A stretch of 64,000 nt of DNA from an uncultured Flavobacteriales bacterium. Lineage in GTDB: Bacteria > Bacteroidota > Bacteroidia > Flavobacteriales_G > Salibacteraceae. The notes below the pieces were generated by a model, which did no database searches, was not told where the DNA came from, and saw only the letters and a list, made by a program, of their open reading frames with translations. Positions within the stretch are counted from its first letter, which is position 1. Every line of letters starts with the position of its first letter. The position numbers and the translations under genes are program-made. Below are positions 1 through 64,000 of the stretch, one piece after another. The DNA is taken from assembly GCA_913020435.1 (NCBI GenBank), contig CAJVZZ010000003.1:62001-126000 (forward strand), written 5' to 3'.

Positions 1-1599
1 TACAAATCAATCGATGATATTCCAATTGCGATTAGTGACTCATTGCAAATGGCAATTAGAGAGAATAGTTCTGCTATCATAAACAGAAAAGCAAAAAACG
101 AAAATGAGCGTATTTTAGGAGGAAACTCGACTGAGCGAGCTCTATTGAAATTTGTAAAAGCAGATCAAACTGTATTTAAATCACCGGTGGTCGAAACAAG
201 AGTGCAGATCCTATTTTCGTCTGCAAGAAAATACAGCGCATCCGAGGTTATTTTGAGTTCAGGGGAATCACTTACCCTGATTAAGGGTGCTGCAGAAAGA
301 ATTCTGGAGAACTGCTCATTTTATACAGATTTGAATGGTGAAAGAAGAGTATTGTCAGAAAAATTACTTGCTAACTTGATCAAACAGCTAGATAAAAAAG
401 CGTTTGAAGGGGTTAGGCTGATTGGAGTTGCTATTACTTCGAAACCTGCTTCTGAGGATAATATTCCAGAAGAAATGTCTCTTTTAGGGTTCAGTCTAAT
501 TAGAGATGAGTTAAGACCTGACGCCAAGGCTGCAATTACAGGATTGCAGTCAGCAGGTATACAGACTGTTATGTGCACCGGTGACCGTCATGGAACGGCA
601 GTAGCTATTGCTAAAGAATGTGGTTTAATAGAAATAGAAGATTATGTGGCGATAACCTCTATGGAATTAGAGAAAATGTCTGACGAAGAGTTGAAGGCAA
701 TTATTCCAAAACTGAGAGTAATTTCTAGATGCTTGCCAAATGATAAAACTCGATTAGTAGATGTCAGTCAATCCCTGGGACTAGTTGTTGGAATGACTGG
801 TGATGGTGTAAACGATAGTCCTGCACTTAGTAAATCTGATGTTGGATTTGCTCTTGGTAGCGGAACTGAAGTGGCGAAAGAAGCATCGGACATTGTGGTG
901 TTGGATGATAATATCCAGTCTATAGCTAATGCAGTTCATTATGGTAGAACGATTTATCGTTCGGTTCAAAAGTTCATTACTTTCCAATTATCCGTAAATG
1001 TTAGTGCTATTTTCTTGGCTTTTGTAGGTCCGTTTTTTGGTTTTGAATTACCACTAACAATGATTCAATTATTATGGATAAATCTTATTATGGATACGCT
1101 AGCTGCGTTGGCTTTTAGCGGTGAGCCTCCGTTAGGTAAGCATATGCAAGAACTACCCAAGTCGAGGGAAGAAAGCCTGATATCTGCAGAAATGTGGAGC
1201 TCAATTTTATTCAATGGTTTGTATATTGGATTGCTTTGTCTTGTCTTTCTTACTATGCCCTTTTTCAAAAGTATTTTTCAAAGAATAGGTAATCCGGAAC
1301 TAAGCCAGATAGTGTTTTTAACCGCGTTTTTCTCATTGTTCGTTTTGCTAAATAACTTCAATAAATTCAATGTAAGGGTAGAGGAGTTAAATCTATTGGA
1401 TCACATATTGGCTAATAAAGGATTTCTGCAAGTTGTAGCGACTATATTTATCGTTCAGTTTATCTTAACTGAAGTAGGGGGGGAAATGTTTAGAACGACT
1501 TCAATGAATAGTTATGAATGGTTGTGGGTTTTAGGATTAGCGTTTTCAATAATTCCTGTTGATTTGGCAAGAAAAGCTCTTTTCACAAATAGAAAGTAG
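1..1599 (+). CDS. Calcium-type P-type ATPase, C-terminal part (5' truncated by window)
   Basis: The reading frame is open from base 1 without a start codon, so the N-terminus, including the DKTGT phosphorylation site, lies upstream. Visible in order are the nucleotide-binding remnants GNSTERALLKF and KGAAE, then the P-domain motifs TGDRHGTAVA and MTGDGVNDSPAL. A C-terminal membrane block with about six hydrophobic segments follows. The segment INLIMDTLAALAFSGEPP matches transmembrane helix 6 of P2B (plasma-membrane Ca2+-ATPase-like) pumps, so ATP-driven Ca2+ export is the best guess; Mn2+ or another cation cannot be excluded. It ends 4 bp from the convergent folC gene. Confidence 0.92.
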   Translation, partial: YKSIDDIPIAISDSLQMAIRENSSAIINRKAKNENERILGGNSTERALLKFVKADQTVFKSPVVETRVQILFSSARKYSASEVILSSGESLTLIKGAAERILENCSFYTDLNGERRVLSEKLLANLIKQLDKKAFEGVRLIGVAITSKPASEDNIPEEMSLLGFSLIRDELRPDAKAAITGLQSAGIQTVMCTGDRHGTAVAIAKECGLIEIEDYVAITSMELEKMSDEELKAIIPKLRVISRCLPNDKTRLVDVSQSLGLVVGMTGDGVNDSPALSKSDVGFALGSGTEVAKEASDIVVLDDNIQSIANAVHYGRTIYRSVQKFITFQLSVNVSAIFLAFVGPFFGFELPLTMIQLLWINLIMDTLAALAFSGEPPLGKHMQELPKSREESLISAEMWSSILFNGLYIGLLCLVFLTMPFFKSIFQRIGNPELSQIVFLTAFFSLFVLLNNFNKFNVRVEELNLLDHILANKGFLQVVATIFIVQFILTEVGGEMFRTTSMNSYEWLWVLGLAFSIIPVDLARKALFTNRK

Positions 1600-1603
1600 T
1601 AGG

Positions 1604-2821
1604 TTAAACAACCTCCGCAACTACAAACGTGCTTCCTCCAACAAAGATTAGGTCATCTTTTTTGGCATTTACTTTTGCTGCTGATAGTGCCTCAATCACC
1701 GTTGAATAAGTCTTATAGTTAATACCTATTCGCTTTGCTATAAAATTTAAGTCTTTAATTGGCAACGCTCTTGGAATTTTTGGTTGACACAAATAATATT
1801 GTGCGTCCTTTGGAAATTGATTTAATATTTCAGTAACATTTTTGTCATTTACAAATCCTAAAATTAAATGCAATTCATTTTTAGGTATATCTAATAGTTG
1901 TTTGATTACGTAACTTAATCCTTCGGCGTTATGTGCAGTATCGCAAATTATGGTTGGGTTTATTTGTAATGTTTGCCACCGCCCTTTTAGCCCAGTATTT
2001 AAACTTACTTTTTGAAGGCCATTTCTGATATTTTGATCAGTTATTTTAAAATTCTGTTTTTTTAGTAGTGGCAACAAGGCTAAAATTCCTTTTTGATTAT
2101 GGGGCTGATAAGTTCCTATTAAATCCGAACGGTAAAGAATGTTTATCGTTTGATCTGCAAATAAAATGGGAGCATTTACTTCTGCCGCTTTCTCAATAAA
2201 TATAGTAGATACTTCAGGCTGTGTTTCACTTATTACAATAGGAACACGATGTTTAATAATCCCTGCTTTTTCTTTAGCGATTGCTTGTTTTGTATTACCT
2301 AAAAATTGTTGGTGATCGAGTCCAATGTTAGTAATTAAACACATTAATGGATCAATGATGTTTGTAGAATCTAGCCTGCCGCCTAGGCCAACTTCAATTA
2401 TTGCAATATCTACTTTTTCTGATTTAAAATATTCAAAGCATAAACCCACGGTCCACTCAAAAAAGGACAGATTCCAATCTTCAAATTTGGCCTTGTTCTT
2501 TTCTACAAATGAGCAGACAAAATTTTCAGGAATTTCTTGTCCGTTTATTTTTATTCGTTCTCTAAAATCCTTCAAATGTGGAGAGGTGTATAATCCAACT
2601 TTATATCCTGCTTCTTGAAGAACTGATGCTATCATATGCGAAGAACTTCCTTTGCCATTTGTCCCACCTATATGAATAGATTTAAAGGATTGGTGCGGGT
2701 GGCCTAAATAATTATCCAGACGGAGAGTATTGTCCAAATTTGCTTTGTACGCAGACTTTCCCTCTCTTTGATACATAGGGAGTTGCGAGAACAAGTAGTT
2801 TAAAGTTTCAGAATACGTCAT
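1604..2821 (-). CDS. folC: Bifunctional folylpolyglutamate synthase / dihydrofolate synthase
   Basis: This 405-aa Mur-ligase-family enzyme adds glutamate to folates, and in bacteria usually also makes dihydrofolate from dihydropteroate. The N-terminal ATP-binding loop HIGGTNGKGSSSHMIASVL, the central EVGLGGRLDSTN motif and the C-terminal CDTAHNAEGL motif are all present in the usual order, and the length is normal. The ATG follows directly on the stop codon of the upstream GT39 gene with no gap. It is therefore the last gene of the exbB-exbD-tonB-GT39-folC run. Cytoplasmic. Confidence 0.95.
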   Translation of the reverse strand: MTYSETLNYLFSQLPMYQREGKSAYKANLDNTLRLDNYLGHPHQSFKSIHIGGTNGKGSSSHMIASVLQEAGYKVGLYTSPHLKDFRERIKINGQEIPENFVCSFVEKNKAKFEDWNLSFFEWTVGLCFEYFKSEKVDIAIIEVGLGGRLDSTNIIDPLMCLITNIGLDHQQFLGNTKQAIAKEKAGIIKHRVPIVISETQPEVSTIFIEKAAEVNAPILFADQTINILYRSDLIGTYQPHNQKGILALLPLLKKQNFKITDQNIRNGLQKVSLNTGLKGRWQTLQINPTIICDTAHNAEGLSYVIKQLLDIPKNELHLILGFVNDKNVTEILNQFPKDAQYYLCQPKIPRALPIKDLNFIAKRIGINYKTYSTVIEALSAAKVNAKKDDLIFVGGSTFVVAEVV

Positions 2822-4258
2822 TTAGAACTCCATAATAGTGTAACCAAGATTTATTATTTTTTGTTTTTCTTGATTGGTTAATTCTTTTTCATACGCAATA
2901 GCGTTGGTGAAGAACATTGTTTCAATTGGTTTTGGGCAGGAATGAATAACCAAATTGCTCGAGGGACTCTTGTTTATTAATTCAATTTTTTTCATGTAAA
3001 GAGGCTTTTTTTGATTGGCTTCGGAAAATGGTTTTATACGTTCTATAGAATAACGAATAGGCAGTATTATCAGTAAGGTTATAATTGTAATTGCAAACCC
3101 TTTTTTCCATTGCCTATTGAAGCCTTTCAAATTATTTTTCAAAGTAATTATGAATAATGCGATCACGATAAAAATAGCAGGACTATTGAATAATGTATAT
3201 CCCTGCATTTTTGTCATTGAAAGGGAGAAAAACCCGATCGGAATAAATATCCAAATTCCTAGAGTTATAAGTTTTGGCTGTTTCTTTTTAATAATCTGAT
3301 AAATAAGCCAGACTAAAGGCAAATACATGATCTCCCCATAATGAATCCTTAGCTTGGCAATATAGTAGAACCAAGGACCTGTTTGTTTGCTCAAAACTGT
3401 GGTTAAATGGAGCCAGTTATAATGCTTTTCCCATGTACTTTCTAATGGGTATTCAATTGCGATGAATATTTGCCAAGGAACAAACACTATTAAAGAAACA
3501 GTAAATAATATTAGTGTATCTAAAGCAAGCTTTTTTCGACTGTTAGAAGTTAGGCTCAACGAAATGAAAATGGGGACAACAATTAGTGCTGGTAGCCACT
3601 TTGTTAGTACTGCAAGCCCTAATGAAACTCCTGCTGCAATTAGATATAAGTATTGTTTGTGTTTAGAAAAGTAAATGGAGAGTAAAATGGATAGCTCTAT
3701 AAAAAAGAGGAAATAAATATCAATATGATCAGTTGCAACTCTGCCACCAGAAAGCTCAATGATTAATCCGTTTATTGCATGCAAGTACGCCGCAATTATT
3801 CCAACTTTTGGACTGTATAATGCCTTTCCAATTAAAAATGTAAAAAGCACCATTAGTATAGAAATGAAAACAGTTGGAAAACGTAATCCAAATAGATTAG
3901 TCCCAAACACTTTCATAGAAAGTGCCATGGTCCATATTGGTATTGGCTGTTTATGCAACCAAACGTGATTATCTGACCAGTTTTTATAATCGTAATCTAT
4001 TATTGGATTTTCATATAATGTTGGTTTAAGAGGGTGGTTTATGCTGTTTTTTGCGACTAGTGCATGGTAGCGTTCATCCCAATCATGAAGAAAAGGATCA
4101 GAGGCTGTGAATATTCTTAAGCATGCAGCAAATGCTATGATTAGTAAAATACTTGAGTGAAACTTTTGTTTTTGATAACATTTCCAAATTAGATAAGTCA
4201 AGATCATATAGATCAGGATTAATCCAATTCCAGATAATATTTCTGTTGTAAGTCTCAA
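2822..4258 (-). CDS. GT39/ArnT-like membrane glycosyltransferase
   Basis: This 478-aa integral membrane protein has about ten or more hydrophobic segments. The acidic motif HDWDERYHALVAKN follows the first membrane segment, as in PMT/ArnT (GT39 and GT83, C-type fold) enzymes, where Asp and Glu residues in this loop are catalytic. Such enzymes move a sugar from a polyprenyl-phosphate donor to a protein or lipid; the substrate here is unknown. The annotated start is a TTG directly after an in-frame stop. The next ATG, at 4207, would cut into the first membrane segment, so TTG is preferred but not certain. The gene sits between tonB and folC. Confidence 0.82.
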   Translation of the reverse strand: MRLTTEILSGIGLILIYMILTYLIWKCYQKQKFHSSILLIIAFAACLRIFTASDPFLHDWDERYHALVAKNSINHPLKPTLYENPIIDYDYKNWSDNHVWLHKQPIPIWTMALSMKVFGTNLFGLRFPTVFISILMVLFTFLIGKALYSPKVGIIAAYLHAINGLIIELSGGRVATDHIDIYFLFFIELSILLSIYFSKHKQYLYLIAAGVSLGLAVLTKWLPALIVVPIFISLSLTSNSRKKLALDTLILFTVSLIVFVPWQIFIAIEYPLESTWEKHYNWLHLTTVLSKQTGPWFYYIAKLRIHYGEIMYLPLVWLIYQIIKKKQPKLITLGIWIFIPIGFFSLSMTKMQGYTLFNSPAIFIVIALFIITLKNNLKGFNRQWKKGFAITIITLLIILPIRYSIERIKPFSEANQKKPLYMKKIELINKSPSSNLVIHSCPKPIETMFFTNAIAYEKELTNQEKQKIINLGYTIMEF

Positions 4259-4300
4259 TTAAACTCAGTTTGCTGGCTATAGAACAACAAAGCTGGAGAA

Positions 4301-5134
4301 TTAATTTAGGTCGAAATGGTAAGTTATACTACCAACCTGCATTTCTGGGGCTTTGGTATCTGGTTGCCACTTAGTTTTCATTGCAGCTTCTTTAGCTTTA
4401 TTTACTAAACAAGGCGCAGTATTAGTGCTCCCCTTCAATTCTAGTTTAGCGTCTAAAGTTTTTCCTGATTGATCAACTCGAATACTCATTACTACAACCC
4501 CATATTCTTCACATTGGTAATCTGGCTTTATTTTATCCAGAGCTGTTCTATTTCCAAGGTCATAGCCTGAGCCTCTTGAACCACCTGAACCGCCGGTTCC
4601 ACCTCTATCAGAGTTTCCATTTGGATCTCCATTAGACTTTCCGGGATCACCAATTTTATCTTTATCATCTCCTTGCGAACCTCCAGATTTTTTGAATGCG
4701 TCAAGTGCCTTCTTTAGCTTACTATCAATAGTTTTTTCTTTTTCGACAGGCTCTTTTTCGGAATCAGAATCCTTAATATTAGGATTTTCTACAGGTGTTT
4801 TCTCTGTCTCTTTTTCTGAGTCTTTCTTTGGTGGAACCTCGATAGTTTCAATTTGATCCTGAGTTAGATTAGTAATATCAGTTGACTCAGAAGGATTGCT
4901 TTCAGTTGGTTGATCTTCGGTTACAGGTTGATCTTCTGCTGTTTCACCAACTTCATTAGGCTGAACTTCACCAAATCCCTCTGCTGTTGACCCTAGGCTC
5001 AAGAGCATTCCATTTTCTGGTCTAGGAGTAGGGTAGCTTAGGCCATAAATAGCAAATAAAATAAGTACGATTATATGGACGAAAATAGTACCAACTAATC
5101 CTCTTTTTTTATCTTTTGTATCGAAGTATGCCAT
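4301..5134 (-). CDS. TonB-like energy transducer
   Basis: This 277-aa protein has the TonB plan. One membrane anchor lies at about residues 12-34. A long Glu/Pro/Ser/Thr-rich linker spans about 55-130, a Gly/Ser/Asp-rich stretch about 150-195, and a compact C-terminal domain about 200-277 ends GSITYHFDLN. Such proteins carry proton-motive force from ExbBD to outer-membrane receptors. The C-terminal domain contains two cysteines (in PDYQCEEYG and NTAPCLVN) that could pair. Its ATG directly follows the exbD stop. I infer the TonB role from architecture and neighbours, because the C-terminal domain is a weak match to classical TonB. Confidence 0.8.
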   Translation of the reverse strand: MAYFDTKDKKRGLVGTIFVHIIVLILFAIYGLSYPTPRPENGMLLSLGSTAEGFGEVQPNEVGETAEDQPVTEDQPTESNPSESTDITNLTQDQIETIEVPPKKDSEKETEKTPVENPNIKDSDSEKEPVEKEKTIDSKLKKALDAFKKSGGSQGDDKDKIGDPGKSNGDPNGNSDRGGTGGSGGSRGSGYDLGNRTALDKIKPDYQCEEYGVVVMSIRVDQSGKTLDAKLELKGSTNTAPCLVNKAKEAAMKTKWQPDTKAPEMQVGSITYHFDLN

Positions 5135-5527
5135 TTATTTTGCTCTTGTTGCAAGCACCAATTCGTATTTATTTCTGTTTGCAATATCCATAATTTTCAC
5201 CGCATGTTCTAGTGCTACCGATTGATCACAATGCAATACAATTCCTGGTTTTTCAGCTTTCCCAACAGCAGCTATTATGCCACTTTCTAATGATTCGATA
5301 GATACGAGGTTACCATTAATTGCATACTGAATATCTGGTGAAATAGAAACAGAAACTGTTTGGGGTGAGGTTGTCTTGGCGGCACTTTTCGGCAAAAGAA
5401 CTTTAAGCGCATTTGGACTCACCATTGTAGAAACAATGATGAAAAAGATCAGTAGAAGAAAAACAATATCGGTCATTGATGACATTGAAAAACTTACGCT
5501 AACTTTATTTCTAGATCCTATTGCCAT
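5135..5527 (-). CDS. exbD: ExbD/TolR-family biopolymer transport protein
   Basis: This 130-aa protein has a short cytoplasmic N-terminus, one membrane helix at about residues 17-38 and a periplasmic domain. The helix carries the conserved aspartate in SSMTDIVFLLLIFFIIVST, which takes part in proton flow in this family. Length and plan are typical. It lies 30 bp after exbB and abuts tonB, which makes a complete ExbB-ExbD-TonB set. Confidence 0.93.
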   Translation of the reverse strand: MAIGSRNKVSVSFSMSSMTDIVFLLLIFFIIVSTMVSPNALKVLLPKSAAKTTSPQTVSVSISPDIQYAINGNLVSIESLESGIIAAVGKAEKPGIVLHCDQSVALEHAVKIMDIANRNKYELVLATRAK

Positions 5528-5557
5528 TGTCGCTGTATTAACTGGTTATTCAGTAAT

Positions 5558-6268
5558 TTATTTTATTGGTTCTTGAAGTAAGTCCATGAATTCAATTGAG
5601 GTAGCTTCCATTTTGTGCACTACTTTGTCAACTTTGGCTACAAGTGTATTATATCCAACATAAGCAATAATCCCAATAACCAAACCCGCTGCTGTAGTAA
5701 CCATGGCCTGCATAATACCTCCCGAAAGATTAGATATTTCTACACTATTTCCAGCAGAATACATTTCGTGAAAAGTATTGATCATACCGATTACAGTTCC
5801 TAGGAATCCAATCATCGGAGCAGCTCCTGCAATTGTTGCAAGAGTAGATAATGATTTTTCAAGATTGTAAATTTCTAATTTACCTACGTTTTCAATAGAT
5901 GCTGAAATATCACTTAACGGTTTACCAATTCTATTCACTCCTTTGAGCAACATTCTCGCAAATGGAGTAGTTGTTTTCTTACATAAATCTTGAGCGGATT
6001 GCATTTTTCCTTCGTGAATAAAGTCTTTCATTTTATTCATAAAAGAAGGGTCTAAGGACTGTGCTTTTTGAATTGCCAAAAATCGCTCAATGAATATATA
6101 GATAGCAATAACAGAAAGGATACCTAATGGCCCCATTATAAATATCCCTCCACCAGCAATTAAATCTAGAACTGATAGCGTTCCTACAGTTGGTATTTCT
6201 TCAGCTCCTGCAACAGCACTGGCTGTATCAGTGGCAACTGTAATTTGTAAAAAAAACGGTTTAATCAT
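5558..6268 (-). CDS. exbB: MotA/TolQ/ExbB proton channel family protein
   Basis: This 236-aa inner-membrane protein has hydrophobic segments near residues 40-60, 140-165 and 185-210. The region GAAPMIGFLGTVIGMINTF is the conserved ExbB/TolQ signature. With ExbD it forms the proton channel that drives the TonB-like protein downstream. It is the first gene of the five-gene minus-strand run ending in folC; a 119-bp spacer separates it from nhaD. An imperfect promoter element (minus-strand CATCTTTG, 6301-6308) lies upstream. Confidence 0.93.
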   Translation of the reverse strand: MIKPFFLQITVATDTASAVAGAEEIPTVGTLSVLDLIAGGGIFIMGPLGILSVIAIYIFIERFLAIQKAQSLDPSFMNKMKDFIHEGKMQSAQDLCKKTTTPFARMLLKGVNRIGKPLSDISASIENVGKLEIYNLEKSLSTLATIAGAAPMIGFLGTVIGMINTFHEMYSAGNSVEISNLSGGIMQAMVTTAAGLVIGIIAYVGYNTLVAKVDKVVHKMEATSIEFMDLLQEPIK

Positions 6269-6387
6269 GATTTTATTAATTAAGTTTTTAGCTTAGCTAA
6301 CAAAGATGATGGATTGGCTAGGCGGAAGAATCCTACCTATGTTTTTATTCTCACATCGAAGTGTTAATTGCTTCTAGGTGTTTTTCC

Positions 6388-7758
6388 TTAAAGTCCAATG
6401 AAATAAAATACTAGTGAGCCACACAGGTATCCTACTAATGCGAGCCAAGATATGTTTTTCAAATACCAGAAAAACGGAATGCGTTCCATTCCCATAGCGA
6501 CAACCCCGGCTGCAGAGCCAATTATAAGCATACTTCCCCCGGTACCAGCAGCAAAAGCAATAAAATGCCATATTGCATTATCTGTTGGGAAATCAGTCAT
6601 ATTGAACATTCCCATACTCGCTGCTACAAGTGGCACGTTATCAATAACTGCTGAACTAGCTCCTAATAACATTACAAAAATATTATTGTTCATGGTAGAT
6701 TGAACACTTTCACCAAACATGAAGACCATTCCTAAAGATTCCAAGGCTGCAACGGTCATTAAAATCCCTAAAAAAAACAGGATAGAGGGCATTTCTATTT
6801 TAGAAAGTGCTTTAAAAGTTGGACTGGCCGAGTGTTCACCATCTTGAGTGCCAATCGTATTCATACTAAATCCTGTATTACTAATTATTTCAGCTATGAG
6901 TACTATTATAGATAATGACAACATCATCCCCATATACGGAGGCAAGTGCGTAACCGTCTTAAATATTGGAACAAAAATTATCATTGCTAAACCTGTATAG
7001 AGCATTAAAGGGCCTCTAGGGTTTTGCTTTTGATCAGAAATATCGATATCAAATTTCCCTCGAAATGCAGGTAAAAATCCAGCAAGAAAAGTAGGAACAA
7101 TCATGCAAACTAATGAAGGTATGATAAGTAATTGGAACAATTTGATTGTGGTAACTTTATTGCCCATCCATAACATTGTTGTGGTGACATCACCAATTGG
7201 AGACCAGGCTCCCCCTGCGTTTGCAGCGATTATTATTAATCCTGCATACCAGATTCGGTCACTGTTTTTGGTTAGTAGTTTTCTAAGAATTGTTATTAAA
7301 ACAATAGTTGCCGTGAGGTTGTCAATAATCGCTGAAAGTATAAATGCTAAAATACAGATTATCCATAAAAGCGTTTTTTTGTTATTTGTTTTAATGTAGC
7401 GTTTGATTGTTGAGAAACCGTCAAAATGATCTACAATCTCAACAATTGTCATGGCACCTATGAGGAAGATTAGTATTTCACAAGTTTTCCCAAAATGATG
7501 TAAAAGAGTTTCTTCCATTAAATTAAGACGATCAGTGTGCCCCAAGCTATTGTAATCAATGGTGCCACCCGTGCCATCCATTAATTGATGACTGGCTGGG
7601 TCAAACCATGCAGTAAAATCGTCTAGGCCAAATGCAATACAAGCCCATGCTAATCCAGTCATTAATAACGCTGGAGCCACTTTATCAATGCCTGTTGAGT
7701 GTTCAAGAGTAATGCCGAGGTAGCCTAAAACGAATATGACAACAATTGCAATTTCCAT
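6388..7758 (-). CDS. nhaD: NhaD-type Na+/H+ antiporter
   Basis: This 456-aa polytopic protein is of the ion-transporter superfamily. Motifs such as IIDNLTATIVLITILRK, NAGGAWSPIGDVTTTMLWM and a late repeat AVIDNVPLVAASMGMF are typical of NhaD antiporters, which expel sodium in marine and alkaliphilic bacteria. It starts 22 bp after the dehydrogenase stop codon and is probably cotranscribed with it. Its presence fits a marine or saline habitat but does not prove one. Confidence 0.92.
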   Translation of the reverse strand: MEIAIVVIFVLGYLGITLEHSTGIDKVAPALLMTGLAWACIAFGLDDFTAWFDPASHQLMDGTGGTIDYNSLGHTDRLNLMEETLLHHFGKTCEILIFLIGAMTIVEIVDHFDGFSTIKRYIKTNNKKTLLWIICILAFILSAIIDNLTATIVLITILRKLLTKNSDRIWYAGLIIIAANAGGAWSPIGDVTTTMLWMGNKVTTIKLFQLLIIPSLVCMIVPTFLAGFLPAFRGKFDIDISDQKQNPRGPLMLYTGLAMIIFVPIFKTVTHLPPYMGMMLSLSIIVLIAEIISNTGFSMNTIGTQDGEHSASPTFKALSKIEMPSILFFLGILMTVAALESLGMVFMFGESVQSTMNNNIFVMLLGASSAVIDNVPLVAASMGMFNMTDFPTDNAIWHFIAFAAGTGGSMLIIGSAAGVVAMGMERIPFFWYLKNISWLALVGYLCGSLVFYFIGL

Positions 7759-7780
7759 GATTTAAAGTTTGTTAGTTAAA

Positions 7781-9010
7781 TTATACCAGTTGGTTCAACG
7801 CTATTTCAAAGGCAGTTTTAGCAATCCCCGTTTTAGAATTGTTTGAATTATGCGCATTTTGAATTGCACCTTTAATGATATTTGAAGTATCCTTAAAAAT
7901 TGCTTGATCACTCATATCCACATGATCTTGTTGCATCAGATAACAGAAAACTCTAGCCATTCCACAATTAGAAATGAAATCAGGAATAACAGAAATATGA
8001 TTGTCTGTATAATCGGCAATTGAACCAAAGAAGATCTCTGGGTCGGCAAAAGGTACGTTAGCTCCAGCAGCGACTACTTCCATTCCACTTGCAACCATCC
8101 TGCTCACTTGGTCTTGTGTTATTAATCTAGAAGATGCGCATGGTATAAAGACTTCTGCAGTGACGTCCCAAATTTTAGAATTTACCTCATCAAAAGAAAG
8201 CATATTTTCAGCAACCAATTTATTGCCTTCTTTTTTGTTGAATAATTCAGTGATTTCTTCAAATGAAAAACCATCTTCCTTTATAAACCCACCAACGCGG
8301 TCAATAATTCCAACAATTTTTGCTCCGCTCTGAGCTAAATAAAAAGCTCCTGCTGAACCAACATTTCCCCATCCTTGAACAATAACTTTTTTTCCTTCAA
8401 GCTTACCACCATATATGTTGTAATAATGTTTTACGGATTCAGCTACTCCATAACCAGTTATCATATCTGCAACAACATACTTTCTACTTACATCTGGAGA
8501 AAAGCTAGTATCTTCAATCTCTTTAAGAACACCTCGTCTAAGTTGTCCTATTCTATTTATTTTTTGAGGCTCAGTTGGTTGAAAATGACCATTAAAAACA
8601 CCCTCTTGTGGATGCCAAATACCGCAATCCTCAGTCATGGGTATTACTTCGTGAATTTCATCAACATTTAAATCTCCTCCAGTACCGTAATAGCTTTTTA
8701 AAAGTGGAGCAACTGCTTTATACCATCTTCTCAAAACACCTTCTTTTCGAGGGTCATTTGGATCAAAGTTAATTCCAGATTTTGCTCCACCAATAGATGG
8801 ACCTGCAACCGTGAATTTAACTTCCATGGTTTTTGCTAAGGATTCCACTTCCCTTTTGTCTAAACCAACCCTCATCCTTGTTCCACCGCCAGCAGCGCCG
8901 CCTCTTAGAGAGTTAATAACTACCCAACCGTGCGCTTCTGTTTCGGCATCTTGCCATTCGAATACGATTTCAGGTGTTTTATTTTCAAACTTTTCGAGTA
9001 GGTCCTTCAT
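7781..9010 (-). CDS. Glu/Leu/Phe/Val dehydrogenase family protein
   Basis: This 409-aa NAD(P)-dependent amino-acid dehydrogenase interconverts an amino acid and its 2-oxo acid plus ammonia. The N-terminal dimerisation and catalytic part contains GGAAGGGTRM, the lysine-bearing GPSIGGAKSGINFDP and GTGGDLNVDE. The Rossmann part carries VQGWGNVGSAGAFYLAQSG. I chose the ATG at 9010 because the upstream TTG at 9031 would lie inside a good promoter element (9029-9036). Length suits glutamate dehydrogenase, but the substrate (glutamate, leucine or valine) cannot be fixed from sequence alone. nhaD follows 22 bp downstream. Confidence 0.9.
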   Translation of the reverse strand: MKDLLEKFENKTPEIVFEWQDAETEAHGWVVINSLRGGAAGGGTRMRVGLDKREVESLAKTMEVKFTVAGPSIGGAKSGINFDPNDPRKEGVLRRWYKAVAPLLKSYYGTGGDLNVDEIHEVIPMTEDCGIWHPQEGVFNGHFQPTEPQKINRIGQLRRGVLKEIEDTSFSPDVSRKYVVADMITGYGVAESVKHYYNIYGGKLEGKKVIVQGWGNVGSAGAFYLAQSGAKIVGIIDRVGGFIKEDGFSFEEITELFNKKEGNKLVAENMLSFDEVNSKIWDVTAEVFIPCASSRLITQDQVSRMVASGMEVVAAGANVPFADPEIFFGSIADYTDNHISVIPDFISNCGMARVFCYLMQQDHVDMSDQAIFKDTSNIIKGAIQNAHNSNNSKTGIAKTAFEIALNQLV

Positions 9011-9028
9011 ATTCTCAATATTTTGCCA

Positions 9029-9036
9029 CAAATGTA
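9029..9036 (-). promoter_or_regulatory. Predicted -7 element for the amino-acid dehydrogenase
   Basis: Minus-strand TACATTTG matches the Bacteroidota consensus TAnnTTTG exactly and lies 19 bp upstream of the ATG at 9010. No clear TTTG -33 element is seen. Its position argues against the longer TTG start. Confidence 0.55.
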
Positions 9037-9095
9037 ATCGTTTGCACTCATAGGAAATATTGTTGTCAAGGTTTTTTGATGTCTAATATTTGCTT

Positions 9096-10163
9096 TTAGT
9101 CAGAGAAGATTTCTCCTGAGGAATGGTCTTTTATTGCCCCTGTTACCGATGCTAAAACGTTATTTTCATTGCGAATTCTTAAAGTCCCTAGAAATGCAAA
9201 GATTAAAGCTTCTTTAAATTCAATAATTTTTTTTTCTGGAACAGTAATTTCTAATGAGTCATTGTGAAGTTTTATTCTATTCATTAAATGAGTATTGAAT
9301 GTTCCACCTCCAGTAAAAAGTGCTGTTGAATTTTTTGGAATCGACTGAGCTATTTGAATTGCCGCGTGCTCGGCAATGGTTGCTATTTTTTGTTCAATAG
9401 AATAACTGGAATTATTTAAAAGAGGCCAAACTTCAGTAAACACCCATTCCCGCGACAAACTTTTTGGAGGCTTAGAGTTGTAATAAGACAAGTCATTTAG
9501 TTGTTGCAGCAATTCTTCGTCAACAGTATTTAAAGCAGCAATTTTTCCTTTGTCGTCATATTCTAGTCCAATTTTGAGAGTTAAATTGTTTAGGATATAG
9601 TTGACTGGGCAAATATCCCAAGCTGTAATTGTATTATTCGCTTTCAGCGAGATATTGGCAAACCCACCCAAATTGACACAAACGGTATGTTTTTTAAAAA
9701 GCAGCAAATCTCCAATGGGAACCAATGGAGCACCTTGTCCTCCAAGAAGGACATCTTGCTGTCTGAAATTACTTACAGTAGTAATGCTGGTTTTATTAAA
9801 AATAGAATCACCATCACCAGCTTGAAAAGAAAGTTTTTTAGCAGGTTCATGAAATAATGTATGCCCATGAGAGGCAATCAAGTCAATTCCAGTAATTGCA
9901 AATCTTTTTATGAATAAATTGACTTCTTCACCAATATAAAGCCCATATTTCCTGCTTATTTCTTGATAATTGGAATTTGGTTTTTCGGCATCTTGAAGAG
10001 TCTTAATCCACTCTATTGAATAGGCAATAGTTTCTGCTTTTTCTATTTGGAAGCTCCATTGATTCTTTTCAAGAATAAAGTGGCACAAGGCAATATCTAA
10101 TCCATCGAAAGAAGTACCTGACATTAGACCAATTACTTTGTATTCCTTTTTGTAGCTTGTCAT
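9096..10163 (-). CDS. anmK: Anhydro-N-acetylmuramic acid kinase
   Basis: This 355-aa kinase phosphorylates and hydrates 1,6-anhydro-MurNAc in cell-wall recycling. Diagnostic motifs are GLMSGTSFDGLDIAL at the N-terminus, SHGHTLFHEP, NLGGFANIS and a late FTGGGTFN. I chose the ATG at 10163, which leaves the lead peptide MTSYKKEYKVIG; an in-frame TTG at 10193 would run into the divergent promoter region of the acyl-CoA dehydrogenase. Cytoplasmic. Confidence 0.93.
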   Translation of the reverse strand: MTSYKKEYKVIGLMSGTSFDGLDIALCHFILEKNQWSFQIEKAETIAYSIEWIKTLQDAEKPNSNYQEISRKYGLYIGEEVNLFIKRFAITGIDLIASHGHTLFHEPAKKLSFQAGDGDSIFNKTSITTVSNFRQQDVLLGGQGAPLVPIGDLLLFKKHTVCVNLGGFANISLKANNTITAWDICPVNYILNNLTLKIGLEYDDKGKIAALNTVDEELLQQLNDLSYYNSKPPKSLSREWVFTEVWPLLNNSSYSIEQKIATIAEHAAIQIAQSIPKNSTALFTGGGTFNTHLMNRIKLHNDSLEITVPEKKIIEFKEALIFAFLGTLRIRNENNVLASVTGAIKDHSSGEIFSD

Positions 10164-10199
10164 AGTCACAAGTTTAGCAATTAAATGAACCAAATTAGG

Positions 10200-10207
10200 T
10201 ACTTTCG
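10200..10207 (+). promoter_or_regulatory. Predicted -7 element for the acyl-CoA dehydrogenase
   Basis: TACTTTCG matches TAnnTTTG at five of its six fixed positions, 26 bp before the ATG at 10234, in the 70-bp divergent spacer with anmK. Confidence 0.4.
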
Positions 10208-10233
10208 CGTCCTATAATAAATTGAATTTACAC

Positions 10234-11376
10234 ATGGATTTTGAATTAACAGAAGAGCACCTAGCAGTGCGAGAAGCGGCAAGAGATTTCACTCAAAATG
10301 TCCTATTGCCAGGTGTTATTGAACGTGATGAGAAAATGGAGTTTCCTAAGGAGCAGATTGCTCAACTGGGCGAGCTTGGTTTTATGGGAATGATGGTCGA
10401 TCCAAAATATGGTGGGGGCGGAATGGATGCACTCTCATATGCTATTGCAATGGAAGAGTTTTCTAAAGTAGATTCCTCTAGTTCTGTTTGTGTTTCCGTT
10501 TGTAATTCTTTAGTGAATTATGGTATTGAGCAATATGGTTCGGAAGAACAAAAACAGAAATATTTAATTCCTATTGCTAGAGGCGAAGCTATTGGTGCAT
10601 TCTGTCTGAGTGAGCCAGAAGCAGGTTCTGATGCTACTTCGCAACAAACGACCGCGGAAGATATGGGTGACTATTACCTTCTGAACGGAACAAAAAACTG
10701 GATTACCAATGGTAATTCAGCTTCTACTTACATTGTGATTGCCCAAACTGACAGAGAAAAAGGTCACAGAGGAATTAATGCACTTATCGTTGAAAAAGGA
10801 ATGGAAGGTTTCATAGTTGGAGCCAAAGAGAATAAAATGGGTATTCGTGCAAGTGATACGCACACTTTACTATTCAACGACGTGAAAGTACCAAAGGCAA
10901 ACAGAATTGGTGAAGACGGGTTTGGATTCAAGTTTGCAATGAAAACTTTAGAAGGTGGTCGAATCGGAATTGCCGCTCAAGCTTTAGGAATTGCAACAGG
11001 TGCCTATGAATTAGCGCTTGCTTATTCTAAGGAAAGAAAAGCATTTGGAAAAGAGATTTGCAAACATCAGGCAATTCAGTTCAAATTAGCCGATATGGCT
11101 ACAGACATTGAAGCAGCAAGAATGTTAGTTTATAAATCTGCTTGGTTAAAAGATCAAGGTCTGCCTTTTGGTCAAGCTTCTGCAATGGCAAAATTATATG
11201 CAAGTAAAGTTGCTATGGATACTACCATTGAAGCGGTTCAGGTTCATGGTGGTTATGGTTTTGTGAAAGAATACCATGTAGAGCGACTAATGAGAGATGC
11301 TAAGATTACTCAGATTTACGAAGGAACTTCTGAAGTTCAGAAAATCGTCATTTCTAGAGGTGTTTTGAAAGATTAG
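10234..11376 (+). CDS. Acyl-CoA dehydrogenase (short/medium-chain type)
   Basis: This 380-aa FAD enzyme oxidises acyl-CoA to enoyl-CoA in beta-oxidation. Family signatures present are GAFCLSEPEAGSDA in the substrate-binding part, the C-terminal QVHGGYGFVKEYHVERLMRD, and IYEGTSEVQK, whose glutamate is the catalytic base in the butyryl/short-chain group. I chose the ATG at 10234 (MDFELTEEH) over the in-frame TTG at 10222, because the family normally begins this way. It is apparently monocistronic, followed by a strong terminator. Chain-length preference is not determined. Confidence 0.93.
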   Translation: MDFELTEEHLAVREAARDFTQNVLLPGVIERDEKMEFPKEQIAQLGELGFMGMMVDPKYGGGGMDALSYAIAMEEFSKVDSSSSVCVSVCNSLVNYGIEQYGSEEQKQKYLIPIARGEAIGAFCLSEPEAGSDATSQQTTAEDMGDYYLLNGTKNWITNGNSASTYIVIAQTDREKGHRGINALIVEKGMEGFIVGAKENKMGIRASDTHTLLFNDVKVPKANRIGEDGFGFKFAMKTLEGGRIGIAAQALGIATGAYELALAYSKERKAFGKEICKHQAIQFKLADMATDIEAARMLVYKSAWLKDQGLPFGQASAMAKLYASKVAMDTTIEAVQVHGGYGFVKEYHVERLMRDAKITQIYEGTSEVQKIVISRGVLKD

Positions 11377-11397
11377 AAGAAAGTATTTATAAAAATT

Positions 11398-11432
11398 AAA
11401 GCCCTTTTGGAGGAATCCGAAAGGGCTTTTTT
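11398..11432. terminator. Rho-independent terminator between acyl-CoA dehydrogenase and hflX
   Basis: A 10-bp stem (AAAGCCCTTT at 11398-11407, AAAGGGCTTT at 11420-11429) has a 12-nt loop and a T run on the plus strand. It lies between two convergent genes. A-rich sequence on its left means it may also serve hflX on the minus strand. Confidence 0.85.
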
Positions 11433-11451
11433 ATGCTTTAATTGTAGATAC

Positions 11452-12639
11452 CTAATAGAGGTAATGATTATAAGGATACTTAGTTTCGTAGACACTTCTT
11501 ACCATGTGATATAATTGTTCTTTAAGTTCCTTAATGTTGGTTTTATTTTGAGCAGAAATAAAAATACATTCAGTATGTTCATTTGCCATCCAAGTCTTCT
11601 TTAAATCAATGAGTGAAACATTTTGTTTTGCATTTGCGGTAAAATCAAATTCGCCTTCCTCTAAATTTCTGTAATTATCAATTTTATTAAAAAGAAGAAT
11701 CGTAGGCTTATCTGCAGCACCAATGTCAGAGAGCGTTTTGTTTACGACTTGAATATGATCTTCAAAATTAGCATGGCTTATATCAACAATATGAATAAGA
11801 ATATCAGATTCACGAGCTTCATCTAGGGTAGATTTGAATGACTCGACTAATTGGTGAGGTAGTTTTCGGATGAATCCAACTGTGTCTGAAAGTAAAAACG
11901 GAAGGTTTTCAACTACTACTTTTCTTACAGTTGTATCTAGAGTTGCAAATAGTTTGTTTTCAGCAAAAACTTCAGACTTACTTAGGAGGTTCATTAGAGT
12001 GCTTTTTCCCACATTGGTATAACCAACCAGCGCCACTCGAACCATTTTTTGACGGTTCTTTCGCTGAACAGCATTTTGCTTGTCAATTATTTGAAGTTTT
12101 TCTTCTAGCAACGAGATTTTTTTACGAATTCTACGTCTATCTGTTTCAATTTCTTTTTCACCAGCACCACTCCGAGTTCCCGTGCCTCCTCTTTGTCTTT
12201 CCAGGTGAGTCCATAAGTTAGTTAATCGAGGCATTAAATATTGTAATCGCGCTAATTCTACTTGTGTTTTAGATTGAGCAGTTTGTGCCCTAAACTGAAA
12301 AATATCTAGAATTAATAAACTTCTATCATAGATTTTTTTCTGTACTTCTTTTTCAATGTTTCTAAGCTGGCTAGGCGAGAGATCATCATCGAAAATAACG
12401 ACATCAATATTATTATCTTTTATGTAAGAATTGATTTCAAATAGCTTTCCCTTTCCAACAAATGAACGCGTATCAGGATGATCCATTCGTTGAGTAAATC
12501 TCTTGATGGTTTTTATACCAGCAGTTTTAGCCAGAAATTCTAACTCATCTAAATACTCGGCTACTTCTTCGTCAGATTGTCCATCTAGGATTAATCCAAT
12601 AAGAACAGCTCTTTCATTTTTCTCTTCTGTTTGTGTCAA
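11452..12639 (-). CDS. hflX: Ribosome-associated GTPase HflX
   Basis: This 395-aa protein has an N-terminal HflX domain (FVGKGKLFEI; VIFDDDLSPSQLRNIE) and a glycine-rich linker RQRGGTGTRSGAGEKEIETD. The GTPase domain carries G1 GYTNVGKSTLMNLL, G3 DTVGFIRKLP and G4 NKID. HflX binds the 50S subunit and rescues stalled ribosomes under stress. The start is a TTG one base after the stop of the preceding membrane-protein gene. No ATG occurs until well inside the domain, so TTG is well supported. Confidence 0.94.
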   Translation of the reverse strand: MTQTEEKNERAVLIGLILDGQSDEEVAEYLDELEFLAKTAGIKTIKRFTQRMDHPDTRSFVGKGKLFEINSYIKDNNIDVVIFDDDLSPSQLRNIEKEVQKKIYDRSLLILDIFQFRAQTAQSKTQVELARLQYLMPRLTNLWTHLERQRGGTGTRSGAGEKEIETDRRRIRKKISLLEEKLQIIDKQNAVQRKNRQKMVRVALVGYTNVGKSTLMNLLSKSEVFAENKLFATLDTTVRKVVVENLPFLLSDTVGFIRKLPHQLVESFKSTLDEARESDILIHIVDISHANFEDHIQVVNKTLSDIGAADKPTILLFNKIDNYRNLEEGEFDFTANAKQNVSLIDLKKTWMANEHTECIFISAQNKTNIKELKEQLYHMVRSVYETKYPYNHYLY

Positions 12640-12640
12640 A

Positions 12641-13072
12641 TTAGGCGAGTTTTTGCCACGGAGTGCGGCTTAAAATTAGTACTAATCCCAGTAGATAAAA
12701 GAAGGCCATTGATTTGAATTTCGATCTATCTGTATCTGCTTTTTTAGATTTTGAATAACCAATCGTAATAAGAATGATTCCGATAGTCATAGTTAATGGA
12801 TGTTCTATAACTAAAAACCTTAATTCGGAATTTTTCATAACCTCTCCCAGATTACTGAAATGAGACATTATCGGTCCTATGAATATTAATGCTAAGCCAA
12901 GTAATAACTGAACATGGCCGCTAATTAGAGCAAAAAGACCAAGTTTCCGATCACCTTCAGTAAAGCTTTTCTTATTTAACATGCCAAACATTGCTTTTAG
13001 CATTGTTACAAAAATTAAAATGAGCGCTATATAAGCAATCATTCGATGAAGGTGTAATAATCCAGTATACAT
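12641..13072 (-). CDS. Small conserved four-helix membrane protein
   Basis: This 143-aa protein has four hydrophobic segments. Histidines lie at membrane edges in LLHLHRMIAY, ISGHVQLLLGL and IEHPLTMTIG. Spaced histidines in a four-helix bundle recall b-type cytochromes, and relatives in this phylum are sometimes labelled cytochrome b, but no haem function is shown. The ATG at 13072 is preferred; a longer frame to 13240 adds 56 polar residues that overlap promoter sequence. hflX begins one base after its stop, so the two are probably cotranscribed. Confidence 0.75.
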   Translation of the reverse strand: MYTGLLHLHRMIAYIALILIFVTMLKAMFGMLNKKSFTEGDRKLGLFALISGHVQLLLGLALIFIGPIMSHFSNLGEVMKNSELRFLVIEHPLTMTIGIILITIGYSKSKKADTDRSKFKSMAFFYLLGLVLILSRTPWQKLA

Positions 13073-13090
13073 ATTAAATATAATTCCATG

Positions 13091-13098
13091 CAAAAATA
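13091..13098 (-). promoter_or_regulatory. Predicted -7 element for the membrane protein-hflX pair
   Basis: Minus-strand TATTTTTG fits TAnnTTTG exactly, 18 bp before the ATG at 13072. There is no clear -33 element. Confidence 0.45.
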
Positions 13099-13140
13099 GG
13101 CTTGTAGAAAGCCCATTCGTTGCAATTGGTGCATTAATTC

Positions 13141-13171
13141 TAACATAATTGCATTTGAACGTAACATAATT
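13141..13171. repeat. Two direct repeats of TAACATAATT upstream of the sigma factor gene
   Basis: The 10-mer TAACATAATT occurs at 13141-13150 and again at 13162-13171, a 21-bp period that puts both copies on the same DNA face. It sits between the divergent promoters of the membrane-protein gene and the primary sigma factor gene, so it may be a regulator-binding site. The function is inference. Confidence 0.5.
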
Positions 13172-13202
13172 TAGATGATTTCGTTTGACAGTACAGTACC
13201 AG

Positions 13203-13232
13203 TTAGAAATGGTAAGAAAATCCGTACTTTTG
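13203..13232 (+). promoter_or_regulatory. Predicted promoter of the primary sigma factor gene
   Basis: The -7 element TACTTTTG (13225-13232) is an exact TAnnTTTG match. A -33-like TTAG (13203-13206) lies 18 bp upstream. The predicted leader is about 60 nt. Confidence 0.6.
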
Positions 13233-13300
13233 CGGTTCAATTAGAAGTTCGTAGAAAATTGTAAATTGACGGACTTAAACAATAATTTTTTTATTCGCCT

Positions 13301-14161
13301 ATGAGACAACTGAAAATCTCCAAACAGCTCACGAATCGTGATTCGAAATCTATTGATAAGTATTTGAGCGATGTTTCCAAAGAGGAAATGATCACTGCTG
13401 AAGAAGAAGTAGAATTAGCGAAGAAGATAAAGCAGGGAGATGAAAGGGCTCTTAACAAGTTGGTTAATGCTAACTTACGTTTCGTAATATCTGTTGCCAA
13501 GCAATACCAAGGTCATGGTTTGACATTAGAAGATTTAATTGCTGAGGGAAATATTGGTCTGATAACAGCAGCCAAGAGATTTGACGAAACAAAGGGTTTT
13601 AAATTCATTTCCTACGCAGTTTGGTGGATACGTCAAAGTATTATGCAGGCTATTGCAGAAAACTCAAGGGTAGTTCGTTTGCCATTGAATAAAGTTTCTG
13701 CCATACAAAAAGTAGCTTCAGCATTCTCAAAACTTGAACAAGAATTTGAAAGAGCGCCTTCTCACGAAGAAATATCTGTGTTATTAGAAACTAATGCTGA
13801 TAGCGTTGGTGATTTGGTAACTTACTCTCAAAAGCAAGTATCTGTTGATGCACCGCTTATAGACGGAGAAGAAAATTCTTTATTAAATGTACTTTCAAAT
13901 AATAACTCAAAGAACCCTGCAGACGAAATGATGCGGGAATCACTTTGTAAAGATATTGAGAGAGTATTAGTCTCATTAAAGCCTCGTGAGGCTGAAGTGG
14001 TCCGACTTTCATTCGGTCTGAATGGAAGGACTCCAATGACTTTAGAGGAAATAGCTAATAGCTTAGGATTAACTCGAGAGCGCATCAGACAAATTCGTGA
14101 AAAAGCACTAAGAGGTTTGAGAAAGAAAACAAACTCAAACTTTTTGAAACATTACTTATAG
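13301..14161 (+). CDS. rpoD: Primary (housekeeping) sigma-70 factor, short Bacteroidota type
   Basis: This 286-aa protein has region 1.2 (DSKSIDKYLSDVSKEEMIT), region 2 (ANLRFVISVAKQYQGHGLTL, then FISYAVWWIRQSIMQAI), region 3 and a C-terminal region 4 helix-turn-helix (GLTRERIRQIREKALRGLRK). It lacks the long acidic region 1.1 of proteobacterial RpoD, as is usual in this phylum. The RNA polymerase holoenzyme it forms should read the TAnnTTTG promoters seen through this window. A tetraloop terminator follows 24 bp downstream. Confidence 0.95.
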   Translation: MRQLKISKQLTNRDSKSIDKYLSDVSKEEMITAEEEVELAKKIKQGDERALNKLVNANLRFVISVAKQYQGHGLTLEDLIAEGNIGLITAAKRFDETKGFKFISYAVWWIRQSIMQAIAENSRVVRLPLNKVSAIQKVASAFSKLEQEFERAPSHEEISVLLETNADSVGDLVTYSQKQVSVDAPLIDGEENSLLNVLSNNNSKNPADEMMRESLCKDIERVLVSLKPREAEVVRLSFGLNGRTPMTLEEIANSLGLTRERIRQIREKALRGLRKKTNSNFLKHYL

Positions 14162-14185
14162 TAGGTTTTAGAAATTAGAAATAGG

Positions 14186-14218
14186 AAAGACTTTCAGGAA
14201 ACTGAAGGTCTTTTTTTT
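14186..14218 (+). terminator. Rho-independent terminator after the sigma factor gene
   Basis: A 12-bp stem (14186-14197 with 14202-14213, one G-T pair) closes on a GAAA tetraloop and runs into eight T residues. It also separates the convergent SPOR-protein gene. Confidence 0.88.
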
Positions 14219-14224
14219 GCTCTA

Positions 14225-15361
14225 CTATTTACTCAGGACCCAAGCGTCCTTGAAACCTGAAGACTTGATTGTATCTAATTCTCTCAGAGCTTCTGCTCGG
14301 TTTTTGGCAGAAGAGGCGCTTATTCTGAATAGCCCATTTTTCTGATCTACAATTTGTGCTTCTAATCCTTTTGATCGCAAACTAGAAACGTATTTAGTTG
14401 CATTTTCATAAAACCCGAAGCAGCCAGTGATTATATAAAAACCGTGTTTATTTCTTGGAGCAAATAAGTTTTTGTCGCCTGAAACAGCTGTTGAGAAGGC
14501 TACAGCTTTAAAATTATGAAGTCGAACGGGAATAAAATCTTTGCTATGTAATTCTTTGTCTGTAGTCTCTAAAAATGAATGATCAACATAATTTTCATTT
14601 CCTATTTCAGCAATGAGTTCTAAAGTGCTAATCGACTCTGCTGGTATTTGCACTAAAGTTGCCTCTTTGTCTCTTGGATTAAATGTATCGCATACTTTCT
14701 CCGAAAATGGATTTAGGTCAGAATATTGAAACTGATCATTCCCTTTCAATAAACTTGTAGATGTGCTAATCCAGAATAGATAAAAAATGAATGGAATTAA
14801 GCAAGCAGCTATAGCTAATCTTTTCCAAGGAAATATTTTCTCTTCTTCTTTAATTTCAGCAGCGATCGAAATAACTGGAGTTTCTGCTTCTTTCTTACTT
14901 TCAGTTATGATTTGTTGAACTGTTGGGGTATCCTTTTTAATTTCAATAGGTAATGAACGAATTGATTCTAACCCAAAGAAATTAGTATCTAATGGAAGTT
15001 TTGTATTTTGTTTAAATCTTAGATTTCCGTTTACATCATTATAAAAGGTGCCGATTTCGTCTAATACAAACTGATTACTTGTAGATAAATCATCTTTTAA
15101 TTTATTCACAAAAGCTTGAATAGCCTTGCTTGCCTCATTGTAATCTACATTATCCTTAATAGAAACCTCATGAGCAAGAAGGCCATCACTGTTTTTAAGT
15201 CTAGTATTAAATCCAAGAGCTTTATATGGAGGTGAAAAATGTTGACTTAGCTTATTGAAAGTAGCACTATGTGGATTACTTACTAAGCCACCAAAATCAG
15301 GTATAATCACACAGTCATTGGTGAATAAAAGACTTTTTATATGTTTGGGAACTGTTTTCAT
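14225..15361 (-). CDS. HU-like (CCDC81-type) and SPOR-domain membrane protein
   Basis: This 378-aa protein has three parts. Residues 1-150 begin MKTVPKHIKSLLFTNDC and resemble the bacterial CCDC81-type HU domains, here placed on the cytoplasmic side. One membrane helix follows at about 178-198 (RLAIAACLIPFIFYLFWIS). A periplasmic linker leads to a C-terminal SPOR domain at about 300-378 (GFYIITGCFGF onward), a fold that binds denuded septal peptidoglycan. A link between division-site wall and a cytoplasmic factor is plausible but unproven. Confidence 0.82.
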   Translation of the reverse strand: MKTVPKHIKSLLFTNDCVIIPDFGGLVSNPHSATFNKLSQHFSPPYKALGFNTRLKNSDGLLAHEVSIKDNVDYNEASKAIQAFVNKLKDDLSTSNQFVLDEIGTFYNDVNGNLRFKQNTKLPLDTNFFGLESIRSLPIEIKKDTPTVQQIITESKKEAETPVISIAAEIKEEEKIFPWKRLAIAACLIPFIFYLFWISTSTSLLKGNDQFQYSDLNPFSEKVCDTFNPRDKEATLVQIPAESISTLELIAEIGNENYVDHSFLETTDKELHSKDFIPVRLHNFKAVAFSTAVSGDKNLFAPRNKHGFYIITGCFGFYENATKYVSSLRSKGLEAQIVDQKNGLFRISASSAKNRAEALRELDTIKSSGFKDAWVLSK

Positions 15362-15402
15362 TTTACTGGCACTAAAGTAAAAATTTGAAACTATTTAGAA
15401 CA

Positions 15403-15414
15403 CGGATTAATCCG
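15403..15414. repeat. Perfect 12-bp palindrome CGGATTAATCCG in a divergent spacer
   Basis: CGGATTAATCCG is its own reverse complement. It sits in the 66-bp spacer between the divergent SPOR-protein and carbonic-anhydrase-like genes. It could be an operator for a dimeric regulator; chance is not excluded. Confidence 0.45.
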
Positions 15415-15427
15415 AAAACATTGATTT

Positions 15428-15940
15428 ATGAGTAATATAATTTCCGTACGAGGATTTACCCCAAAACACGGAGGTAATTGTTTTTTAGCGCTAACGGCAA
15501 CTCTTATTGGAGAAGTTGAAATGGGTGATGATTGCAGTGTTTGGTTTAATGCTGTTGTCAGAGGCGATGTAAATTCAATAAAAATGGGGAATAGGGTTAA
15601 TGTTCAAGATGGAGCAATAATTCATGGAACATTTGAAAGAGCAGGAACTATAATCGGAGACAATGTCAGTATTGGTCATAATGCTCTGGTACATGGTTGT
15701 ACTATTAATGACAATGTTTTAATTGGAATGGGAGCAATTATAATGGATAATGCTGTTATTAACTCAGGAAGCCTTATTGCTGCTGGTGCTGTCGTATTAG
15801 CGAATACAGTTGTAGAATCAGGTAGTGTTTATGCTGGCGTTCCTGCTAAAAAAGTAAAGGATATTAGTCCAGAACTTTTTGAGGGTGAAGTAATGCGAAT
15901 TGCAGATAATTACTTGAAATATTCAAGCTGGTATAAATAA
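15428..15940 (+). CDS. Gamma carbonic anhydrase family (hexapeptide-repeat) protein
   Basis: This 170-aa left-handed beta-helix protein has hexapeptide repeats along its length. The metal-site histidines of the gamma carbonic anhydrase/YrdA family are visible in IIHGTFERAG, IGHNALVHG and the segment between them. It may bind Zn or Fe and hydrate CO2, but many relatives have no proven activity. The gene is monocistronic and its stop lies 3 bp from the convergent small lipoprotein gene. Confidence 0.9.
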   Translation: MSNIISVRGFTPKHGGNCFLALTATLIGEVEMGDDCSVWFNAVVRGDVNSIKMGNRVNVQDGAIIHGTFERAGTIIGDNVSIGHNALVHGCTINDNVLIGMGAIIMDNAVINSGSLIAAGAVVLANTVVESGSVYAGVPAKKVKDISPELFEGEVMRIADNYLKYSSWYK

Positions 15941-15943
15941 GAA

Positions 15944-16150
15944 CTATTGGGACTGCATCAATGAGTCAGCAGAAATGGAGTCTTTAAGAGTAGTATCTGG
16001 TTTAACGACAACGTTTTTCAGAACTTTTGGTTCCATGATTGTTTTTAAATCTTTTTGTAATTCTTCTTGAGTAGGAACGTCGCTACCGTTGCTGCCTGAG
16101 CAGCCGACAAGTAACAATGCAAAACAACTTAACTTAAGATATTTTTTCAT
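15944..16150 (-). CDS. Very small lipoprotein
   Basis: This 68-aa protein has a clear lipoprotein signal MKKYLKLSCFALLLVGC; the lipobox LVGC predicts acylation at Cys17. The mature part is about 52 residues, with no recognised domain. It follows glmS by 2 bp and is probably the last gene of that unit. Function unknown. Confidence 0.75.
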   Translation of the reverse strand: MKKYLKLSCFALLLVGCSGSNGSDVPTQEELQKDLKTIMEPKVLKNVVVKPDTTLKDSISADSLMQSQ

Positions 16151-16152
16151 TT

Positions 16153-17994
16153 TTATTCTACTGTTACAGATTTCGCTAAGTTTCTTGGTTGATCGACATT
16201 ACAACCTCTAAGCAGTGCAATGTGGTAAGATAACAACTGCAATGGTATTACTGAAAGAAAGGGTACAAGTGCTTCCTCAATTTCAGGAATTTCGATTGTA
16301 TAATCCGCCATTCCTTTTACATCCACATCGCCTTCAGTTGTTATTGCAATAACAACGCCTTTACGTGCTTTTACTTCTTGAATATTACTTACAACTTTTT
16401 CATAAGAAGGGCCTTTGGTTGCGATAACTACAACCGGCATTTCTTCAGTAATAAGCGCAATAGGACCATGCTTCATTTCTGCTGCCGGATAGCCCTCCGC
16501 ATGTATGTAAGAAATTTCTTTCAGTTTTAAAGCTCCTTCTAGCGCTACTGGAAACGAATAACCACGTCCTAGGTATAAGAAATTAGGCGCGTTTTGGAAT
16601 CGTGCTGCTATTTCTTTTATCTCATCTTCAGTTTTGAGACACCTTTCTACCAAATTAGGTATCGAGTGTATCTCATTCAATAATGACCGATACCTAGATA
16701 CGGGAACAGTGCCTTTTTTATGACCAATACTAAGTGCCATTAGGGTTAAAACAGTTATTTGAGCTGTAAACGCTTTTGTGCTAGCAACTCCAATTTCTGG
16801 TCCGGCATGAGTATAAGACCCAGCATGTGTAGCTCGAGAGATGGAGGATCCAACAACGTTACAAACTCCAAAAACCGTCGCTCCTTTAGATTTAGCAAGT
16901 TCAATTGCCGCCAAAGTATCGGCAGTTTCACCCGATTGAGAAATTGCAATTACTATATCACCTTCATATATAACGGGATTTCTATATCTGAATTCACTTG
17001 CATATTCAACTTCAACTGGAATTCGTGCAAAGTCCTCAAACAAATATTCTGCTACAAGGCCAGCATGCCAGCTAGTGCCACAAGCAATAATTATTATTCT
17101 TTTAGCACTTAACAGGGCTTGCTCGTAATCTTGAATTCCTCCAAGGTTTACAATACCTTTAGAAATATTTAATCGACCTCGCATACTATCCTTGATAGAC
17201 TTAGGCTGCTCATAAATTTCTTTGAGCATAAAATGGTCATAACCACCTTTTTCAATTGCTTCTAATTGAATTTCCAACTCTTGTATGTAGGGTGTTTTCT
17301 CTTTGTTTTGGATGGTAAAAAGATTTATTTCTTTTCCTGGTTCTAAAATAGCAATCTCTTCATCTTCCAAATACATTACGTTTTTGGTATATTCTATTAT
17401 TGGTGAAGCATCTGAAGCAACGAAATATTCATTTTCTCCAATACCAACAACCAAAGGGCTACTTTTTCTTGCAGCATATAATTTTGAAGGTTCATTTTTA
17501 TCTATCAATGCAATGGCATATGCACCAATAACGTGGTTAAGGGCTTTTCGAAGAGCAGCACCTAAAGATAATTTTTCATTTTCACGAATATCTTCAATCA
17601 AATTGAGAAGAACTTCTGTGTCAGTATCACTATGAAAAATATAACCTCGTTTTTCTAGTTCTGATTTTATGGAAGCATAATTTTCTATGATCCCATTGTG
17701 GATCATTACTAAGTTTCCGCTGTTGGAGAGGTGTGGATGAGAATTGGAATCATTAGGTTCGCCGTGAGTCGCCCAGCGTGTATGACCTATTCCTAAATGG
17801 CCGTTTTTATTTTTATCTGTGGCTAATTCAACCAAATTTGAGACTTTACCTTGTTTTTTATACAAGTTAATTTCACCTTCGTCAAACAATGCCACGCCAG
17901 CACTATCGTATCCTCTATATTCTAAACGTTGAAGGCCTTTAATAATAATTGGGTAAGCCTCTTTAGAACCGATATAACCTACAATTCCACACAT
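16153..17994 (-). CDS. glmS: Glutamine-fructose-6-phosphate aminotransferase (isomerizing)
   Basis: This 613-aa enzyme makes glucosamine-6-phosphate from fructose-6-phosphate and glutamine, the first step to UDP-GlcNAc for peptidoglycan and LPS. The N-terminal glutaminase has the Cys2 nucleophile in MCGIVGYIG and the HTRWATHGEPN motif. The two SIS domains carry IACGTSWHAG, SQSGETADTLAA and the C-terminal NLAKSVTVE. Full length. It starts 2 bp after the DUF4270-type lipoprotein stop. I see no glmS ribozyme upstream. Confidence 0.97.
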   Translation of the reverse strand: MCGIVGYIGSKEAYPIIIKGLQRLEYRGYDSAGVALFDEGEINLYKKQGKVSNLVELATDKNKNGHLGIGHTRWATHGEPNDSNSHPHLSNSGNLVMIHNGIIENYASIKSELEKRGYIFHSDTDTEVLLNLIEDIRENEKLSLGAALRKALNHVIGAYAIALIDKNEPSKLYAARKSSPLVVGIGENEYFVASDASPIIEYTKNVMYLEDEEIAILEPGKEINLFTIQNKEKTPYIQELEIQLEAIEKGGYDHFMLKEIYEQPKSIKDSMRGRLNISKGIVNLGGIQDYEQALLSAKRIIIIACGTSWHAGLVAEYLFEDFARIPVEVEYASEFRYRNPVIYEGDIVIAISQSGETADTLAAIELAKSKGATVFGVCNVVGSSISRATHAGSYTHAGPEIGVASTKAFTAQITVLTLMALSIGHKKGTVPVSRYRSLLNEIHSIPNLVERCLKTEDEIKEIAARFQNAPNFLYLGRGYSFPVALEGALKLKEISYIHAEGYPAAEMKHGPIALITEEMPVVVIATKGPSYEKVVSNIQEVKARKGVVIAITTEGDVDVKGMADYTIEIPEIEEALVPFLSVIPLQLLSYHIALLRGCNVDQPRNLAKSVTVE

Positions 17995-17996
17995 AT

Positions 17997-19325
17997 TTAT
18001 TTAATTTCCGAGCTTATTGGAGTATATGATATTTGTAATTTCATAGCGCTTGAAGAACTTCCAGGTCCATAGATAACAGATCTTGCACCAGCGCCAGCTA
18101 ATTCTCTCAAAAGTAATCCGTTATTTTCAATTTTACCATCAAGAATTCCTTGAATATATCGAGTAATTCCAAGGGTATAACCTCCTGAAGTATTAATTGC
18201 ACCATCATAATGAATCTCACCATTATCAGGAAGTTCGTACAATAGATTCCCATCTGCGGACGATCCAAAAGCAAAAAGATTTGAAATCGGAGGATATAAG
18301 TTATCGTTTTTTGTATCAGCACTAAAAATCAATTTGGCATTATTTACTAATACCGGCCCGTTTTTGATAATTGAGTTTAGTGTTGGAGTCTCTATTTTAA
18401 CCATTGTTCCGCCAAAACTATGCACATATACGAATTCTGCATTAGCGTCTTCTTTTTCCAATACATTTCCTAAATTACTTCCAGTATATGCCATTTTTGA
18501 AAGGTTAAAAGAAACACTTTTACTATTAATGAGATATGCTAATTCATTTCGAGAACCATCAGTATTGGTATAATAAATTATCATTCTAGTATATACATCT
18601 GGTAAATTAAAATATAAAATTGATCCTTCACCTTCAGGCTGATTTGTATTGTTTGAGGTAATATATATTCCTTTCATGAAATTTGTGAAAGCTGAATTAC
18701 TTTCATAATTAGATTGGTCAGTATTAATCACTTTTCTAGCGAAATTTGTGTCCAATGAAATCCTAATAGAAGGAGACTCTAACTCTCCATCTTCATTTAT
18801 TGGTGAAATGGGAACAGTTGATGAACTCTGTCTTATTCCAATTGGATTACTGGAAACAGCAACAAAATTGCTGGTGTAATAAAATGTGGAACTAGATAGG
18901 TTTTCGGTTACTTCATAGACTTCAAATTTTTGATCAGTTGCACTTCCATAACGCCCTGAGAATACTAAATTGAGCACAGAAGAATCAATTCTAATATTTC
19001 TGAGTTCAGCTAGATTAATATTTTCAGATGATAAGCGGAGCTGAGTAACCATTGACGCTTCTACTTTCCCTAAAACAGGATCAACATAACTTCCAACGGT
19101 GTTTAGAGTTGCAGCATCTGTTCTCACCGAGTCAATACGTTGAGTTGTACAAGTCAATTGAAATGTATCAGAAGTGAATAATCCCAAAAGATTTTCAGAG
19201 GGCTGAGCCTCAATACCTGTTGGTAGTAGGTTCTCTTCTTCCTTTTTACAAGAAAAAGAAAGGGCTAAAATCAATACGACCCCAATGAATTGGGGTCGTA
19301 TGAATGTTTTAAAACAAATTGGCAT
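17997..19325 (-). CDS. DUF4270-type outer-membrane lipoprotein
   Basis: From the ATG at 19325 the product is 442 aa. It has a signal peptide ending in the lipobox-like LALSFSC, followed by a Glu-rich start of the mature protein (KKEEEN). The beta-rich body resembles the DUF4270 family, which is widespread in Bacteroidota and of unknown function. The ATG lies one base after the stop of the upstream GT5-like gene; a longer frame would overlap it. Translational coupling with that gene is likely. Confidence 0.78.
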   Translation of the reverse strand: MPICFKTFIRPQFIGVVLILALSFSCKKEEENLLPTGIEAQPSENLLGLFTSDTFQLTCTTQRIDSVRTDAATLNTVGSYVDPVLGKVEASMVTQLRLSSENINLAELRNIRIDSSVLNLVFSGRYGSATDQKFEVYEVTENLSSSTFYYTSNFVAVSSNPIGIRQSSSTVPISPINEDGELESPSIRISLDTNFARKVINTDQSNYESNSAFTNFMKGIYITSNNTNQPEGEGSILYFNLPDVYTRMIIYYTNTDGSRNELAYLINSKSVSFNLSKMAYTGSNLGNVLEKEDANAEFVYVHSFGGTMVKIETPTLNSIIKNGPVLVNNAKLIFSADTKNDNLYPPISNLFAFGSSADGNLLYELPDNGEIHYDGAINTSGGYTLGITRYIQGILDGKIENNGLLLRELAGAGARSVIYGPGSSSSAMKLQISYTPISSEIK

Positions 19326-19326
19326 T

Positions 19327-20154
19327 CTAATCGGCCAATGCATTTTCGAGGTTTTTGACTTTGTCATAAAAAGCATCATACTCCTCAAAATAATCATCCA
19401 TGCTACCATCAAGTACAGGCTTTTCGAGTGTTTTTACGTAGTCAACAACTTTGCTACTTGCATTTTCATCTGCAATTATTACTGCATCTGCACATGAAGC
19501 TCCAAACATATTTAGCGCATCATAACTTGGGTCTTTTATAGCTTCATAATCGGTTAATTCAATATTCTCAAGCTTAAGTTTGTCAAATAGCTTTTGATTT
19601 ACAGGTTCGACAATTTCATCAGCATAAACTGAAAAAACAACCTTTGAATTTGCAAACATAGGCTCATTGTTATAAACCTTTTTTATGAAAAGAGGTAGTA
19701 AAGAGCTCATCCAACCATGGCAATGAATAATGTCTGGAGCCCAACCTAATTTTTTAACGGTTTCAATTACACCTTTACAAAAGAAAATCATTCTCTCATC
19801 ATTGTCCGGGTGTGCATTACCTTCTAAATCAGTTAAAGCGGATTTTCTTTTGAAGTACTCCTCATTATCTATAAAATAAACCTGCATTTTCGCAGGCTGA
19901 ATAGAGGCTACTTTAATAATAAGCGGATGATCATGATCATCAACCACTAAATTCATTCCCGAGAGGCGAATGACCTCATGTAATTGATGTCTTCTTTCAT
20001 TAATATTGCCATATCTGGGCATGAAATTTCGAATTTCTCTACCTTTCTCTTGGACTGCTTGTGGCAATTCACGACAAATTTTTGTTATTCTTGTTTCCGG
20101 TAAGTATGGTTGCATGGCTTGGGTTACAAATAATACTCTAGTGGTATCCGACAT
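19327..20154 (-). CDS. GT5-type glycogen/starch synthase, single N-terminal domain
   Basis: This 275-aa protein matches the N-terminal (catalytic starch-synthase) domain of GT5 enzymes: VLFVTQAMQPYLPETRI at the start and PDIIHCHGWMSSLLPLF in the middle. It lacks the C-terminal GT1-type half that carries most ADP-glucose contacts. Such short versions are common in this phylum and are annotated as glycogen synthase, so I do not read this as a frameshift. Activity is uncertain. I chose the ATG at 20154 (MSDTTRVLF). It leads a unit with DUF4270, glmS and a small lipoprotein. Confidence 0.82.
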   Translation of the reverse strand: MSDTTRVLFVTQAMQPYLPETRITKICRELPQAVQEKGREIRNFMPRYGNINERRHQLHEVIRLSGMNLVVDDHDHPLIIKVASIQPAKMQVYFIDNEEYFKRKSALTDLEGNAHPDNDERMIFFCKGVIETVKKLGWAPDIIHCHGWMSSLLPLFIKKVYNNEPMFANSKVVFSVYADEIVEPVNQKLFDKLKLENIELTDYEAIKDPSYDALNMFGASCADAVIIADENASSKVVDYVKTLEKPVLDGSMDDYFEEYDAFYDKVKNLENALAD

Positions 20155-20175
20155 ATATCTGTTTTTAAGTTGCTG

Positions 20176-20183
20176 CAAAAGTA
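20176..20183 (-). promoter_or_regulatory. Predicted -7 element of the GT5-DUF4270-glmS unit
   Basis: Minus-strand TACTTTTG is an exact TAnnTTTG match 21 bp before the ATG at 20154. The only nearby -33 candidate is weak. Confidence 0.55.
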
Positions 20184-20223
20184 CAAAAAAATAGTCATTT
20201 TTCCTCGTTAAACCTCGATGGTG

Positions 20224-20237
20224 GACAGCCTGCTGTC
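20224..20237. repeat. Short inverted repeat ahead of panC
   Basis: GACAGC (20224-20229) and GCTGTC (20232-20237) are inverted around a 2-nt centre, 10 bp before the panC start codon. It could be an operator or a small hairpin in the leader. Confidence 0.35.
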
Positions 20238-20247
20238 TAGTTTATAA

Positions 20248-21093
20248 ATGAAGGTATTTCATTCAAATTTAGAACTTGATTTATGGCGCAATAGCGCACA
20301 TAACGGTGTGCTGTCGATTGGCTTTGTTCCAACGATGGGAGCATTGCATGTCGGTCATCTTAAAATTATTGAAAGAGCATGTAGGGAAAACGACTTCGCT
20401 GTATGTTCGATTTATGTTAACCCAACCCAATTCAACAATGCGGTTGATTTGGAAAAGTATCCCAGAAATCTGCAGGTAGATTTGGATCTACTTTCTCAAT
20501 ATCCAAATTTGATAGTTTATCATCCTTCTGATAAGGATATTTATCCAAGTAGTGATTTTAAAGTCCCGCCCCAAGTAGAATTGGGAGAGTTAGCGACTGT
20601 TATGGAAGGTGAAAATAGGCCAGGACACTTTGAAGGAGTTTTAACGGTAGTGAAAAGATTATTTGAACAAGTAAAACCTACAAAATCATATTTTGGATTA
20701 AAAGATTTCCAGCAGTATTTAGTAGTGAAAAAGCTTGCCGAAACATTCTTTCCAGAAATTGAAATTGTTGCTAATGAAATAATTAGATCTGAAAAAGGGT
20801 TAGCTTTAAGTAGTCGAAATAAGAGATTAAGTGCAGCCGGGAAAATTGAGGCTGAGAAATTAAATGGTTACTTAAAAGAATTATTAATAATGTCAGATAA
20901 GGTTTCAATTCAAAAATCCTTAGACCGAATTCGTGCGAGGATCGAATCAAATTCAAATATTTACTTGGAATATTTAACAATTGCTGATGCCGAAAATTTA
21001 AGCGAATATATTGACGGAAACAACAAGGAGAGTAGGGCTTTCATTGCTGCTAGGGTAGAAAATGTAAGACTAATTGATAACATGGGCTTATAG
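20248..21093 (+). CDS. panC: Pantothenate synthetase
   Basis: This 281-aa enzyme joins pantoate and beta-alanine with ATP to make pantothenate, the CoA precursor. It is a nucleotidyltransferase with the HxGH motif in FVPTMGALHVGHLKII, then YVNPTQFN, the FGLKDFQQ segment and the KMSKS-like SSRNKRLS. The length is normal. panD follows 30 bp downstream, so both halves of the last step (beta-alanine supply and ligation) sit together. Confidence 0.96.
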   Translation: MKVFHSNLELDLWRNSAHNGVLSIGFVPTMGALHVGHLKIIERACRENDFAVCSIYVNPTQFNNAVDLEKYPRNLQVDLDLLSQYPNLIVYHPSDKDIYPSSDFKVPPQVELGELATVMEGENRPGHFEGVLTVVKRLFEQVKPTKSYFGLKDFQQYLVVKKLAETFFPEIEIVANEIIRSEKGLALSSRNKRLSAAGKIEAEKLNGYLKELLIMSDKVSIQKSLDRIRARIESNSNIYLEYLTIADAENLSEYIDGNNKESRAFIAARVENVRLIDNMGL

Positions 21094-21105
21094 TTGATTA
21101 AGTGT

Positions 21106-21113
21106 TAATTTTG
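21106..21113 (+). promoter_or_regulatory. Predicted internal -7 element before panD
   Basis: TAATTTTG is an exact TAnnTTTG match, 10 bp before the panD ATG, in the 30-bp panC-panD gap. A transcript from it would have almost no leader, so it may be chance. Confidence 0.35.
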
Positions 21114-21123
21114 TCGACCAATT

Positions 21124-21477
21124 ATGCAAATTCAAGTACTAAAATCTAAACTGCACAGGGTAAAAGTTACCCAAGCAGATCTTAATTATATAGGCAGTAT
21201 TACTATTGACTCTGAATTAATGGTTGCCGCAAATTTAATTGAAGGAGAAAAGGTTCAAATCGTAAATATTAATAACGGTGAACGCCTAGAAACATATGTT
21301 ATAACGGGAGAAAAGGGAAGTGGAGAAATATGTCTCAATGGTCCTGCTGCGCGTAAAGTATCAGTTGGTGATTTGGTGATTATTATTTCATACGCAATTT
21401 TAGATTTTGAAGAAGCAAAAACGTTTAAACCAACGGTAGTATTTCCAAATGAAACAAATAACTCTCTAAACGTTTAG
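21124..21477 (+). CDS. panD: Aspartate 1-decarboxylase proenzyme
   Basis: This 117-aa protein makes beta-alanine from aspartate. The self-cleavage site is visible as NYIGSITID: Gly24-Ser25, where Ser25 becomes the catalytic pyruvoyl group. Downstream [20 protein letters not shown] and [12 protein letters not shown] are family-typical. panC lies upstream; the next gene begins with GTG one base after this stop codon. Confidence 0.96.
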
Positions 21478-21478
21478 T

Positions 21479-22492
21479 GTGAAAAAACAACTTCTCAATC
21501 TTGCTAAAATTATTCTTCCCCTTGCATTGGGTGTAGGCCTGATAGTGTATTTTCTCCAATCTTTTTCTGAAGAGGAGTTAGTTGATATTTATCGGGCTTT
21601 TTTAGAAGCGGATTATAGGTGGATTTTATTTTCTTTAATTTTCGCTGTTCTTAGTCACATAAGCAGAGCTTATAGATGGAAATTTACCTTAAAACCATTA
21701 GGTTACAGGCCGAAATTGGCTAATAGCTTCTTTGCAGTTATGATAGCATATTTGGTGAATTTAGCAATCCCTAGACTCGGAGAGTTCACTCGTTGCGGTG
21801 TTATGGCTAAATATGAAAAGATTCCTTACGATAACTTATTGGGAACTGTAATTGCCGAGAGAATTGCCGATTTGATAATTATGATTGCTTTCTCATTCTT
21901 GGTGCTTTACTTTCAATTCGATGTAATTGGCTCTTATTTAGGCGAAAAGTTGGCGAGCTTTAACTTGCCATTATCGCTGACAACTCTACTAATTCTGGCT
22001 TTTAGCTTTATGATTCTTGGTATGGGTGGTATCTATCTTTTGTTCACTCGGCTTCAAGACAATGCTATAATTTCAAAAATAAAAGGGTTTCTGGTGGGAA
22101 TCACTGAAGGTGTTAAATCTATCTGGAAAATGGAAGATAAGGTTGCGTTTATATTGCATACTATTTTCATTTGGGCGATGTATGTTTTGATGTTTTATAT
22201 CTGTTTCTTTAGTTTGCCTGAAACGTCTACAGTTCCTTTTGAAGGTATCTTAACAGCATTTATAATGGGCGGATTTACGGTCATTTTAACGAACGGTGGA
22301 ATTGGCGCATATCCGGCTATGGTTGGTATAGTGCTTGGCCTTTATGGAGTTGAAGGAAGTACTGCATATGCATTTGGCACTATCGTCTGGGCAGCACAAA
22401 CTATACTTCTACTTGTTTTTGGAGCGGCTTCTTTTGCTCTAATGCCTTGGTATAATAAAAAGCGTGATAAGTATGCAGCTGAACTTGCTTGA
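21479..22492 (+). CDS. Lysylphosphatidylglycerol-synthase-type (UPF0104) flippase-like membrane protein
   Basis: This 337-aa protein has about eight hydrophobic segments and the family signature NLAIPRLGEFTRCGVMAKYE followed by GTVIAERIADL. It corresponds to the membrane half of MprF-like proteins without the aminoacyl-transfer domain. Members are thought to move lipids or isoprenoid-linked intermediates, but the cargo is unknown. The start is a GTG one base after the panD stop, with no nearby ATG. The end overlaps the start of rfaE2. Confidence 0.85.
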   Translation: MKKQLLNLAKIILPLALGVGLIVYFLQSFSEEELVDIYRAFLEADYRWILFSLIFAVLSHISRAYRWKFTLKPLGYRPKLANSFFAVMIAYLVNLAIPRLGEFTRCGVMAKYEKIPYDNLLGTVIAERIADLIIMIAFSFLVLYFQFDVIGSYLGEKLASFNLPLSLTTLLILAFSFMILGMGGIYLLFTRLQDNAIISKIKGFLVGITEGVKSIWKMEDKVAFILHTIFIWAMYVLMFYICFFSLPETSTVPFEGILTAFIMGGFTVILTNGGIGAYPAMVGIVLGLYGVEGSTAYAFGTIVWAAQTILLLVFGAASFALMPWYNKKRDKYAAELA

Positions 22493-23003
22493 TAAAAAGA
22501 TTATTTTGATTAAAGACCTTCCTAGACTTAAGGAAGAGTTAACTCAAGAAAATAAAAAGTCCGTATTTACTAACGGATGTTTTGATCTTATTCACCTCGG
22601 GCATATTGATTATTTGTTGAAAGCAAAGTTACTTGGTGATACTTTAATAGTAGGTGTCAATAGTGATGATTCTGTGAGAAGACTTGACAAAGGTGCTTCA
22701 CGACCTATTAAAGACCAAAACCAGCGATTAATTATTCTAGCTGCATTTGAATTTGTAGATTATGTTGTTTTATTTGATGACGATACTCCATTGCGGCTAA
22801 TACATGGACTGCAGCCATCAATTTTAGTAAAAGGAGGGGACTACTCCTCAACTCAAAAAGATCGAGATCAAAAGGACTATATAGTCGGTAGTAACGAAAT
22901 GCTATCAATTGGAAATAGGGTGGAAGTACTGCCATTTTTGTCCGGCTATTCAACTAGCAAATTGGAACAGAAAATTATTGAAGCTCATAAACCCAATGGC
23001 TAA
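22473..23003 (+). CDS. rfaE2: D-glycero-beta-D-manno-heptose 1-phosphate adenylyltransferase-type protein
   Basis: This 176-aa single-domain nucleotidyltransferase has FTNGCFDLIHLGHIDYL (HxGH) and LVKGGDYS, matching the C-terminal half of HldE. It activates heptose-1-phosphate with ATP for ADP-heptose synthesis. The ATG at 22473 is preferred over a GTG at 22464; both overlap the end of the preceding gene by about 20-29 bp. gmhA, an earlier step of the pathway, is at 44717-45283. A glycerol-phosphate or FAD-synthase-like role is less likely. Confidence 0.88.
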   Translation: MQLNLLDKKIILIKDLPRLKEELTQENKKSVFTNGCFDLIHLGHIDYLLKAKLLGDTLIVGVNSDDSVRRLDKGASRPIKDQNQRLIILAAFEFVDYVVLFDDDTPLRLIHGLQPSILVKGGDYSSTQKDRDQKDYIVGSNEMLSIGNRVEVLPFLSGYSTSKLEQKIIEAHKPNG

Positions 23004-24351
23004 AGTAAAATCAATATTCTATTGCCAGAATTGTGGAAATAGCTCACCAAAATGGATGGGTAAATGCAATTCGTGTGGAGAATGGAATTCCTACGTTGAA
23101 GAAAAAACTTCCGGTAAAAAACAAAAATCATCAACTGATTTTCTAGAAAAGGCTGAAATTATAAAACTAGACGACGTAAAAGTCACTGATTTCCCTCGTT
23201 TTTCAACTGCAAGTCAAGAGTTTGATAGAGTAATTGGTGGGGGTATTGTGCCAGGTTCGGTAATCCTCATCGGCGGTGAACCTGGAATTGGAAAAAGTAC
23301 GCTACTGTTGCAAATTTCATTACGCTTTGACAGAGAAATTCTCTACATCTCAGGAGAAGAAAGTGCCACTCAAATAAAATTAAGAGCAGATCGAATTACT
23401 GATAAGTCCAGTAATTGCTCAATTTACTCTGAAACTAATTTACAGTCTATCCTGCAAAAGTGCAAAGAAACTAAGCCTGCTCTTGTCATTATCGATTCAA
23501 TTCAAACGATTGTCTCCGAGCATATAGAAAGCTATGCTGGGAGTATTTCGCAGGTTAGAGAATGTGCCGGAGAGATTATTCATTTTGCAAAGACTACCGC
23601 AACTCCAGTAATCTTAATTGGTCATATAAATAAAGAAGGTTCGATTGCTGGTCCTAAGGTTTTAGAGCATATGGTTGATACTGTCCTTCAATTTGAAGGA
23701 GATAGGAATCATGTCTATCGAATATTAAGATCCTCAAAAAATAGATTTGGATCAGCTCAAGAGCTAGGTATTTTTGAAATGGTTAGCGGAGGGTTAAAGG
23801 AGATTAAAAACCCTAATGAAGTTCTTATTAACAAAGAACGCAGTCATTTAAGTGGGGTGTGTATTGGAGCTTCAATTGAAGGAAATCATCCTTTTTTAAT
23901 CGAGATACAGGCACTAGTATCAAGTGCTGTTTATGGCACTCCTCAACGTTCTTCTACTGGATTCGATTTACGTAGATTGAATATGCTATTGGCTGTTCTT
24001 GAAAAGCGCTGTGGCTTCAAGTTAGGGACTAAAGATGTTTTTTTAAATATTGCTGGTGGCCTTAAAATAGATGATCCTGCAATGGATTTAGCAGTAGTTT
24101 GTTCGGTTTTGAGTTCATCAGAGGATATTCCGCTTGATACAGAGATGGTATTGGCTGCGGAAATTGGTTTATCTGGGGAGTTACGTCCCGTCACGCAACT
24201 GCAAAAAAGGATAGAAGAAGCAGAAAAGCTCGGTTTCAACTGTATTTTAGTTTCCAAACATGCTTTGAAGGGGATTGATGTTGCTTCTCATAAAATCGAA
24301 ATAAAAGCCTTCCATTCAGTAGTTGAGGTATTCGAAGATTTGTTCGGATAA
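22996..24351 (+). CDS. radA: DNA repair protein RadA/Sms
   Basis: This 451-aa protein has an N-terminal zinc ribbon (YCQNCGNSSPKWMGKCNSCG), a RecA-like ATPase (GGEPGIGKSTLLLQ; VIIDSIQT), the RadA-specific KNRFGSAQELGIF motif and a C-terminal Lon-like domain. It helps branch migration in recombination. I chose the ATG at 22996, which overlaps rfaE2 by 8 bp; the longer open frame upstream lacks family similarity. The stop codon overlaps the next ATG by one base. Confidence 0.95.
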   Translation: MAKVKSIFYCQNCGNSSPKWMGKCNSCGEWNSYVEEKTSGKKQKSSTDFLEKAEIIKLDDVKVTDFPRFSTASQEFDRVIGGGIVPGSVILIGGEPGIGKSTLLLQISLRFDREILYISGEESATQIKLRADRITDKSSNCSIYSETNLQSILQKCKETKPALVIIDSIQTIVSEHIESYAGSISQVRECAGEIIHFAKTTATPVILIGHINKEGSIAGPKVLEHMVDTVLQFEGDRNHVYRILRSSKNRFGSAQELGIFEMVSGGLKEIKNPNEVLINKERSHLSGVCIGASIEGNHPFLIEIQALVSSAVYGTPQRSSTGFDLRRLNMLLAVLEKRCGFKLGTKDVFLNIAGGLKIDDPAMDLAVVCSVLSSSEDIPLDTEMVLAAEIGLSGELRPVTQLQKRIEEAEKLGFNCILVSKHALKGIDVASHKIEIKAFHSVVEVFEDLFG

Positions 24352-24986
24352 TGCTAAGTCTTCCTGAGCTTCTTAAACAAGAGATTTCTAAAGGGTTACC
24401 AGCTATTGATGCTCATAGAGTAATGGCTCCGATGTTAAGGGTTATTGAGCAAGACTATGATGAAATAAAAAAAACGGCCAAATTGAGTGCGGTTCTCATA
24501 TTGCTTTTCAAAAAAGATAATCAGTGGAATACTATGCTCATGGAAAGAAATACCTATGACGGGCATCACAGCGGCCAAATTAGTTTTCCTGGAGGTCGAA
24601 AAGAAGTTTATGATCAGGATTTGGAAGCGACGGCACTTCGAGAGTTTCAAGAGGAAATGGGCATTAAGCTAAGTCCTCAGAATGTCATTGGTATAATGTC
24701 GGAGTTATTCATTCCTCCGAGTAACTTTTACATAAAGCCTTATTTAGCCTATACAGATGATAATCTTGAGTTTGTTCCAGAGGAAAAAGAGGTTAGTGCC
24801 TTACTGCCAGTTCCGCTAAATCAATTACTTGATCCAACAGTAAAAACGATTGAAAAGGTGGTGGTTTCAAAAAGTAATATTTCCATAAATGCGCCAGTAT
24901 ATAAGGTTAATGGTAAAACTATTTGGGGAGCTACTGCAATGATGATTAGCGAATTGGAGTTTTTACTTAAAAGAATAGACTTTTAA
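24351..24986 (+). CDS. NUDIX hydrolase, CoA pyrophosphatase type
   Basis: This 211-aa protein has the NUDIX box in GGRKEVYDQDLEATALRE followed by FQEEMGI, preceded by HHSGQISFP. That arrangement is typical of the CoA diphosphatase (NudL/YeaB) group, which cleaves CoA to phosphopantetheine and ADP. This is an interesting partner for panC and panD a few genes upstream, though cotranscription with them is only inferred from tight spacing. The start overlaps the radA stop (TAATG). Confidence 0.88.
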   Translation: MLSLPELLKQEISKGLPAIDAHRVMAPMLRVIEQDYDEIKKTAKLSAVLILLFKKDNQWNTMLMERNTYDGHHSGQISFPGGRKEVYDQDLEATALREFQEEMGIKLSPQNVIGIMSELFIPPSNFYIKPYLAYTDDNLEFVPEEKEVSALLPVPLNQLLDPTVKTIEKVVVSKSNISINAPVYKVNGKTIWGATAMMISELEFLLKRIDF

Positions 24987-25011
24987 TACTTTTCAAAAGC
25001 AGGAATCATTG

Positions 25012-25019
25012 TAAACTTG
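25012..25019 (+). promoter_or_regulatory. Predicted -7 element of glyS
   Basis: TAAACTTG matches TAnnTTTG at five of six fixed positions, 15 bp before the ATG at 25035. A TTTC (24990-24993) 18 bp upstream could be a weak -33. Confidence 0.4.
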
Positions 25020-25034
25020 CGCAAAATTTACATC

Positions 25035-26582
25035 ATGGCTGCTAACGAAGATCCACTAAAAAGAATTGTTTCTCATGCGAAGGAATATGGATATGTTTTT
25101 CCTTCAAGTGAAATTTATGATGGCCTAAGTGCTGCATATGATTATGGTATTTATGGAGTAGAATTAAAAAACAATATCAAAGAATATTGGTGGAAAACTA
25201 TGGTCCATGGTAATGAGAATATCGTTGGTCTTGATTCTGCGATATTCATGCATCCTACAACTTGGAAAGCATCAGGCCATGTTGATGCATTTAACGATCC
25301 GTTGATTGATAATAAAGATTCAAAAAAGCGATATAGAGCAGATGTCTTATTGGAAGATTACATGGAGAAAATCCGTATTCAGAAAATAGAAAAAGAAGTA
25401 AAAAAGGCTGCAAAACGATTTGGTGATGATTTCGATAAGGAGACTTTTCTAAAGACAAATCCTAGAGTACTTCAATACACTCAGAAAATTGTAGATATAA
25501 GCAGTAGAATGGGTCAGTTGCTCGAAGCAAATGACCTGAATGGAATTAAGGCATTAATTGAAGAATTGGGAATTGTTTGTCCTATTTCGGGAACATCAAA
25601 TTGGACTGATGTTCGCCAATTTAATTTAATGTTTAGCACAGAACTTGGTTCAACTGCAGATGGATCTTCAAAGATCTATTTAAGACCAGAAACGTGTCAA
25701 GGAATCTTTGTAAACTTCCTAAATGTTCAAAAGTCTGGACGAATGAAAGTCCCTTTTGGAGTTGCTCAAATCGGGAAAGCTTTTAGAAATGAAATTATTG
25801 CTAGACAATTCATTTTTAGAATGCGTGAGTTTGAACAGATGGAAATGCAATATTTTGTAAAGCCAGGGACCGAATTAGAGGCATATGAAGAGTGGAAAGA
25901 AAGAAGGTTAAAATGGCACAAGAATCTTGGAATTGATCCTAGTAAATATAGGGTTCATGATCATATTAAATTGGCTCATTATGCCAATGCAGCTTGTGAT
26001 ATTGAATATGATTTTCCAATGGGATTCAAAGAACTTGAAGGAGTCCATTCAAGAACAGATTTTGATCTGAAAAGTCATGAAGATGAATCGGGTAAGAAAT
26101 TACAATATTTTGATCCTGAAGAGAATAAAAGCTACACGCCTTATGTTATCGAAACTTCAATTGGATTAGACAGAATGTTTTTAGCTGTGTTCTCAAACTC
26201 ACTGGTAGAAGAGACTTTAGAAGATGGCTCTTCTCGTGTTGTTATGAAGTTGCCTGCAGCATTAGCCCCTGTGAAATGTGCTGTATTGCCGCTTCTTAAG
26301 AAAGATGGATTACCTGAAATGGCTAAAGAAATTTTTAATGATCTTAAGTTAGACTTCAATATGCAATATGACGAAAAGGATGCCATTGGAAAGCGCTATA
26401 GAAGACAAGATGCTATTGGAACGCCTTTCGCAATCACAATTGATCATGATTCTTTGGAGCATAAAACTGTGACTCTAAGAGATAGAGACACTATGAAACA
26501 AGCGCGTGTTTCTGTATCTGAATTGAAGCAGATTTTGTCAGAAAAGACGAGTATGGCGGAATTGGTAAAAGGAGCGTTATAA
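25035..26582 (+). CDS. glyS: Glycyl-tRNA synthetase (dimeric, eukaryote/archaea-like class II)
   Basis: This 515-aa enzyme charges tRNA-Gly. It is the homodimeric type, not the bacterial alpha2-beta2 type. Class II motif 2 is in AQIGKAFRNEIIARQFIFRM, and the segment RPETCQGIFVNF binds substrate; the C-terminus has an anticodon-binding domain. I chose the ATG at 25035 (MAANEDPLKR) over the in-frame TTG at 25017. Its stop codon overlaps the stop of convergent murF. Confidence 0.95.
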   Translation: MAANEDPLKRIVSHAKEYGYVFPSSEIYDGLSAAYDYGIYGVELKNNIKEYWWKTMVHGNENIVGLDSAIFMHPTTWKASGHVDAFNDPLIDNKDSKKRYRADVLLEDYMEKIRIQKIEKEVKKAAKRFGDDFDKETFLKTNPRVLQYTQKIVDISSRMGQLLEANDLNGIKALIEELGIVCPISGTSNWTDVRQFNLMFSTELGSTADGSSKIYLRPETCQGIFVNFLNVQKSGRMKVPFGVAQIGKAFRNEIIARQFIFRMREFEQMEMQYFVKPGTELEAYEEWKERRLKWHKNLGIDPSKYRVHDHIKLAHYANAACDIEYDFPMGFKELEGVHSRTDFDLKSHEDESGKKLQYFDPEENKSYTPYVIETSIGLDRMFLAVFSNSLVEETLEDGSSRVVMKLPAALAPVKCAVLPLLKKDGLPEMAKEIFNDLKLDFNMQYDEKDAIGKRYRRQDAIGTPFAITIDHDSLEHKTVTLRDRDTMKQARVSVSELKQILSEKTSMAELVKGAL

Positions 26583-27854
26583 AGCTTCTAGAACCTCTTC
26601 CAGTCTTAATCCTCTAGAACCTTTTAATAGGATTTGAGTGTTTTCTATTGGGTTTTGACTAATATGTTCTATTAATTCGGCCCTAGTTGGGAACCAGTGT
26701 ATCGAAGGCCCGTGTTTAGTTTTTTCGAATTCACTGCCTACGAGATATACCTGTAAGTCAGTTTTGATTAAACTGTTAACAATGGCTTGATGTTCGTTTA
26801 AACTTTCTTCGCCAAGCTCAAGCATATCCCCAATAATTGCTGTCCTTGAAGGTTTTAAATATTGCTTTTCGAAACTTTCTAATGCAGCAGATAAGGAGGA
26901 GGGGTTAGAATTATAGGCATCAAGAAATATTGCATTTGAGTTTTGTTCGATAAAAACAGATCTCAGATTTGAAGGCTTATAGCTGCAGATTGCTCCATGA
27001 ATTTCATTTTCGGATACTCCAAATTCTTTTCCTATTGCATAAGCCATCTGAATATTGAATATGTTGTATTCACCAATAAGATTGGTCGTAAACTCTTCAT
27101 CCAGATCATTTTTGTATCTGACAAAAGGCGCAGCTCCTGAAAAGGATATATTATGTTTTGATGAGTCACTTCCAAAAGAAATCTGATTTTCCACCCCAAT
27201 GGCTAGTTCTTTTACTTCTGTTTCAAAATCAGGAATAAAAGCAATACCGTTGTTATTAGAGATGTAGTCGAACAATTCCTTTTTTGCAAGTTTGTTGTTT
27301 TCAAATGAACCAAACCCTTCAATGTGATCTTTACCAACGTTAGTAACTAAAGCATGTGTAGGCTTCCCAATTTGAGATAAGGTGGCAATTTCACCCATAT
27401 GATTATCACCCATTTCAAGAATACAGAACTCCGTTCCTTTTACCATACTTAGCAGCGTAAGTGGCAGTCCAATATGATTATTGAAATTTCCAGGAGTGCT
27501 GTGACAAGAGAGCTTTTTAGAAATTACGGCATGAATTAATTCTTTCGCCGTTGTTTTTCCATTAGATCCCGTTATTCCTAATACAGGGATATCAAATTCC
27601 TTTCGATAATCACTTGCTAATTGCTGAAGTGTTGACAACCCATCTTTTACTAGAATTGTTTTTCCTTCAACTTGGTAATTAATGTCATCAATTACGGCAT
27701 ATTTAGCTCCCAATTCTAGGGCGTTTCGGGTAAATTGATTGCCGTTGAAATTGGCACCTTTTAGCGCAATAAATAAGCAATTAGCAGTTATTTTTCGAGT
27801 ATCGGTGCAGACCGAATTGCCGCATTCTTTGTAAGCTTCAATTATACTAATCAT
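26577..27854 (-). CDS. murF: UDP-N-acetylmuramoyl-tripeptide-D-alanyl-D-alanine ligase
   Basis: This 425-aa Mur ligase adds D-Ala-D-Ala to the UDP-MurNAc tripeptide in peptidoglycan synthesis. Motifs are the P-loop GITGSNGKTTAKELI, LEMGDNHMGEIATLSQIGKP and DAYNSNPSSLSAALE. I chose the ATG at 27854 (MISIIEAYKECG); the longer frame starts from a TTG inside the terminator stem. The gene begins only 11 bp after a perfect 17-bp hairpin that should end gldJ transcription. It therefore depends on read-through or an unseen promoter. Confidence 0.95.
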   Translation of the reverse strand: MISIIEAYKECGNSVCTDTRKITANCLFIALKGANFNGNQFTRNALELGAKYAVIDDINYQVEGKTILVKDGLSTLQQLASDYRKEFDIPVLGITGSNGKTTAKELIHAVISKKLSCHSTPGNFNNHIGLPLTLLSMVKGTEFCILEMGDNHMGEIATLSQIGKPTHALVTNVGKDHIEGFGSFENNKLAKKELFDYISNNNGIAFIPDFETEVKELAIGVENQISFGSDSSKHNISFSGAAPFVRYKNDLDEEFTTNLIGEYNIFNIQMAYAIGKEFGVSENEIHGAICSYKPSNLRSVFIEQNSNAIFLDAYNSNPSSLSAALESFEKQYLKPSRTAIIGDMLELGEESLNEHQAIVNSLIKTDLQVYLVGSEFEKTKHGPSIHWFPTRAELIEHISQNPIENTQILLKGSRGLRLEEVLEAL

Positions 27855-27860
27855 GGAATA

Positions 27861-27902
27861 AAAATAGAGAAGCCCTCTTGATATAATCAAGAGGGCTTCT
27901 CT
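27861..27902 (-). terminator. Perfect 17-bp hairpin between gldJ and murF
   Basis: The arms 27866-27882 and 27886-27902 are perfectly complementary with a 3-nt loop. On the minus strand the hairpin is followed by ATTTTTATTCC, giving a U-rich tail. It lies 23 bp after the gldJ stop and 11 bp before the murF ATG. Confidence 0.85.
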
Positions 27903-27925
27903 GTTTTAATAAGTATGCGTTGTTA

Positions 27926-29410
27926 TTAATTTCCTAAACCTACTGGACTCCCAACTCTATCCATTGCGCATCTAAAGCCAATAAATGAGGTGCGTTGAGT
28001 TTCTTCTAAGAATCTTCTGGTTCCAGGATTCATGTAATAAGCACGATCTTTCCAGCTACCACCCTTGTATACCCTGGTCTCATCATTAACTAATGATTTT
28101 TGACCGTACTCATACATAAAAGTAGTTTCTGTTTTGTTTTCTTCACTGTTTTCGAAATCATCTCCCCAATGTAATCTGTCAATGTGAGATTCGTAATCTC
28201 CATCAAGGAAATTAATGTTATCCGCACGTTGATAGTTTCTCCGATCAAGGTTTTCTTCATCTGTAACATCAACTTTTCTAAGACGTCCTAAGCTATCTTT
28301 TTCAGCAACGTACCCTTCTTCATCAACTAAAAGCTTTTGATAAACATTTCCTCTAAATGGCCTAAAATCGGCATTATCTTCTGAGTTTAATGGGCGGTAA
28401 ACATCCATTACCCACTCACTCACATTGCCAGCCATATTGTATAGGCCATAATCGTTAGGCCAATAAGCATAAACAGGGTTAGTGACATCGGCATTATCAT
28501 TTAATTTTCCTGCAATACCCATGTTATCTCCACGGCCTCTCTTAAAATTGGCCATCATACTACCAATATATTCTTCTTCTGGATTTCGAACAGCATGACC
28601 ATTCCATGGCCAAAGTCTTCTTTCTATTACTCTTTCGCCTAGTGAATTTCCTATTAAACCATAAGCTGCATATTCCCATTCAGCTTCTGTTGGGAGCCTA
28701 TATTTAGGAAGCATAATCCCATCCTCCATTCTAACTCGCCTATAACCAGTTCCATTAGGATTAAAGTCAGGTACACCTTCAGCCGCTTTACCACTTTCGT
28801 ATTGTCCAGCGTAGTAAGCATCCGTATTGAAATTATCTTCTGCCGCTTGGTTTACGTAGTGCTCAAGAATCCCTTCACGGATCATGATATACTCATTAAC
28901 TCTATCCGTTCTCCAAAGACAATAATCATTAGCTTGTTTCCACGTAATTCCAACTACAGGATAATCTCTATAGGCAGGGTGTCTCAAGTAATAATCGACA
29001 TAAGGCTCATTGTAAGCTAATTTGCTTCTCCAAACTAACGTGTCGGGCAGTGCTTTAACAATTACTTCAGGGTAATCCGCACCAAAAACACGCCCTAACC
29101 AGAATAAATATTCTAGCCAAAAATGATTGGTAACTTCCGTTTCGTCCATGTAAAACGAGGAAACGGTAACTCTCCTTGGATAATTATTCCAATCGAACAT
29201 TACATCTTGCTCAACACGACCTTGAGTAAATGTTCCACCCTCAATTAAGACCAAGTTAGGTCCTGTTTCTTGTTCCTCAAATGGCATTTTTTGAAACCCA
29301 CCATTATTTGGATCATTATAATTCCATCCAGTAGCAGATGATTGCTCCTTGCCACATGAGGAAAGGATTCCAATAAGTGCTACTAATAAACCGTATTTCA
29401 GTATTTTCAT
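27926..29410 (-). CDS. gldJ: Gliding motility / T9SS lipoprotein GldJ
   Basis: This 494-aa outer-membrane lipoprotein has a signal peptide with lipobox ILSSC. A formylglycine-generating-enzyme (SUMF1-like) fold follows: LVLIEGGTFTQG, YRLPTEAEWEYAAYG, YNMAGNVSEWVMDVY and VYKGGSWKDRAYYM. GldJ is needed for gliding and T9SS function and stabilises GldK in studied flavobacteria. The start is the ATG at 29410. Neighbours porP-like, porU and porV repeat a T9SS gene cluster known in Flavobacterium. It is paralogous to GldK at 61731-63044. Confidence 0.93.
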   Translation of the reverse strand: MKILKYGLLVALIGILSSCGKEQSSATGWNYNDPNNGGFQKMPFEEQETGPNLVLIEGGTFTQGRVEQDVMFDWNNYPRRVTVSSFYMDETEVTNHFWLEYLFWLGRVFGADYPEVIVKALPDTLVWRSKLAYNEPYVDYYLRHPAYRDYPVVGITWKQANDYCLWRTDRVNEYIMIREGILEHYVNQAAEDNFNTDAYYAGQYESGKAAEGVPDFNPNGTGYRRVRMEDGIMLPKYRLPTEAEWEYAAYGLIGNSLGERVIERRLWPWNGHAVRNPEEEYIGSMMANFKRGRGDNMGIAGKLNDNADVTNPVYAYWPNDYGLYNMAGNVSEWVMDVYRPLNSEDNADFRPFRGNVYQKLLVDEEGYVAEKDSLGRLRKVDVTDEENLDRRNYQRADNINFLDGDYESHIDRLHWGDDFENSEENKTETTFMYEYGQKSLVNDETRVYKGGSWKDRAYYMNPGTRRFLEETQRTSFIGFRCAMDRVGSPVGLGN

Positions 29411-29437
29411 ATCCAAATTTTATAGATAACGTCGCTT

Positions 29438-29445
29438 CAAATATA
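29438..29445 (-). promoter_or_regulatory. Predicted -7 element of gldJ
   Basis: Minus-strand TATATTTG is an exact TAnnTTTG match 27 bp before the gldJ ATG, inside the 50-bp gap after the porP-like gene. gldJ may thus be transcribed independently. Confidence 0.5.
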
Positions 29446-29460
29446 ATAGTATAAAATGAA

Positions 29461-30465
29461 TTAAAATTTAGGGCAGGCAATTGGTCTAAACCTAGTTCTT
29501 TGAGGTTTGCAATCAAACAACAAGGCTAAGGAAATCTCATGTGAGCCTCCGCTTCGGTTTGTTAGCTTGGATACTGTGATATCATAGCTATACCCAAAAC
29601 GTACATAATCAGTATGAATACCAATCATAGGCACAAATGCATCTCCTGGTCTATACCACAAACCAGCAACTAATGGTCCTTTATAAGCATACATTCCTAA
29701 GTAAAACTGTCTAGCATTGGGATCCGACGAAAACTCACCTCCCTGTTGCTGAAACATAATATTAGGAGAAATTGCACCTTCATCAGGGTATCTTTTGTTT
29801 ATAGGAATTACCCAACCCGCATGCGCTGTTAGCTTTCTCGGTAAATAGGTGTCATCACCGGTTAAAAATGTTTCTTGAGGTTCAGTTAGATGGTGAACAG
29901 CAATACCGCCATAAAAATTCTTTGTGTATGCTATTGCTCCGGCAGAAAAGTCAACTCCTTGAACACTTGTCCTAATAGGTGTTTCCTGTGTTGGGTATAT
30001 AAAGCCATATCGCTCATCAATCATATCGCCAAAAGTCAGTTGATCCCAGTCAATGGCCTTATTAAAATAGGTCGCCTCGCCACCAAAACGGAGTGAAAGT
30101 TTTCTGTTGACAGCTAAATTATAGCTGTATATGGCACTTGCTCTTGTAGTTTTAAATATTCCAGAAACACCTTCTCTGTCATGCATCAGCGCAAAACCAA
30201 GACCCCCACTTATTGCATCAACGTGTTGATCATATGATGCAGAGTAAGTAACGTAATTACCTCCACCACTAGAAATTCCTGGCCATTGGTTGCGGTAGTT
30301 CATTACAAATCGAGGACAACGCTCGACACCAGCTAACGCTGGGTTAAGGTATAACGGATTGGAGTAGAACTGTGAGTAGATAGGATCTTGCGAATATCCA
30401 TATTCCACTGCACTCATCAAACCGCACCAAACTAATGTGACCCTAATTAATAGTCTATTCGACAT
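29461..30465 (-). CDS. PorP/SprF-family type IX secretion membrane protein (copy 1)
   Basis: This 334-aa protein has an N-terminal signal peptide ending near YGYSQ, then the family signature DPIYSQFYSNPLYLNPALAG and a beta-barrel-like body with alternating aromatic strands. The family includes PorP of Porphyromonas and SprF of Flavobacterium, outer-membrane proteins tied to T9SS and adhesin export. It reads away from porU and toward gldJ. A second family member is at 60626-61624; this copy cannot be assigned to PorP or SprF. Confidence 0.9.
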   Translation of the reverse strand: MSNRLLIRVTLVWCGLMSAVEYGYSQDPIYSQFYSNPLYLNPALAGVERCPRFVMNYRNQWPGISSGGGNYVTYSASYDQHVDAISGGLGFALMHDREGVSGIFKTTRASAIYSYNLAVNRKLSLRFGGEATYFNKAIDWDQLTFGDMIDERYGFIYPTQETPIRTSVQGVDFSAGAIAYTKNFYGGIAVHHLTEPQETFLTGDDTYLPRKLTAHAGWVIPINKRYPDEGAISPNIMFQQQGGEFSSDPNARQFYLGMYAYKGPLVAGLWYRPGDAFVPMIGIHTDYVRFGYSYDITVSKLTNRSGGSHEISLALLFDCKPQRTRFRPIACPKF

Positions 30466-30637
30466 ATAGATTTAACTTATCGTGTAGGCAATTATACGAA
30501 ATATTTTGTTTTTGAAAAGTTAATTTTGAAATCTAAGTAAATATGACAATAAGTGTTTTTAATACAATAATTGTAAATTCACGTCGTTCTGATCACGACT
30601 TTTGCCGAATACGTAAATCATTTTTAATATTTTGTAG

Positions 30638-33600
30638 TTGAAAACACTCCAATATACTTTACTTCATGCCTTACTTCCAGTGCTTTCATTATTTATATGG
30701 GGTGCTGCTTATTCTCAAATAGAGGCTAAGCTTAATTGGGGGGGAGTGGTAGCAGATCAAACATTTGAACACGGTCACAAGAAGTATCTCTATCTCGAAG
30801 ATGCGTCTTACCAATTAGACCTACATTCGTTACCAGAGGTTGCTCTAAGAAAAGCTCATTCAAGTAAGTTTAAAGTTACGAAAATTGAAAGTTATGAAAT
30901 GGAAACATCTCTACTTACAAATGAAGAACTGCAAATTACACAACCTTTTTCTTCTGAAATTGGTTTAAAACCAAAATTTAAGATAGATGCTCAGTATGTT
31001 TCTGGGAAAACAATAGTTACAATTCGTTTTATTCCTTTTGTCATAGTATCCGGTGAGATTAAAAAAATTGAATCGATTAAAATCAACTATAATAAAGTAA
31101 GTAATTCCTTCGGGTCTCGAATGACGTGGGAAAATAACAGTGTTCTAGCCAGTGGCACTTGGTATAAAATTGGGATAGCAAACTCAGGAATGGTAAAACT
31201 AGATTATTCTTTCTTCCAAAGACTCGGGTTTAACCCAACTGTGACTAACCTTAACGCATTAAAGGTCTTTACTGCAGAAGGAGGTACTTTGCCCGAGAAT
31301 AATACTGTAGATCCTATTGATGGTCTAATTCAAGTTCCTATCTATACCAAAGGAGCAGAAGATGAGAAGATTGACATAGGTGATTATGCTGTGTTTTTTA
31401 TTCCAGGTCCGCACGATTGGGTTTTAGAAAATGGACAATACTCATACACACACAATATTTATTCAGATTCAAGCTATTTCTTTATCTCATTTAATTCATC
31501 TTCGGTTGTTCCAGCAATAAGCAATCAACCAGCAGTTGCGGGAGGATCTATTATTAATGAATTCGATGATTATGATGTACATGAACTAGAGAAAACAAAT
31601 CTTATTTCAAGTGGGAGAAAATGGTTTGGAGAGCATTTCAATGCAACAACGGCGTATTCCATCGATTTTAATTTTCCAAATATTAGTAGAACTAAAAATG
31701 CTACCGTTCGAGTGTCTTCTGCTATCCGATCCTTAAATTCAAACAGTACATTAACTGCTTCAGCCGGTTCTATAGGCACTGGAAGTTTTAATGGAGGAAG
31801 TGTAAGCGGGAACTATACAGACAGGTTTGCGATATACAATACCTTTTCTTTTAGCGGAAAACCTACAGGAACTAAAATTTCTGTTTTTCTAAACTTCTCG
31901 AAAGCCAATGGCGAATCGCAAGCATGGTTGGATAAAATTCAGATAAACTGCAAAAGAAGTTTGACTTTTTCTGGAAGCCAAATGGCGTTTCGTAATATTT
32001 CAACATTTAATCAAACAACTAACTTTAGCTATGAATTAGCAGCCCCTAGAGCGGATATGCAAGTTTGGAATATTAGCAATCCTATGAGTCCAAAAAACGT
32101 TCAATTTTCATTATCAAATGGTAAGGCGAGATTTAATTTATCCGGCGGTGATACAAGTGAATTTATTGCTTTTGACCCTAATAGTATAATTGTTCCAACA
32201 AACTTCGCCATTCTGGATAATCAAGATCTTCACATGAGGCCTTCAGATCCGATCGATATGGTTATTATCGCACCAAAAGATTTTTTGGGACAAGCGGAAG
32301 AGTTAGCTGAATTGCACCGAGATTTGGATGAGCTGATTACTGTTGTTGTTGATATTGAGCACATATACAATGAGTTTAGCGGCGGAAGGCAAGATTTATC
32401 TGCAATTAAAAATTATTTAAGATTTCTAAAAGAGACCGCTACAATCGGAGCGGGACCTCGATATGTTTTGCTATTTGGTGATGCATCATTTGACTTTAAA
32501 AATAGAGTCTCTGGAAACACAAATTTCATTCCTATATACCAAACAGCAGAATCCTTATCGCCTACAGGTTCTATAGCAACAGATGATTATATTGGGTATT
32601 TATCTCCTGATTATAGTGGTTCTATTACAGAGGGAATTATGGAAGTTGGAGTGGGACGGTTTCCGGTAAAGACAGCTCGCCAAGCATCGGATGCGGTTAA
32701 TAAGGTCAGAAGCTATTACAGCGATGCATCATTTGGGTCTTGGAGAAATAAATTGACATTTATTGCTGATGATGAGGATAGAAATAGACATATGATTGAC
32801 GTTGATCGATTGGCAAGTCAAGTAGACACCACATTTCCGAAATACAATGTGAACAAGATATTGTCCGATGCTTACCCTCAGCGCGCAACTCCAGGAGGAC
32901 ACCGGTATCCCGATGTAAATACTGCAATTGATGATGCCGTTCAACGAGGTTCGCTTACAATAAATTATTTGGGGCACGGCGGTGAATTGGGTTGGGCTCA
33001 CGAAAGAATATTAGAGGTGTCTCAGATTAATAAGTGGAATAACATAAAAAATATGCCGCTATTAATTACAGCTACTTGCGAGTTTAGCCGATTTGATGAT
33101 CCAAAAAGAACCTCTGCAGGTGAATTTGTTTTCTTAAATCCAGACGGAGGAGGGATTGCATTACTTACAACTACACGATTAGTTTATTCAACACCTAATT
33201 TTGAGTTGGCGAAGAAATTTAATGAAGTGGCGTACAGAGAATATGATGAATATCCGCGTTTGGGGGACTTAGCTCGATTGACTAAAGCATCACAGTCTTC
33301 GGTTAATAGCAGAGTTTTCGCTTTATTGGGGGATCCTGCGGTGCGTCTTGCATACCCGCAAGAAAGGGTTGTCGCCACATCTGTTCCCGATACAATAAGA
33401 GCCTTGGATTTAGTAACTATTACTGGAGAGGTAAGAAATCGAAAAACAGGTGAGCTGCTCAAAGATTTTAATGGAATTGTTTACCCAACTGTTTTTGATA
33501 AAGAGAAGAACCTAAAAACATTAAATAATGACATTATTTCGCAAGGAGCACTCGGTTTTAAGGCTAGGACGAGCGTTTTGTTTCGTGGAAAAGCTTCAGT

Positions 33601-34423
33601 GAAAAACGGAAATTTCACTTTTTCATTCGTAGTGCCAAAGGATATTGATTACAGTTATGGATTTGGAAAAATCAGTTTCTATGCTGAGAATGGAGTAATT
33701 GATGCCAATGGATTTGAGATGTCGTCTACAGTAGGAGGAAAGAACCCTAATGCCGCTGAAGATAAGGTAGGCCCACAAATAAACCTATTCATAAACGATA
33801 GTACCTTTGTGAATGGTGGAATGACCAACGAAAATCCTACTATTTATGCCAAACTATTTGACCAAAATGGAATAAATACAACAGGAAGTGGCGTGGGTCA
33901 TGATATCGCGGCAACAATTGATGCTAATACTGTAGATCAAATTGTTCTAAATGAATACTACGAAACAGAATTAAATTCATACCAGAGAGGAATAGTTACT
34001 TATCCTTTATCTGATTTAAATGAAGGGAATCATACGCTGCAATTGAAAGCCTGGGATGTTTACAATAATTCATCTACTGCCGATATCGCTTTTGTAGTAT
34101 CTGAAAGTGAAGAGTTGGCGCTAGACCATGTGCTAAATTACCCCAACCCTTTCACTACAAATACCGACTTCTATTTAGAACACAATCATCCAAATCAAGA
34201 TTTGTTTGTCAGAGTTCAAGTATTCACCATATCGGGTAAAGTGGTGAAAACTATTGATGGGACTTATAACTCAAAAGGGTTTAGGCTAGGACCAATAAAT
34301 TGGAACGGCTTAGATGATTTTGGAGATAAAATTGGAAAAGGAGTGTACGTTTATAAAGTTTATGTGAAGTCTCCTAATGGCGATATTGCCGATAAGTTTG
34401 AGAAACTCGTAATACTGCATTAG
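30638..34423 (+). CDS. porU: Type IX secretion system sortase PorU
   Basis: This 1261-aa gingipain-family (C25) protein is the cell-surface sortase that cleaves T9SS C-terminal signals and attaches cargo to A-LPS. It has a signal peptide (about residues 1-26, ending AAYSQ) and an N-terminal beta-rich region. The caspase-like catalytic domain has His780 in NYLGHGGELGWAHE and Cys814 in LITATCEFSRFDDP. The C-terminal beta domain contains NYPNPFTTNTDFYLEHN and resembles T9SS signals. The start is a TTG directly after an in-frame stop; the signal peptide supports it. porV follows 39 bp downstream. Confidence 0.95.
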   Translation: MKTLQYTLLHALLPVLSLFIWGAAYSQIEAKLNWGGVVADQTFEHGHKKYLYLEDASYQLDLHSLPEVALRKAHSSKFKVTKIESYEMETSLLTNEELQITQPFSSEIGLKPKFKIDAQYVSGKTIVTIRFIPFVIVSGEIKKIESIKINYNKVSNSFGSRMTWENNSVLASGTWYKIGIANSGMVKLDYSFFQRLGFNPTVTNLNALKVFTAEGGTLPENNTVDPIDGLIQVPIYTKGAEDEKIDIGDYAVFFIPGPHDWVLENGQYSYTHNIYSDSSYFFISFNSSSVVPAISNQPAVAGGSIINEFDDYDVHELEKTNLISSGRKWFGEHFNATTAYSIDFNFPNISRTKNATVRVSSAIRSLNSNSTLTASAGSIGTGSFNGGSVSGNYTDRFAIYNTFSFSGKPTGTKISVFLNFSKANGESQAWLDKIQINCKRSLTFSGSQMAFRNISTFNQTTNFSYELAAPRADMQVWNISNPMSPKNVQFSLSNGKARFNLSGGDTSEFIAFDPNSIIVPTNFAILDNQDLHMRPSDPIDMVIIAPKDFLGQAEELAELHRDLDELITVVVDIEHIYNEFSGGRQDLSAIKNYLRFLKETATIGAGPRYVLLFGDASFDFKNRVSGNTNFIPIYQTAESLSPTGSIATDDYIGYLSPDYSGSITEGIMEVGVGRFPVKTARQASDAVNKVRSYYSDASFGSWRNKLTFIADDEDRNRHMIDVDRLASQVDTTFPKYNVNKILSDAYPQRATPGGHRYPDVNTAIDDAVQRGSLTINYLGHGGELGWAHERILEVSQINKWNNIKNMPLLITATCEFSRFDDPKRTSAGEFVFLNPDGGGIALLTTTRLVYSTPNFELAKKFNEVAYREYDEYPRLGDLARLTKASQSSVNSRVFALLGDPAVRLAYPQERVVATSVPDTIRALDLVTITGEVRNRKTGELLKDFNGIVYPTVFDKEKNLKTLNNDIISQGALGFKARTSVLFRGKASVKNGNFTFSFVVPKDIDYSYGFGKISFYAENGVIDANGFEMSSTVGGKNPNAAEDKVGPQINLFINDSTFVNGGMTNENPTIYAKLFDQNGINTTGSGVGHDIAATIDANTVDQIVLNEYYETELNSYQRGIVTYPLSDLNEGNHTLQLKAWDVYNNSSTADIAFVVSESEELALDHVLNYPNPFTTNTDFYLEHNHPNQDLFVRVQVFTISGKVVKTIDGTYNSKGFRLGPINWNGLDDFGDKIGKGVYVYKVYVKSPNGDIADKFEKLVILH

Positions 34424-34440
34424 TAAAAGGCTACAAACCT

Positions 34441-34448
34441 TATATTTG
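34441..34448 (+). promoter_or_regulatory. Predicted -7 element of porV
   Basis: TATATTTG is an exact TAnnTTTG match 14 bp before the porV ATG at 34463. It would allow porV expression apart from porU. Confidence 0.5.
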
Positions 34449-34462
34449 CAGACTTTTTGATT

Positions 34463-35842
34463 ATGAAAATTACAAAAAAGAATAATTTCATCGCATTAGT
34501 AACCTTAGGGTTATTTACCTGTACAGGTTTGACCTCTATTGCTCAAGTTAGTGGTGGAAATATTTCTACAGGACAAATTAATGGCTCGCAAGCTGATGAT
34601 GCTCGATTGAACACAATTACTACAGCTGTTCCGTTTTTACTTATATCACCGGATTCACGTCATGGTGCAATGGGAGATGCAGGAGTAGCAACTAGTCCTG
34701 ATATTAATGCTATGCATTGGAATGCTTCTAAGTTGGCATTTATAGACGAGAAATATGGCTTTGCTATGGGTTACACACCTTGGCTTAGGAAATTAGTCCC
34801 AGACATTAGCTTGAGTTATTTTACGTTTTTCTACAACTTAAACAAGATAATTACTTTTGGTGGTGGTATAAAATACTTTAGCCTAGGTGATATTCAGTTT
34901 ACGGATAACACGGGAGCCAATTTAACTCAATTTAGACCAAATGAATTTGCAATAAACGGCAGTGTTGCTGCTAAGTTTTCAGATAATTTTTCTGGGGGAG
35001 TAAGTTTCAAATACATTCATTCAAATCTCACTGGAGGAATTACAGTAGCTGGTGCAGATACAAAGCCAGGTCAAACTGTAGCTTCTGATCTTTCCTTGTA
35101 CTATCAATCTGACAAATTTAAATTAGGCGATAGGAAAGCAGAATGGGCTGCAGGAATGTCAATTAATAATATTGGCGGTAAGGTTTCTTATTCTAACTCA
35201 ACTGAAAAAGACTTTTTACCGATCAATTTAAGAATTGGACCAAGATTTACTTACCACATTGATAAGTACAACAAGGTCTCTATTCATGTAGACTTCAATA
35301 AGTTGATAGTTCCAACTCCACCCACTTACTTGAGAGATGTTGATGGGAATTTTGTAACGGAAGGAGATAATTTTGTTATTGGTGCTGGAAAAGATCCAAA
35401 TCGTCCGGTGGTAGAGGGTATAGTTGGTTCTTTTGGAGATGCTCCAGGAAATATTATTCGCGATGAGAATGGCGATGCGATTCTAACCGGTGATGGAAGA
35501 ACTTATGAAGTTGAAAAAGGAAGTGTTTTTAAAGAAGAAATGCGAGAAATAAACTTCGGTACGGGTTTGGAATATTGGTATGATGATTTATTTGCGATAA
35601 GAACGGGTTATTTTTGGGAACATGAATTAAAGGGAAATAGGAAGTATTTCACACTCGGCGCTGGATTAAGGTATAAAGTGTTAGGATTAGATTTTTCTTA
35701 TTTAATTCCGGCCTATTTTGGTCAAAGAGGAGTTCAATCTCCACTCCAAAATACGCTTAGGTTTACTTTAATTTTCAACTTTAACGAAAATAAATCTGGT
35801 TCTGCAGTCCCAACTGGTGGCGGCGCCGCTGGAGGAGCATAA
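34463..35842 (+). CDS. porV: Type IX secretion outer-membrane protein PorV (LptO)
   Basis: This 459-aa FadL-like outer-membrane barrel has a signal peptide ending near LTSIAQ. The PorV-typical stretch LLISPDSRHGAMGDAGVATS and NAMHWNASKLAF follow, then long barrel strands and a Gly/Ala-rich tail. PorV collects cargo from the translocon and passes it to PorU. I chose the ATG at 34463 over a TTG at 34457. The stop overlaps the ispF ATG by one base. Confidence 0.94.
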   Translation: MKITKKNNFIALVTLGLFTCTGLTSIAQVSGGNISTGQINGSQADDARLNTITTAVPFLLISPDSRHGAMGDAGVATSPDINAMHWNASKLAFIDEKYGFAMGYTPWLRKLVPDISLSYFTFFYNLNKIITFGGGIKYFSLGDIQFTDNTGANLTQFRPNEFAINGSVAAKFSDNFSGGVSFKYIHSNLTGGITVAGADTKPGQTVASDLSLYYQSDKFKLGDRKAEWAAGMSINNIGGKVSYSNSTEKDFLPINLRIGPRFTYHIDKYNKVSIHVDFNKLIVPTPPTYLRDVDGNFVTEGDNFVIGAGKDPNRPVVEGIVGSFGDAPGNIIRDENGDAILTGDGRTYEVEKGSVFKEEMREINFGTGLEYWYDDLFAIRTGYFWEHELKGNRKYFTLGAGLRYKVLGLDFSYLIPAYFGQRGVQSPLQNTLRFTLIFNFNENKSGSAVPTGGGAAGGA

Positions 35843-36327
35843 TGAATTTTAGAATTGGATTCGGTTACGATATTCACCAACTTGCTGAAGGCGAGGACCT
35901 TTGGTTAGGAGGGATTAAACTCGATTATTATTTAGGAACCGTTGGACATTCAGACGCGGATGTACTTATTCATGCAATATGTGATGCAATTTTAGGAGCT
36001 GCTAACCTTAGAGATATTGGCTTCCACTTTCCGGACACTGATCCAAAATATAAAGGCGCAGACAGCAAGGTGCTTTTAAAAGAGGTGGGAGACATTTTAA
36101 ATAAAAATGGATATCGATTGGGGAATATTGATGCTACGATTGTTCTGGAGCAGCCTAAAATAAATCCTCATATTGACAAGATGCAAGAAACGATGGCTCC
36201 TCTGCTGTCGGTTACCACCAATGATATTTCAATAAAAGCTACAACTAGTGAAAAATTAAGTTTCGTTGGAAGAGAAGAAGGAGTAAAAGCATATGCAGTT
36301 GCCCTTGTTTATAAATCAGAAGCATGA
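35842..36327 (+). CDS. ispF: 2-C-methyl-D-erythritol 2,4-cyclodiphosphate synthase
   Basis: This 161-aa enzyme of the non-mevalonate isoprenoid pathway cyclises CDP-ME-2-phosphate. The metal ligands are in GFGYDIHQL (Asp and His), with VGHSDADVLIHA and the FPDTDPKYKGADS loop. Full length. It is coupled at both ends: TAATG overlap with porV and a 4-bp overlap with cdd. Its insertion between porV and cdd looks like chance operon sharing. Confidence 0.96.
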   Translation: MNFRIGFGYDIHQLAEGEDLWLGGIKLDYYLGTVGHSDADVLIHAICDAILGAANLRDIGFHFPDTDPKYKGADSKVLLKEVGDILNKNGYRLGNIDATIVLEQPKINPHIDKMQETMAPLLSVTTNDISIKATTSEKLSFVGREEGVKAYAVALVYKSEA

Positions 36328-36809
36328 AAAAGAGAATTATAGAATGCGAATTTGAAGAATATGAAAATGCAACGGAATTATCTGAATTGGATAGAATCCT
36401 TTTTCTCGAAGCAAAAAAAATCAGTCTAAATGCTTACGCACCTTATTCATCATTCAACGTTGGATCAGCAGTGCGACTAGCAAATGGAAAAGTAATTCTA
36501 GGAACTAACCAAGAAAATATTGCGTATCCTTCTGGATTATGTGCAGAAAGAGTTGCGTTGTTTTCCGCCCATACACTATTTCCTCACGAAAAAATTGAGT
36601 CCGTTGCGGTCTATGCATTTTCTGAAAAATTCGTGGTAAACGAAGTAGTTTCACCATGTGGAGCATGTAGGCAAGTTATTGCGGAGTACGAAGAAATTTC
36701 CAAACAGCCAATTTCAGTTATAATGGGTTCTGAAGCAGGAATTATTAAGACATACGGAGTCAACCAATTACTTCCTTTTCGATTCTCAAGCGTCGGATTA
36801 AAAAGCTAA
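36324..36809 (+). CDS. cdd: Cytidine deaminase
   Basis: This 161-aa zinc enzyme deaminates cytidine and deoxycytidine. The signature SGLCAERVALFSAH has the catalytic glutamate and first Cys ligand; SPCGACRQVIAEY has the other two cysteines. The length fits the tetrameric small form with an N-terminal extension. It overlaps ispF by 4 bp (ATGA) and is followed by a new promoter for pdhA. Confidence 0.95.
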   Translation: MKKRIIECEFEEYENATELSELDRILFLEAKKISLNAYAPYSSFNVGSAVRLANGKVILGTNQENIAYPSGLCAERVALFSAHTLFPHEKIESVAVYAFSEKFVVNEVVSPCGACRQVIAEYEEISKQPISVIMGSEAGIIKTYGVNQLLPFRFSSVGLKS

Positions 36810-36866
36810 GATTTAAGCGTTTTATAAAGTGAATAAATTTTGAACTGAGCTAAGGTGCTATTTATA

Positions 36867-36874
36867 TAAATTTG
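36867..36874 (+). promoter_or_regulatory. Predicted -7 element of pdhA-pdhC
   Basis: TAAATTTG is an exact TAnnTTTG match, 24 bp before the pdhA ATG. A TTTG at 36839-36842 is 24 bp upstream, slightly far for a -33 element. Confidence 0.5.
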
Positions 36875-36898
36875 CTGCCCGCTAACAAGAAAATTAAC

Positions 36899-37897
36899 AT
36901 GGCAAAACAAACAAAATTCACTAAAGACCAGTACATCAAGTGGTACGAGTCTATGCTGCTCATGCGAAAGTTTGAGGAGAAATGTGGTCAACTATATATT
37001 CAACAAAAATTCGGTGGTTTCTGCCACCTGTATATTGGGCAAGAGGCAGTAGTCGCGGGAACAGTATCTGGTAGTAAAAAGGGCGACAAGCACATTACTG
37101 CTTATCGAGACCATGTTCATCCAATAGGATTGGGAATGCATCCGAAATATGTAATGGCTGAGTTGTATGGGAAATCAACTGGTTGTTCCAAAGGTAAAGG
37201 TGGCTCAATGCATATGTTTAGCAAGGAATTAAATTTTATGGGTGGACACGGTATAGTGGGTGCTCAAATTCCGATGGGAGCTGGTATTGCATTTGGCGAT
37301 ATGTACAAAGGAAATGATAACGTTACTTTTTGTTCTTTTGGCGATGGAGCAGCAAGACAAGGTGCTCTTCACGAGACTTTCAACATGGCGATGGTATGGA
37401 AAATTCCAGTTGTTTTCATAATTGAGAACAATAACTATGCGATGGGAACCTCTGTGGCAAGAACAACTAACGTTACCGATATGTCCAAAATTGGCGATAG
37501 CTACGAAATGCCTTCAGAGTCTGTAGACGGAATGAGTGTTGAATCAGTGCATGATGCTATAAAAAGAGCTTCAGATCATTGCCGAAAAGGTGAGGGTCCG
37601 TATTTATTAGATATCAGAACCTACAGATATAAAGGACATTCGATGTCTGATCCGCAGAAGTATAGAACTAAAGAAGAGGTGAGCGAATGGAAATCAAAAG
37701 ACCCTCTTGAAAAGGTTTTAAGTGCTATTCAAGATAAAAAATACGCAACAGAAAAACAATTAGAAGAAATTAAACAACGAGTGAAAGGTTTAGTAGAAGA
37801 AGCGGTAACCTTTGCTGAGGAATCACCATTTCCTGAAGCGTCTGAATTATATAAGGACGTTTATGTTGAAGAAAATTATCCATTTGTAACAGATTAA
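36899..37897 (+). CDS. pdhA: Pyruvate dehydrogenase E1 component, alpha subunit
   Basis: This 332-aa thiamine-diphosphate enzyme subunit has the TPP motif GDGAARQGALHETFNMA ending in IENNNYAMGTS, and the phosphorylation-loop-like RTYRYKGHSMSDP. It decarboxylates pyruvate with an E1 beta subunit. I chose the ATG at 36899. The next gene is E2 (pdhC), 3 bp away; E1 beta and E3 are not in the window, as in other flavobacteria where pdhB lies elsewhere. Confidence 0.95.
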   Translation: MAKQTKFTKDQYIKWYESMLLMRKFEEKCGQLYIQQKFGGFCHLYIGQEAVVAGTVSGSKKGDKHITAYRDHVHPIGLGMHPKYVMAELYGKSTGCSKGKGGSMHMFSKELNFMGGHGIVGAQIPMGAGIAFGDMYKGNDNVTFCSFGDGAARQGALHETFNMAMVWKIPVVFIIENNNYAMGTSVARTTNVTDMSKIGDSYEMPSESVDGMSVESVHDAIKRASDHCRKGEGPYLLDIRTYRYKGHSMSDPQKYRTKEEVSEWKSKDPLEKVLSAIQDKKYATEKQLEEIKQRVKGLVEEAVTFAEESPFPEASELYKDVYVEENYPFVTD

Positions 37898-37900
37898 ACT

Positions 37901-39136
37901 ATGGCTGAAGTAGTAAGAATGCCGAAATTAAGTGACACCATGGAAGAAGGTGTTGTTGCTGAATGGCATAAAAAAGTTGGAGATAGTGTTGAGTCTGGTG
38001 ATTTACTTGCTGAGATTGAAACCGATAAAGCTACCATGGAATTTGAATCTTTCCAAGATGGAGTTTTGTTGCACATAGGCGTAGAAAAAGGAGCGGCTGC
38101 TCCCGTTGACGGAATTTTAGCGATTCTAGGTGAAAAGGGTGAAGATGTTGCTGCCATTTTGAAAGCAGAAGCATCTGAGTCACCAGTAGAAGAAGCCCCT
38201 GCTGAAGTAGTCAAGGAAGATCCAGTGGTTGCTGCTCCTCAAGTTGAAGAACCAGAGGCTATTGCACCTCCTGTAACGAACAATTCAAACGGAAGACTAA
38301 AGGTATCTCCATTAGCAAAGAAATTGGCTGAGGATAAAGGAATTAGTCTTTCTTCTATTTCAGGTTCTGGTGAAGGTGGAAGAATAGTAAAGAAGGACAT
38401 TGATAATTATATTCCTTCAGCTTCTCAATCATTGACATCTGTAGGATCTGAATCCTTTACTGATACTCCGGCCTCTCAAATGAGAAAGTCGATTGCCAAG
38501 AGTTTGACCAAAAATCAATTTAGCGCTCCGCATTTCTACTTGACCATTTCTTTAGATATGGACAATACGATTGCGGCTAGGAAGAGCTTAAACGAAGTTT
38601 CTGACGTTAAAATCTCGTTCAATGACATTGTAATCAAGGCAGTTGCTTCGGCATTAAGAGTTCACCCTAATGTGAATACTTCTTGGATTGAAGAGTCTAA
38701 AAGCGTTCGCCAAAACGATCATGTAAGTGTCGGAGTTGCAATGGCTGTAGAAGATGGATTACTGGTTCCTGTAGTAAAATTTGCAGATCAAAAATCACTT
38801 TCAGGTATTTCTGCTGAAGTAAAAGAATTTGCTGGAAAAGCAAAAGAAAAAAAGATTTCATTAGAAGAACTTCAAGGAAATACATTCACGGTTTCTAATC
38901 TTGGAATGTTTGGGATTGAGCAGTTTACATCAATTTTAAATGCGCCGGAATCGTGTATTCTGGCTATCGGAGCAATCAAACAAGAACCTGTAGTAAGAGA
39001 CGGTGAATTAGCTGTTGGAAATATTATGAAGGTTACTTTGACTTGTGACCATAGAACAGTTGATGGTGCTAGCGGTGCATTATTTCTGCAATCATTCAAG
39101 AAGTTTGTAGAGAACCCTGTTACGATGCTGGCATAA
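37901..39136 (+). CDS. pdhC: Pyruvate dehydrogenase E2, dihydrolipoyl acetyltransferase
   Basis: This 411-aa protein has one lipoyl domain (residues 1-75, lipoyl-lysine Lys43 in ETDKATMEF). A Glu/Pro/Ala-rich linker follows, then a peripheral-subunit-binding domain at about 130-165 (VSPLAKKLAEDKGISLSSIS). The catalytic core at about 190-411 ends in DHRTVDGASGALFLQSF, with the active-site His. It transfers acetyl groups to CoA. Its 3' end overlaps the convergent glycosyltransferase gene by 17 bp. Confidence 0.95.
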   Translation: MAEVVRMPKLSDTMEEGVVAEWHKKVGDSVESGDLLAEIETDKATMEFESFQDGVLLHIGVEKGAAAPVDGILAILGEKGEDVAAILKAEASESPVEEAPAEVVKEDPVVAAPQVEEPEAIAPPVTNNSNGRLKVSPLAKKLAEDKGISLSSISGSGEGGRIVKKDIDNYIPSASQSLTSVGSESFTDTPASQMRKSIAKSLTKNQFSAPHFYLTISLDMDNTIAARKSLNEVSDVKISFNDIVIKAVASALRVHPNVNTSWIEESKSVRQNDHVSVGVAMAVEDGLLVPVVKFADQKSLSGISAEVKEFAGKAKEKKISLEELQGNTFTVSNLGMFGIEQFTSILNAPESCILAIGAIKQEPVVRDGELAVGNIMKVTLTCDHRTVDGASGALFLQSFKKFVENPVTMLA

Positions 39137-40208
39137 CAAAGCCTTCTAACAACAAAGCATTTTCAAAAGCCTTCAGGTCTTGATAATTATCGAGATTCGG
39201 AAGGTTTTTTTTATGAACGATTTTAGGTATCCAGTCAAATATTTCTGACGTCAATTGGTTTTGTTTCCTGACTAAGTAGTTTGAATTGGGGATTAATTGT
39301 TCAGCTAAATATTCCTGTTCAGTTTGTCCTGGAGTGGGAATGAGTATACTAGGGATTTGGAGGAAATATAGATCCATAATAGTTGTATACCCGGAACGAC
39401 AAATCATTTTTTTACTGCGGGAAATCAGACTTTCTAATTCTTTTTGTTGGACTAGATTGTGCGTTTCCAATTTGGTTTTTTGCGAGAATGGTAGTTCCGA
39501 TCCTCGAACAAGAACTATTTTAACTGGATTTCTAGGTTTTAATTCAATTAACTTTTTTTCTAGCAATGTTCGCTGAGGTTCAGGTCCGGAGAGAACAATT
39601 AAATAATCAATATCTTTCTTGACATCATTATCAACGCTAAAAACACTGATTGGATTAATGAAATGATGGGGCAAATTAGTTTCTGATAACTCCCCGCTCA
39701 GTTTCTTTTTTTTATCCTGAAAGTCAGGAACCAAAATGGAGTCAAATTCCTTTTGATAATTTGAAAGCACGCTGTTTACTCCTTTAAATAATATTGGTGT
39801 GATTAGCTTGAGCTGATGACTTATCAGTAAACTTTTTACGGTTGCAGATCGAAAACCATATCGGTTATCAGATAAAATGAGATCGAAATTAGTATTGTAA
39901 AGAATCTCTTGAACTTTTTGTTTTTCACTTTCAATTGCGGTCTTAAGCTTTGGGATTTGGCAAAGTAACTTTAGTGAAAGCAAGTTTTTATTGGTAGAGT
40001 ATTGAATATCGTATCCTCTTAATTTATGGAAGGTAAGTGTTGGAAACTCCTTTTCTAAATATGCCAGCGCTAATCCATCAGAAGCAATTTCGACTTCAAT
40101 ACCCTTATTAAGTAAGTATTGAATAAGAGGCGTGCTTCTAGTCGCATGGCCTAGACCCCAGTTCAATACTCCAAAGAGTACCTTTTTTATTTCTTTATTT
40201 AAATCCAT
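39120..40208 (-). CDS. MurG-like (GT-B) glycosyltransferase family protein
   Basis: This 362-aa protein begins with FGVLNWGLGHATRSTPLI, the nucleotide-sugar transferase start seen in MurG/MJ1255-like GT-B proteins. The C-terminal half has SRSKKMICRSGYTTIMDL and LIPTPGQTEQEYLAEQLI, typical donor-binding loops. Donor and acceptor are unknown. The ATG at 40208 is preferred over a TTG at 40217. It stands alone on the minus strand, and its stop lies inside the pdhC 3' end. Confidence 0.85.
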   Translation of the reverse strand: MDLNKEIKKVLFGVLNWGLGHATRSTPLIQYLLNKGIEVEIASDGLALAYLEKEFPTLTFHKLRGYDIQYSTNKNLLSLKLLCQIPKLKTAIESEKQKVQEILYNTNFDLILSDNRYGFRSATVKSLLISHQLKLITPILFKGVNSVLSNYQKEFDSILVPDFQDKKKKLSGELSETNLPHHFINPISVFSVDNDVKKDIDYLIVLSGPEPQRTLLEKKLIELKPRNPVKIVLVRGSELPFSQKTKLETHNLVQQKELESLISRSKKMICRSGYTTIMDLYFLQIPSILIPTPGQTEQEYLAEQLIPNSNYLVRKQNQLTSEIFDWIPKIVHKKNLPNLDNYQDLKAFENALLLEGFVMPAS

Positions 40209-40285
40209 CTTTTCCAAGATGGACTAAAGTACAAATCAAATTTTGGTGAATTATTAATATCCTATTAATAATAAAGACTTTATGA

Positions 40286-40301
40286 GTTTGGCCAACCAAA
40301 C
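40286..40301. repeat. Inverted repeat in the glycosyltransferase/SDR divergent spacer
   Basis: GTTTGG (40286-40291) and CCAAAC (40296-40301) are inverted around CCAA. It lies between the divergent glycosyltransferase and SDR genes, so it is more likely an operator-like site than a terminator. There is no T run. Confidence 0.35.
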
Positions 40302-40341
40302 CCAAGATTGTTTTGTTTCTTTGAGTAACTAAAAACAACTA

Positions 40342-41037
40342 ATGAAAGCAATAGTGTCTGGTGCAACAAAAGGGATAGGGAAAGCGATAACGCTAGCTTT
40401 AGCAGGTAAAGGTTACGATTTAGGACTAGGAGCAAGAAATCTCGAGGAGTTGAATTTTTTAAGAAAGGAAATTCAGGCACTTTACCCCGATATTGAAGTG
40501 ATTACTAAATCAGTGGATTTTTCTCAGAAACACGAAACTCGGAACTTTGCAGAAACATTTCTGCATCATTGGGGCGATATTGATATTCTGGTAAACAATG
40601 TTGGCGTTTACGAAGAAGATAATCTAGATAATTTGAATGAAAACGACCTAATGAAGATGTTCAATGTGAACTTTTTCAGTGCAATGCGATTGACCCAGCC
40701 ATTCCTGCCAGAGTTTAAAAAAAGAAAATCAGGACATATTATAAATATTTGTTCTGTTCTTAGTAAAAAAGTCAGAAAAAAAGCAGTTTCATATTCTCTG
40801 AGTAAGCAAGCCCTCTATGGTTACACCAAGATTTTGAGAAACGAACTTAGAAATTATGATGTTAAAGTGACTGCCATATTGCCAGGATCAACAAATACTG
40901 CTAGTTGGGATGGTCTCGATGCCCCAGTAGATGAATTTGTTCAGCCCGAAGATGTGGCGAATGGTGTTTTAATGGCGATTCAAAGTAATGGTTTAGTGGA
41001 AGAGTTCGAAATAAAACCAATTAATCCAAAGCATTAA
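40342..41037 (+). CDS. Short-chain dehydrogenase/reductase
   Basis: This 231-aa NAD(P)-dependent oxidoreductase has the cofactor motif VSGATKGIGKAI, NNVG in place of NNAG, a catalytic Ser in INICSVLS and the YSLSK (YxxxK) pair. It resembles 3-oxoacyl-ACP reductase-like SDRs, but the substrate is not predictable. trmB starts one base after its stop, and the ATL gene overlaps trmB, so the three probably form one unit. Confidence 0.9.
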   Translation: MKAIVSGATKGIGKAITLALAGKGYDLGLGARNLEELNFLRKEIQALYPDIEVITKSVDFSQKHETRNFAETFLHHWGDIDILVNNVGVYEEDNLDNLNENDLMKMFNVNFFSAMRLTQPFLPEFKKRKSGHIINICSVLSKKVRKKAVSYSLSKQALYGYTKILRNELRNYDVKVTAILPGSTNTASWDGLDAPVDEFVQPEDVANGVLMAIQSNGLVEEFEIKPINPKH

Positions 41038-41038
41038 A

Positions 41039-41776
41039 ATGGGTAAAAAGAAAAAACTGCTACGCTTTGCTGACACCAAAGTCTTTTCGAATGTCACAGA
41101 GCCTCCAATGGAAGAGTTTTTTGACCGCGAAAAAGGAGTTCCATATAAACACGCATTAGCTGGAAATTGGCGTTCTAAGGTATTCAAAAACGACAATCCC
41201 ATAGTGCTAGAGCTTGGTTGTGGTAAGGGTGAATACTCGGTAGGAATGGGGAAAGCATTTCCTGAAAAGAATTTTATTGGAGTAGATATTAAAGGAAATC
41301 GAATTTGGTATGGCGCAAAAGAGGCGTTAGATGAAGAATTGAATAACGTTCATTTTCTTAGAACCAGAATTGATTTTATTACCGCCTTTTTTGAAGAAGG
41401 AGAGATAGACGAAATCTGGATTACATTTCCTGATCCACAAGAAAAAGAGAATCGAGCAAGAAAGCGACTTACTGGTAAAATGTTTATTGACCGTTACAAG
41501 CAGATTCTAAAACCACATGGTGTTATTCATTTAAAAACGGATAGTGCTTTTCTATATGAATTCACACAAGAAGAAATCGATGAGCATGGATACACAAGGT
41601 TGCACAGTACGCCAGATTTATATGGAGATAACTTCGATCGATTCAATGAAGAAAATCAATTAACTATAACAAATCCAAACCAACCAACTCAAGAAATTCT
41701 TAAGATCAAAACTTATTATGAGGAACTGTTTACTGCTCGTGGGCACCTAATTACATATACACAGTTCATCCCTTGA
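41039..41776 (+). CDS. trmB: tRNA (guanine-N7-)-methyltransferase
   Basis: This 245-aa SAM-dependent enzyme methylates G46 of tRNA. The SAM-binding motif VLELGCGKGEYSVGMG and the family signature IDEIWITFPDPQEKENRARK are clear, and GKMFIDRYKQILKPHG follows. The N-terminus has a short basic extension. Its TGA overlaps the next ATG (ATGA arrangement), suggesting translational coupling. Confidence 0.96.
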   Translation: MGKKKKLLRFADTKVFSNVTEPPMEEFFDREKGVPYKHALAGNWRSKVFKNDNPIVLELGCGKGEYSVGMGKAFPEKNFIGVDIKGNRIWYGAKEALDEELNNVHFLRTRIDFITAFFEEGEIDEIWITFPDPQEKENRARKRLTGKMFIDRYKQILKPHGVIHLKTDSAFLYEFTQEEIDEHGYTRLHSTPDLYGDNFDRFNEENQLTITNPNQPTQEILKIKTYYEELFTARGHLITYTQFIP

Positions 41777-42114
41777 TGCAAGAAAAGACCTATACCTTTT
41801 ATCAAGACGTTTATGATGTAGCCCGACAGATTCCGAAAGGGCGAGTAACTTCATATGGAGCAATTGCTAAGTATTTAGGAATGGCTCGATCTTCTCGAAT
41901 GGTGGGTTATGCAATGAATGGAGCTCATTCTATGGTGGATATTCCCGCACACCGGGTAGTTAATCGAAATGGCCTTTTAACAGGAAAACATCACTTTGAA
42001 ACTCCATTCCGAATGCAGGAATTGTTAGAGCAGGAGAATATTAAAGTTGAAGAAGACCAAATCATTGATTTCAAAGAATTGTATTGGGATCCGTTGGTGG
42101 AGTTGAAGCTCTGA
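41776..42114 (+). CDS. Alkyltransferase-like (MGMT-fold) protein, catalytic Cys replaced by Ala
   Basis: This 112-aa protein has the DNA-binding fold of O6-alkylguanine transferases: IPKGRVTSYGAIAKYLG and SSRMVGYAMNG. The active-site PCHR motif is PAHRVVNRNG, so the acceptor cysteine is Ala58 and alkyl transfer is not possible. Alkyltransferase-like proteins bind O6-alkylguanine and pass it to nucleotide excision repair. The start overlaps the trmB stop; a TTG three bases earlier is less likely. Confidence 0.92.
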   Translation: MQEKTYTFYQDVYDVARQIPKGRVTSYGAIAKYLGMARSSRMVGYAMNGAHSMVDIPAHRVVNRNGLLTGKHHFETPFRMQELLEQENIKVEEDQIIDFKELYWDPLVELKL

Positions 42115-42325
42115 TTCAAGAATCGTTCCTGTGCAGGAATGACGAAAAATTTTATTAGTAACTAGAATGAAAAACAGTTATACTTTTTGGTTCTATGGAT
42201 ATTGCCCGTTAACAAATTTGTGTCCTTTCGGAACGACAGGAATATAAATTTCGTTACTCTAATTTTTACAGTTTATTTACTTTAAACAATGTTCTTGAAA
42301 CCAAACCAGAGATTACCTTTGCGCT
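42115..42325. other. Intergenic spacer with repeat-like fragments
   Basis: This 211-bp gap holds no gene. It contains the perfect inverted repeat TTCCTGTGCAGGAA (42126-42139) and another short fragment, CCTTTCGGAACGACAGG, near 42224-42240. Both resemble the small dispersed repeats often seen between genes in this phylum. The 3' end carries the mrp promoter. Confidence 0.45.
42314..42321 (+). promoter_or_regulatory. Predicted -7 element of mrp
   Basis: TACCTTTG is an exact TAnnTTTG match, but it lies only 4 bp before the ATG at 42326. That implies a leaderless transcript, or an ATG further in (none nearby fits the family). Confidence 0.4.
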
Positions 42326-43390
42326 ATGGAAATTACACAAGAACAAGTTTTAAGTGCACTCTCATTTGTTATCGAACCCGACCTTAAAAAGGACATAATT
42401 TCTTTAGGTTTCGTATCGGATATTAAAATAGAAGGAAATAAAATTTCTTGCACGGTGCAAGCAAGTAATCCTGCTATGCACAATCGCAAGCGTATTGAAG
42501 ACGCGTGCGATCATCAATTGAAATTGAAAATTGGGAATGAGGTTGAGACTAGTGTTAGTATAGTTGCCATGAACGAAGACAACCAAACTGATCCTCAAGT
42601 AAGAAAAGTTCTTCCAGGTGTAAAACACATTATAGCTGTAGCATCAGGAAAAGGTGGAGTAGGGAAGTCTACGATTACATCGAATATTGCCGCAGGTCTT
42701 GCTAAAAGAGGCTACAAAGTGGGTTTGATTGACGCCGATATTTATGGACCTTCAGTACCAATAATGTTTGATGTACAATTACACAAACCTGGAATGAAAG
42801 ATATTAATGGGAAAAGCTACATGACTCCTGTTGAAGCATATGGTGTTAAAATTCTTTCTATTGGTTTTTTTGCTGATACAGATCAAGCTATTGTTTGGCG
42901 TGGTCCTATGGCAAGTAAAGCGCTAGATCAAATGGTTAAGGATGTCTACTGGGGCGATTTAGATTATATGCTAATTGATTTACCTCCTGGAACTGGAGAT
43001 GTTCATTTATCTATCGTTCAGGCAGTTCCGTTAAGTGGTGCTATTGTAGTAAGCACTCCTCAGCAAGTTGCATTGGCGGATGCTCGAAAAGGAATTAATA
43101 TGTTTCAGATGGATTCGATTAAAGTTCCAGTTCTTGGTTTGGTAGAAAACATGAGCTACTTCACACCTGCTGAATTGCCAGATAATAAGTATTACATATT
43201 TGGAAAGGACGGTGCAAAAGAATTGAGCGAAAAAATGAATACGCCTTTATTAGCTCAAATTCCACTGGTTCAATCCATTCGAGAAAGTGGTGATATTGGT
43301 CGTCCTGCTGTCTTACAAGACAATACGGCTTCTTCAAAAGCCTTTGAAGCCTTGGTAGATAGTGTGATAAAAACGATGGAAAATAAGTAG
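42326..43390 (+). CDS. mrp: Mrp/ApbC-type P-loop iron-sulfur carrier
   Basis: This 354-aa protein has an N-terminal MIP18/DUF59 domain (about 1-90) and a ParA-like ATPase with the deviant Walker A AVASGKGGVGKSTITSNI, Walker B YMLIDLPPGTGD and the usual switch regions. It should carry Fe-S clusters to apoproteins. The CxxC normally found after VENMSYF is missing here: the sequence continues TPAELPDNKYY with no cysteine. nfu follows 37 bp downstream, which supports the Fe-S role. Confidence 0.93.
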   Translation: MEITQEQVLSALSFVIEPDLKKDIISLGFVSDIKIEGNKISCTVQASNPAMHNRKRIEDACDHQLKLKIGNEVETSVSIVAMNEDNQTDPQVRKVLPGVKHIIAVASGKGGVGKSTITSNIAAGLAKRGYKVGLIDADIYGPSVPIMFDVQLHKPGMKDINGKSYMTPVEAYGVKILSIGFFADTDQAIVWRGPMASKALDQMVKDVYWGDLDYMLIDLPPGTGDVHLSIVQAVPLSGAIVVSTPQQVALADARKGINMFQMDSIKVPVLGLVENMSYFTPAELPDNKYYIFGKDGAKELSEKMNTPLLAQIPLVQSIRESGDIGRPAVLQDNTASSKAFEALVDSVIKTMENK

Positions 43391-43403
43391 GCTTATTTTC
43401 GTC

Positions 43404-43411
43404 TATTTTTG
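43404..43411 (+). promoter_or_regulatory. Predicted -7 element of nfu
   Basis: TATTTTTG is an exact TAnnTTTG match, 16 bp before the nfu ATG, in the mrp-nfu gap. Confidence 0.4.
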
Positions 43412-43427
43412 AATCTCAATAGAAATT

Positions 43428-43691
43428 ATGCAAAACCCAGGTCAATCCGCACTTTACGATAGAGTTGATTTAGCTTTAAATGATTTACGTGCTTTTGTAA
43501 AAGAAGATGGTGGCGACTTAGAATTGGTCGAAGTTACCGATGATGGCGTAGCTAGAGTTGAGCTTAAAGGCGCCTGTAGGAGCTGTTCAATGAACAACAT
43601 GACTTTTAAAGCAGGAGTGGAAGAAGCTATTTTAACAGCTGTTCCAGAGGTTCAGAGAGTAGAGGCGGTTGGTTTTCAGTTGCATAAGTAA
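43428..43691 (+). CDS. NifU C-terminal-domain (Nfu) iron-sulfur scaffold/carrier
   Basis: This 87-aa single-domain protein has the CxxC cluster ligands in KGACRSCSMNNMTFKAGVE, preceded by VKEDGGDLELVEV. Nfu proteins accept [4Fe-4S] clusters and hand them to clients. It directly follows mrp and could donate to or receive from it. Confidence 0.95.
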   Translation: MQNPGQSALYDRVDLALNDLRAFVKEDGGDLELVEVTDDGVARVELKGACRSCSMNNMTFKAGVEEAILTAVPEVQRVEAVGFQLHK

Positions 43692-43900
43692 ATTGTAAAG
43701 CAAAGTTTCGCAAATAATTTACAGTGGGACTCACTCAGGGTAGCGAGATAGTAATTGAATATCCTTTTGAGTTTTTTTGTGCAGATTAACGAAACAAAAA
43801 TGTATCGAGAACTTATTATTAATTCCAAGTACTTCTTGATACAGTTCTCCTATCGTTGAATCAATCGAGATGACAGATTAATTTCTGGGGTGACAGCGAA
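43692..43900. other. Intergenic spacer with a dispersed-repeat-like hairpin
   Basis: This 209-bp gap holds no gene. An inverted repeat with arms 43801-43811 and 43833-43843 forms an 11-bp stem (one G-T pair). The flanking sequence TCGAGATGACAG (43866-43877) and GGTGACAG are typical of short repeat families in Bacteroidota intergenic DNA. No promoter is needed here because the flanking genes converge. Confidence 0.5.
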
Positions 43901-44647
43901 TTATTTCTGGTGAAAAACCTTTGACTTCACTAATCCCAATTTATTTACGAAGTACAACCAGCTTGTCCAAAGCACTCCAAAACCATAAATTGAACTGCGT
44001 TTAAAGTTGATAGAAGAAGCTTCTTCGAAATATTTTGTAGGACAAGTTACTTCTCCAATTTCGAAACCTTCGTAAAAAATTTGAGCCAGCATTTGATTGT
44101 CAAACACAAAATCGTCGGAGTTGATATTGTAATTGATACCTTCTAAAACCTCTCTCGAAAATGCACGATAACCCGAGTGATATTCTGAAAGCTTTTGGTT
44201 CATTAATATATTTTGATAAAGCGTTAAACAGCGATTAGCAATGTACTTATACATCGGCATTCCACCTTTGAGCGCTCCTTTTCCAAGAATTCTAGAAGCA
44301 AGTACTGCAGGGTAGAGATCATTTGCAATCATATGAGCAATAGAAGGAATAAGCAGCGGAGTATATTGATAATCAGGATGAACCATAATTACAATATCAG
44401 CACCCAATTCTAACGCCTTGTTGTACAACGTCTTTTGGTTTCCGCCATAACCTTTGTTCTTTTCGTGTCGAATTACGTGTTTGATTCCAATTCTCTTGGC
44501 TACTTCAGTGGTATCATCAGGACTATGATCGTCCACTAAAATTACATCGTCCACTATATCAAAGTCAATCTCACTATACGTCTTCTCAAGCGTTTTTGAA
44601 GCATTGTAAGCGGGCATTACAACGACTACCTTTTTTCCTTTAATCAT
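43901..44647 (-). CDS. Family 2 glycosyltransferase (polyprenyl-phosphate sugar synthase-like)
   Basis: This 248-aa GT-A enzyme starts VVVVMPAYNASKTLEKTYSE and has the DDVILVDDHSPDDT and MVHPDYQYTP acidic motifs. It resembles dolichol-phosphate-mannose-synthase-like transferases that make a lipid-linked sugar donor. The C-terminus has one weak hydrophobic stretch, no full membrane domain. Such donors would suit the GT39-like enzymes in this window, but a functional link is only inferred. Confidence 0.88.
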   Translation of the reverse strand: MIKGKKVVVVMPAYNASKTLEKTYSEIDFDIVDDVILVDDHSPDDTTEVAKRIGIKHVIRHEKNKGYGGNQKTLYNKALELGADIVIMVHPDYQYTPLLIPSIAHMIANDLYPAVLASRILGKGALKGGMPMYKYIANRCLTLYQNILMNQKLSEYHSGYRAFSREVLEGINYNINSDDFVFDNQMLAQIFYEGFEIGEVTCPTKYFEEASSINFKRSSIYGFGVLWTSWLYFVNKLGLVKSKVFHQK

Positions 44648-44664
44648 AGTTTAACTGTTTGAGG

Positions 44665-44672
44665 CAAAAATA
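44665..44672 (-). promoter_or_regulatory. Predicted -7 element of the GT2 gene
   Basis: Minus-strand TATTTTTG is an exact TAnnTTTG match 17 bp before the ATG at 44647, in the 69-bp gap after gmhA. Confidence 0.45.
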
Positions 44673-44716
44673 AAAAAACGGGTTGCTCTATAGGTTTGAG
44701 ATGCGAATAAGTTATC

Positions 44717-45283
44717 CTAGCAAACTTGTGATTCGATATAACCAATCAAAGAATGAATCACCTTAATGTGGATTTCTTGAACTCTATCTGCAAATTCTGA
44801 ATATGGAGCTCGTATTTCAACGTCGCAAAGACCGGCTATTTTTCCGCCGTCTTTTCCGGTAAGCCCAATGACTTTTATTCCTACATTTTTTGCAGAAGTA
44901 ATTGCGTTAATTATGTTAGCTGAATTTCCGCTTGTACTGATTGCTAATAAAACGTCACCTTCTTTTCCAAGACCATCTACAAAACGAGAGAAAATTTGGT
45001 CGTAACCATAATCGTTGCCAACACAAGTAAGGTGACCACTATCCGAAATTGCAATTGCAGCAAGAGCTTTTCTATCGCCTCTATAACGACCGGAGAGTTC
45101 CTCTGCAAAATGCATTGCATCACTCATAGATCCACCATTTCCGCAAGAAATAATCTTGTTTCCATTCATTAAAGCCTGGCTCAATATATCACCTGCTTTT
45201 TGAATCAATTCGAAATTTTCTTTAGTAGAAAACTTGTCTAGGACAGATTTAGCTTCCGAAAATTGTTTGCTAATAAAATCCAT
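44717..45283 (-). CDS. gmhA: Sedoheptulose-7-phosphate isomerase (GmhA-type SIS protein)
   Basis: This 188-aa SIS-domain protein has [20 protein letters not shown] and [13 protein letters not shown], matching GmhA, the first enzyme of ADP-heptose synthesis for LPS. A DiaA-like SIS protein is the alternative, but the [15 protein letters not shown] segment favours GmhA. Its ATG overlaps the dsbD stop (TAATG), so it is coupled to dsbD. The later-acting adenylyltransferase RfaE2 is at 22473-23003. Confidence 0.88.
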
Positions 45284-47739
45284 TAATCAGTGACTTTATA
45301 TAATTTCAGACCCTTAGATAGCCAAGCTTTGAAATCATCGGGGTCTCTATGTCGGTCATAGTCGGCGGAACCATTAGCTAAATCTTTACCATCTGACCCT
45401 AACATAGTATAGTAAGGCTGAGTGTTTGTCTTATAACGCTCAACTTGTTTGTACATCCACTTATCACCCACACTTTTAATTGTCTTTTTACGATTACCAA
45501 TCATAACTTCTTTTACTTCGCTAGCTGGCAATGGCTCTTCAAAATCCACGTATAAAGAAACAATTACCACGTCATTTCTTAGCATATCAATAATTCCAGG
45601 CTCACCCCAAACTTGCTCTTCCATTTTTCGACAATTTGCACAAGCTTTACCAGTAAAATCTACAAAAAGGGGCTTATTAACTAATTGGGCATATTTAAGT
45701 CCTTCATCCCAATCGTAAAAAACTGGAATATTTTGTGGACCTTGGTGAGTTCCTTCAATATGAGAATTGATTGAGGCTTGTCCGCCACCTCCAGCAAAGC
45801 TTCCGAAAGGAGCTTCAGCATATGTCATGGGAGGAGGAAATCCAGCGATTAATTTCAAAGGGGCACCCCACATTCCTGGAATCAAATAGATAGTAAATGT
45901 GAAAGTTATAACAGCCATTAGGATTCGACCTACTGGTATTTTTTCCATAGGAGAATCGTGTGGAAGTCGAATTTTTCCAATTAAATAAAATCCTAACATA
46001 GCAGAAATTACAATCCAAAAAGCAAGAAATACTTCACGAGTAACCCAGCCAGCATCAATAACTAAATCGGCATTTGATAAGAATTTCATAGCTAATCCCA
46101 ATTCTAAAAATCCTAAAACAACCTTTACAGAATTCAGCCAACCACCAGATTGGGGCAGTGAATTTAACCACCCAGGGAAAGCCGCAAATAACGCAAACGG
46201 CAATGCTATAGCTAATGAAAACCCAAACATACCAACAATAGGCATGAGTCCGCCTATTGACGCAGCCTCAACTATCAGAGTTCCTACGATAGGTCCGGTA
46301 CATGAAAAGGAAACCAATGCTAAAGTGAAGGCCATGAAGAATATCCCAACTAGACCGCCTTTATCTGCTCCTTTATCTGCTGCGTTTACCCATGAAGAAG
46401 GAAGAGTTATTTCAAAAGCTCCCAGAAAGGAAATAGCAAACACAACAAGCAAAATGAAGAAAACGATATTAAACCAAAAATTAGTTGCCATTTCACTCAA
46501 GACTTCAGATCCAAAGACGGCTGTAACTACAGTGCCGAGCAATACATAGATAACTATTATTGATATTCCATAAATTACTGCATTTCGGATTCCCTCTGCT
46601 TTGGTTTTAGATTGTTTTGTAAAATAGCTAACGGTCATCGGTATCATTGGAAATACACAAGGAGTTAATAGAGCAGCAAAACCACTTAAGAATGATAAAA
46701 GGAAAATCCCCCAAAATGATCGGCTTGAACTTTCCTTTTCAGTATTAGATTCAAGTTCAGTTAAACTATCTGCAGTATTGAAATCATTTAGGTTTACATT
46801 AAATTCTATTGTTTCTGGGGGTAAGCATTTAGATTCATCACAAACCATGTAATAAACGTCCCCTTTAACCTGATTGACTCCTTCCTTAACTTTTACCTTT
46901 TGCTTGAAGCGTACTTCTTTTTCGTAAAAATTTAGGTTCATCATAAAGTTGTTGTCGTACTCTTTAATCAGATCTCCTTCCTCTTCAGGTGTTCCAATAA
47001 TTTCAAACTCTTTATTCTCATTGAAATATCTGAACTCTGTTGGAACAGGGCCATCAGCACCTTCTAGATTCTGAGAATACATATGCCAACCTTCCTCAAC
47101 ATCAGCAGAGGCAACTATTAAATACTCATCATTTCCTAAATCTTCTGCACTGAATGTCCACTTTACAGGATCATAAATTTTGTTTTCTTGAATTAATGGC
47201 TTTGCTTCAATTCCCGGCGAACCTTTAGTTGAGGCGACCAATCCTGGTTGTTTGGCAGCAGAAACGATCTCCATTTTCACGGATTTAGATTTTTTCAAAT
47301 CAAAACTAAACTCGATATAATCTGGAGGTAAACATTTCGAATCGTCACAAACCATGAAAGTTAGTTCACCCTTTACACTGGCTGTTGGATTCTTAAGTCT
47401 AACTTTTTGAGAAAATGTTACTTTATCGTCAAAAAACAATAAGTCCATTTGGAAGTTCTTGTCGAACTCTTTTGTAGGTTTTGGTTCTTGTATTCCCCCA
47501 ACCAATTCAAATTCTGCACTTTTTTCAAATGTAAATTCTGTTGGTAAAGGCCCTTCATCACCAGAAAGGGTGTTAGAATATATGTGCCAATGAGGATCTA
47601 TTTCGGCTTTAAACTGAAGTTCATATTCGTTATCGGAAAGTTGCTTCGAGTCAAAAGACCAAGAAACGGGATTAAAAACTTGAGCAGTTGATGTTAACGT
47701 ACTAAAAGCTAGTATAGCTCCGAATAAAAATCTGATCAT
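45283..47739 (-). CDS. dsbD: DsbD-type thiol:disulfide interchange protein with duplicated N-terminal domain
   Basis: This 818-aa protein passes electrons from cytoplasmic thioredoxin to periplasmic thiols. After a signal peptide (to about residue 20) come two tandem DsbD-alpha-like domains. Each ends in the same cysteine motif: [12 protein letters not shown] (Cys131, Cys136) and [12 protein letters not shown] (Cys300, Cys305). A membrane domain of about eight helices follows (from about 345; [15 protein letters not shown] and SCTGPIVG cysteines). The C-terminal thioredoxin domain has [12 protein letters not shown]. DsbD normally has one N-terminal domain. Confidence 0.93.
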
Positions 47740-47763
47740 ATATTTATTTTAAAAACAGTAAAT

Positions 47764-47771
47764 CAAATGTA
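47764..47771 (-). promoter_or_regulatory. Predicted -7 element of dsbD-gmhA
   Basis: Minus-strand TACATTTG is an exact TAnnTTTG match 24 bp before the dsbD ATG at 47739. Confidence 0.5.
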
Positions 47772-47853
47772 AATAATTTGGCAAATTGAGGTGCGTGCTT
47801 ATTGCTTGGATGTGAACTGTTAACAGCCGATTTACATGCTTTATGACAAGATG

Positions 47854-48528
47854 CTAAATCTCTTCGTGCCCTTTTATACCAAAATACTTTCGGATACTAA
47901 ATACAGCAGCATACAAAAGAGGTGTATCCAAGAGCGCCATGAGTGCTTTGAACATCCAGCCGTCAATTATAAACTGAAGTAACTCATCATTCGGTTTTAC
48001 GCCATAAAACAGCACAAGAACTACTAGTGTTGTATCCACCAATTGTGATAAAACTGTGGACCCATTATTTCTTAACCAAAGGAATTTCCCTTTCGTAAGT
48101 TTTTTCCAAAAATGGTAAATACGAATATCAATAAGCTGAGCAAAAAGGTAGGCTATCATTGAAGCAGAAATTACTCGCCAAGAATTTCCAAAAACTTGAT
48201 CATAAGCATCATTGTCTACCGGTGAATCCGCGATAGAATCAAAGCTTCCGCCGAGATATATAATGAGTAATACAAATAATGAAGCAGCAAGTCCGCTCAA
48301 AACCACTGAATTGGTTTTTTTTCTTCCATAGATTTCAGAAAGAATATCGGTTATCAGAAATGTTATTGGATAGGGTAAAATACCGGCAGAAATAATAAAA
48401 GTTTTAAACCCTAGGTCGATAGAAATGAATTTATTGGCAATAAGATTGCAGGTTACCAACGCTGCAATAAATAAAGCTGCGAGTAGAAGATACAGTCGAT
48501 CTGCTTGTTTTCTTTTTCCCTTATTCAT
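47854..48528 (-). CDS. Queuosine precursor transporter (YhhQ/QPTR family)
   Basis: This 224-aa membrane protein has about six hydrophobic segments and the VUT/QPTR signatures TCNLIANKFISIDLG, YPITFLITDILSEIYGRKK and ASMIAYLFAQLIDIRIYHFW. The family imports preQ0/preQ1 or related queuosine precursors for tRNA modification. Its start overlaps the upstream GT39-like gene by 8 bp. I saw no preQ1 riboswitch. No other queuosine gene is in the window. Confidence 0.92.
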   Translation of the reverse strand: MNKGKRKQADRLYLLLAALFIAALVTCNLIANKFISIDLGFKTFIISAGILPYPITFLITDILSEIYGRKKTNSVVLSGLAASLFVLLIIYLGGSFDSIADSPVDNDAYDQVFGNSWRVISASMIAYLFAQLIDIRIYHFWKKLTKGKFLWLRNNGSTVLSQLVDTTLVVLVLFYGVKPNDELLQFIIDGWMFKALMALLDTPLLYAAVFSIRKYFGIKGHEEI

Positions 48529-49867
48529 AATTGTACTTAGCCAAGACCTTGCACCATATAGGATAACCGAGTAGGATTATATAAGATATAATTGGAACTC
48601 TAAATCGTGCATCTACATCGGTAATACTAGAGGTTACAGAAAAATACAGTATCAAGGATAAGAGAATTATCCCTATTTTCCAATTGGATTTAAACCAAAG
48701 AGGAAGGGAAAGTAAAATGGATAAATAAAAGCTGCCCAATAGCAGAACTTGAATTACAATAGCTAATTGAACTAACCAATTTGCTCGTTCTAATGCCAAT
48801 TTAAAGCTGGCCCAATAGGAGTTTTGCATGTCTACATTGTTTAACGCGGGCTCTTCTCCCAATTTTTTACCATTGATTTGCATTCCAATATAAGATCGTA
48901 ATGGTTTAATGAAAAAGCCAACCCAACTTTTAAGCATCATTTTAAAAGCAACAACTGGATATTGTTGAATGACTTCAAGACATTCTTTTCGTGCAAATTT
49001 TTGGAAATGTGGTATAGCGTAAGCGTTGTGTTCAAATGACAGTTCCGACAGTGGTTTTGAGTTACGATATTCATATTCTACAGTATGCCTATTCGAATTT
49101 GTGGCAATTGCCTTAATATTTGATGCTGTATGAAAAAGTAGATTGACTTCTGCTATTGAACTGAAAAATGCGCCTCCAAAGGTTTGCTGGTTTCTATATA
49201 TCCACGGGCTAATAAGGAGAGTTCCAATAACCACGAATTTTGTCAGCTGGATCAGTTCATGTTTTATTCCTTGTTGGTTAAAAATCAAAAGCATGAAAGG
49301 TATAGCGACCAGTAAGTACATCGCGATTGGTTTGGTATAAGTTGCTAAAACAAGAAATAGCATCACATATTTTCTATGACTAGGTTCATTGCACTTAACG
49401 CTCTTTATTAGGAAGAACAGTGCACAAACCAGAAAGAACCCAAACCAGGGTTCGGGCAAAACAGTATTTGAAAAGTACACATTCGGTATGTCAAGTGCTA
49501 CTAAAAGTCCAACGACAAAAGCAGATAAACGATTTCGTTTTATCAATAATGCGCATTGAGAAGCTATTGCGGCAGTAAATGCGCCAATTAATGCTTGAGT
49601 GTAGACAATCCATTCTCCATGTAATTGCAGCAGATGAAATAAGTAAATGTAAATCGAGTAAAAAGGTGTTCTAGTACTATCTGCTGTTAGCTGATCGCCA
49701 GTCATTTGCGAATAAACACCTTCATGGTAAAGATTATAAGCAATATTTAAATATCCCCATGAATCGTATAGATAGATGGATTCGGGGTGAAGAAACTGAA
49801 TCAGAATTGAATATCCTAAACGAATAAAAAAGGCAATGAAGAATACGTAAGCTATTGGATGTCTCAT
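48521..49867 (-). CDS. GT39/ArnT-like integral membrane glycosyltransferase or related protein
   Basis: This 448-aa protein has ten or so hydrophobic segments, and an early loop PESIYLYDSWGYLNIAYN with an Asp near the expected catalytic position. It looks like a C-fold polyprenyl-phosphate-sugar glycosyltransferase of the PMT/ArnT superfamily, but without a diagnostic motif the substrate is open. I chose the ATG at 49867 (MRHPIAYVFFIAFF); a longer frame lacks hydrophobic start features and runs toward the groEL terminator. Confidence 0.7.
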   Translation of the reverse strand: MRHPIAYVFFIAFFIRLGYSILIQFLHPESIYLYDSWGYLNIAYNLYHEGVYSQMTGDQLTADSTRTPFYSIYIYLFHLLQLHGEWIVYTQALIGAFTAAIASQCALLIKRNRLSAFVVGLLVALDIPNVYFSNTVLPEPWFGFFLVCALFFLIKSVKCNEPSHRKYVMLFLVLATYTKPIAMYLLVAIPFMLLIFNQQGIKHELIQLTKFVVIGTLLISPWIYRNQQTFGGAFFSSIAEVNLLFHTASNIKAIATNSNRHTVEYEYRNSKPLSELSFEHNAYAIPHFQKFARKECLEVIQQYPVVAFKMMLKSWVGFFIKPLRSYIGMQINGKKLGEEPALNNVDMQNSYWASFKLALERANWLVQLAIVIQVLLLGSFYLSILLSLPLWFKSNWKIGIILLSLILYFSVTSSITDVDARFRVPIISYIILLGYPIWCKVLAKYNYE

Positions 49868-49885
49868 ACTAACACAATACAAAAT

Positions 49886-49893
49886 CAAATTTA
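49886..49893 (-). promoter_or_regulatory. Predicted -7 element of the GT39-like/QPTR pair
   Basis: Minus-strand TAAATTTG is an exact TAnnTTTG match 18 bp before the ATG at 49867, just after the groEL terminator. It also argues for that start codon. Confidence 0.5.
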
Positions 49894-49916
49894 GATGATT
49901 GATTCGTATACACCTC

Positions 49917-49955
49917 AAAAAAAATCCCCTACTACACTGCTGCAATAGGGGATTT
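49917..49955 (-). terminator. Rho-independent terminator after groEL
   Basis: A 10-bp stem (49922-49931 with 49946-49955) has a GC-rich core CCCC/GGGG and a 14-nt loop. On the minus strand it is followed by a run of T, 24 bp after the groEL stop. Confidence 0.88.
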
Positions 49956-49979
49956 AATTATTCAGGGAATCTTTAGTTC

Positions 49980-51638
<1,659 letters not shown>

Positions 51639-51649
51639 TTATTTTTCGA

Positions 51650-51925
51650 TTAAACAATTGCAAAAATGTCTGCTTCTCTCATCATTAGGTACTCACCACC
51701 ATCGATAGAGATTTCAGTCCCTGAGTATTTCCCGTAAAGAACGGTGTCACCAACTTTTACTGTCATTGGTTCATCTGGTTTTCCATTTCCAACTGCTAGA
51801 ACTTTTCCTTTCTGTGGTTTTTCTTTGGCTGTGTCAGGAATAATGATTCCTCCCGCAGTTTTTTCTTCAGCTGCAGCAGGTTCAACAACGACTCTGTCTG
51901 CTAAAGGTTTGATGTTTAATCCCAT
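51650..51925 (-). CDS. groS: Co-chaperonin GroES
   Basis: This 91-aa protein has the conserved [21 protein letters not shown] mobile loop region and [19 protein letters not shown]. It caps the GroEL ring. It is the first gene of groES-groEL. I found no CIRCE element (TTAGCACTC-N9-GAGTGCTAA) upstream, and no exact TAnnTTTG element within the 106 bp before it, so heat regulation here is unclear. Confidence 0.97.
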
Positions 51926-52031
51926 TTTTGAAATATATTTTTAGTTAAACTATTGTGTATCTTACAACATATATCATTTCGTATGCCATAGAATCATTGC
52001 AGACAGTTTGGGTCAGTTTTTAAGTTTAATC

Positions 52032-52065
52032 CAAAAAAAATGTCAGTATGAATGACATACTGACA
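52032..52065 (-). terminator. Rho-independent terminator after secG
   Basis: TGTCAGTATG (52041-52050) and CATACTGACA (52056-52065) form a perfect 10-bp stem with a 5-nt loop. On the minus strand it is followed by eight T residues. It closes the miaB-secG unit. Confidence 0.9.
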
Positions 52066-52093
52066 CTTTTAAAAAGTCTTTTGAAGTTTTGTT

Positions 52094-52429
52094 CTATTGA
52101 GCCGGAGCTTGCTGAGCCGGTTGCACAGGTTGTTGAGGCAGAATAGTTTCACTCTCAACAAAATCTTGAATTTGAGATTCTTCAGGACTCAATTCAGTTG
52201 CTTGTCCAGTACCTTGCAATGCGGCAGCACCTAGGCAAAGACAAAGCAATAAAATGGCCAATCCCCATGTTGCTTTTTCTAACACATCAGCGGTTTTCTT
52301 AACGCCCATAACTTGGTTTGCTGAAGAAAAGCTACTGGCCAATCCTCCACCTTTAGATTCTTGAACTAATACTACTCCTATAAGAAGTACGCAAACGATA
52401 AATATGATAATAAAAATGAATGTCAACAT
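52094..52429 (-). CDS. secG: Preprotein translocase subunit SecG
   Basis: This 111-aa protein has two membrane helices (about residues 1-20 and 55-75). Between them is the family motif VLVQESKGGGLASSFSSANQVMGVKKTADVLEKATW. It stimulates SecYEG-dependent export. The C-terminal tail is Gln/Pro/Ala-rich (QQPVQPAQQAPAQ) and variable in the family. It is the last gene of the miaB unit. Confidence 0.93.
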   Translation of the reverse strand: MLTFIFIIIFIVCVLLIGVVLVQESKGGGLASSFSSANQVMGVKKTADVLEKATWGLAILLLCLCLGAAALQGTGQATELSPEESQIQDFVESETILPQQPVQPAQQAPAQ

Positions 52430-52435
52430 GGTGTT

Positions 52436-53350
52436 CTAATTTTCTTTCAATTTCTGGATAAGGCGCGCAAAGTAACCGTTTTTTTCGGGAAATTTCAAAC
52501 TTAATTTTTCATAAGCTGAAATGGCTCTTTTAAAGTTTCCTTGCTGCGCATAAATTTTCGCAAGTGTTTCAGTAACAAAGTCTTCGTTTTCTGCTAGACT
52601 CATTTTGGCCATGTTTTCAGGTGAGAAAAATTCGGTTTGTGGCCTTCTTATTTGAAGTAAGGTAGGTGTAACTTCTTTTGATAAGTGGATTTTTTCTTCA
52701 CCCTGAGTAATAAACCTCTCAATTAAATGACTTTTATGAGCTTTCGGAATAGAAGCTTTCAAGGGATTTGGTTGAGCCGTTCCTTTTCCTGAACTTACAT
52801 TTAGCCAAGCAAGTACATTCATGGAATTATCCAATTCAATTTTTACTGCTTCCAGGTGTTCTTTTTCAGAAACCTCAGATTTCTCAGCTTTAGTTTCCTC
52901 TTTAAGTTCTGGCTGTTCAACACTTTCTTTAAGTATCGAAGCTGAAATAGCATGGCTTAAGATTTCTTTCTCTAAAGCTCGTTTTTCTTCTTTTTCTTTT
53001 TGAGATAAAGGCTGCTCAGGCACAATATCAATTTTAGTTTCTTGGATTTTTGATGGATCAACTGAAGAAGTAATTTCTACTTTTTTGCTTTCTCCTTGAT
53101 TAGCAATTGCTACTTCAACATTTGGCTTAATGACATAATCATATAAAGCACTGCGGTTAGGCGAGTATATAGCTGCTTTTTTAATTTTTTCTTGATAGTC
53201 TAATCCTGATTCCAACTGCTCTAACTTAGCATCGAAAACATGTAGACTCGATAAATAGGGATATCGCTTTTTTAGTTCTTGCAACTCCACTTTAGATTGC
53301 AAAAGAACTTTAGGATTTTCTATACTTTCTATTAACCAGTTGAAATTCAT
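52436..53350 (-). CDS. Conserved protein with C-terminal TPR-like segment
   Basis: This 304-aa protein has no clear signal peptide. Its N-terminal quarter (NWLIESIENPKVLLQSKVEL) is helical, the middle is rich in Glu, Lys and Ser and probably disordered, and the end (about 255-304: TETLAKIYAQQGNFKRAISA) forms one to two tetratricopeptide-like helical pairs. I do not recognise a specific function. The start overlaps the lptE stop by one base, and secG follows at 6 bp. A role in envelope or secretion scaffolding is inference from neighbours. Confidence 0.72.
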   Translation of the reverse strand: MNFNWLIESIENPKVLLQSKVELQELKKRYPYLSSLHVFDAKLEQLESGLDYQEKIKKAAIYSPNRSALYDYVIKPNVEVAIANQGESKKVEITSSVDPSKIQETKIDIVPEQPLSQKEKEEKRALEKEILSHAISASILKESVEQPELKEETKAEKSEVSEKEHLEAVKIELDNSMNVLAWLNVSSGKGTAQPNPLKASIPKAHKSHLIERFITQGEEKIHLSKEVTPTLLQIRRPQTEFFSPENMAKMSLAENEDFVTETLAKIYAQQGNFKRAISAYEKLSLKFPEKNGYFARLIQKLKEN

Positions 53351-53859
53351 TACCAGTCGCTTACAGATTTGTTGAAAATATCTTGAACCAGTAATTCATT
53401 TACTTGGGAAATAAGTTCGTCTTCTACTTCGGAAAGAGGCTTCTGACTATCGTAATCAATGTATTGGCTAAAAGATTGTTCAAAGTTTTTGGATTCATCT
53501 TGGGTATTTACAAATACAACGCTAACGGCAACTGTGAGACGATTTTGAGCAGCAAGTTCGCTAGCTTGAATACTTATTGGAGCGGTTCTGTAATCTGTTA
53601 TTTTCCCAGAAAACTGCAGATCACCGTCTTTTTTAACGAGATCCAATTTTGTCTGATTAAGAAAAATATTTCTCAGAGCTTCTGTAAATTGTTGTGACAT
53701 TGTTGGCTGAGCGAGTGGTGCGTAATTTGGAAAAAAATCGACGGAGTATGTTTTTACCTCGTTGTAGTCTACTGATGCGCCTGAAAATCCATAATTTATT
53801 TTACAACCGACATAAACAGTTGAAATCAATGCAATTAATATGATAGCAGTCCGGTTCAA
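53350..53859 (-). CDS. lptE: LptE-family LPS-assembly lipoprotein
   Basis: This 169-aa lipoprotein has a signal peptide with lipobox VYVGC (Cys19), followed by YGFSGASVDYNEVKTYSVDF and FTEALRNIFLNQTKLDLV, matching Bacteroidota LptE proteins that plug the LptD barrel. The start is a TTG within a 4-bp overlap (TTGA) with the upstream activator gene. No ATG lies near the signal peptide, so the TTG is well supported. Confidence 0.85.
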   Translation of the reverse strand: MNRTAIILIALISTVYVGCKINYGFSGASVDYNEVKTYSVDFFPNYAPLAQPTMSQQFTEALRNIFLNQTKLDLVKKDGDLQFSGKITDYRTAPISIQASELAAQNRLTVAVSVVFVNTQDESKNFEQSFSQYIDYDSQKPLSEVEDELISQVNELLVQDIFNKSVSDW

Positions 53860-55124
53860 TTGAGATCGTATTCTTTGATTTTTCGGTAGAGTGTGCGCTC
53901 ACTTATCCCAAGTTCACTTGCCGCCATCTTTCGTTTCCCTTTATACTTCTCTAATGCTTTAGCAATCATTTCCTTTTCTTTTTCCTCCAAAGAAAGTGAT
54001 TCTTCTATGACCTCATGATGTTGGAACCCATCTGTATCAGGGTTAGAGTAGATTGGTGAAAAATCGTCTCCCTCCTCAGAACTTTCCTTCTCAGGTTCGC
54101 TGGTGGTAGTTAATTGTCTTTCATTTCCAGAATTGACATCTTTAATAATCTGAGTTAGAATCCTAGAGTTTTCAGTATCATCTGTGTCAATATTATTGGT
54201 GCGGGCCATTTCAAGGACTAATTTTTTCAAGTCGGTTACGTCACCTTTTAAATCGAAAAGTACTTTATAAAGAATTTCTCTTTCATTTTCAAATCCTTCA
54301 GACTGATTCTTTTTTGAAGCGATCGCGGGTAAAGAGCTGCTAGAGTAGTTTGGTAAGTATTTCAGTATTTCCTCTGAGGTTATATTGCGTTCCGTCTCAA
54401 TAATTGAAATTTGTTCGGTTATATTTTTCAATTGTCGAATGTTTCCGGGCCAAGCATAATTCATTAAAAGATGCTGAGCATCCTCAGTCAATCGAATAGG
54501 TGGCATCGTATATTTTTCAGCAAAGTCTGATGAAAACTTACGGAATAACAAATAAATATCAGCCTTACGATTCCTTAAGGCAGGAAGTGTTAATGGAACT
54601 GTACTTAAGCGATAAAAAAGATCTTCTCTAAATTTGCCCTTTTGAATGTTTTCTGGAAGGTTAACATTAGTTGCGGCTACAATTCTAATATCTGTTTTTT
54701 GAACTTTACTGGAGCCTACTTTTATGAATTCACCAGTTTCTATAACCCGAAGCAGTCGCACTTGAGTTTGAAGCGGTAATTCTCCAACTTCATCTAAAAA
54801 AATTGTTCCACCATCTGCTTCTTCAAAATACCCTTGACGTGCATTTTGGGCTCCTGTAAAGGCTCCTTTTTCATGGCCAAATAACTCGGAGTCGATCGTT
54901 CCTTCCGGAATAGCACCGCAATTAACGGCAATATATTTTTTATGCTTTCTGTTGCTTAGTTGGTGGATGATTTTCGGGAAGTTTTCCTTTCCAGTTCCAC
55001 TTTCACCTGTAACCAAAACGCTTAAATCTGTAGGAGCAACACGCATAGCTTTGGCAATAGATCGCTCCAAAGCTTCAGAAGTTCCAATAATTTCGAATCG
55101 TTGTTTTATTTGTTGAACTGTCAT
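53856..55124 (-). CDS. Sigma-54-dependent transcriptional activator without receiver domain
   Basis: This 422-aa bacterial enhancer-binding protein starts directly with the AAA+ domain: Walker A LVTGESGTGKENF, the sigma-54 contact loop GAFTGA in GHEKGAFTGAQNAR, and FLDEVGELPLQTQ. The C-terminus has a Fis-type helix-turn-helix (KRKMAASELGISERTLYRKI). Unlike NtrC it has no N-terminal receiver or sensor domain, so control is probably by abundance, partner or the acidic linker at about 300-370. Its targets are unknown; rpoN is not in the window. It lies between miaB and lptE. Confidence 0.92.
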   Translation of the reverse strand: MTVQQIKQRFEIIGTSEALERSIAKAMRVAPTDLSVLVTGESGTGKENFPKIIHQLSNRKHKKYIAVNCGAIPEGTIDSELFGHEKGAFTGAQNARQGYFEEADGGTIFLDEVGELPLQTQVRLLRVIETGEFIKVGSSKVQKTDIRIVAATNVNLPENIQKGKFREDLFYRLSTVPLTLPALRNRKADIYLLFRKFSSDFAEKYTMPPIRLTEDAQHLLMNYAWPGNIRQLKNITEQISIIETERNITSEEILKYLPNYSSSSLPAIASKKNQSEGFENEREILYKVLFDLKGDVTDLKKLVLEMARTNNIDTDDTENSRILTQIIKDVNSGNERQLTTTSEPEKESSEEGDDFSPIYSNPDTDGFQHHEVIEESLSLEEKEKEMIAKALEKYKGKRKMAASELGISERTLYRKIKEYDLN

Positions 55125-55129
55125 GTCGT

Positions 55130-56560
55130 TTAGACTGCTGCTTCTCCTTTTAACGTAGCTGAGTTTGCTGAGATTATCTTAACATTGACATACTGGCCTG
55201 CTTTAAAGCCTTGATTTGGAAAAATCACCATGGTGTTCTCTGAGATTCTCCCGCAAAACTCATTGGGGTCTTTTTTAGATGGACCTTCAATCAGCACTTC
55301 CTTAGTATGCCCAATAAAAGAATCATTCGTCTTTTTCTGATTCTTTCTCTGTATATCGATTATTTCGCTTAATCGGTCTGCTTTTACTTTTTCAGGAACA
55401 TTATCTTCAAACTTTCGTTCAGCCAACGTTTTAGGTCGTTCAGAATATTTATACATATAGGCAAAGCTGAACTCTACCTCTTTCACTAATGATATAGTAT
55501 CTTGATGTTCCTGATCGGTTTCATCGCAAAATCCGATTATAAGGTCAGTACTAATCGTACATTCAGGCGTAATAGTCTTAATAGCATTAATTCTATTCAA
55601 GTACCATTCGCGAGTATAGCCACGATTCATTCGTTTGAGCATTTCACTATTTCCTGATTGAACAGGTAGGTGAATGTAATTACAGATATTCTTATATTTT
55701 TTGATTGCGTGTAATACGTCGGTTGTCATATCCTTAGGATGCGAAGTAGAAAATCGAACCCTAAGCAGAGGATCGACTTCCGCAACCATTACCATAAGTT
55801 CTGCGAAGCTTACTGTCGATTTATTTTCATCTTTTATTTCTCCTTTTTTAGAAATGTTCCAACGATAAGAATCAACATTTTGTCCTAATAAAGTAACCTC
55901 TCTAAATCCCATTTCAAATAAATCCCTGGCCTCTTGGACAATAGTTTCGGGATCTCTACTACGTTCTCTTCCTCTAGTAAACGGAACAACACAAAAGGAG
56001 CACATATTATCGCAGCCTCTTGTTATTGAAATGAATGAAGAAACTCCATTTGCTCCTAATTTTACTGGAGAAATATCTGCGTAGGTTTCGTCTCTAGACA
56101 GTAAAACATTAACTGCTTTTTGACCGCTTTCAATTTCTTGAATCAATTCTGGTAATGCGCGGTAAGAATCTGGTCCTGCAATTAAATCAACTAATTTCTC
56201 TTCTTCAAGTAGCTGTGTTTTAAGCCGTTCGGCCATGCATCCCAAAATCCCAACTTTCATTTTAGGATTGAACTTTCGTTTAATTCCTTTAAATTCTTTG
56301 AGTTTGTTTCTTACTGTTTGTTCCGCTTTGTCTCTAATCGAACAAGTGTTAATGAGAATAAGATCAGCCTCTTGTGGGTTGTACGTAGTTGTAAATCCTT
56401 CTTTGGTTAATATGGACGCAACAATTTCACTATCTGAGAAATTCATTGCGCAACCATACGACTCCAAATAAAGTTTTTTTCCATTTGGTTTCGTAGGTAA
56501 ATCCACAAGGGTAGAATTACCCTGTATTTCTTCTACTATATTTTTTGTTTCTACGGGCAT
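55130..56560 (-). CDS. miaB: tRNA-2-methylthio-N6-dimethylallyladenosine synthase
   Basis: This 476-aa radical-SAM methylthiotransferase adds the 2-methylthio group to i6A37 of tRNA. The N-terminal [4Fe-4S] cysteines are in [27 protein letters not shown] and GCMAERLK. The radical-SAM site is [19 protein letters not shown], and a TRAM domain ends the protein. The ATG at 56560 gives [11 protein letters not shown]; an upstream in-frame start at 56593 overlaps the promoter -7 element (56591-56598) and is rejected. Confidence 0.95.
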
Positions 56561-56590
56561 GAAATTCGCTTTCTGTCTGTATTTAGCGTG

Positions 56591-56622
56591 CAAAACTAGG
56601 CAATAATTAAAGAGCTGTCAAA
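56591..56622 (-). promoter_or_regulatory. Predicted promoter of the miaB-secG unit
   Basis: On the minus strand: TTTG (56619-56622), 20-bp spacer, then TAGTTTTG (56591-56598). Both elements match the Bacteroidota consensus exactly. This is the best promoter in the window. The miaB ATG is 30 bp downstream. Confidence 0.75.
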
Positions 56623-56638
56623 CTGTCATTTTAATTCA

Positions 56639-56672
56639 GGTTAAAAGCACTCAATGAAGAGTGGTTTTAAAC
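56639..56672. repeat. Long imperfect inverted repeat in the miaB/topA spacer
   Basis: The arms 56639-56652 and 56659-56672 pair over 14 bp with two mismatches around a 6-nt loop, AATGAA. It lies between the divergent miaB and topA genes, with no T run. It could be an operator, or a hairpin if transcribed from farther away. Confidence 0.5.
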
Positions 56673-56713
56673 TCTAATTGTATGTGGTTTGATAGTAAAA
56701 ATTAAACTTTGAT

Positions 56714-56742
56714 TTTGATGTTTTAAAGATTGCCTTACTTTG
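56714..56742 (+). promoter_or_regulatory. Possible promoter of topA
   Basis: TTTG (56714-56717), a 17-bp spacer and TTACTTTG (56735-56742) give an imperfect but well-placed promoter, with a leader of about 55 nt. Confidence 0.4.
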
Positions 56743-56801
56743 CACCGATCAAAAAAGTGAAATAGATTTCTCTGAATTTGATAAAAATTAAAACAAACTG
56801 A

Positions 56802-59303
56802 ATGAATTTAGTAATTGTTGAGTCACCAGCCAAGGCCAAAACTATAGAAGGTTTTCTAGGTAAAGGTTTTACTGTTAAGTCAAGTTTTGGTCACGTTAGA
56901 GATTTAGCTGGAAAAGACAAGGCTATTGATGTTGATAATGGATTTGAACCTCATTACGAGGTAATGAAAGATAAAACAGTGATCGTAAAAGAGCTTCAGC
57001 GATTAGCCAAGAAAAGTGATATTGTTTGGTTAGCAACGGATGAGGATCGTGAGGGTGAGGCTATTAGCTGGCATTTGTACGAAACACTTGGATTGACTCC
57101 TGAAAAGACTAAGCGCATTGTGTTTCATGAAATCACTAAATCAGCCATTACAAAAGCAATTGAAAATCCTAGAACAATCGATAAGAATTTAGTTGATGCT
57201 CAGCAAGCAAGACGTGTATTAGATAGATTGGTAGGCTTTGAACTTTCACCCGTATTATGGAGGAAAGTAAAGCCTTCTTTGTCTGCGGGTCGTGTGCAAT
57301 CGGTAACAGTTCGTCTAATCGCCGAAAGAGAAGAAGAAGTTGAAGAATTTGTACCTGTTTCTGCTTATAGAGTTAATGCAGATTTTTTAGTAGACGAAAA
57401 AAGTGTTCTTAAGGCAGAAATGCCGCATAGGTTTGAGAAGGAAGAAGACGCTTTATCCTTTTTGAAAACATGTAAGAACAGTGAATTCAGCATAAAATCT
57501 ATTGAAAAGAAACCAGGAACACGATCTCCTTCAGCACCTTTTACTACTTCAACTTTACAACAAGAAGCTAGTAGGAAATTGGGATACTCAGTTCAACAAA
57601 CAATGGTTGTTGCTCAAAAACTTTATGAAAGTGGTAAGATAACATACATGAGAACAGATTCCATGAATCTTTCTCAAACCGCAATTGATGGAGCAAAAGA
57701 TGAGATTTTAAAATCATACGGTTCAGAATATTCAAATATTAAACAATATACAACCAAGTCTAAAGGTGCGCAAGAAGCGCATGAGGCGATTCGTCCGACA
57801 AACTTTGCAGAACATACTGTTTTTGGAGATTCTAGTCTGCAAAGGCTATATGATTTGATTTGGAAAAGAACTGTTGCCTCTCAAATGTCGAATGCCAAGT
57901 TTGAGAAAACCAACGTGGTAATTGATATAAGTAAAAGTCAGAATGAACACTTTAAGGCCAAAGGAGAGGTGTTGCTATTTGACGGATTCTTAAAAGTATA
58001 CTTAGAAGGAGTTGATGATGATGATGAGCAAGAAGAGCAAGGAATGTTGCCTCCAATTAAAGAAGGACAGGCTTTAGAACCAAAATCTATTCTTGCTACA
58101 GAGAAATTTACAAATCATCCTCCAAGATACAGTGAAGCTAGTTTAGTTAAGAAGTTAGAAGCATTAGGAATTGGTAGACCATCTACTTATGCTCCAACGA
58201 TCAATACAGTTCAAAAAAGAGGTTATGTTGAAAAAGCTGATCGCGATGGGCACGAAAGGAAATTCCGTCAGTTATCTTTAATCGGAAGAAATGATGTCAA
58301 AGAAGATGATAAAGTTGAGAATACTGGTGCTGAGCGAAAGAAATTATTTCCTACGGATATAGGCAGAGTTGTAAACGATTATTTAGTTAAAACGTTTCCT
58401 TCAGTGCTAGATTACGGTTTTACGGCTGAAGTTGAGAAAGAATTTGATGAAATAGCTGAAGGATTGAAAAAGTGGAACGATATGATCGATCGCTTCTACG
58501 GACCTTTTCACAAGGCGGTGAATGCCGCACTGGAAGATGAAGGCCGCGCAAATGGTGAACGATTGCTAGGGGTAGATCCTAAATCTGGCAAAAACGTTTA
58601 TGCTAAAATTGGTCGATTTGGGCCAATGATTCAAATTGGCGAGCGAGAAGATGAAGAAAAGCCTTTATTTTCTCCAATTCGAGGGAATATTAGTATGACC
58701 AAGGTTACACTCGAACAAGCGTTAGAGTTTTTTAAGCTTCCAAAAACATTAGGAGAGCACGACAAAGAAGAAGTCTTAATTGCTGTGGGGCGCTTTGGGC
58801 CATATGTTAAATATGGTACAATGTACGTGTCTCTAGATAAAGGGGAAGACCCTATGTCCGTTGAGCTGCCAAGAGCGATTGAACTTATTGAAGCGAAAAA
58901 AGTAGCTGATGCACCTGTTGATCATTACGATGACCTCCCTGTTCAAAAAGGTGTTGGAAGATTTGGTCCTTTTATTAAGTGGAATAGTATATTTATTAAC
59001 GTAAACAAGAAATACGATTTCGATAACCTTTCTCATGAAGACATTGTCCAATTAATAGAGGACAAAAAGCAAAAAGAAATTGATAAGGTTGTTCATAATT
59101 GGGAAGAAGAAGGAATCAGAGTTGAAAAAGCACGTTGGGGAAGATCTAACATTATAAAGGGTAAAACTAAGATTGAACTTCCGAAAACAGTAGATGCCGA
59201 GAGCCTATCTCTTAAAGATGTAAAAGATCTTATCGAGAAAAACAAACCTGTAAAAAAGAGTAAGGCAGGTGCGAAAAAGGCAACTAAAGCTAAGAAGAAA
59301 TAG
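56802..59303 (+). CDS. topA: DNA topoisomerase I (type IA)
   Basis: This 833-aa enzyme relaxes negative supercoils. The Toprim domain has LVIVESPAKAKTIEGFLG and TDEDREGEAISWH. The nucleophile is Tyr282 in ITYMRTDSMNLS. The C-terminus has several repeats around GRFGP (KIGRFGPMIQ, VGRFGPYVK, VGRFGPFIKW) instead of zinc ribbons, and a Lys-rich tail. These repeats are typical of this group. A ureohydrolase-like gene follows 22 bp downstream. Confidence 0.96.
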   Translation: MNLVIVESPAKAKTIEGFLGKGFTVKSSFGHVRDLAGKDKAIDVDNGFEPHYEVMKDKTVIVKELQRLAKKSDIVWLATDEDREGEAISWHLYETLGLTPEKTKRIVFHEITKSAITKAIENPRTIDKNLVDAQQARRVLDRLVGFELSPVLWRKVKPSLSAGRVQSVTVRLIAEREEEVEEFVPVSAYRVNADFLVDEKSVLKAEMPHRFEKEEDALSFLKTCKNSEFSIKSIEKKPGTRSPSAPFTTSTLQQEASRKLGYSVQQTMVVAQKLYESGKITYMRTDSMNLSQTAIDGAKDEILKSYGSEYSNIKQYTTKSKGAQEAHEAIRPTNFAEHTVFGDSSLQRLYDLIWKRTVASQMSNAKFEKTNVVIDISKSQNEHFKAKGEVLLFDGFLKVYLEGVDDDDEQEEQGMLPPIKEGQALEPKSILATEKFTNHPPRYSEASLVKKLEALGIGRPSTYAPTINTVQKRGYVEKADRDGHERKFRQLSLIGRNDVKEDDKVENTGAERKKLFPTDIGRVVNDYLVKTFPSVLDYGFTAEVEKEFDEIAEGLKKWNDMIDRFYGPFHKAVNAALEDEGRANGERLLGVDPKSGKNVYAKIGRFGPMIQIGEREDEEKPLFSPIRGNISMTKVTLEQALEFFKLPKTLGEHDKEEVLIAVGRFGPYVKYGTMYVSLDKGEDPMSVELPRAIELIEAKKVADAPVDHYDDLPVQKGVGRFGPFIKWNSIFINVNKKYDFDNLSHEDIVQLIEDKKQKEIDKVVHNWEEEGIRVEKARWGRSNIIKGKTKIELPKTVDAESLSLKDVKDLIEKNKPVKKSKAGAKKATKAKKK

Positions 59304-59325
59304 ATCTTAATTAAGAGCATTGGAA

Positions 59326-60486
59326 ATGGAAATCGATATCTATTTTAAAAAGATTGAATTCTTGAATGCTGATTTTTCAGCGAATTCAATAGGGGAGAAG
59401 ATTCTTATAAATAATGGTTCAAATGAATTTCCAGAATTGAAGGGAATTGATATTGCGATCTTTGGAGTAATCGAAGACAGAAATGCTGTGAGTAACACTG
59501 GATGCGCGGATGGTATTGATGAAATTCGGAAAAAACTTTACGCTTTAAAACGAAATTGGAATTGTTCTGTTGCTGATTTTGGAGATGTTTTCCCAGGAGA
59601 AGAGGTTTCTGACACCTACTTTGCTGTTAGCTCGGTGGTTTCACAATGTATTAAAGAAAATGTTTTACCAATTATTATAGGTGGTAGTCAAGACTTAACC
59701 TTTGCTAATTATCAAGCATATGAGGCGCTTGAGCAGGTAGTAAATATTGTTTCTGTTGATAATGCAGTTGATCTAGGAGAAGTGGATCAGCCAATTAACT
59801 CAAAGGCATTTTTGAATAAAATTATATTGCATCAGCCTAACTATCTTTTCAGTTATAGCAATTTGGGTTATCAAACTTATTTTGTTTCTGAAGAGGAAAG
59901 ATCGTTAATGGATAAGTTGTTCTTTGATATTCACCGATTGGGAGAAGTGAAAAATGATATTAGGGAAGTTGAACCTATTGTAAGGAACGCTGATATGCTT
60001 TCTATTGATATTTCTGCTGTACGTAGTGCAGATGCTCCAGGAAATAGAAATACTACACCAAATGGATTTGACGGAGAAGAGATTTGTGCGATTACCAGAT
60101 ATGCTGGTTTAAGTGATAAGCTCTCTAGTATTGGTATATATGAGTATAATCCTGAAGTTGATAGCCAAGGCCAGACAGCGTTCTTGATAGCTGAAATGAT
60201 ATGGTATATTATGGAAGGGTATTACAATAGAAAGGGAGATGGTGTAAGTAAGGACGGTAACGATGTGTTAAAATATACAGTTGCAACTTCAACTGATGCC
60301 GATGAAATTGTTTTCTATAAAAACTTAAAGTCTGATAGGTGGTGGATGGACGTGCCTTATCCTGAGTCCAAATTATCAAAGTATAGGAGGCATCAGCTTG
60401 TTCCGTGCAGCTATAGTGACTATCAGCAAGCGTGTAATGATGGTATTCCAGAAAAGTGGTGGAGAAATTATAAAAGATTGCGATAG
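59326..60486 (+). CDS. Ureohydrolase/arginase-fold protein lacking metal-binding histidines
   Basis: This 386-aa protein follows the arginase/formimidoylglutamase plan: FGVIEDRNAVSNTGCADGIDEI, IIIGGSQDLTFANY, SVDNAVDLGE and LSIDISAVRSADAPGN line up with the four signature regions. Key residues are changed: GGxHD is GGSQD (119-123), DAHxD is DNAVD (145-149) and SxDxD is SIDIS (226-230), so both metal-binding His and one Asp are gone. Catalysis by the usual Mn2+ pair is unlikely. I chose the ATG at 59326. It lies between topA and the porP-gldK-gldL block. The role is unknown; a T9SS-linked pseudoenzyme is a hypothesis. Confidence 0.85.
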   Translation: MEIDIYFKKIEFLNADFSANSIGEKILINNGSNEFPELKGIDIAIFGVIEDRNAVSNTGCADGIDEIRKKLYALKRNWNCSVADFGDVFPGEEVSDTYFAVSSVVSQCIKENVLPIIIGGSQDLTFANYQAYEALEQVVNIVSVDNAVDLGEVDQPINSKAFLNKIILHQPNYLFSYSNLGYQTYFVSEEERSLMDKLFFDIHRLGEVKNDIREVEPIVRNADMLSIDISAVRSADAPGNRNTTPNGFDGEEICAITRYAGLSDKLSSIGIYEYNPEVDSQGQTAFLIAEMIWYIMEGYYNRKGDGVSKDGNDVLKYTVATSTDADEIVFYKNLKSDRWWMDVPYPESKLSKYRRHQLVPCSYSDYQQACNDGIPEKWWRNYKRLR

Positions 60487-60570
60487 CTCTATTCTGGTTT
60501 TCGTGCTTTAAGTTATTGATTTAAAGTTACTAACAAGGGTAATTGCGAGTTTCGCTTTATGTTAATTAAA

Positions 60571-60601
60571 TTTGGTTGATTTATTTTTTTGAGTATTTTA
60601 G
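60571..60601 (+). promoter_or_regulatory. Predicted promoter of the porP-like gene / T9SS block 2
   Basis: TTTG (60571-60574), a 19-bp spacer and TATTTTAG (60594-60601; one mismatch to TAnnTTTG). The ATG is 24 bp downstream. Confidence 0.55.
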
Positions 60602-60625
60602 CGCCTTATTTAGAAGAAAATAGTA

Positions 60626-61624
60626 ATGTTTATGAAGAGAATAATACTTATAGTGTTAACTTTCAGTACCTTGAGCGTGCTTGGGCAGCAAGACCCTCAG
60701 TTTACACAGAACTTTGCTAATAAATTGTATAACAATCCCGGATACGCTGGAATGAACGGTGCTATTTGCGCCACCGTAATAGGAAGGCAGCAGTGGTTAG
60801 GTTTTGATGGGGCTCCAAGAACAGGACTTATTTCAATACATAGTCCTATTAAATTACCTATCGAAACTAGCCTCATCAATCTTGGTGTTGGGTTTACTGC
60901 GGCGAATGATATTATTGGTCCATTAAACACAAATTTTTTCAAATTGGCAATTTCAAATCGATTTACATTTAATGCAGGTACACTTAGCATAGGTGTTGGT
61001 GTCGGAACACTCGGTGCTGTTATAGATGGGAGTAACTTTTTGACACCTGATGGTGAAGATGCATTAACCGGCGTTATAACAGACCCTAATTTGGCTCCAG
61101 GAGTTGGGGGAAAGGCTTATGGGTTTGATTTTGATATGGGTGCATACTTTAGAAGCGCAAGTAATAACATATTTGCTGGAGTATCGATGATGCATTTAAC
61201 TCAAAGCGAACTTCAAGGTGATCTTGTAGGAGATCAGTCTAATGATTATAAAGTTGAATCGCATTTGTATGTAATGGGAGGCTATAGAATAAATAATTTA
61301 GTTCCGAATTGGGAGTTTGTTCCTTCTGTTTTCTTGAAAACAGAATTTTCTACTACTCAGTTTGATTTTAATGCTAGAGCTATATATAAAGGAATGATTT
61401 GGGGTGGAGTCTCTTATAGAATTCAAGATGCTATTTCGCCAATGGCAGGTTATAAACATGACTTTGGAGCACCAGGTGTAATGAAGATAGGCGCTTCTTA
61501 TGATTTAAATACTTCAAAGCTAAGAAGCTTCAACAGTGGTACTGTTGAGGTGTTCCTGAATTATTGTTTTACAATAACCCCCAAACCCAAAATTACTATT
61601 CATAAAAATCCACGCTGGTTGTAG
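60626..61624 (+). CDS. PorP/SprF-family type IX secretion membrane protein (copy 2)
   Basis: This protein of 332 aa (330 from a second ATG at 60632) has a signal peptide ending SVLGQ, the family start QDPQFTQNFANKLYNNPGYAG and a beta-barrel-like body. Its place directly before gldK-gldL matches the porP-porK-porL-porM order of Porphyromonas gingivalis, so PorP is the most likely role. It is a distant paralog of the copy at 29461-30465. Confidence 0.9.
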   Translation: MFMKRIILIVLTFSTLSVLGQQDPQFTQNFANKLYNNPGYAGMNGAICATVIGRQQWLGFDGAPRTGLISIHSPIKLPIETSLINLGVGFTAANDIIGPLNTNFFKLAISNRFTFNAGTLSIGVGVGTLGAVIDGSNFLTPDGEDALTGVITDPNLAPGVGGKAYGFDFDMGAYFRSASNNIFAGVSMMHLTQSELQGDLVGDQSNDYKVESHLYVMGGYRINNLVPNWEFVPSVFLKTEFSTTQFDFNARAIYKGMIWGGVSYRIQDAISPMAGYKHDFGAPGVMKIGASYDLNTSKLRSFNSGTVEVFLNYCFTITPKPKITIHKNPRWL

Positions 61625-61662
61625 TAAATTAGTTTAATCACAATAAATTGTTTTATTTGCGT

Positions 61663-61670
61663 TAATTTTG
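61663..61670 (+). promoter_or_regulatory. Predicted -7 element of gldK
   Basis: TAATTTTG is an exact TAnnTTTG match, 60 bp before the gldK ATG at 61731, in the porP-gldK gap. Confidence 0.5.
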
Positions 61671-61730
61671 GCGTTTAACCATAGATTCATATTGTATAAA
61701 AATACTCACATATCAAAAAAAAGAGGTAAC

Positions 61731-63044
61731 ATGAAAAACTTACTGATTGTAGGATTCGTAGCAATGATCCTTTCTAGTTGCATGAACGATGCAGGTGGAC
61801 AGTTGACCGGTGTTACAGGGCGTCAGGTTTGGTATCAACCAGATCCATATGGAATGTTATACATACCTCCGGGTAGTTATACCATGGGCCCAAGTGACGC
61901 GGATGCACCCTATTCATTTACAGCAAAGTCGAAAACAGTTTCTATTTCGCCATTCTACATGGATGAGACAGAGATTACAAATAACGAATATCGTCAATTT
62001 GTATATTGGGTTCGAGATTCGATGGCTTATAAGATTTTAGGAGAAGAGGTCAGTGAGGAGGAGTTTCTTATTGCGGTTAACCAATTCGAAGAAGATATCG
62101 ATCCTCCAATTATTAATTGGGATGCTTATTTAGATTGGAATGACCCTGAGAATAGAGAAGCACTTTCTGTGATGTTCTTGCCTGAATACGAGCGTTTTTA
62201 CGGAAAAAAGGCTTTGGACAATAGGAAATTGGTCTATGAGTATTATTGGATTGATTATAAAGATGCAGCAAGAAAAAGCCCAACGATTAATGGTGATCCT
62301 CTTAGAGACAGAGGAATGAACGATAGATCAGTGTTTATACGTAGAGATGAAATTTCCGTTTACCCGGATACATTGTGTTGGATTCATGATTTTACTTATT
62401 CGTACAATGAACCATTAACCAATATGTATTTCTGGCACCCAGCTTACGATGAATATCCTTTAGTTGGTGTTACTTGGAAGCAAGCTCGAGCATTCTCAAT
62501 TTGGAGAACTTTAGAACATAATAGGTTTTTGTCTTCAGTTGGAGAGGCTTTTGTTCAGGACTATAGACTTCCTACTGAGTCAGAATGGGAGTACGCTGCA
62601 AGGGGTGGACTAGATCTTAGTCCTTATCCATGGGGTGGTCCTTATATAAGAAATACTAGAGGTTGCTTTTTGGCGAACTTTAAACCGCTACGAGGCAATT
62701 ATTATGATGATGGTGGTATTCACACAGTTCCTGTAGTTTCGTACGAACCAAATGATTTTGGGTTGTACTGTATGGCAGGTAATGTTGCGGAATGGACAAC
62801 TACAGCATTTGACGAATCAGTTTACGATTTCGCACATGATTTGAATATGGATTATAAATACGAGGCTGAGGATGATGATCCTCCAGTATTGAAAAGAAAG
62901 GTTATCAGAGGGGGCTCTTGGAAGGATGTTGGATATTTCTTGCAAACTAGCTCTAGAACTTACGAATACCAAGATACAGCTAAGTCATATATCGGTTTTA
63001 GAAATGTGATGAGTTATCTTGGAATGGGTAAAAGTGATATCTAA
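61731..63044 (+). CDS. gldK: Gliding motility / T9SS lipoprotein GldK (PorK-type)
   Basis: This 437-aa lipoprotein has a signal with lipobox ILSSC. A SUMF1-like fold follows, with MLYIPPGSYTMGPSD, YRLPTESEWEYAARGG, YCMAGNVAEWTTTAF and VIRGGSWKDVGYF. With PorN/GldN it forms the periplasmic ring of the T9SS. I chose the ATG at 61731, preceded by the purine-rich AAGAGGTAAC; the longer frame from a TTG at 61668 is not a signal peptide. It is paralogous to GldJ. gldL follows. Confidence 0.95.
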   Translation: MKNLLIVGFVAMILSSCMNDAGGQLTGVTGRQVWYQPDPYGMLYIPPGSYTMGPSDADAPYSFTAKSKTVSISPFYMDETEITNNEYRQFVYWVRDSMAYKILGEEVSEEEFLIAVNQFEEDIDPPIINWDAYLDWNDPENREALSVMFLPEYERFYGKKALDNRKLVYEYYWIDYKDAARKSPTINGDPLRDRGMNDRSVFIRRDEISVYPDTLCWIHDFTYSYNEPLTNMYFWHPAYDEYPLVGVTWKQARAFSIWRTLEHNRFLSSVGEAFVQDYRLPTESEWEYAARGGLDLSPYPWGGPYIRNTRGCFLANFKPLRGNYYDDGGIHTVPVVSYEPNDFGLYCMAGNVAEWTTTAFDESVYDFAHDLNMDYKYEAEDDDPPVLKRKVIRGGSWKDVGYFLQTSSRTYEYQDTAKSYIGFRNVMSYLGMGKSDI

Positions 63045-63046
63045 GA

Positions 63047-63070
63047 TTAAAAAATTAAAAAATTAAAAAA
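63047..63070. repeat. Three tandem TTAAAAAA units between gldK and gldL
   Basis: TTAAAAAA repeats with a strict 8-bp period at 63047, 63055 and 63063, and runs into more A residues before the gldL ATG at 63079. A-rich leaders help translation in this phylum. The repeat could also slip. Confidence 0.6.
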
Positions 63071-63078
63071 ATAAAATT

Positions 63079-63927
63079 ATGTCAGGGAAAAAAGGTGGAT
63101 TAGCAGCGTTTCTTTATGGAACAGAAAAAGGAAAGACAATTGTAAACATGGCCATGAGTTTGGGTGCGGCAATTGTAATTCTAGGTGCATTGTTTAAAAT
63201 CCAGCATTACCCAGGTGCTAGTTTGATGCTGATAATAGGTCTTTGTACTGAATCTGCATTATTTGCCTTAGGTGCCATTGAACCACAACATTTGAAGGAT
63301 GATTGGTCTAAAGTTTATCCTGAATTGAAACACGCAGCTGAAGAGGATGATTTTGAATCTGAGGGTTTGTCAGAACTAAATGAAGGTGGTGATGACTTGA
63401 CCGTTACTCAAAAGCTAGATGATATGCTTGAAGAAGCGAAAATTGGCCCAGAATTATTGGAAAGTTTAGGTAGTGGTTTAAGGGGTTTAAGTGATCAAGC
63501 TAGTAAACTTTCAGATATCACAGACGCAACGGTAGCAACTGATGAGTATGTGCAAAGTGTTAGAGGGGCTGCAAGTTCTGTGACAACTTTATCTGAAACT
63601 TATACAATGGCTGCAGACGCATTATCAGGTCTAGCAGGAGATAACAGAGAAGGCGCAGATTTTGGTGATCAATTGTCAAAAATGTCGTCTAATCTTACCG
63701 AATTGAATTCTGCTTATGAATTACAATTGAAAAGTGCTCAAGAAACATTAGAAAATTCGAAAGGATACTTTAATGGAGTTGATGAGTTAATGGATAGCTT
63801 GAATAATTCAGTTGATGATGCTAAAATATATTCAGAAAAAATGACTGAGCTTTCAAGGAATATTACTTCATTGAATACTGTTTATGGAAACATGCTAACA
63901 GCAATGAATCCTAATGCTAACTCTTAA
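63079..63927 (+). CDS. gldL: Gliding motility / T9SS inner-membrane protein GldL (PorL-type)
   Basis: This 282-aa protein has two membrane helices at about residues 20-42 and 50-68. The first carries the conserved ILGALFKIQHYPGASLM, the second the glutamate in LCTESALFALGAIEPQ. The cytoplasmic part (about 80-282) is helical with Ser/Leu/Asp heptads, probably coiled-coil. GldL and GldM form the proton-driven motor for secretion and gliding. gldM most likely begins at 63991. Confidence 0.95.
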   Translation: MSGKKGGLAAFLYGTEKGKTIVNMAMSLGAAIVILGALFKIQHYPGASLMLIIGLCTESALFALGAIEPQHLKDDWSKVYPELKHAAEEDDFESEGLSELNEGGDDLTVTQKLDDMLEEAKIGPELLESLGSGLRGLSDQASKLSDITDATVATDEYVQSVRGAASSVTTLSETYTMAADALSGLAGDNREGADFGDQLSKMSSNLTELNSAYELQLKSAQETLENSKGYFNGVDELMDSLNNSVDDAKIYSEKMTELSRNITSLNTVYGNMLTAMNPNANS

Positions 63928-63990
63928 AGAGATAGTCTAGGAAGAGGTAAATTAAATTATTATATACATTTAATAGAGGGAGAATAGAAT

Positions 63991-64000
63991 ATGTCGTTAG
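63991..64000 (+). CDS. Start of next gene, probably gldM (truncated by window)
   Basis: An ATG at 63991 (MSL...) follows the purine-rich AGAGGGAGAATAGAAT. Only three codons are visible, so identity rests on position after gldL, where gldM/porM is the usual next gene. Confidence 0.5.

Follow-up and report, generated by a model that had tools for sequence, protein, structure and literature searches.

We found that P0001, a gene in the window (the whole 64,000-nucleotide stretch of DNA analysed here), has lost the binuclear metal site of the ureohydrolases that it resembles, and that its family is likely to be a new pseudoenzyme family mislabelled as formimidoylglutamase. The reading that we prefer, at somewhat better than even probability, is that these pseudoenzymes act as cytosolic, non-catalytic binding proteins. 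An initial annotation of the same DNA had called P0001 a pseudoenzyme probably kept for a non-catalytic role. That part is upheld in so far as selection retains the gene for a purpose other than canonical binuclear Mn hydrolysis; the T9SS role attached to it is not supported. The position and length of the open reading frame were confirmed, as was its placement behind topA and ahead of porP-gldK-gldL (Table 1). An in-frame TTG two codons upstream of the ATG gives an alternative protein of 388 aa. As a separate observation, the gldK frame as listed begins with TTG; its true start is probably the ATG near 61728, about 60 bases downstream, because of the lipoprotein-like MKNLLIVGFVAMILSSC.

Table 1. 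Features of the P0001 locus, in window positions.
Feature	Position	Strand	Details
topA	56802..59303	+	stop codon 22 bases ahead of the P0001 ATG
P0001, pseudo-ureohydrolase gene	59326..60486	+	386-aa ORF; PF00491, AlphaFold2, PDB match, dN/dS
GGSQD (degenerate GGxH[DS])	59680..59694	+	residues 119-123; His101 equivalent is Gln122
DNAVD (degenerate DAHxD)	59758..59772	+	residues 145-149; His126 equivalent is Ala147, both Asp retained
EPxxR helix motif	59971..59985	+	residues 216-220; identical across 87 homologs, unconserved in active relatives
SIDIS (degenerate SxDxD)	60001..60015	+	residues 226-230; Asp234 equivalent is Ser230, Asp228 retained
Family-specific C-terminal extension	60226..60483	+	residues 301-386; FxKS...RWW...PCSxxDY; invariant F330, W339, C361
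Promoter-like site, Bacteroidota type	60543..60574	+	TTG-N21-TAAATTTG; between P0001 and porP
porP/sprF-family gene	60626..61624	+	PF11751 184 bits, TIGR03519 194 bits
gldK (T9SS ring lipoprotein)	61668..63044	+	TIGR03525 587 bits
gldL (T9SS motor)	63079..63927	+	TIGR03513 211 bits

Profile searches matched P0001 to the Pfam Arginase family PF00491 at 77 bits (cut-off 22). The best NCBIfam match was hutG (TIGR01227), which was also matched by 59 of 62 homologs. A second Pfam match, PV_NSP1, fell below its cut-off (E 0.12) and was set aside as chance. The AlphaFold2 model, built from 62 homologs, had a mean pLDDT of 93.5 and a pTM of 0.93. VIA-align superimposed it on Trypanosoma cruzi formiminoglutamase 4myn with a Z of 37.2 over 277 residues (rmsd 2.0); the match spans residues 17-303 of P0001, and residues 304-386 lie beyond it. 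When the model was searched with Foldseek, a subunit-B chain of metformin hydrolase, 8ryi_C, came first and formiminoglutamases came next. The PF00491 score and the modelled arginase alpha/beta fold together indicate that P0001 is a member of the ureohydrolase superfamily. The predicted fold is common to P0001 and HutG (B. subtilis 3m1r, T. cruzi 4mxr; Z 35-37), but P0001 differs from HutG in its lost binuclear ligands, in carrying about 85 additional residues as a C-terminal extension, and in a TIGR01227 score of 90.2 bits, far under the equivalog cut-off of 229. Inspection of P0001 revealed no signal peptide.

The three motifs GGSQD, DNAVD and SIDIS read as the initial annotation gave them, and both metal-binding histidines are gone. 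In rat arginase I numbering, His101, His126 and Asp234 correspond to positions 122, 147 and 230 of P0001. Three of the six binuclear metal ligands are kept, Asp145, Asp149 and Asp228; these are three of the four site-A ligands, a point absent from the initial annotation. Among 87 homologs, three ligands are kept in 63, four in 14 and none to two in 10; more than four are never found, and neither is the pair of site-B-specific ligands. By comparison, all 20 ureohydrolases outside the clade keep five or six of the six, with His at position 147 and Asp at 230 in every case. These counts, 87 homologs against 20 relatives, exclude chance or sequencing error as the source of the substitutions. The replacing residues vary: position 122 is Q in 63 homologs, H in 13 and N in 6; position 147 is K in 29, R in 18, Q in 7, A in 6 and His in 3 (L039, L042 and L048); and position 230 is S in 37, N in 16 and G in 12, with T also found and Asp in 3.

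The site-A aspartates bear on whether the protein might still be an enzyme. Asp145, Asp149 and Asp228 are conserved in 95%, 87% and 91% of the 87 homologs, respectively, and 13 homologs keep His at 122. Conservation at around 90% speaks against a purely binding role; a single metal might be held, and some residual or new chemistry might persist. P0001 could then use a mononuclear site A (Asp145, Asp149, Asp228 and Gln/His122), or some other site, for a changed reaction. However, site-A residues have also been lost, with the gene retained, in families f24, f26, f4 and f12 and in part of f1 (homologs without them are L073-L078, L085, L086, L095 and L096). Furthermore, only 47 of the 87 homologs have E at position 273, that of the catalytic Glu, where N or G is often found. 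We consider an enzyme of this kind quite unlikely.

Homologs were detected at E 1e-5 in about 365 of the 395 sampled genomes of the class, a count in which a few rows may be ordinary ureohydrolases (G614, for example), and in 59 of 60 relatives. Other classes of the phylum gave only weaker matches, of 98 bits at most, and the 11 of these that were read all keep five or six of the six metal ligands. The closest relatives outside the clade, L117-L122, come from these other classes (77-98 bits, five or six ligands). In a tree of 65 sequences, the 44 homologs formed one clade apart from the 21 other ureohydrolases, with support of 100/100 and a branch length of 1.01. The P0001 family did not group with intact-site ureohydrolases, as would be expected of HutG. 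The dN/dS of P0001 was 0.046 and 0.037 against two congeners (a third pair was saturated), in the range of topA, porP, gldK and gldL, and P0001 is under strong purifying selection. A pseudogene or decaying gene was ruled out by these values of about 0.04 and by the open frames. A genome of the same genus carries a second copy, 45% identical (G002:C11:15851-16891); its reported contamination is 7%, and the copy probably sits on a foreign contig.

We then turn to the parts of the protein that lie outside the old active site. The EPxxR helix motif and the C-terminal extension are the best conserved regions. Eight residues do not vary in the alignment of 87 homologs and are absent or unconserved among relatives outside the clade: F200, E216, P217, R220, W293, F330, W339 and C361. 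The C-terminal extension has no counterpart in intact-site relatives. Modelled alone, it gave four strands and two helices at a moderate pLDDT of 78.8. Its searches returned no match of note in Pfam (best E 0.0023, for one member only), E 0.04 or worse against PDB profiles, and no clear match by structure (Foldseek best E 0.36, VIA Z of at most 4.2); an SH3-like resemblance, to spectrin, had an E of 0.2. Homologs in families f26 and f96 have lost the metal site and a large part of their N-terminal half, yet retain the LGxL..EP helix and F.KS...(R/K)WW...DY..A. The f96 homologs are 308-315 aa long and have lost C361; those of two f26 genomes are 277-278 aa. From the invariant residues and from what f26 and f96 keep after loss of the metal site, we infer that the conserved function sits in the EPxxR helix and the C-terminal extension, not in the old active site. 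At three f26 loci (L077, L078 and L080) the homolog adjoins murF and a gldJ-like gene; these proteins have 277-335 aa, an eroded N-terminal half and a retained extension.

These features fit the following course for a non-catalytic binding protein. A formimidoylglutamase-like ureohydrolase in the ancestor of the class would have lost the site-B-specific ligands (the His126 and Asp234 equivalents), and most lineages would have lost the site-A His as well. The alpha/beta core would serve as a scaffold, and the EPxxR helix and the C-terminal extension may form one conserved surface for a partner protein or a small ligand. In a more specific form, the protein would be an ancient, class-wide regulator in the cytosol that arose from an inactivated ureohydrolase, with the EPxxR and FxKS/RWW/PCSxxDY surface binding an important partner such as topoisomerase I or a cell-envelope enzyme. 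On this reading, the lineages that lost the enzyme half would reveal the surface as the true function; it is a tentative and rather unlikely proposal.

Inactive proteins of the arginase family are known, and one of them, MetCb, has a defined role (PMC11271267). MetCb/MfmB of metformin hydrolase (8ryi, 8snf) resembles P0001 in being a ureohydrolase-fold pseudoenzyme, and MetCb has no metal centre (PMC11271267). P0001 has lost site B but keeps three site-A aspartates; its family is class-wide and has a C-terminal extension of its own. PMC11271267 also cites two arginase relatives described as having no binuclear metal cluster: an arginase-like protein of Trypanosoma brucei (Hai et al. 2015) and, in Fusobacteriaceae, the arginase domain of ODC/arginase. 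In this they resemble the P0001 family, and they belong to lineages separate from it.

The example of MetCa/MetCb raises an unlikely alternative, in which P0001 joins an active ureohydrolase of the same cell, as its inactive subunit, in a mixed oligomer. The top Foldseek match is subunit B of such a complex, and MetCb has been characterised as a partner free of metal (PMC11271267). A conventional ureohydrolase match is present, too, in those relatives with a completeness of at least 90%, and the source genome has a conventional ureohydrolase of its own (L001, G000:C6:119929-120810; PF00491 167 bits). However, the MetCb gene adjoins that of its active partner in one cluster, whereas in the loci read no conventional ureohydrolase was seen beside a homolog, the family lying apart from active paralogs. 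In addition, genome G057 has the active type without a homolog, and several of the invariant residues fall in the C-terminal extension, beyond the part that aligns with MetCb.

The initial annotation had mentioned similar genes near gldK in other Bacteroidota. We saw this among members of the class: taking 5 kb as the limit for linkage, 80 of 125 genomes had gldK on the same strand, always downstream, at a distance of 0.1-2.4 kb. Several families showed the order miaB-topA-gene-(porP)-gldK-gldL in the 18-kb loci read; the recurrences are not independent events, because the order is inherited. Linkage of this kind would suit a protein that assists the T9SS/gliding machine without catalysis, perhaps by partnering the GldLM motor from the cytosol. 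Two further observations would suit such an accessory: three f26 genomes have murF and a gldJ-like gene next to the homolog, and 59 of 60 relatives carry both the homolog and a GldK match. The spacing of the genes favours a unit with topA instead. The gap from topA to the gene had a median of 15 bp, with 30 bp or less in 47 of 65 cases and some overlaps, whereas the gap to porP or gldK had a median of 134 bp and a minimum of 52 bp and was never 30 bp or less (0 of 62). The Bacteroidota -7 motif TAnnTTTG was enriched before porP/gldK, occurring in 23 of these 62 gaps (shuffles, mean 9 and maximum 17). The gaps and the promoter motif argue against a shared transcription unit with porP/gldKLMN.

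Reported co-transcribed T9SS units are porP-K-L-M-N or gldK-N (PMC5790014). P0001 is a chromosomal neighbour of this PorP-GldKLMN core block but stands outside it, across a larger gap. Judged from its sequence spacing, P0001 probably forms one transcription unit with topA in this genome and would be translated from the topA transcript, and it is probably a bystander of the T9SS block. Where the order is broken, f24 and G055 keep the homolog near topA, and G059 keeps it near gld genes. Furthermore, gldK linkage is missing in f22, f23, f16, f28, f24, f4 and f12. The contexts without the gld block (an SDR epimerase; murQ and nqrF; PBP4 and pheS; murF-gldJ in f26; a glycosyltransferase) indicate no common pathway. 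As a side observation, at L097 (f21) the GldK encoded at 10126-12162 has 678 aa and its profile match is split in two, which suggests a large insertion or extension.

Co-occurrence gave exceptions in both directions. GldK was present in 371 of the 395 class genomes. At least 11 genomes with GldK and SprA, from six families (f19, f29, f30, f100, f108 and f118), had no homolog, including by profile search (G057, G247, G306, G629, G659, G479, G504, G652, G426, G526 and G636). For the T9SS genomes scored homolog-negative, a second search used profiles of the full-length protein and of its C-terminal part. This recovered diverged homologs of 308-315 aa in two of four f96 genomes, gave short weak matches only in two f100 genomes, and found none or trivial ones in the others; G601 and G619 had short weak profile matches only. 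Conversely, the homolog was present in G550 (99% complete) and G386 (95%), in which GldK (at 1e-50), SprA and GldL were not found. These are apparently recent T9SS losses, with GldL present in the congeners G061, G055 and G416. The initial annotation had named many T9SS-free genomes with the protein as evidence against its idea; we found two clean ones, in a sample where T9SS-free genomes are rare. G566, G357 and part of f30 lack the homolog and T9SS alike. As evidence for a link this is weak, because the first two have small genomes and those f30 members that do carry T9SS also have no homolog.

The proposal that the protein tunes T9SS assembly is thus not supported, with co-occurrence failing both ways and the gene packed against topA. 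Among the papers searched, none connected arginase or formiminoglutamase to T9SS or to gldK; the search gave only an unrelated Prevotella genome and a Mariniflexile description. A T9SS role of the family is weakened, and a T9SS accessory is an improbable reading. The distribution result removes a plausible but weak T9SS research lead.

P0001 and its homologs, which we read as binding proteins, apparently represent a gene that is almost universal in one class and under strong constraint, and no NCBIfam equivalog covers the family. Metabolic reconstructions can be misled if the gene takes its name from hutG, its nearest profile. In a paper on a Mariniflexile genome, histidine degradation is described as missing 'except for formiminoglutamase' (PMC11278836), as such naming would produce. 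That formiminoglutamase is probably a gene of the P0001 family. The family also offers a clean case in which to study how a metalloenzyme turns into a binding protein, since it has relatives with an intact site, sites that are half degraded, and lineages whose enzyme half is eroded.
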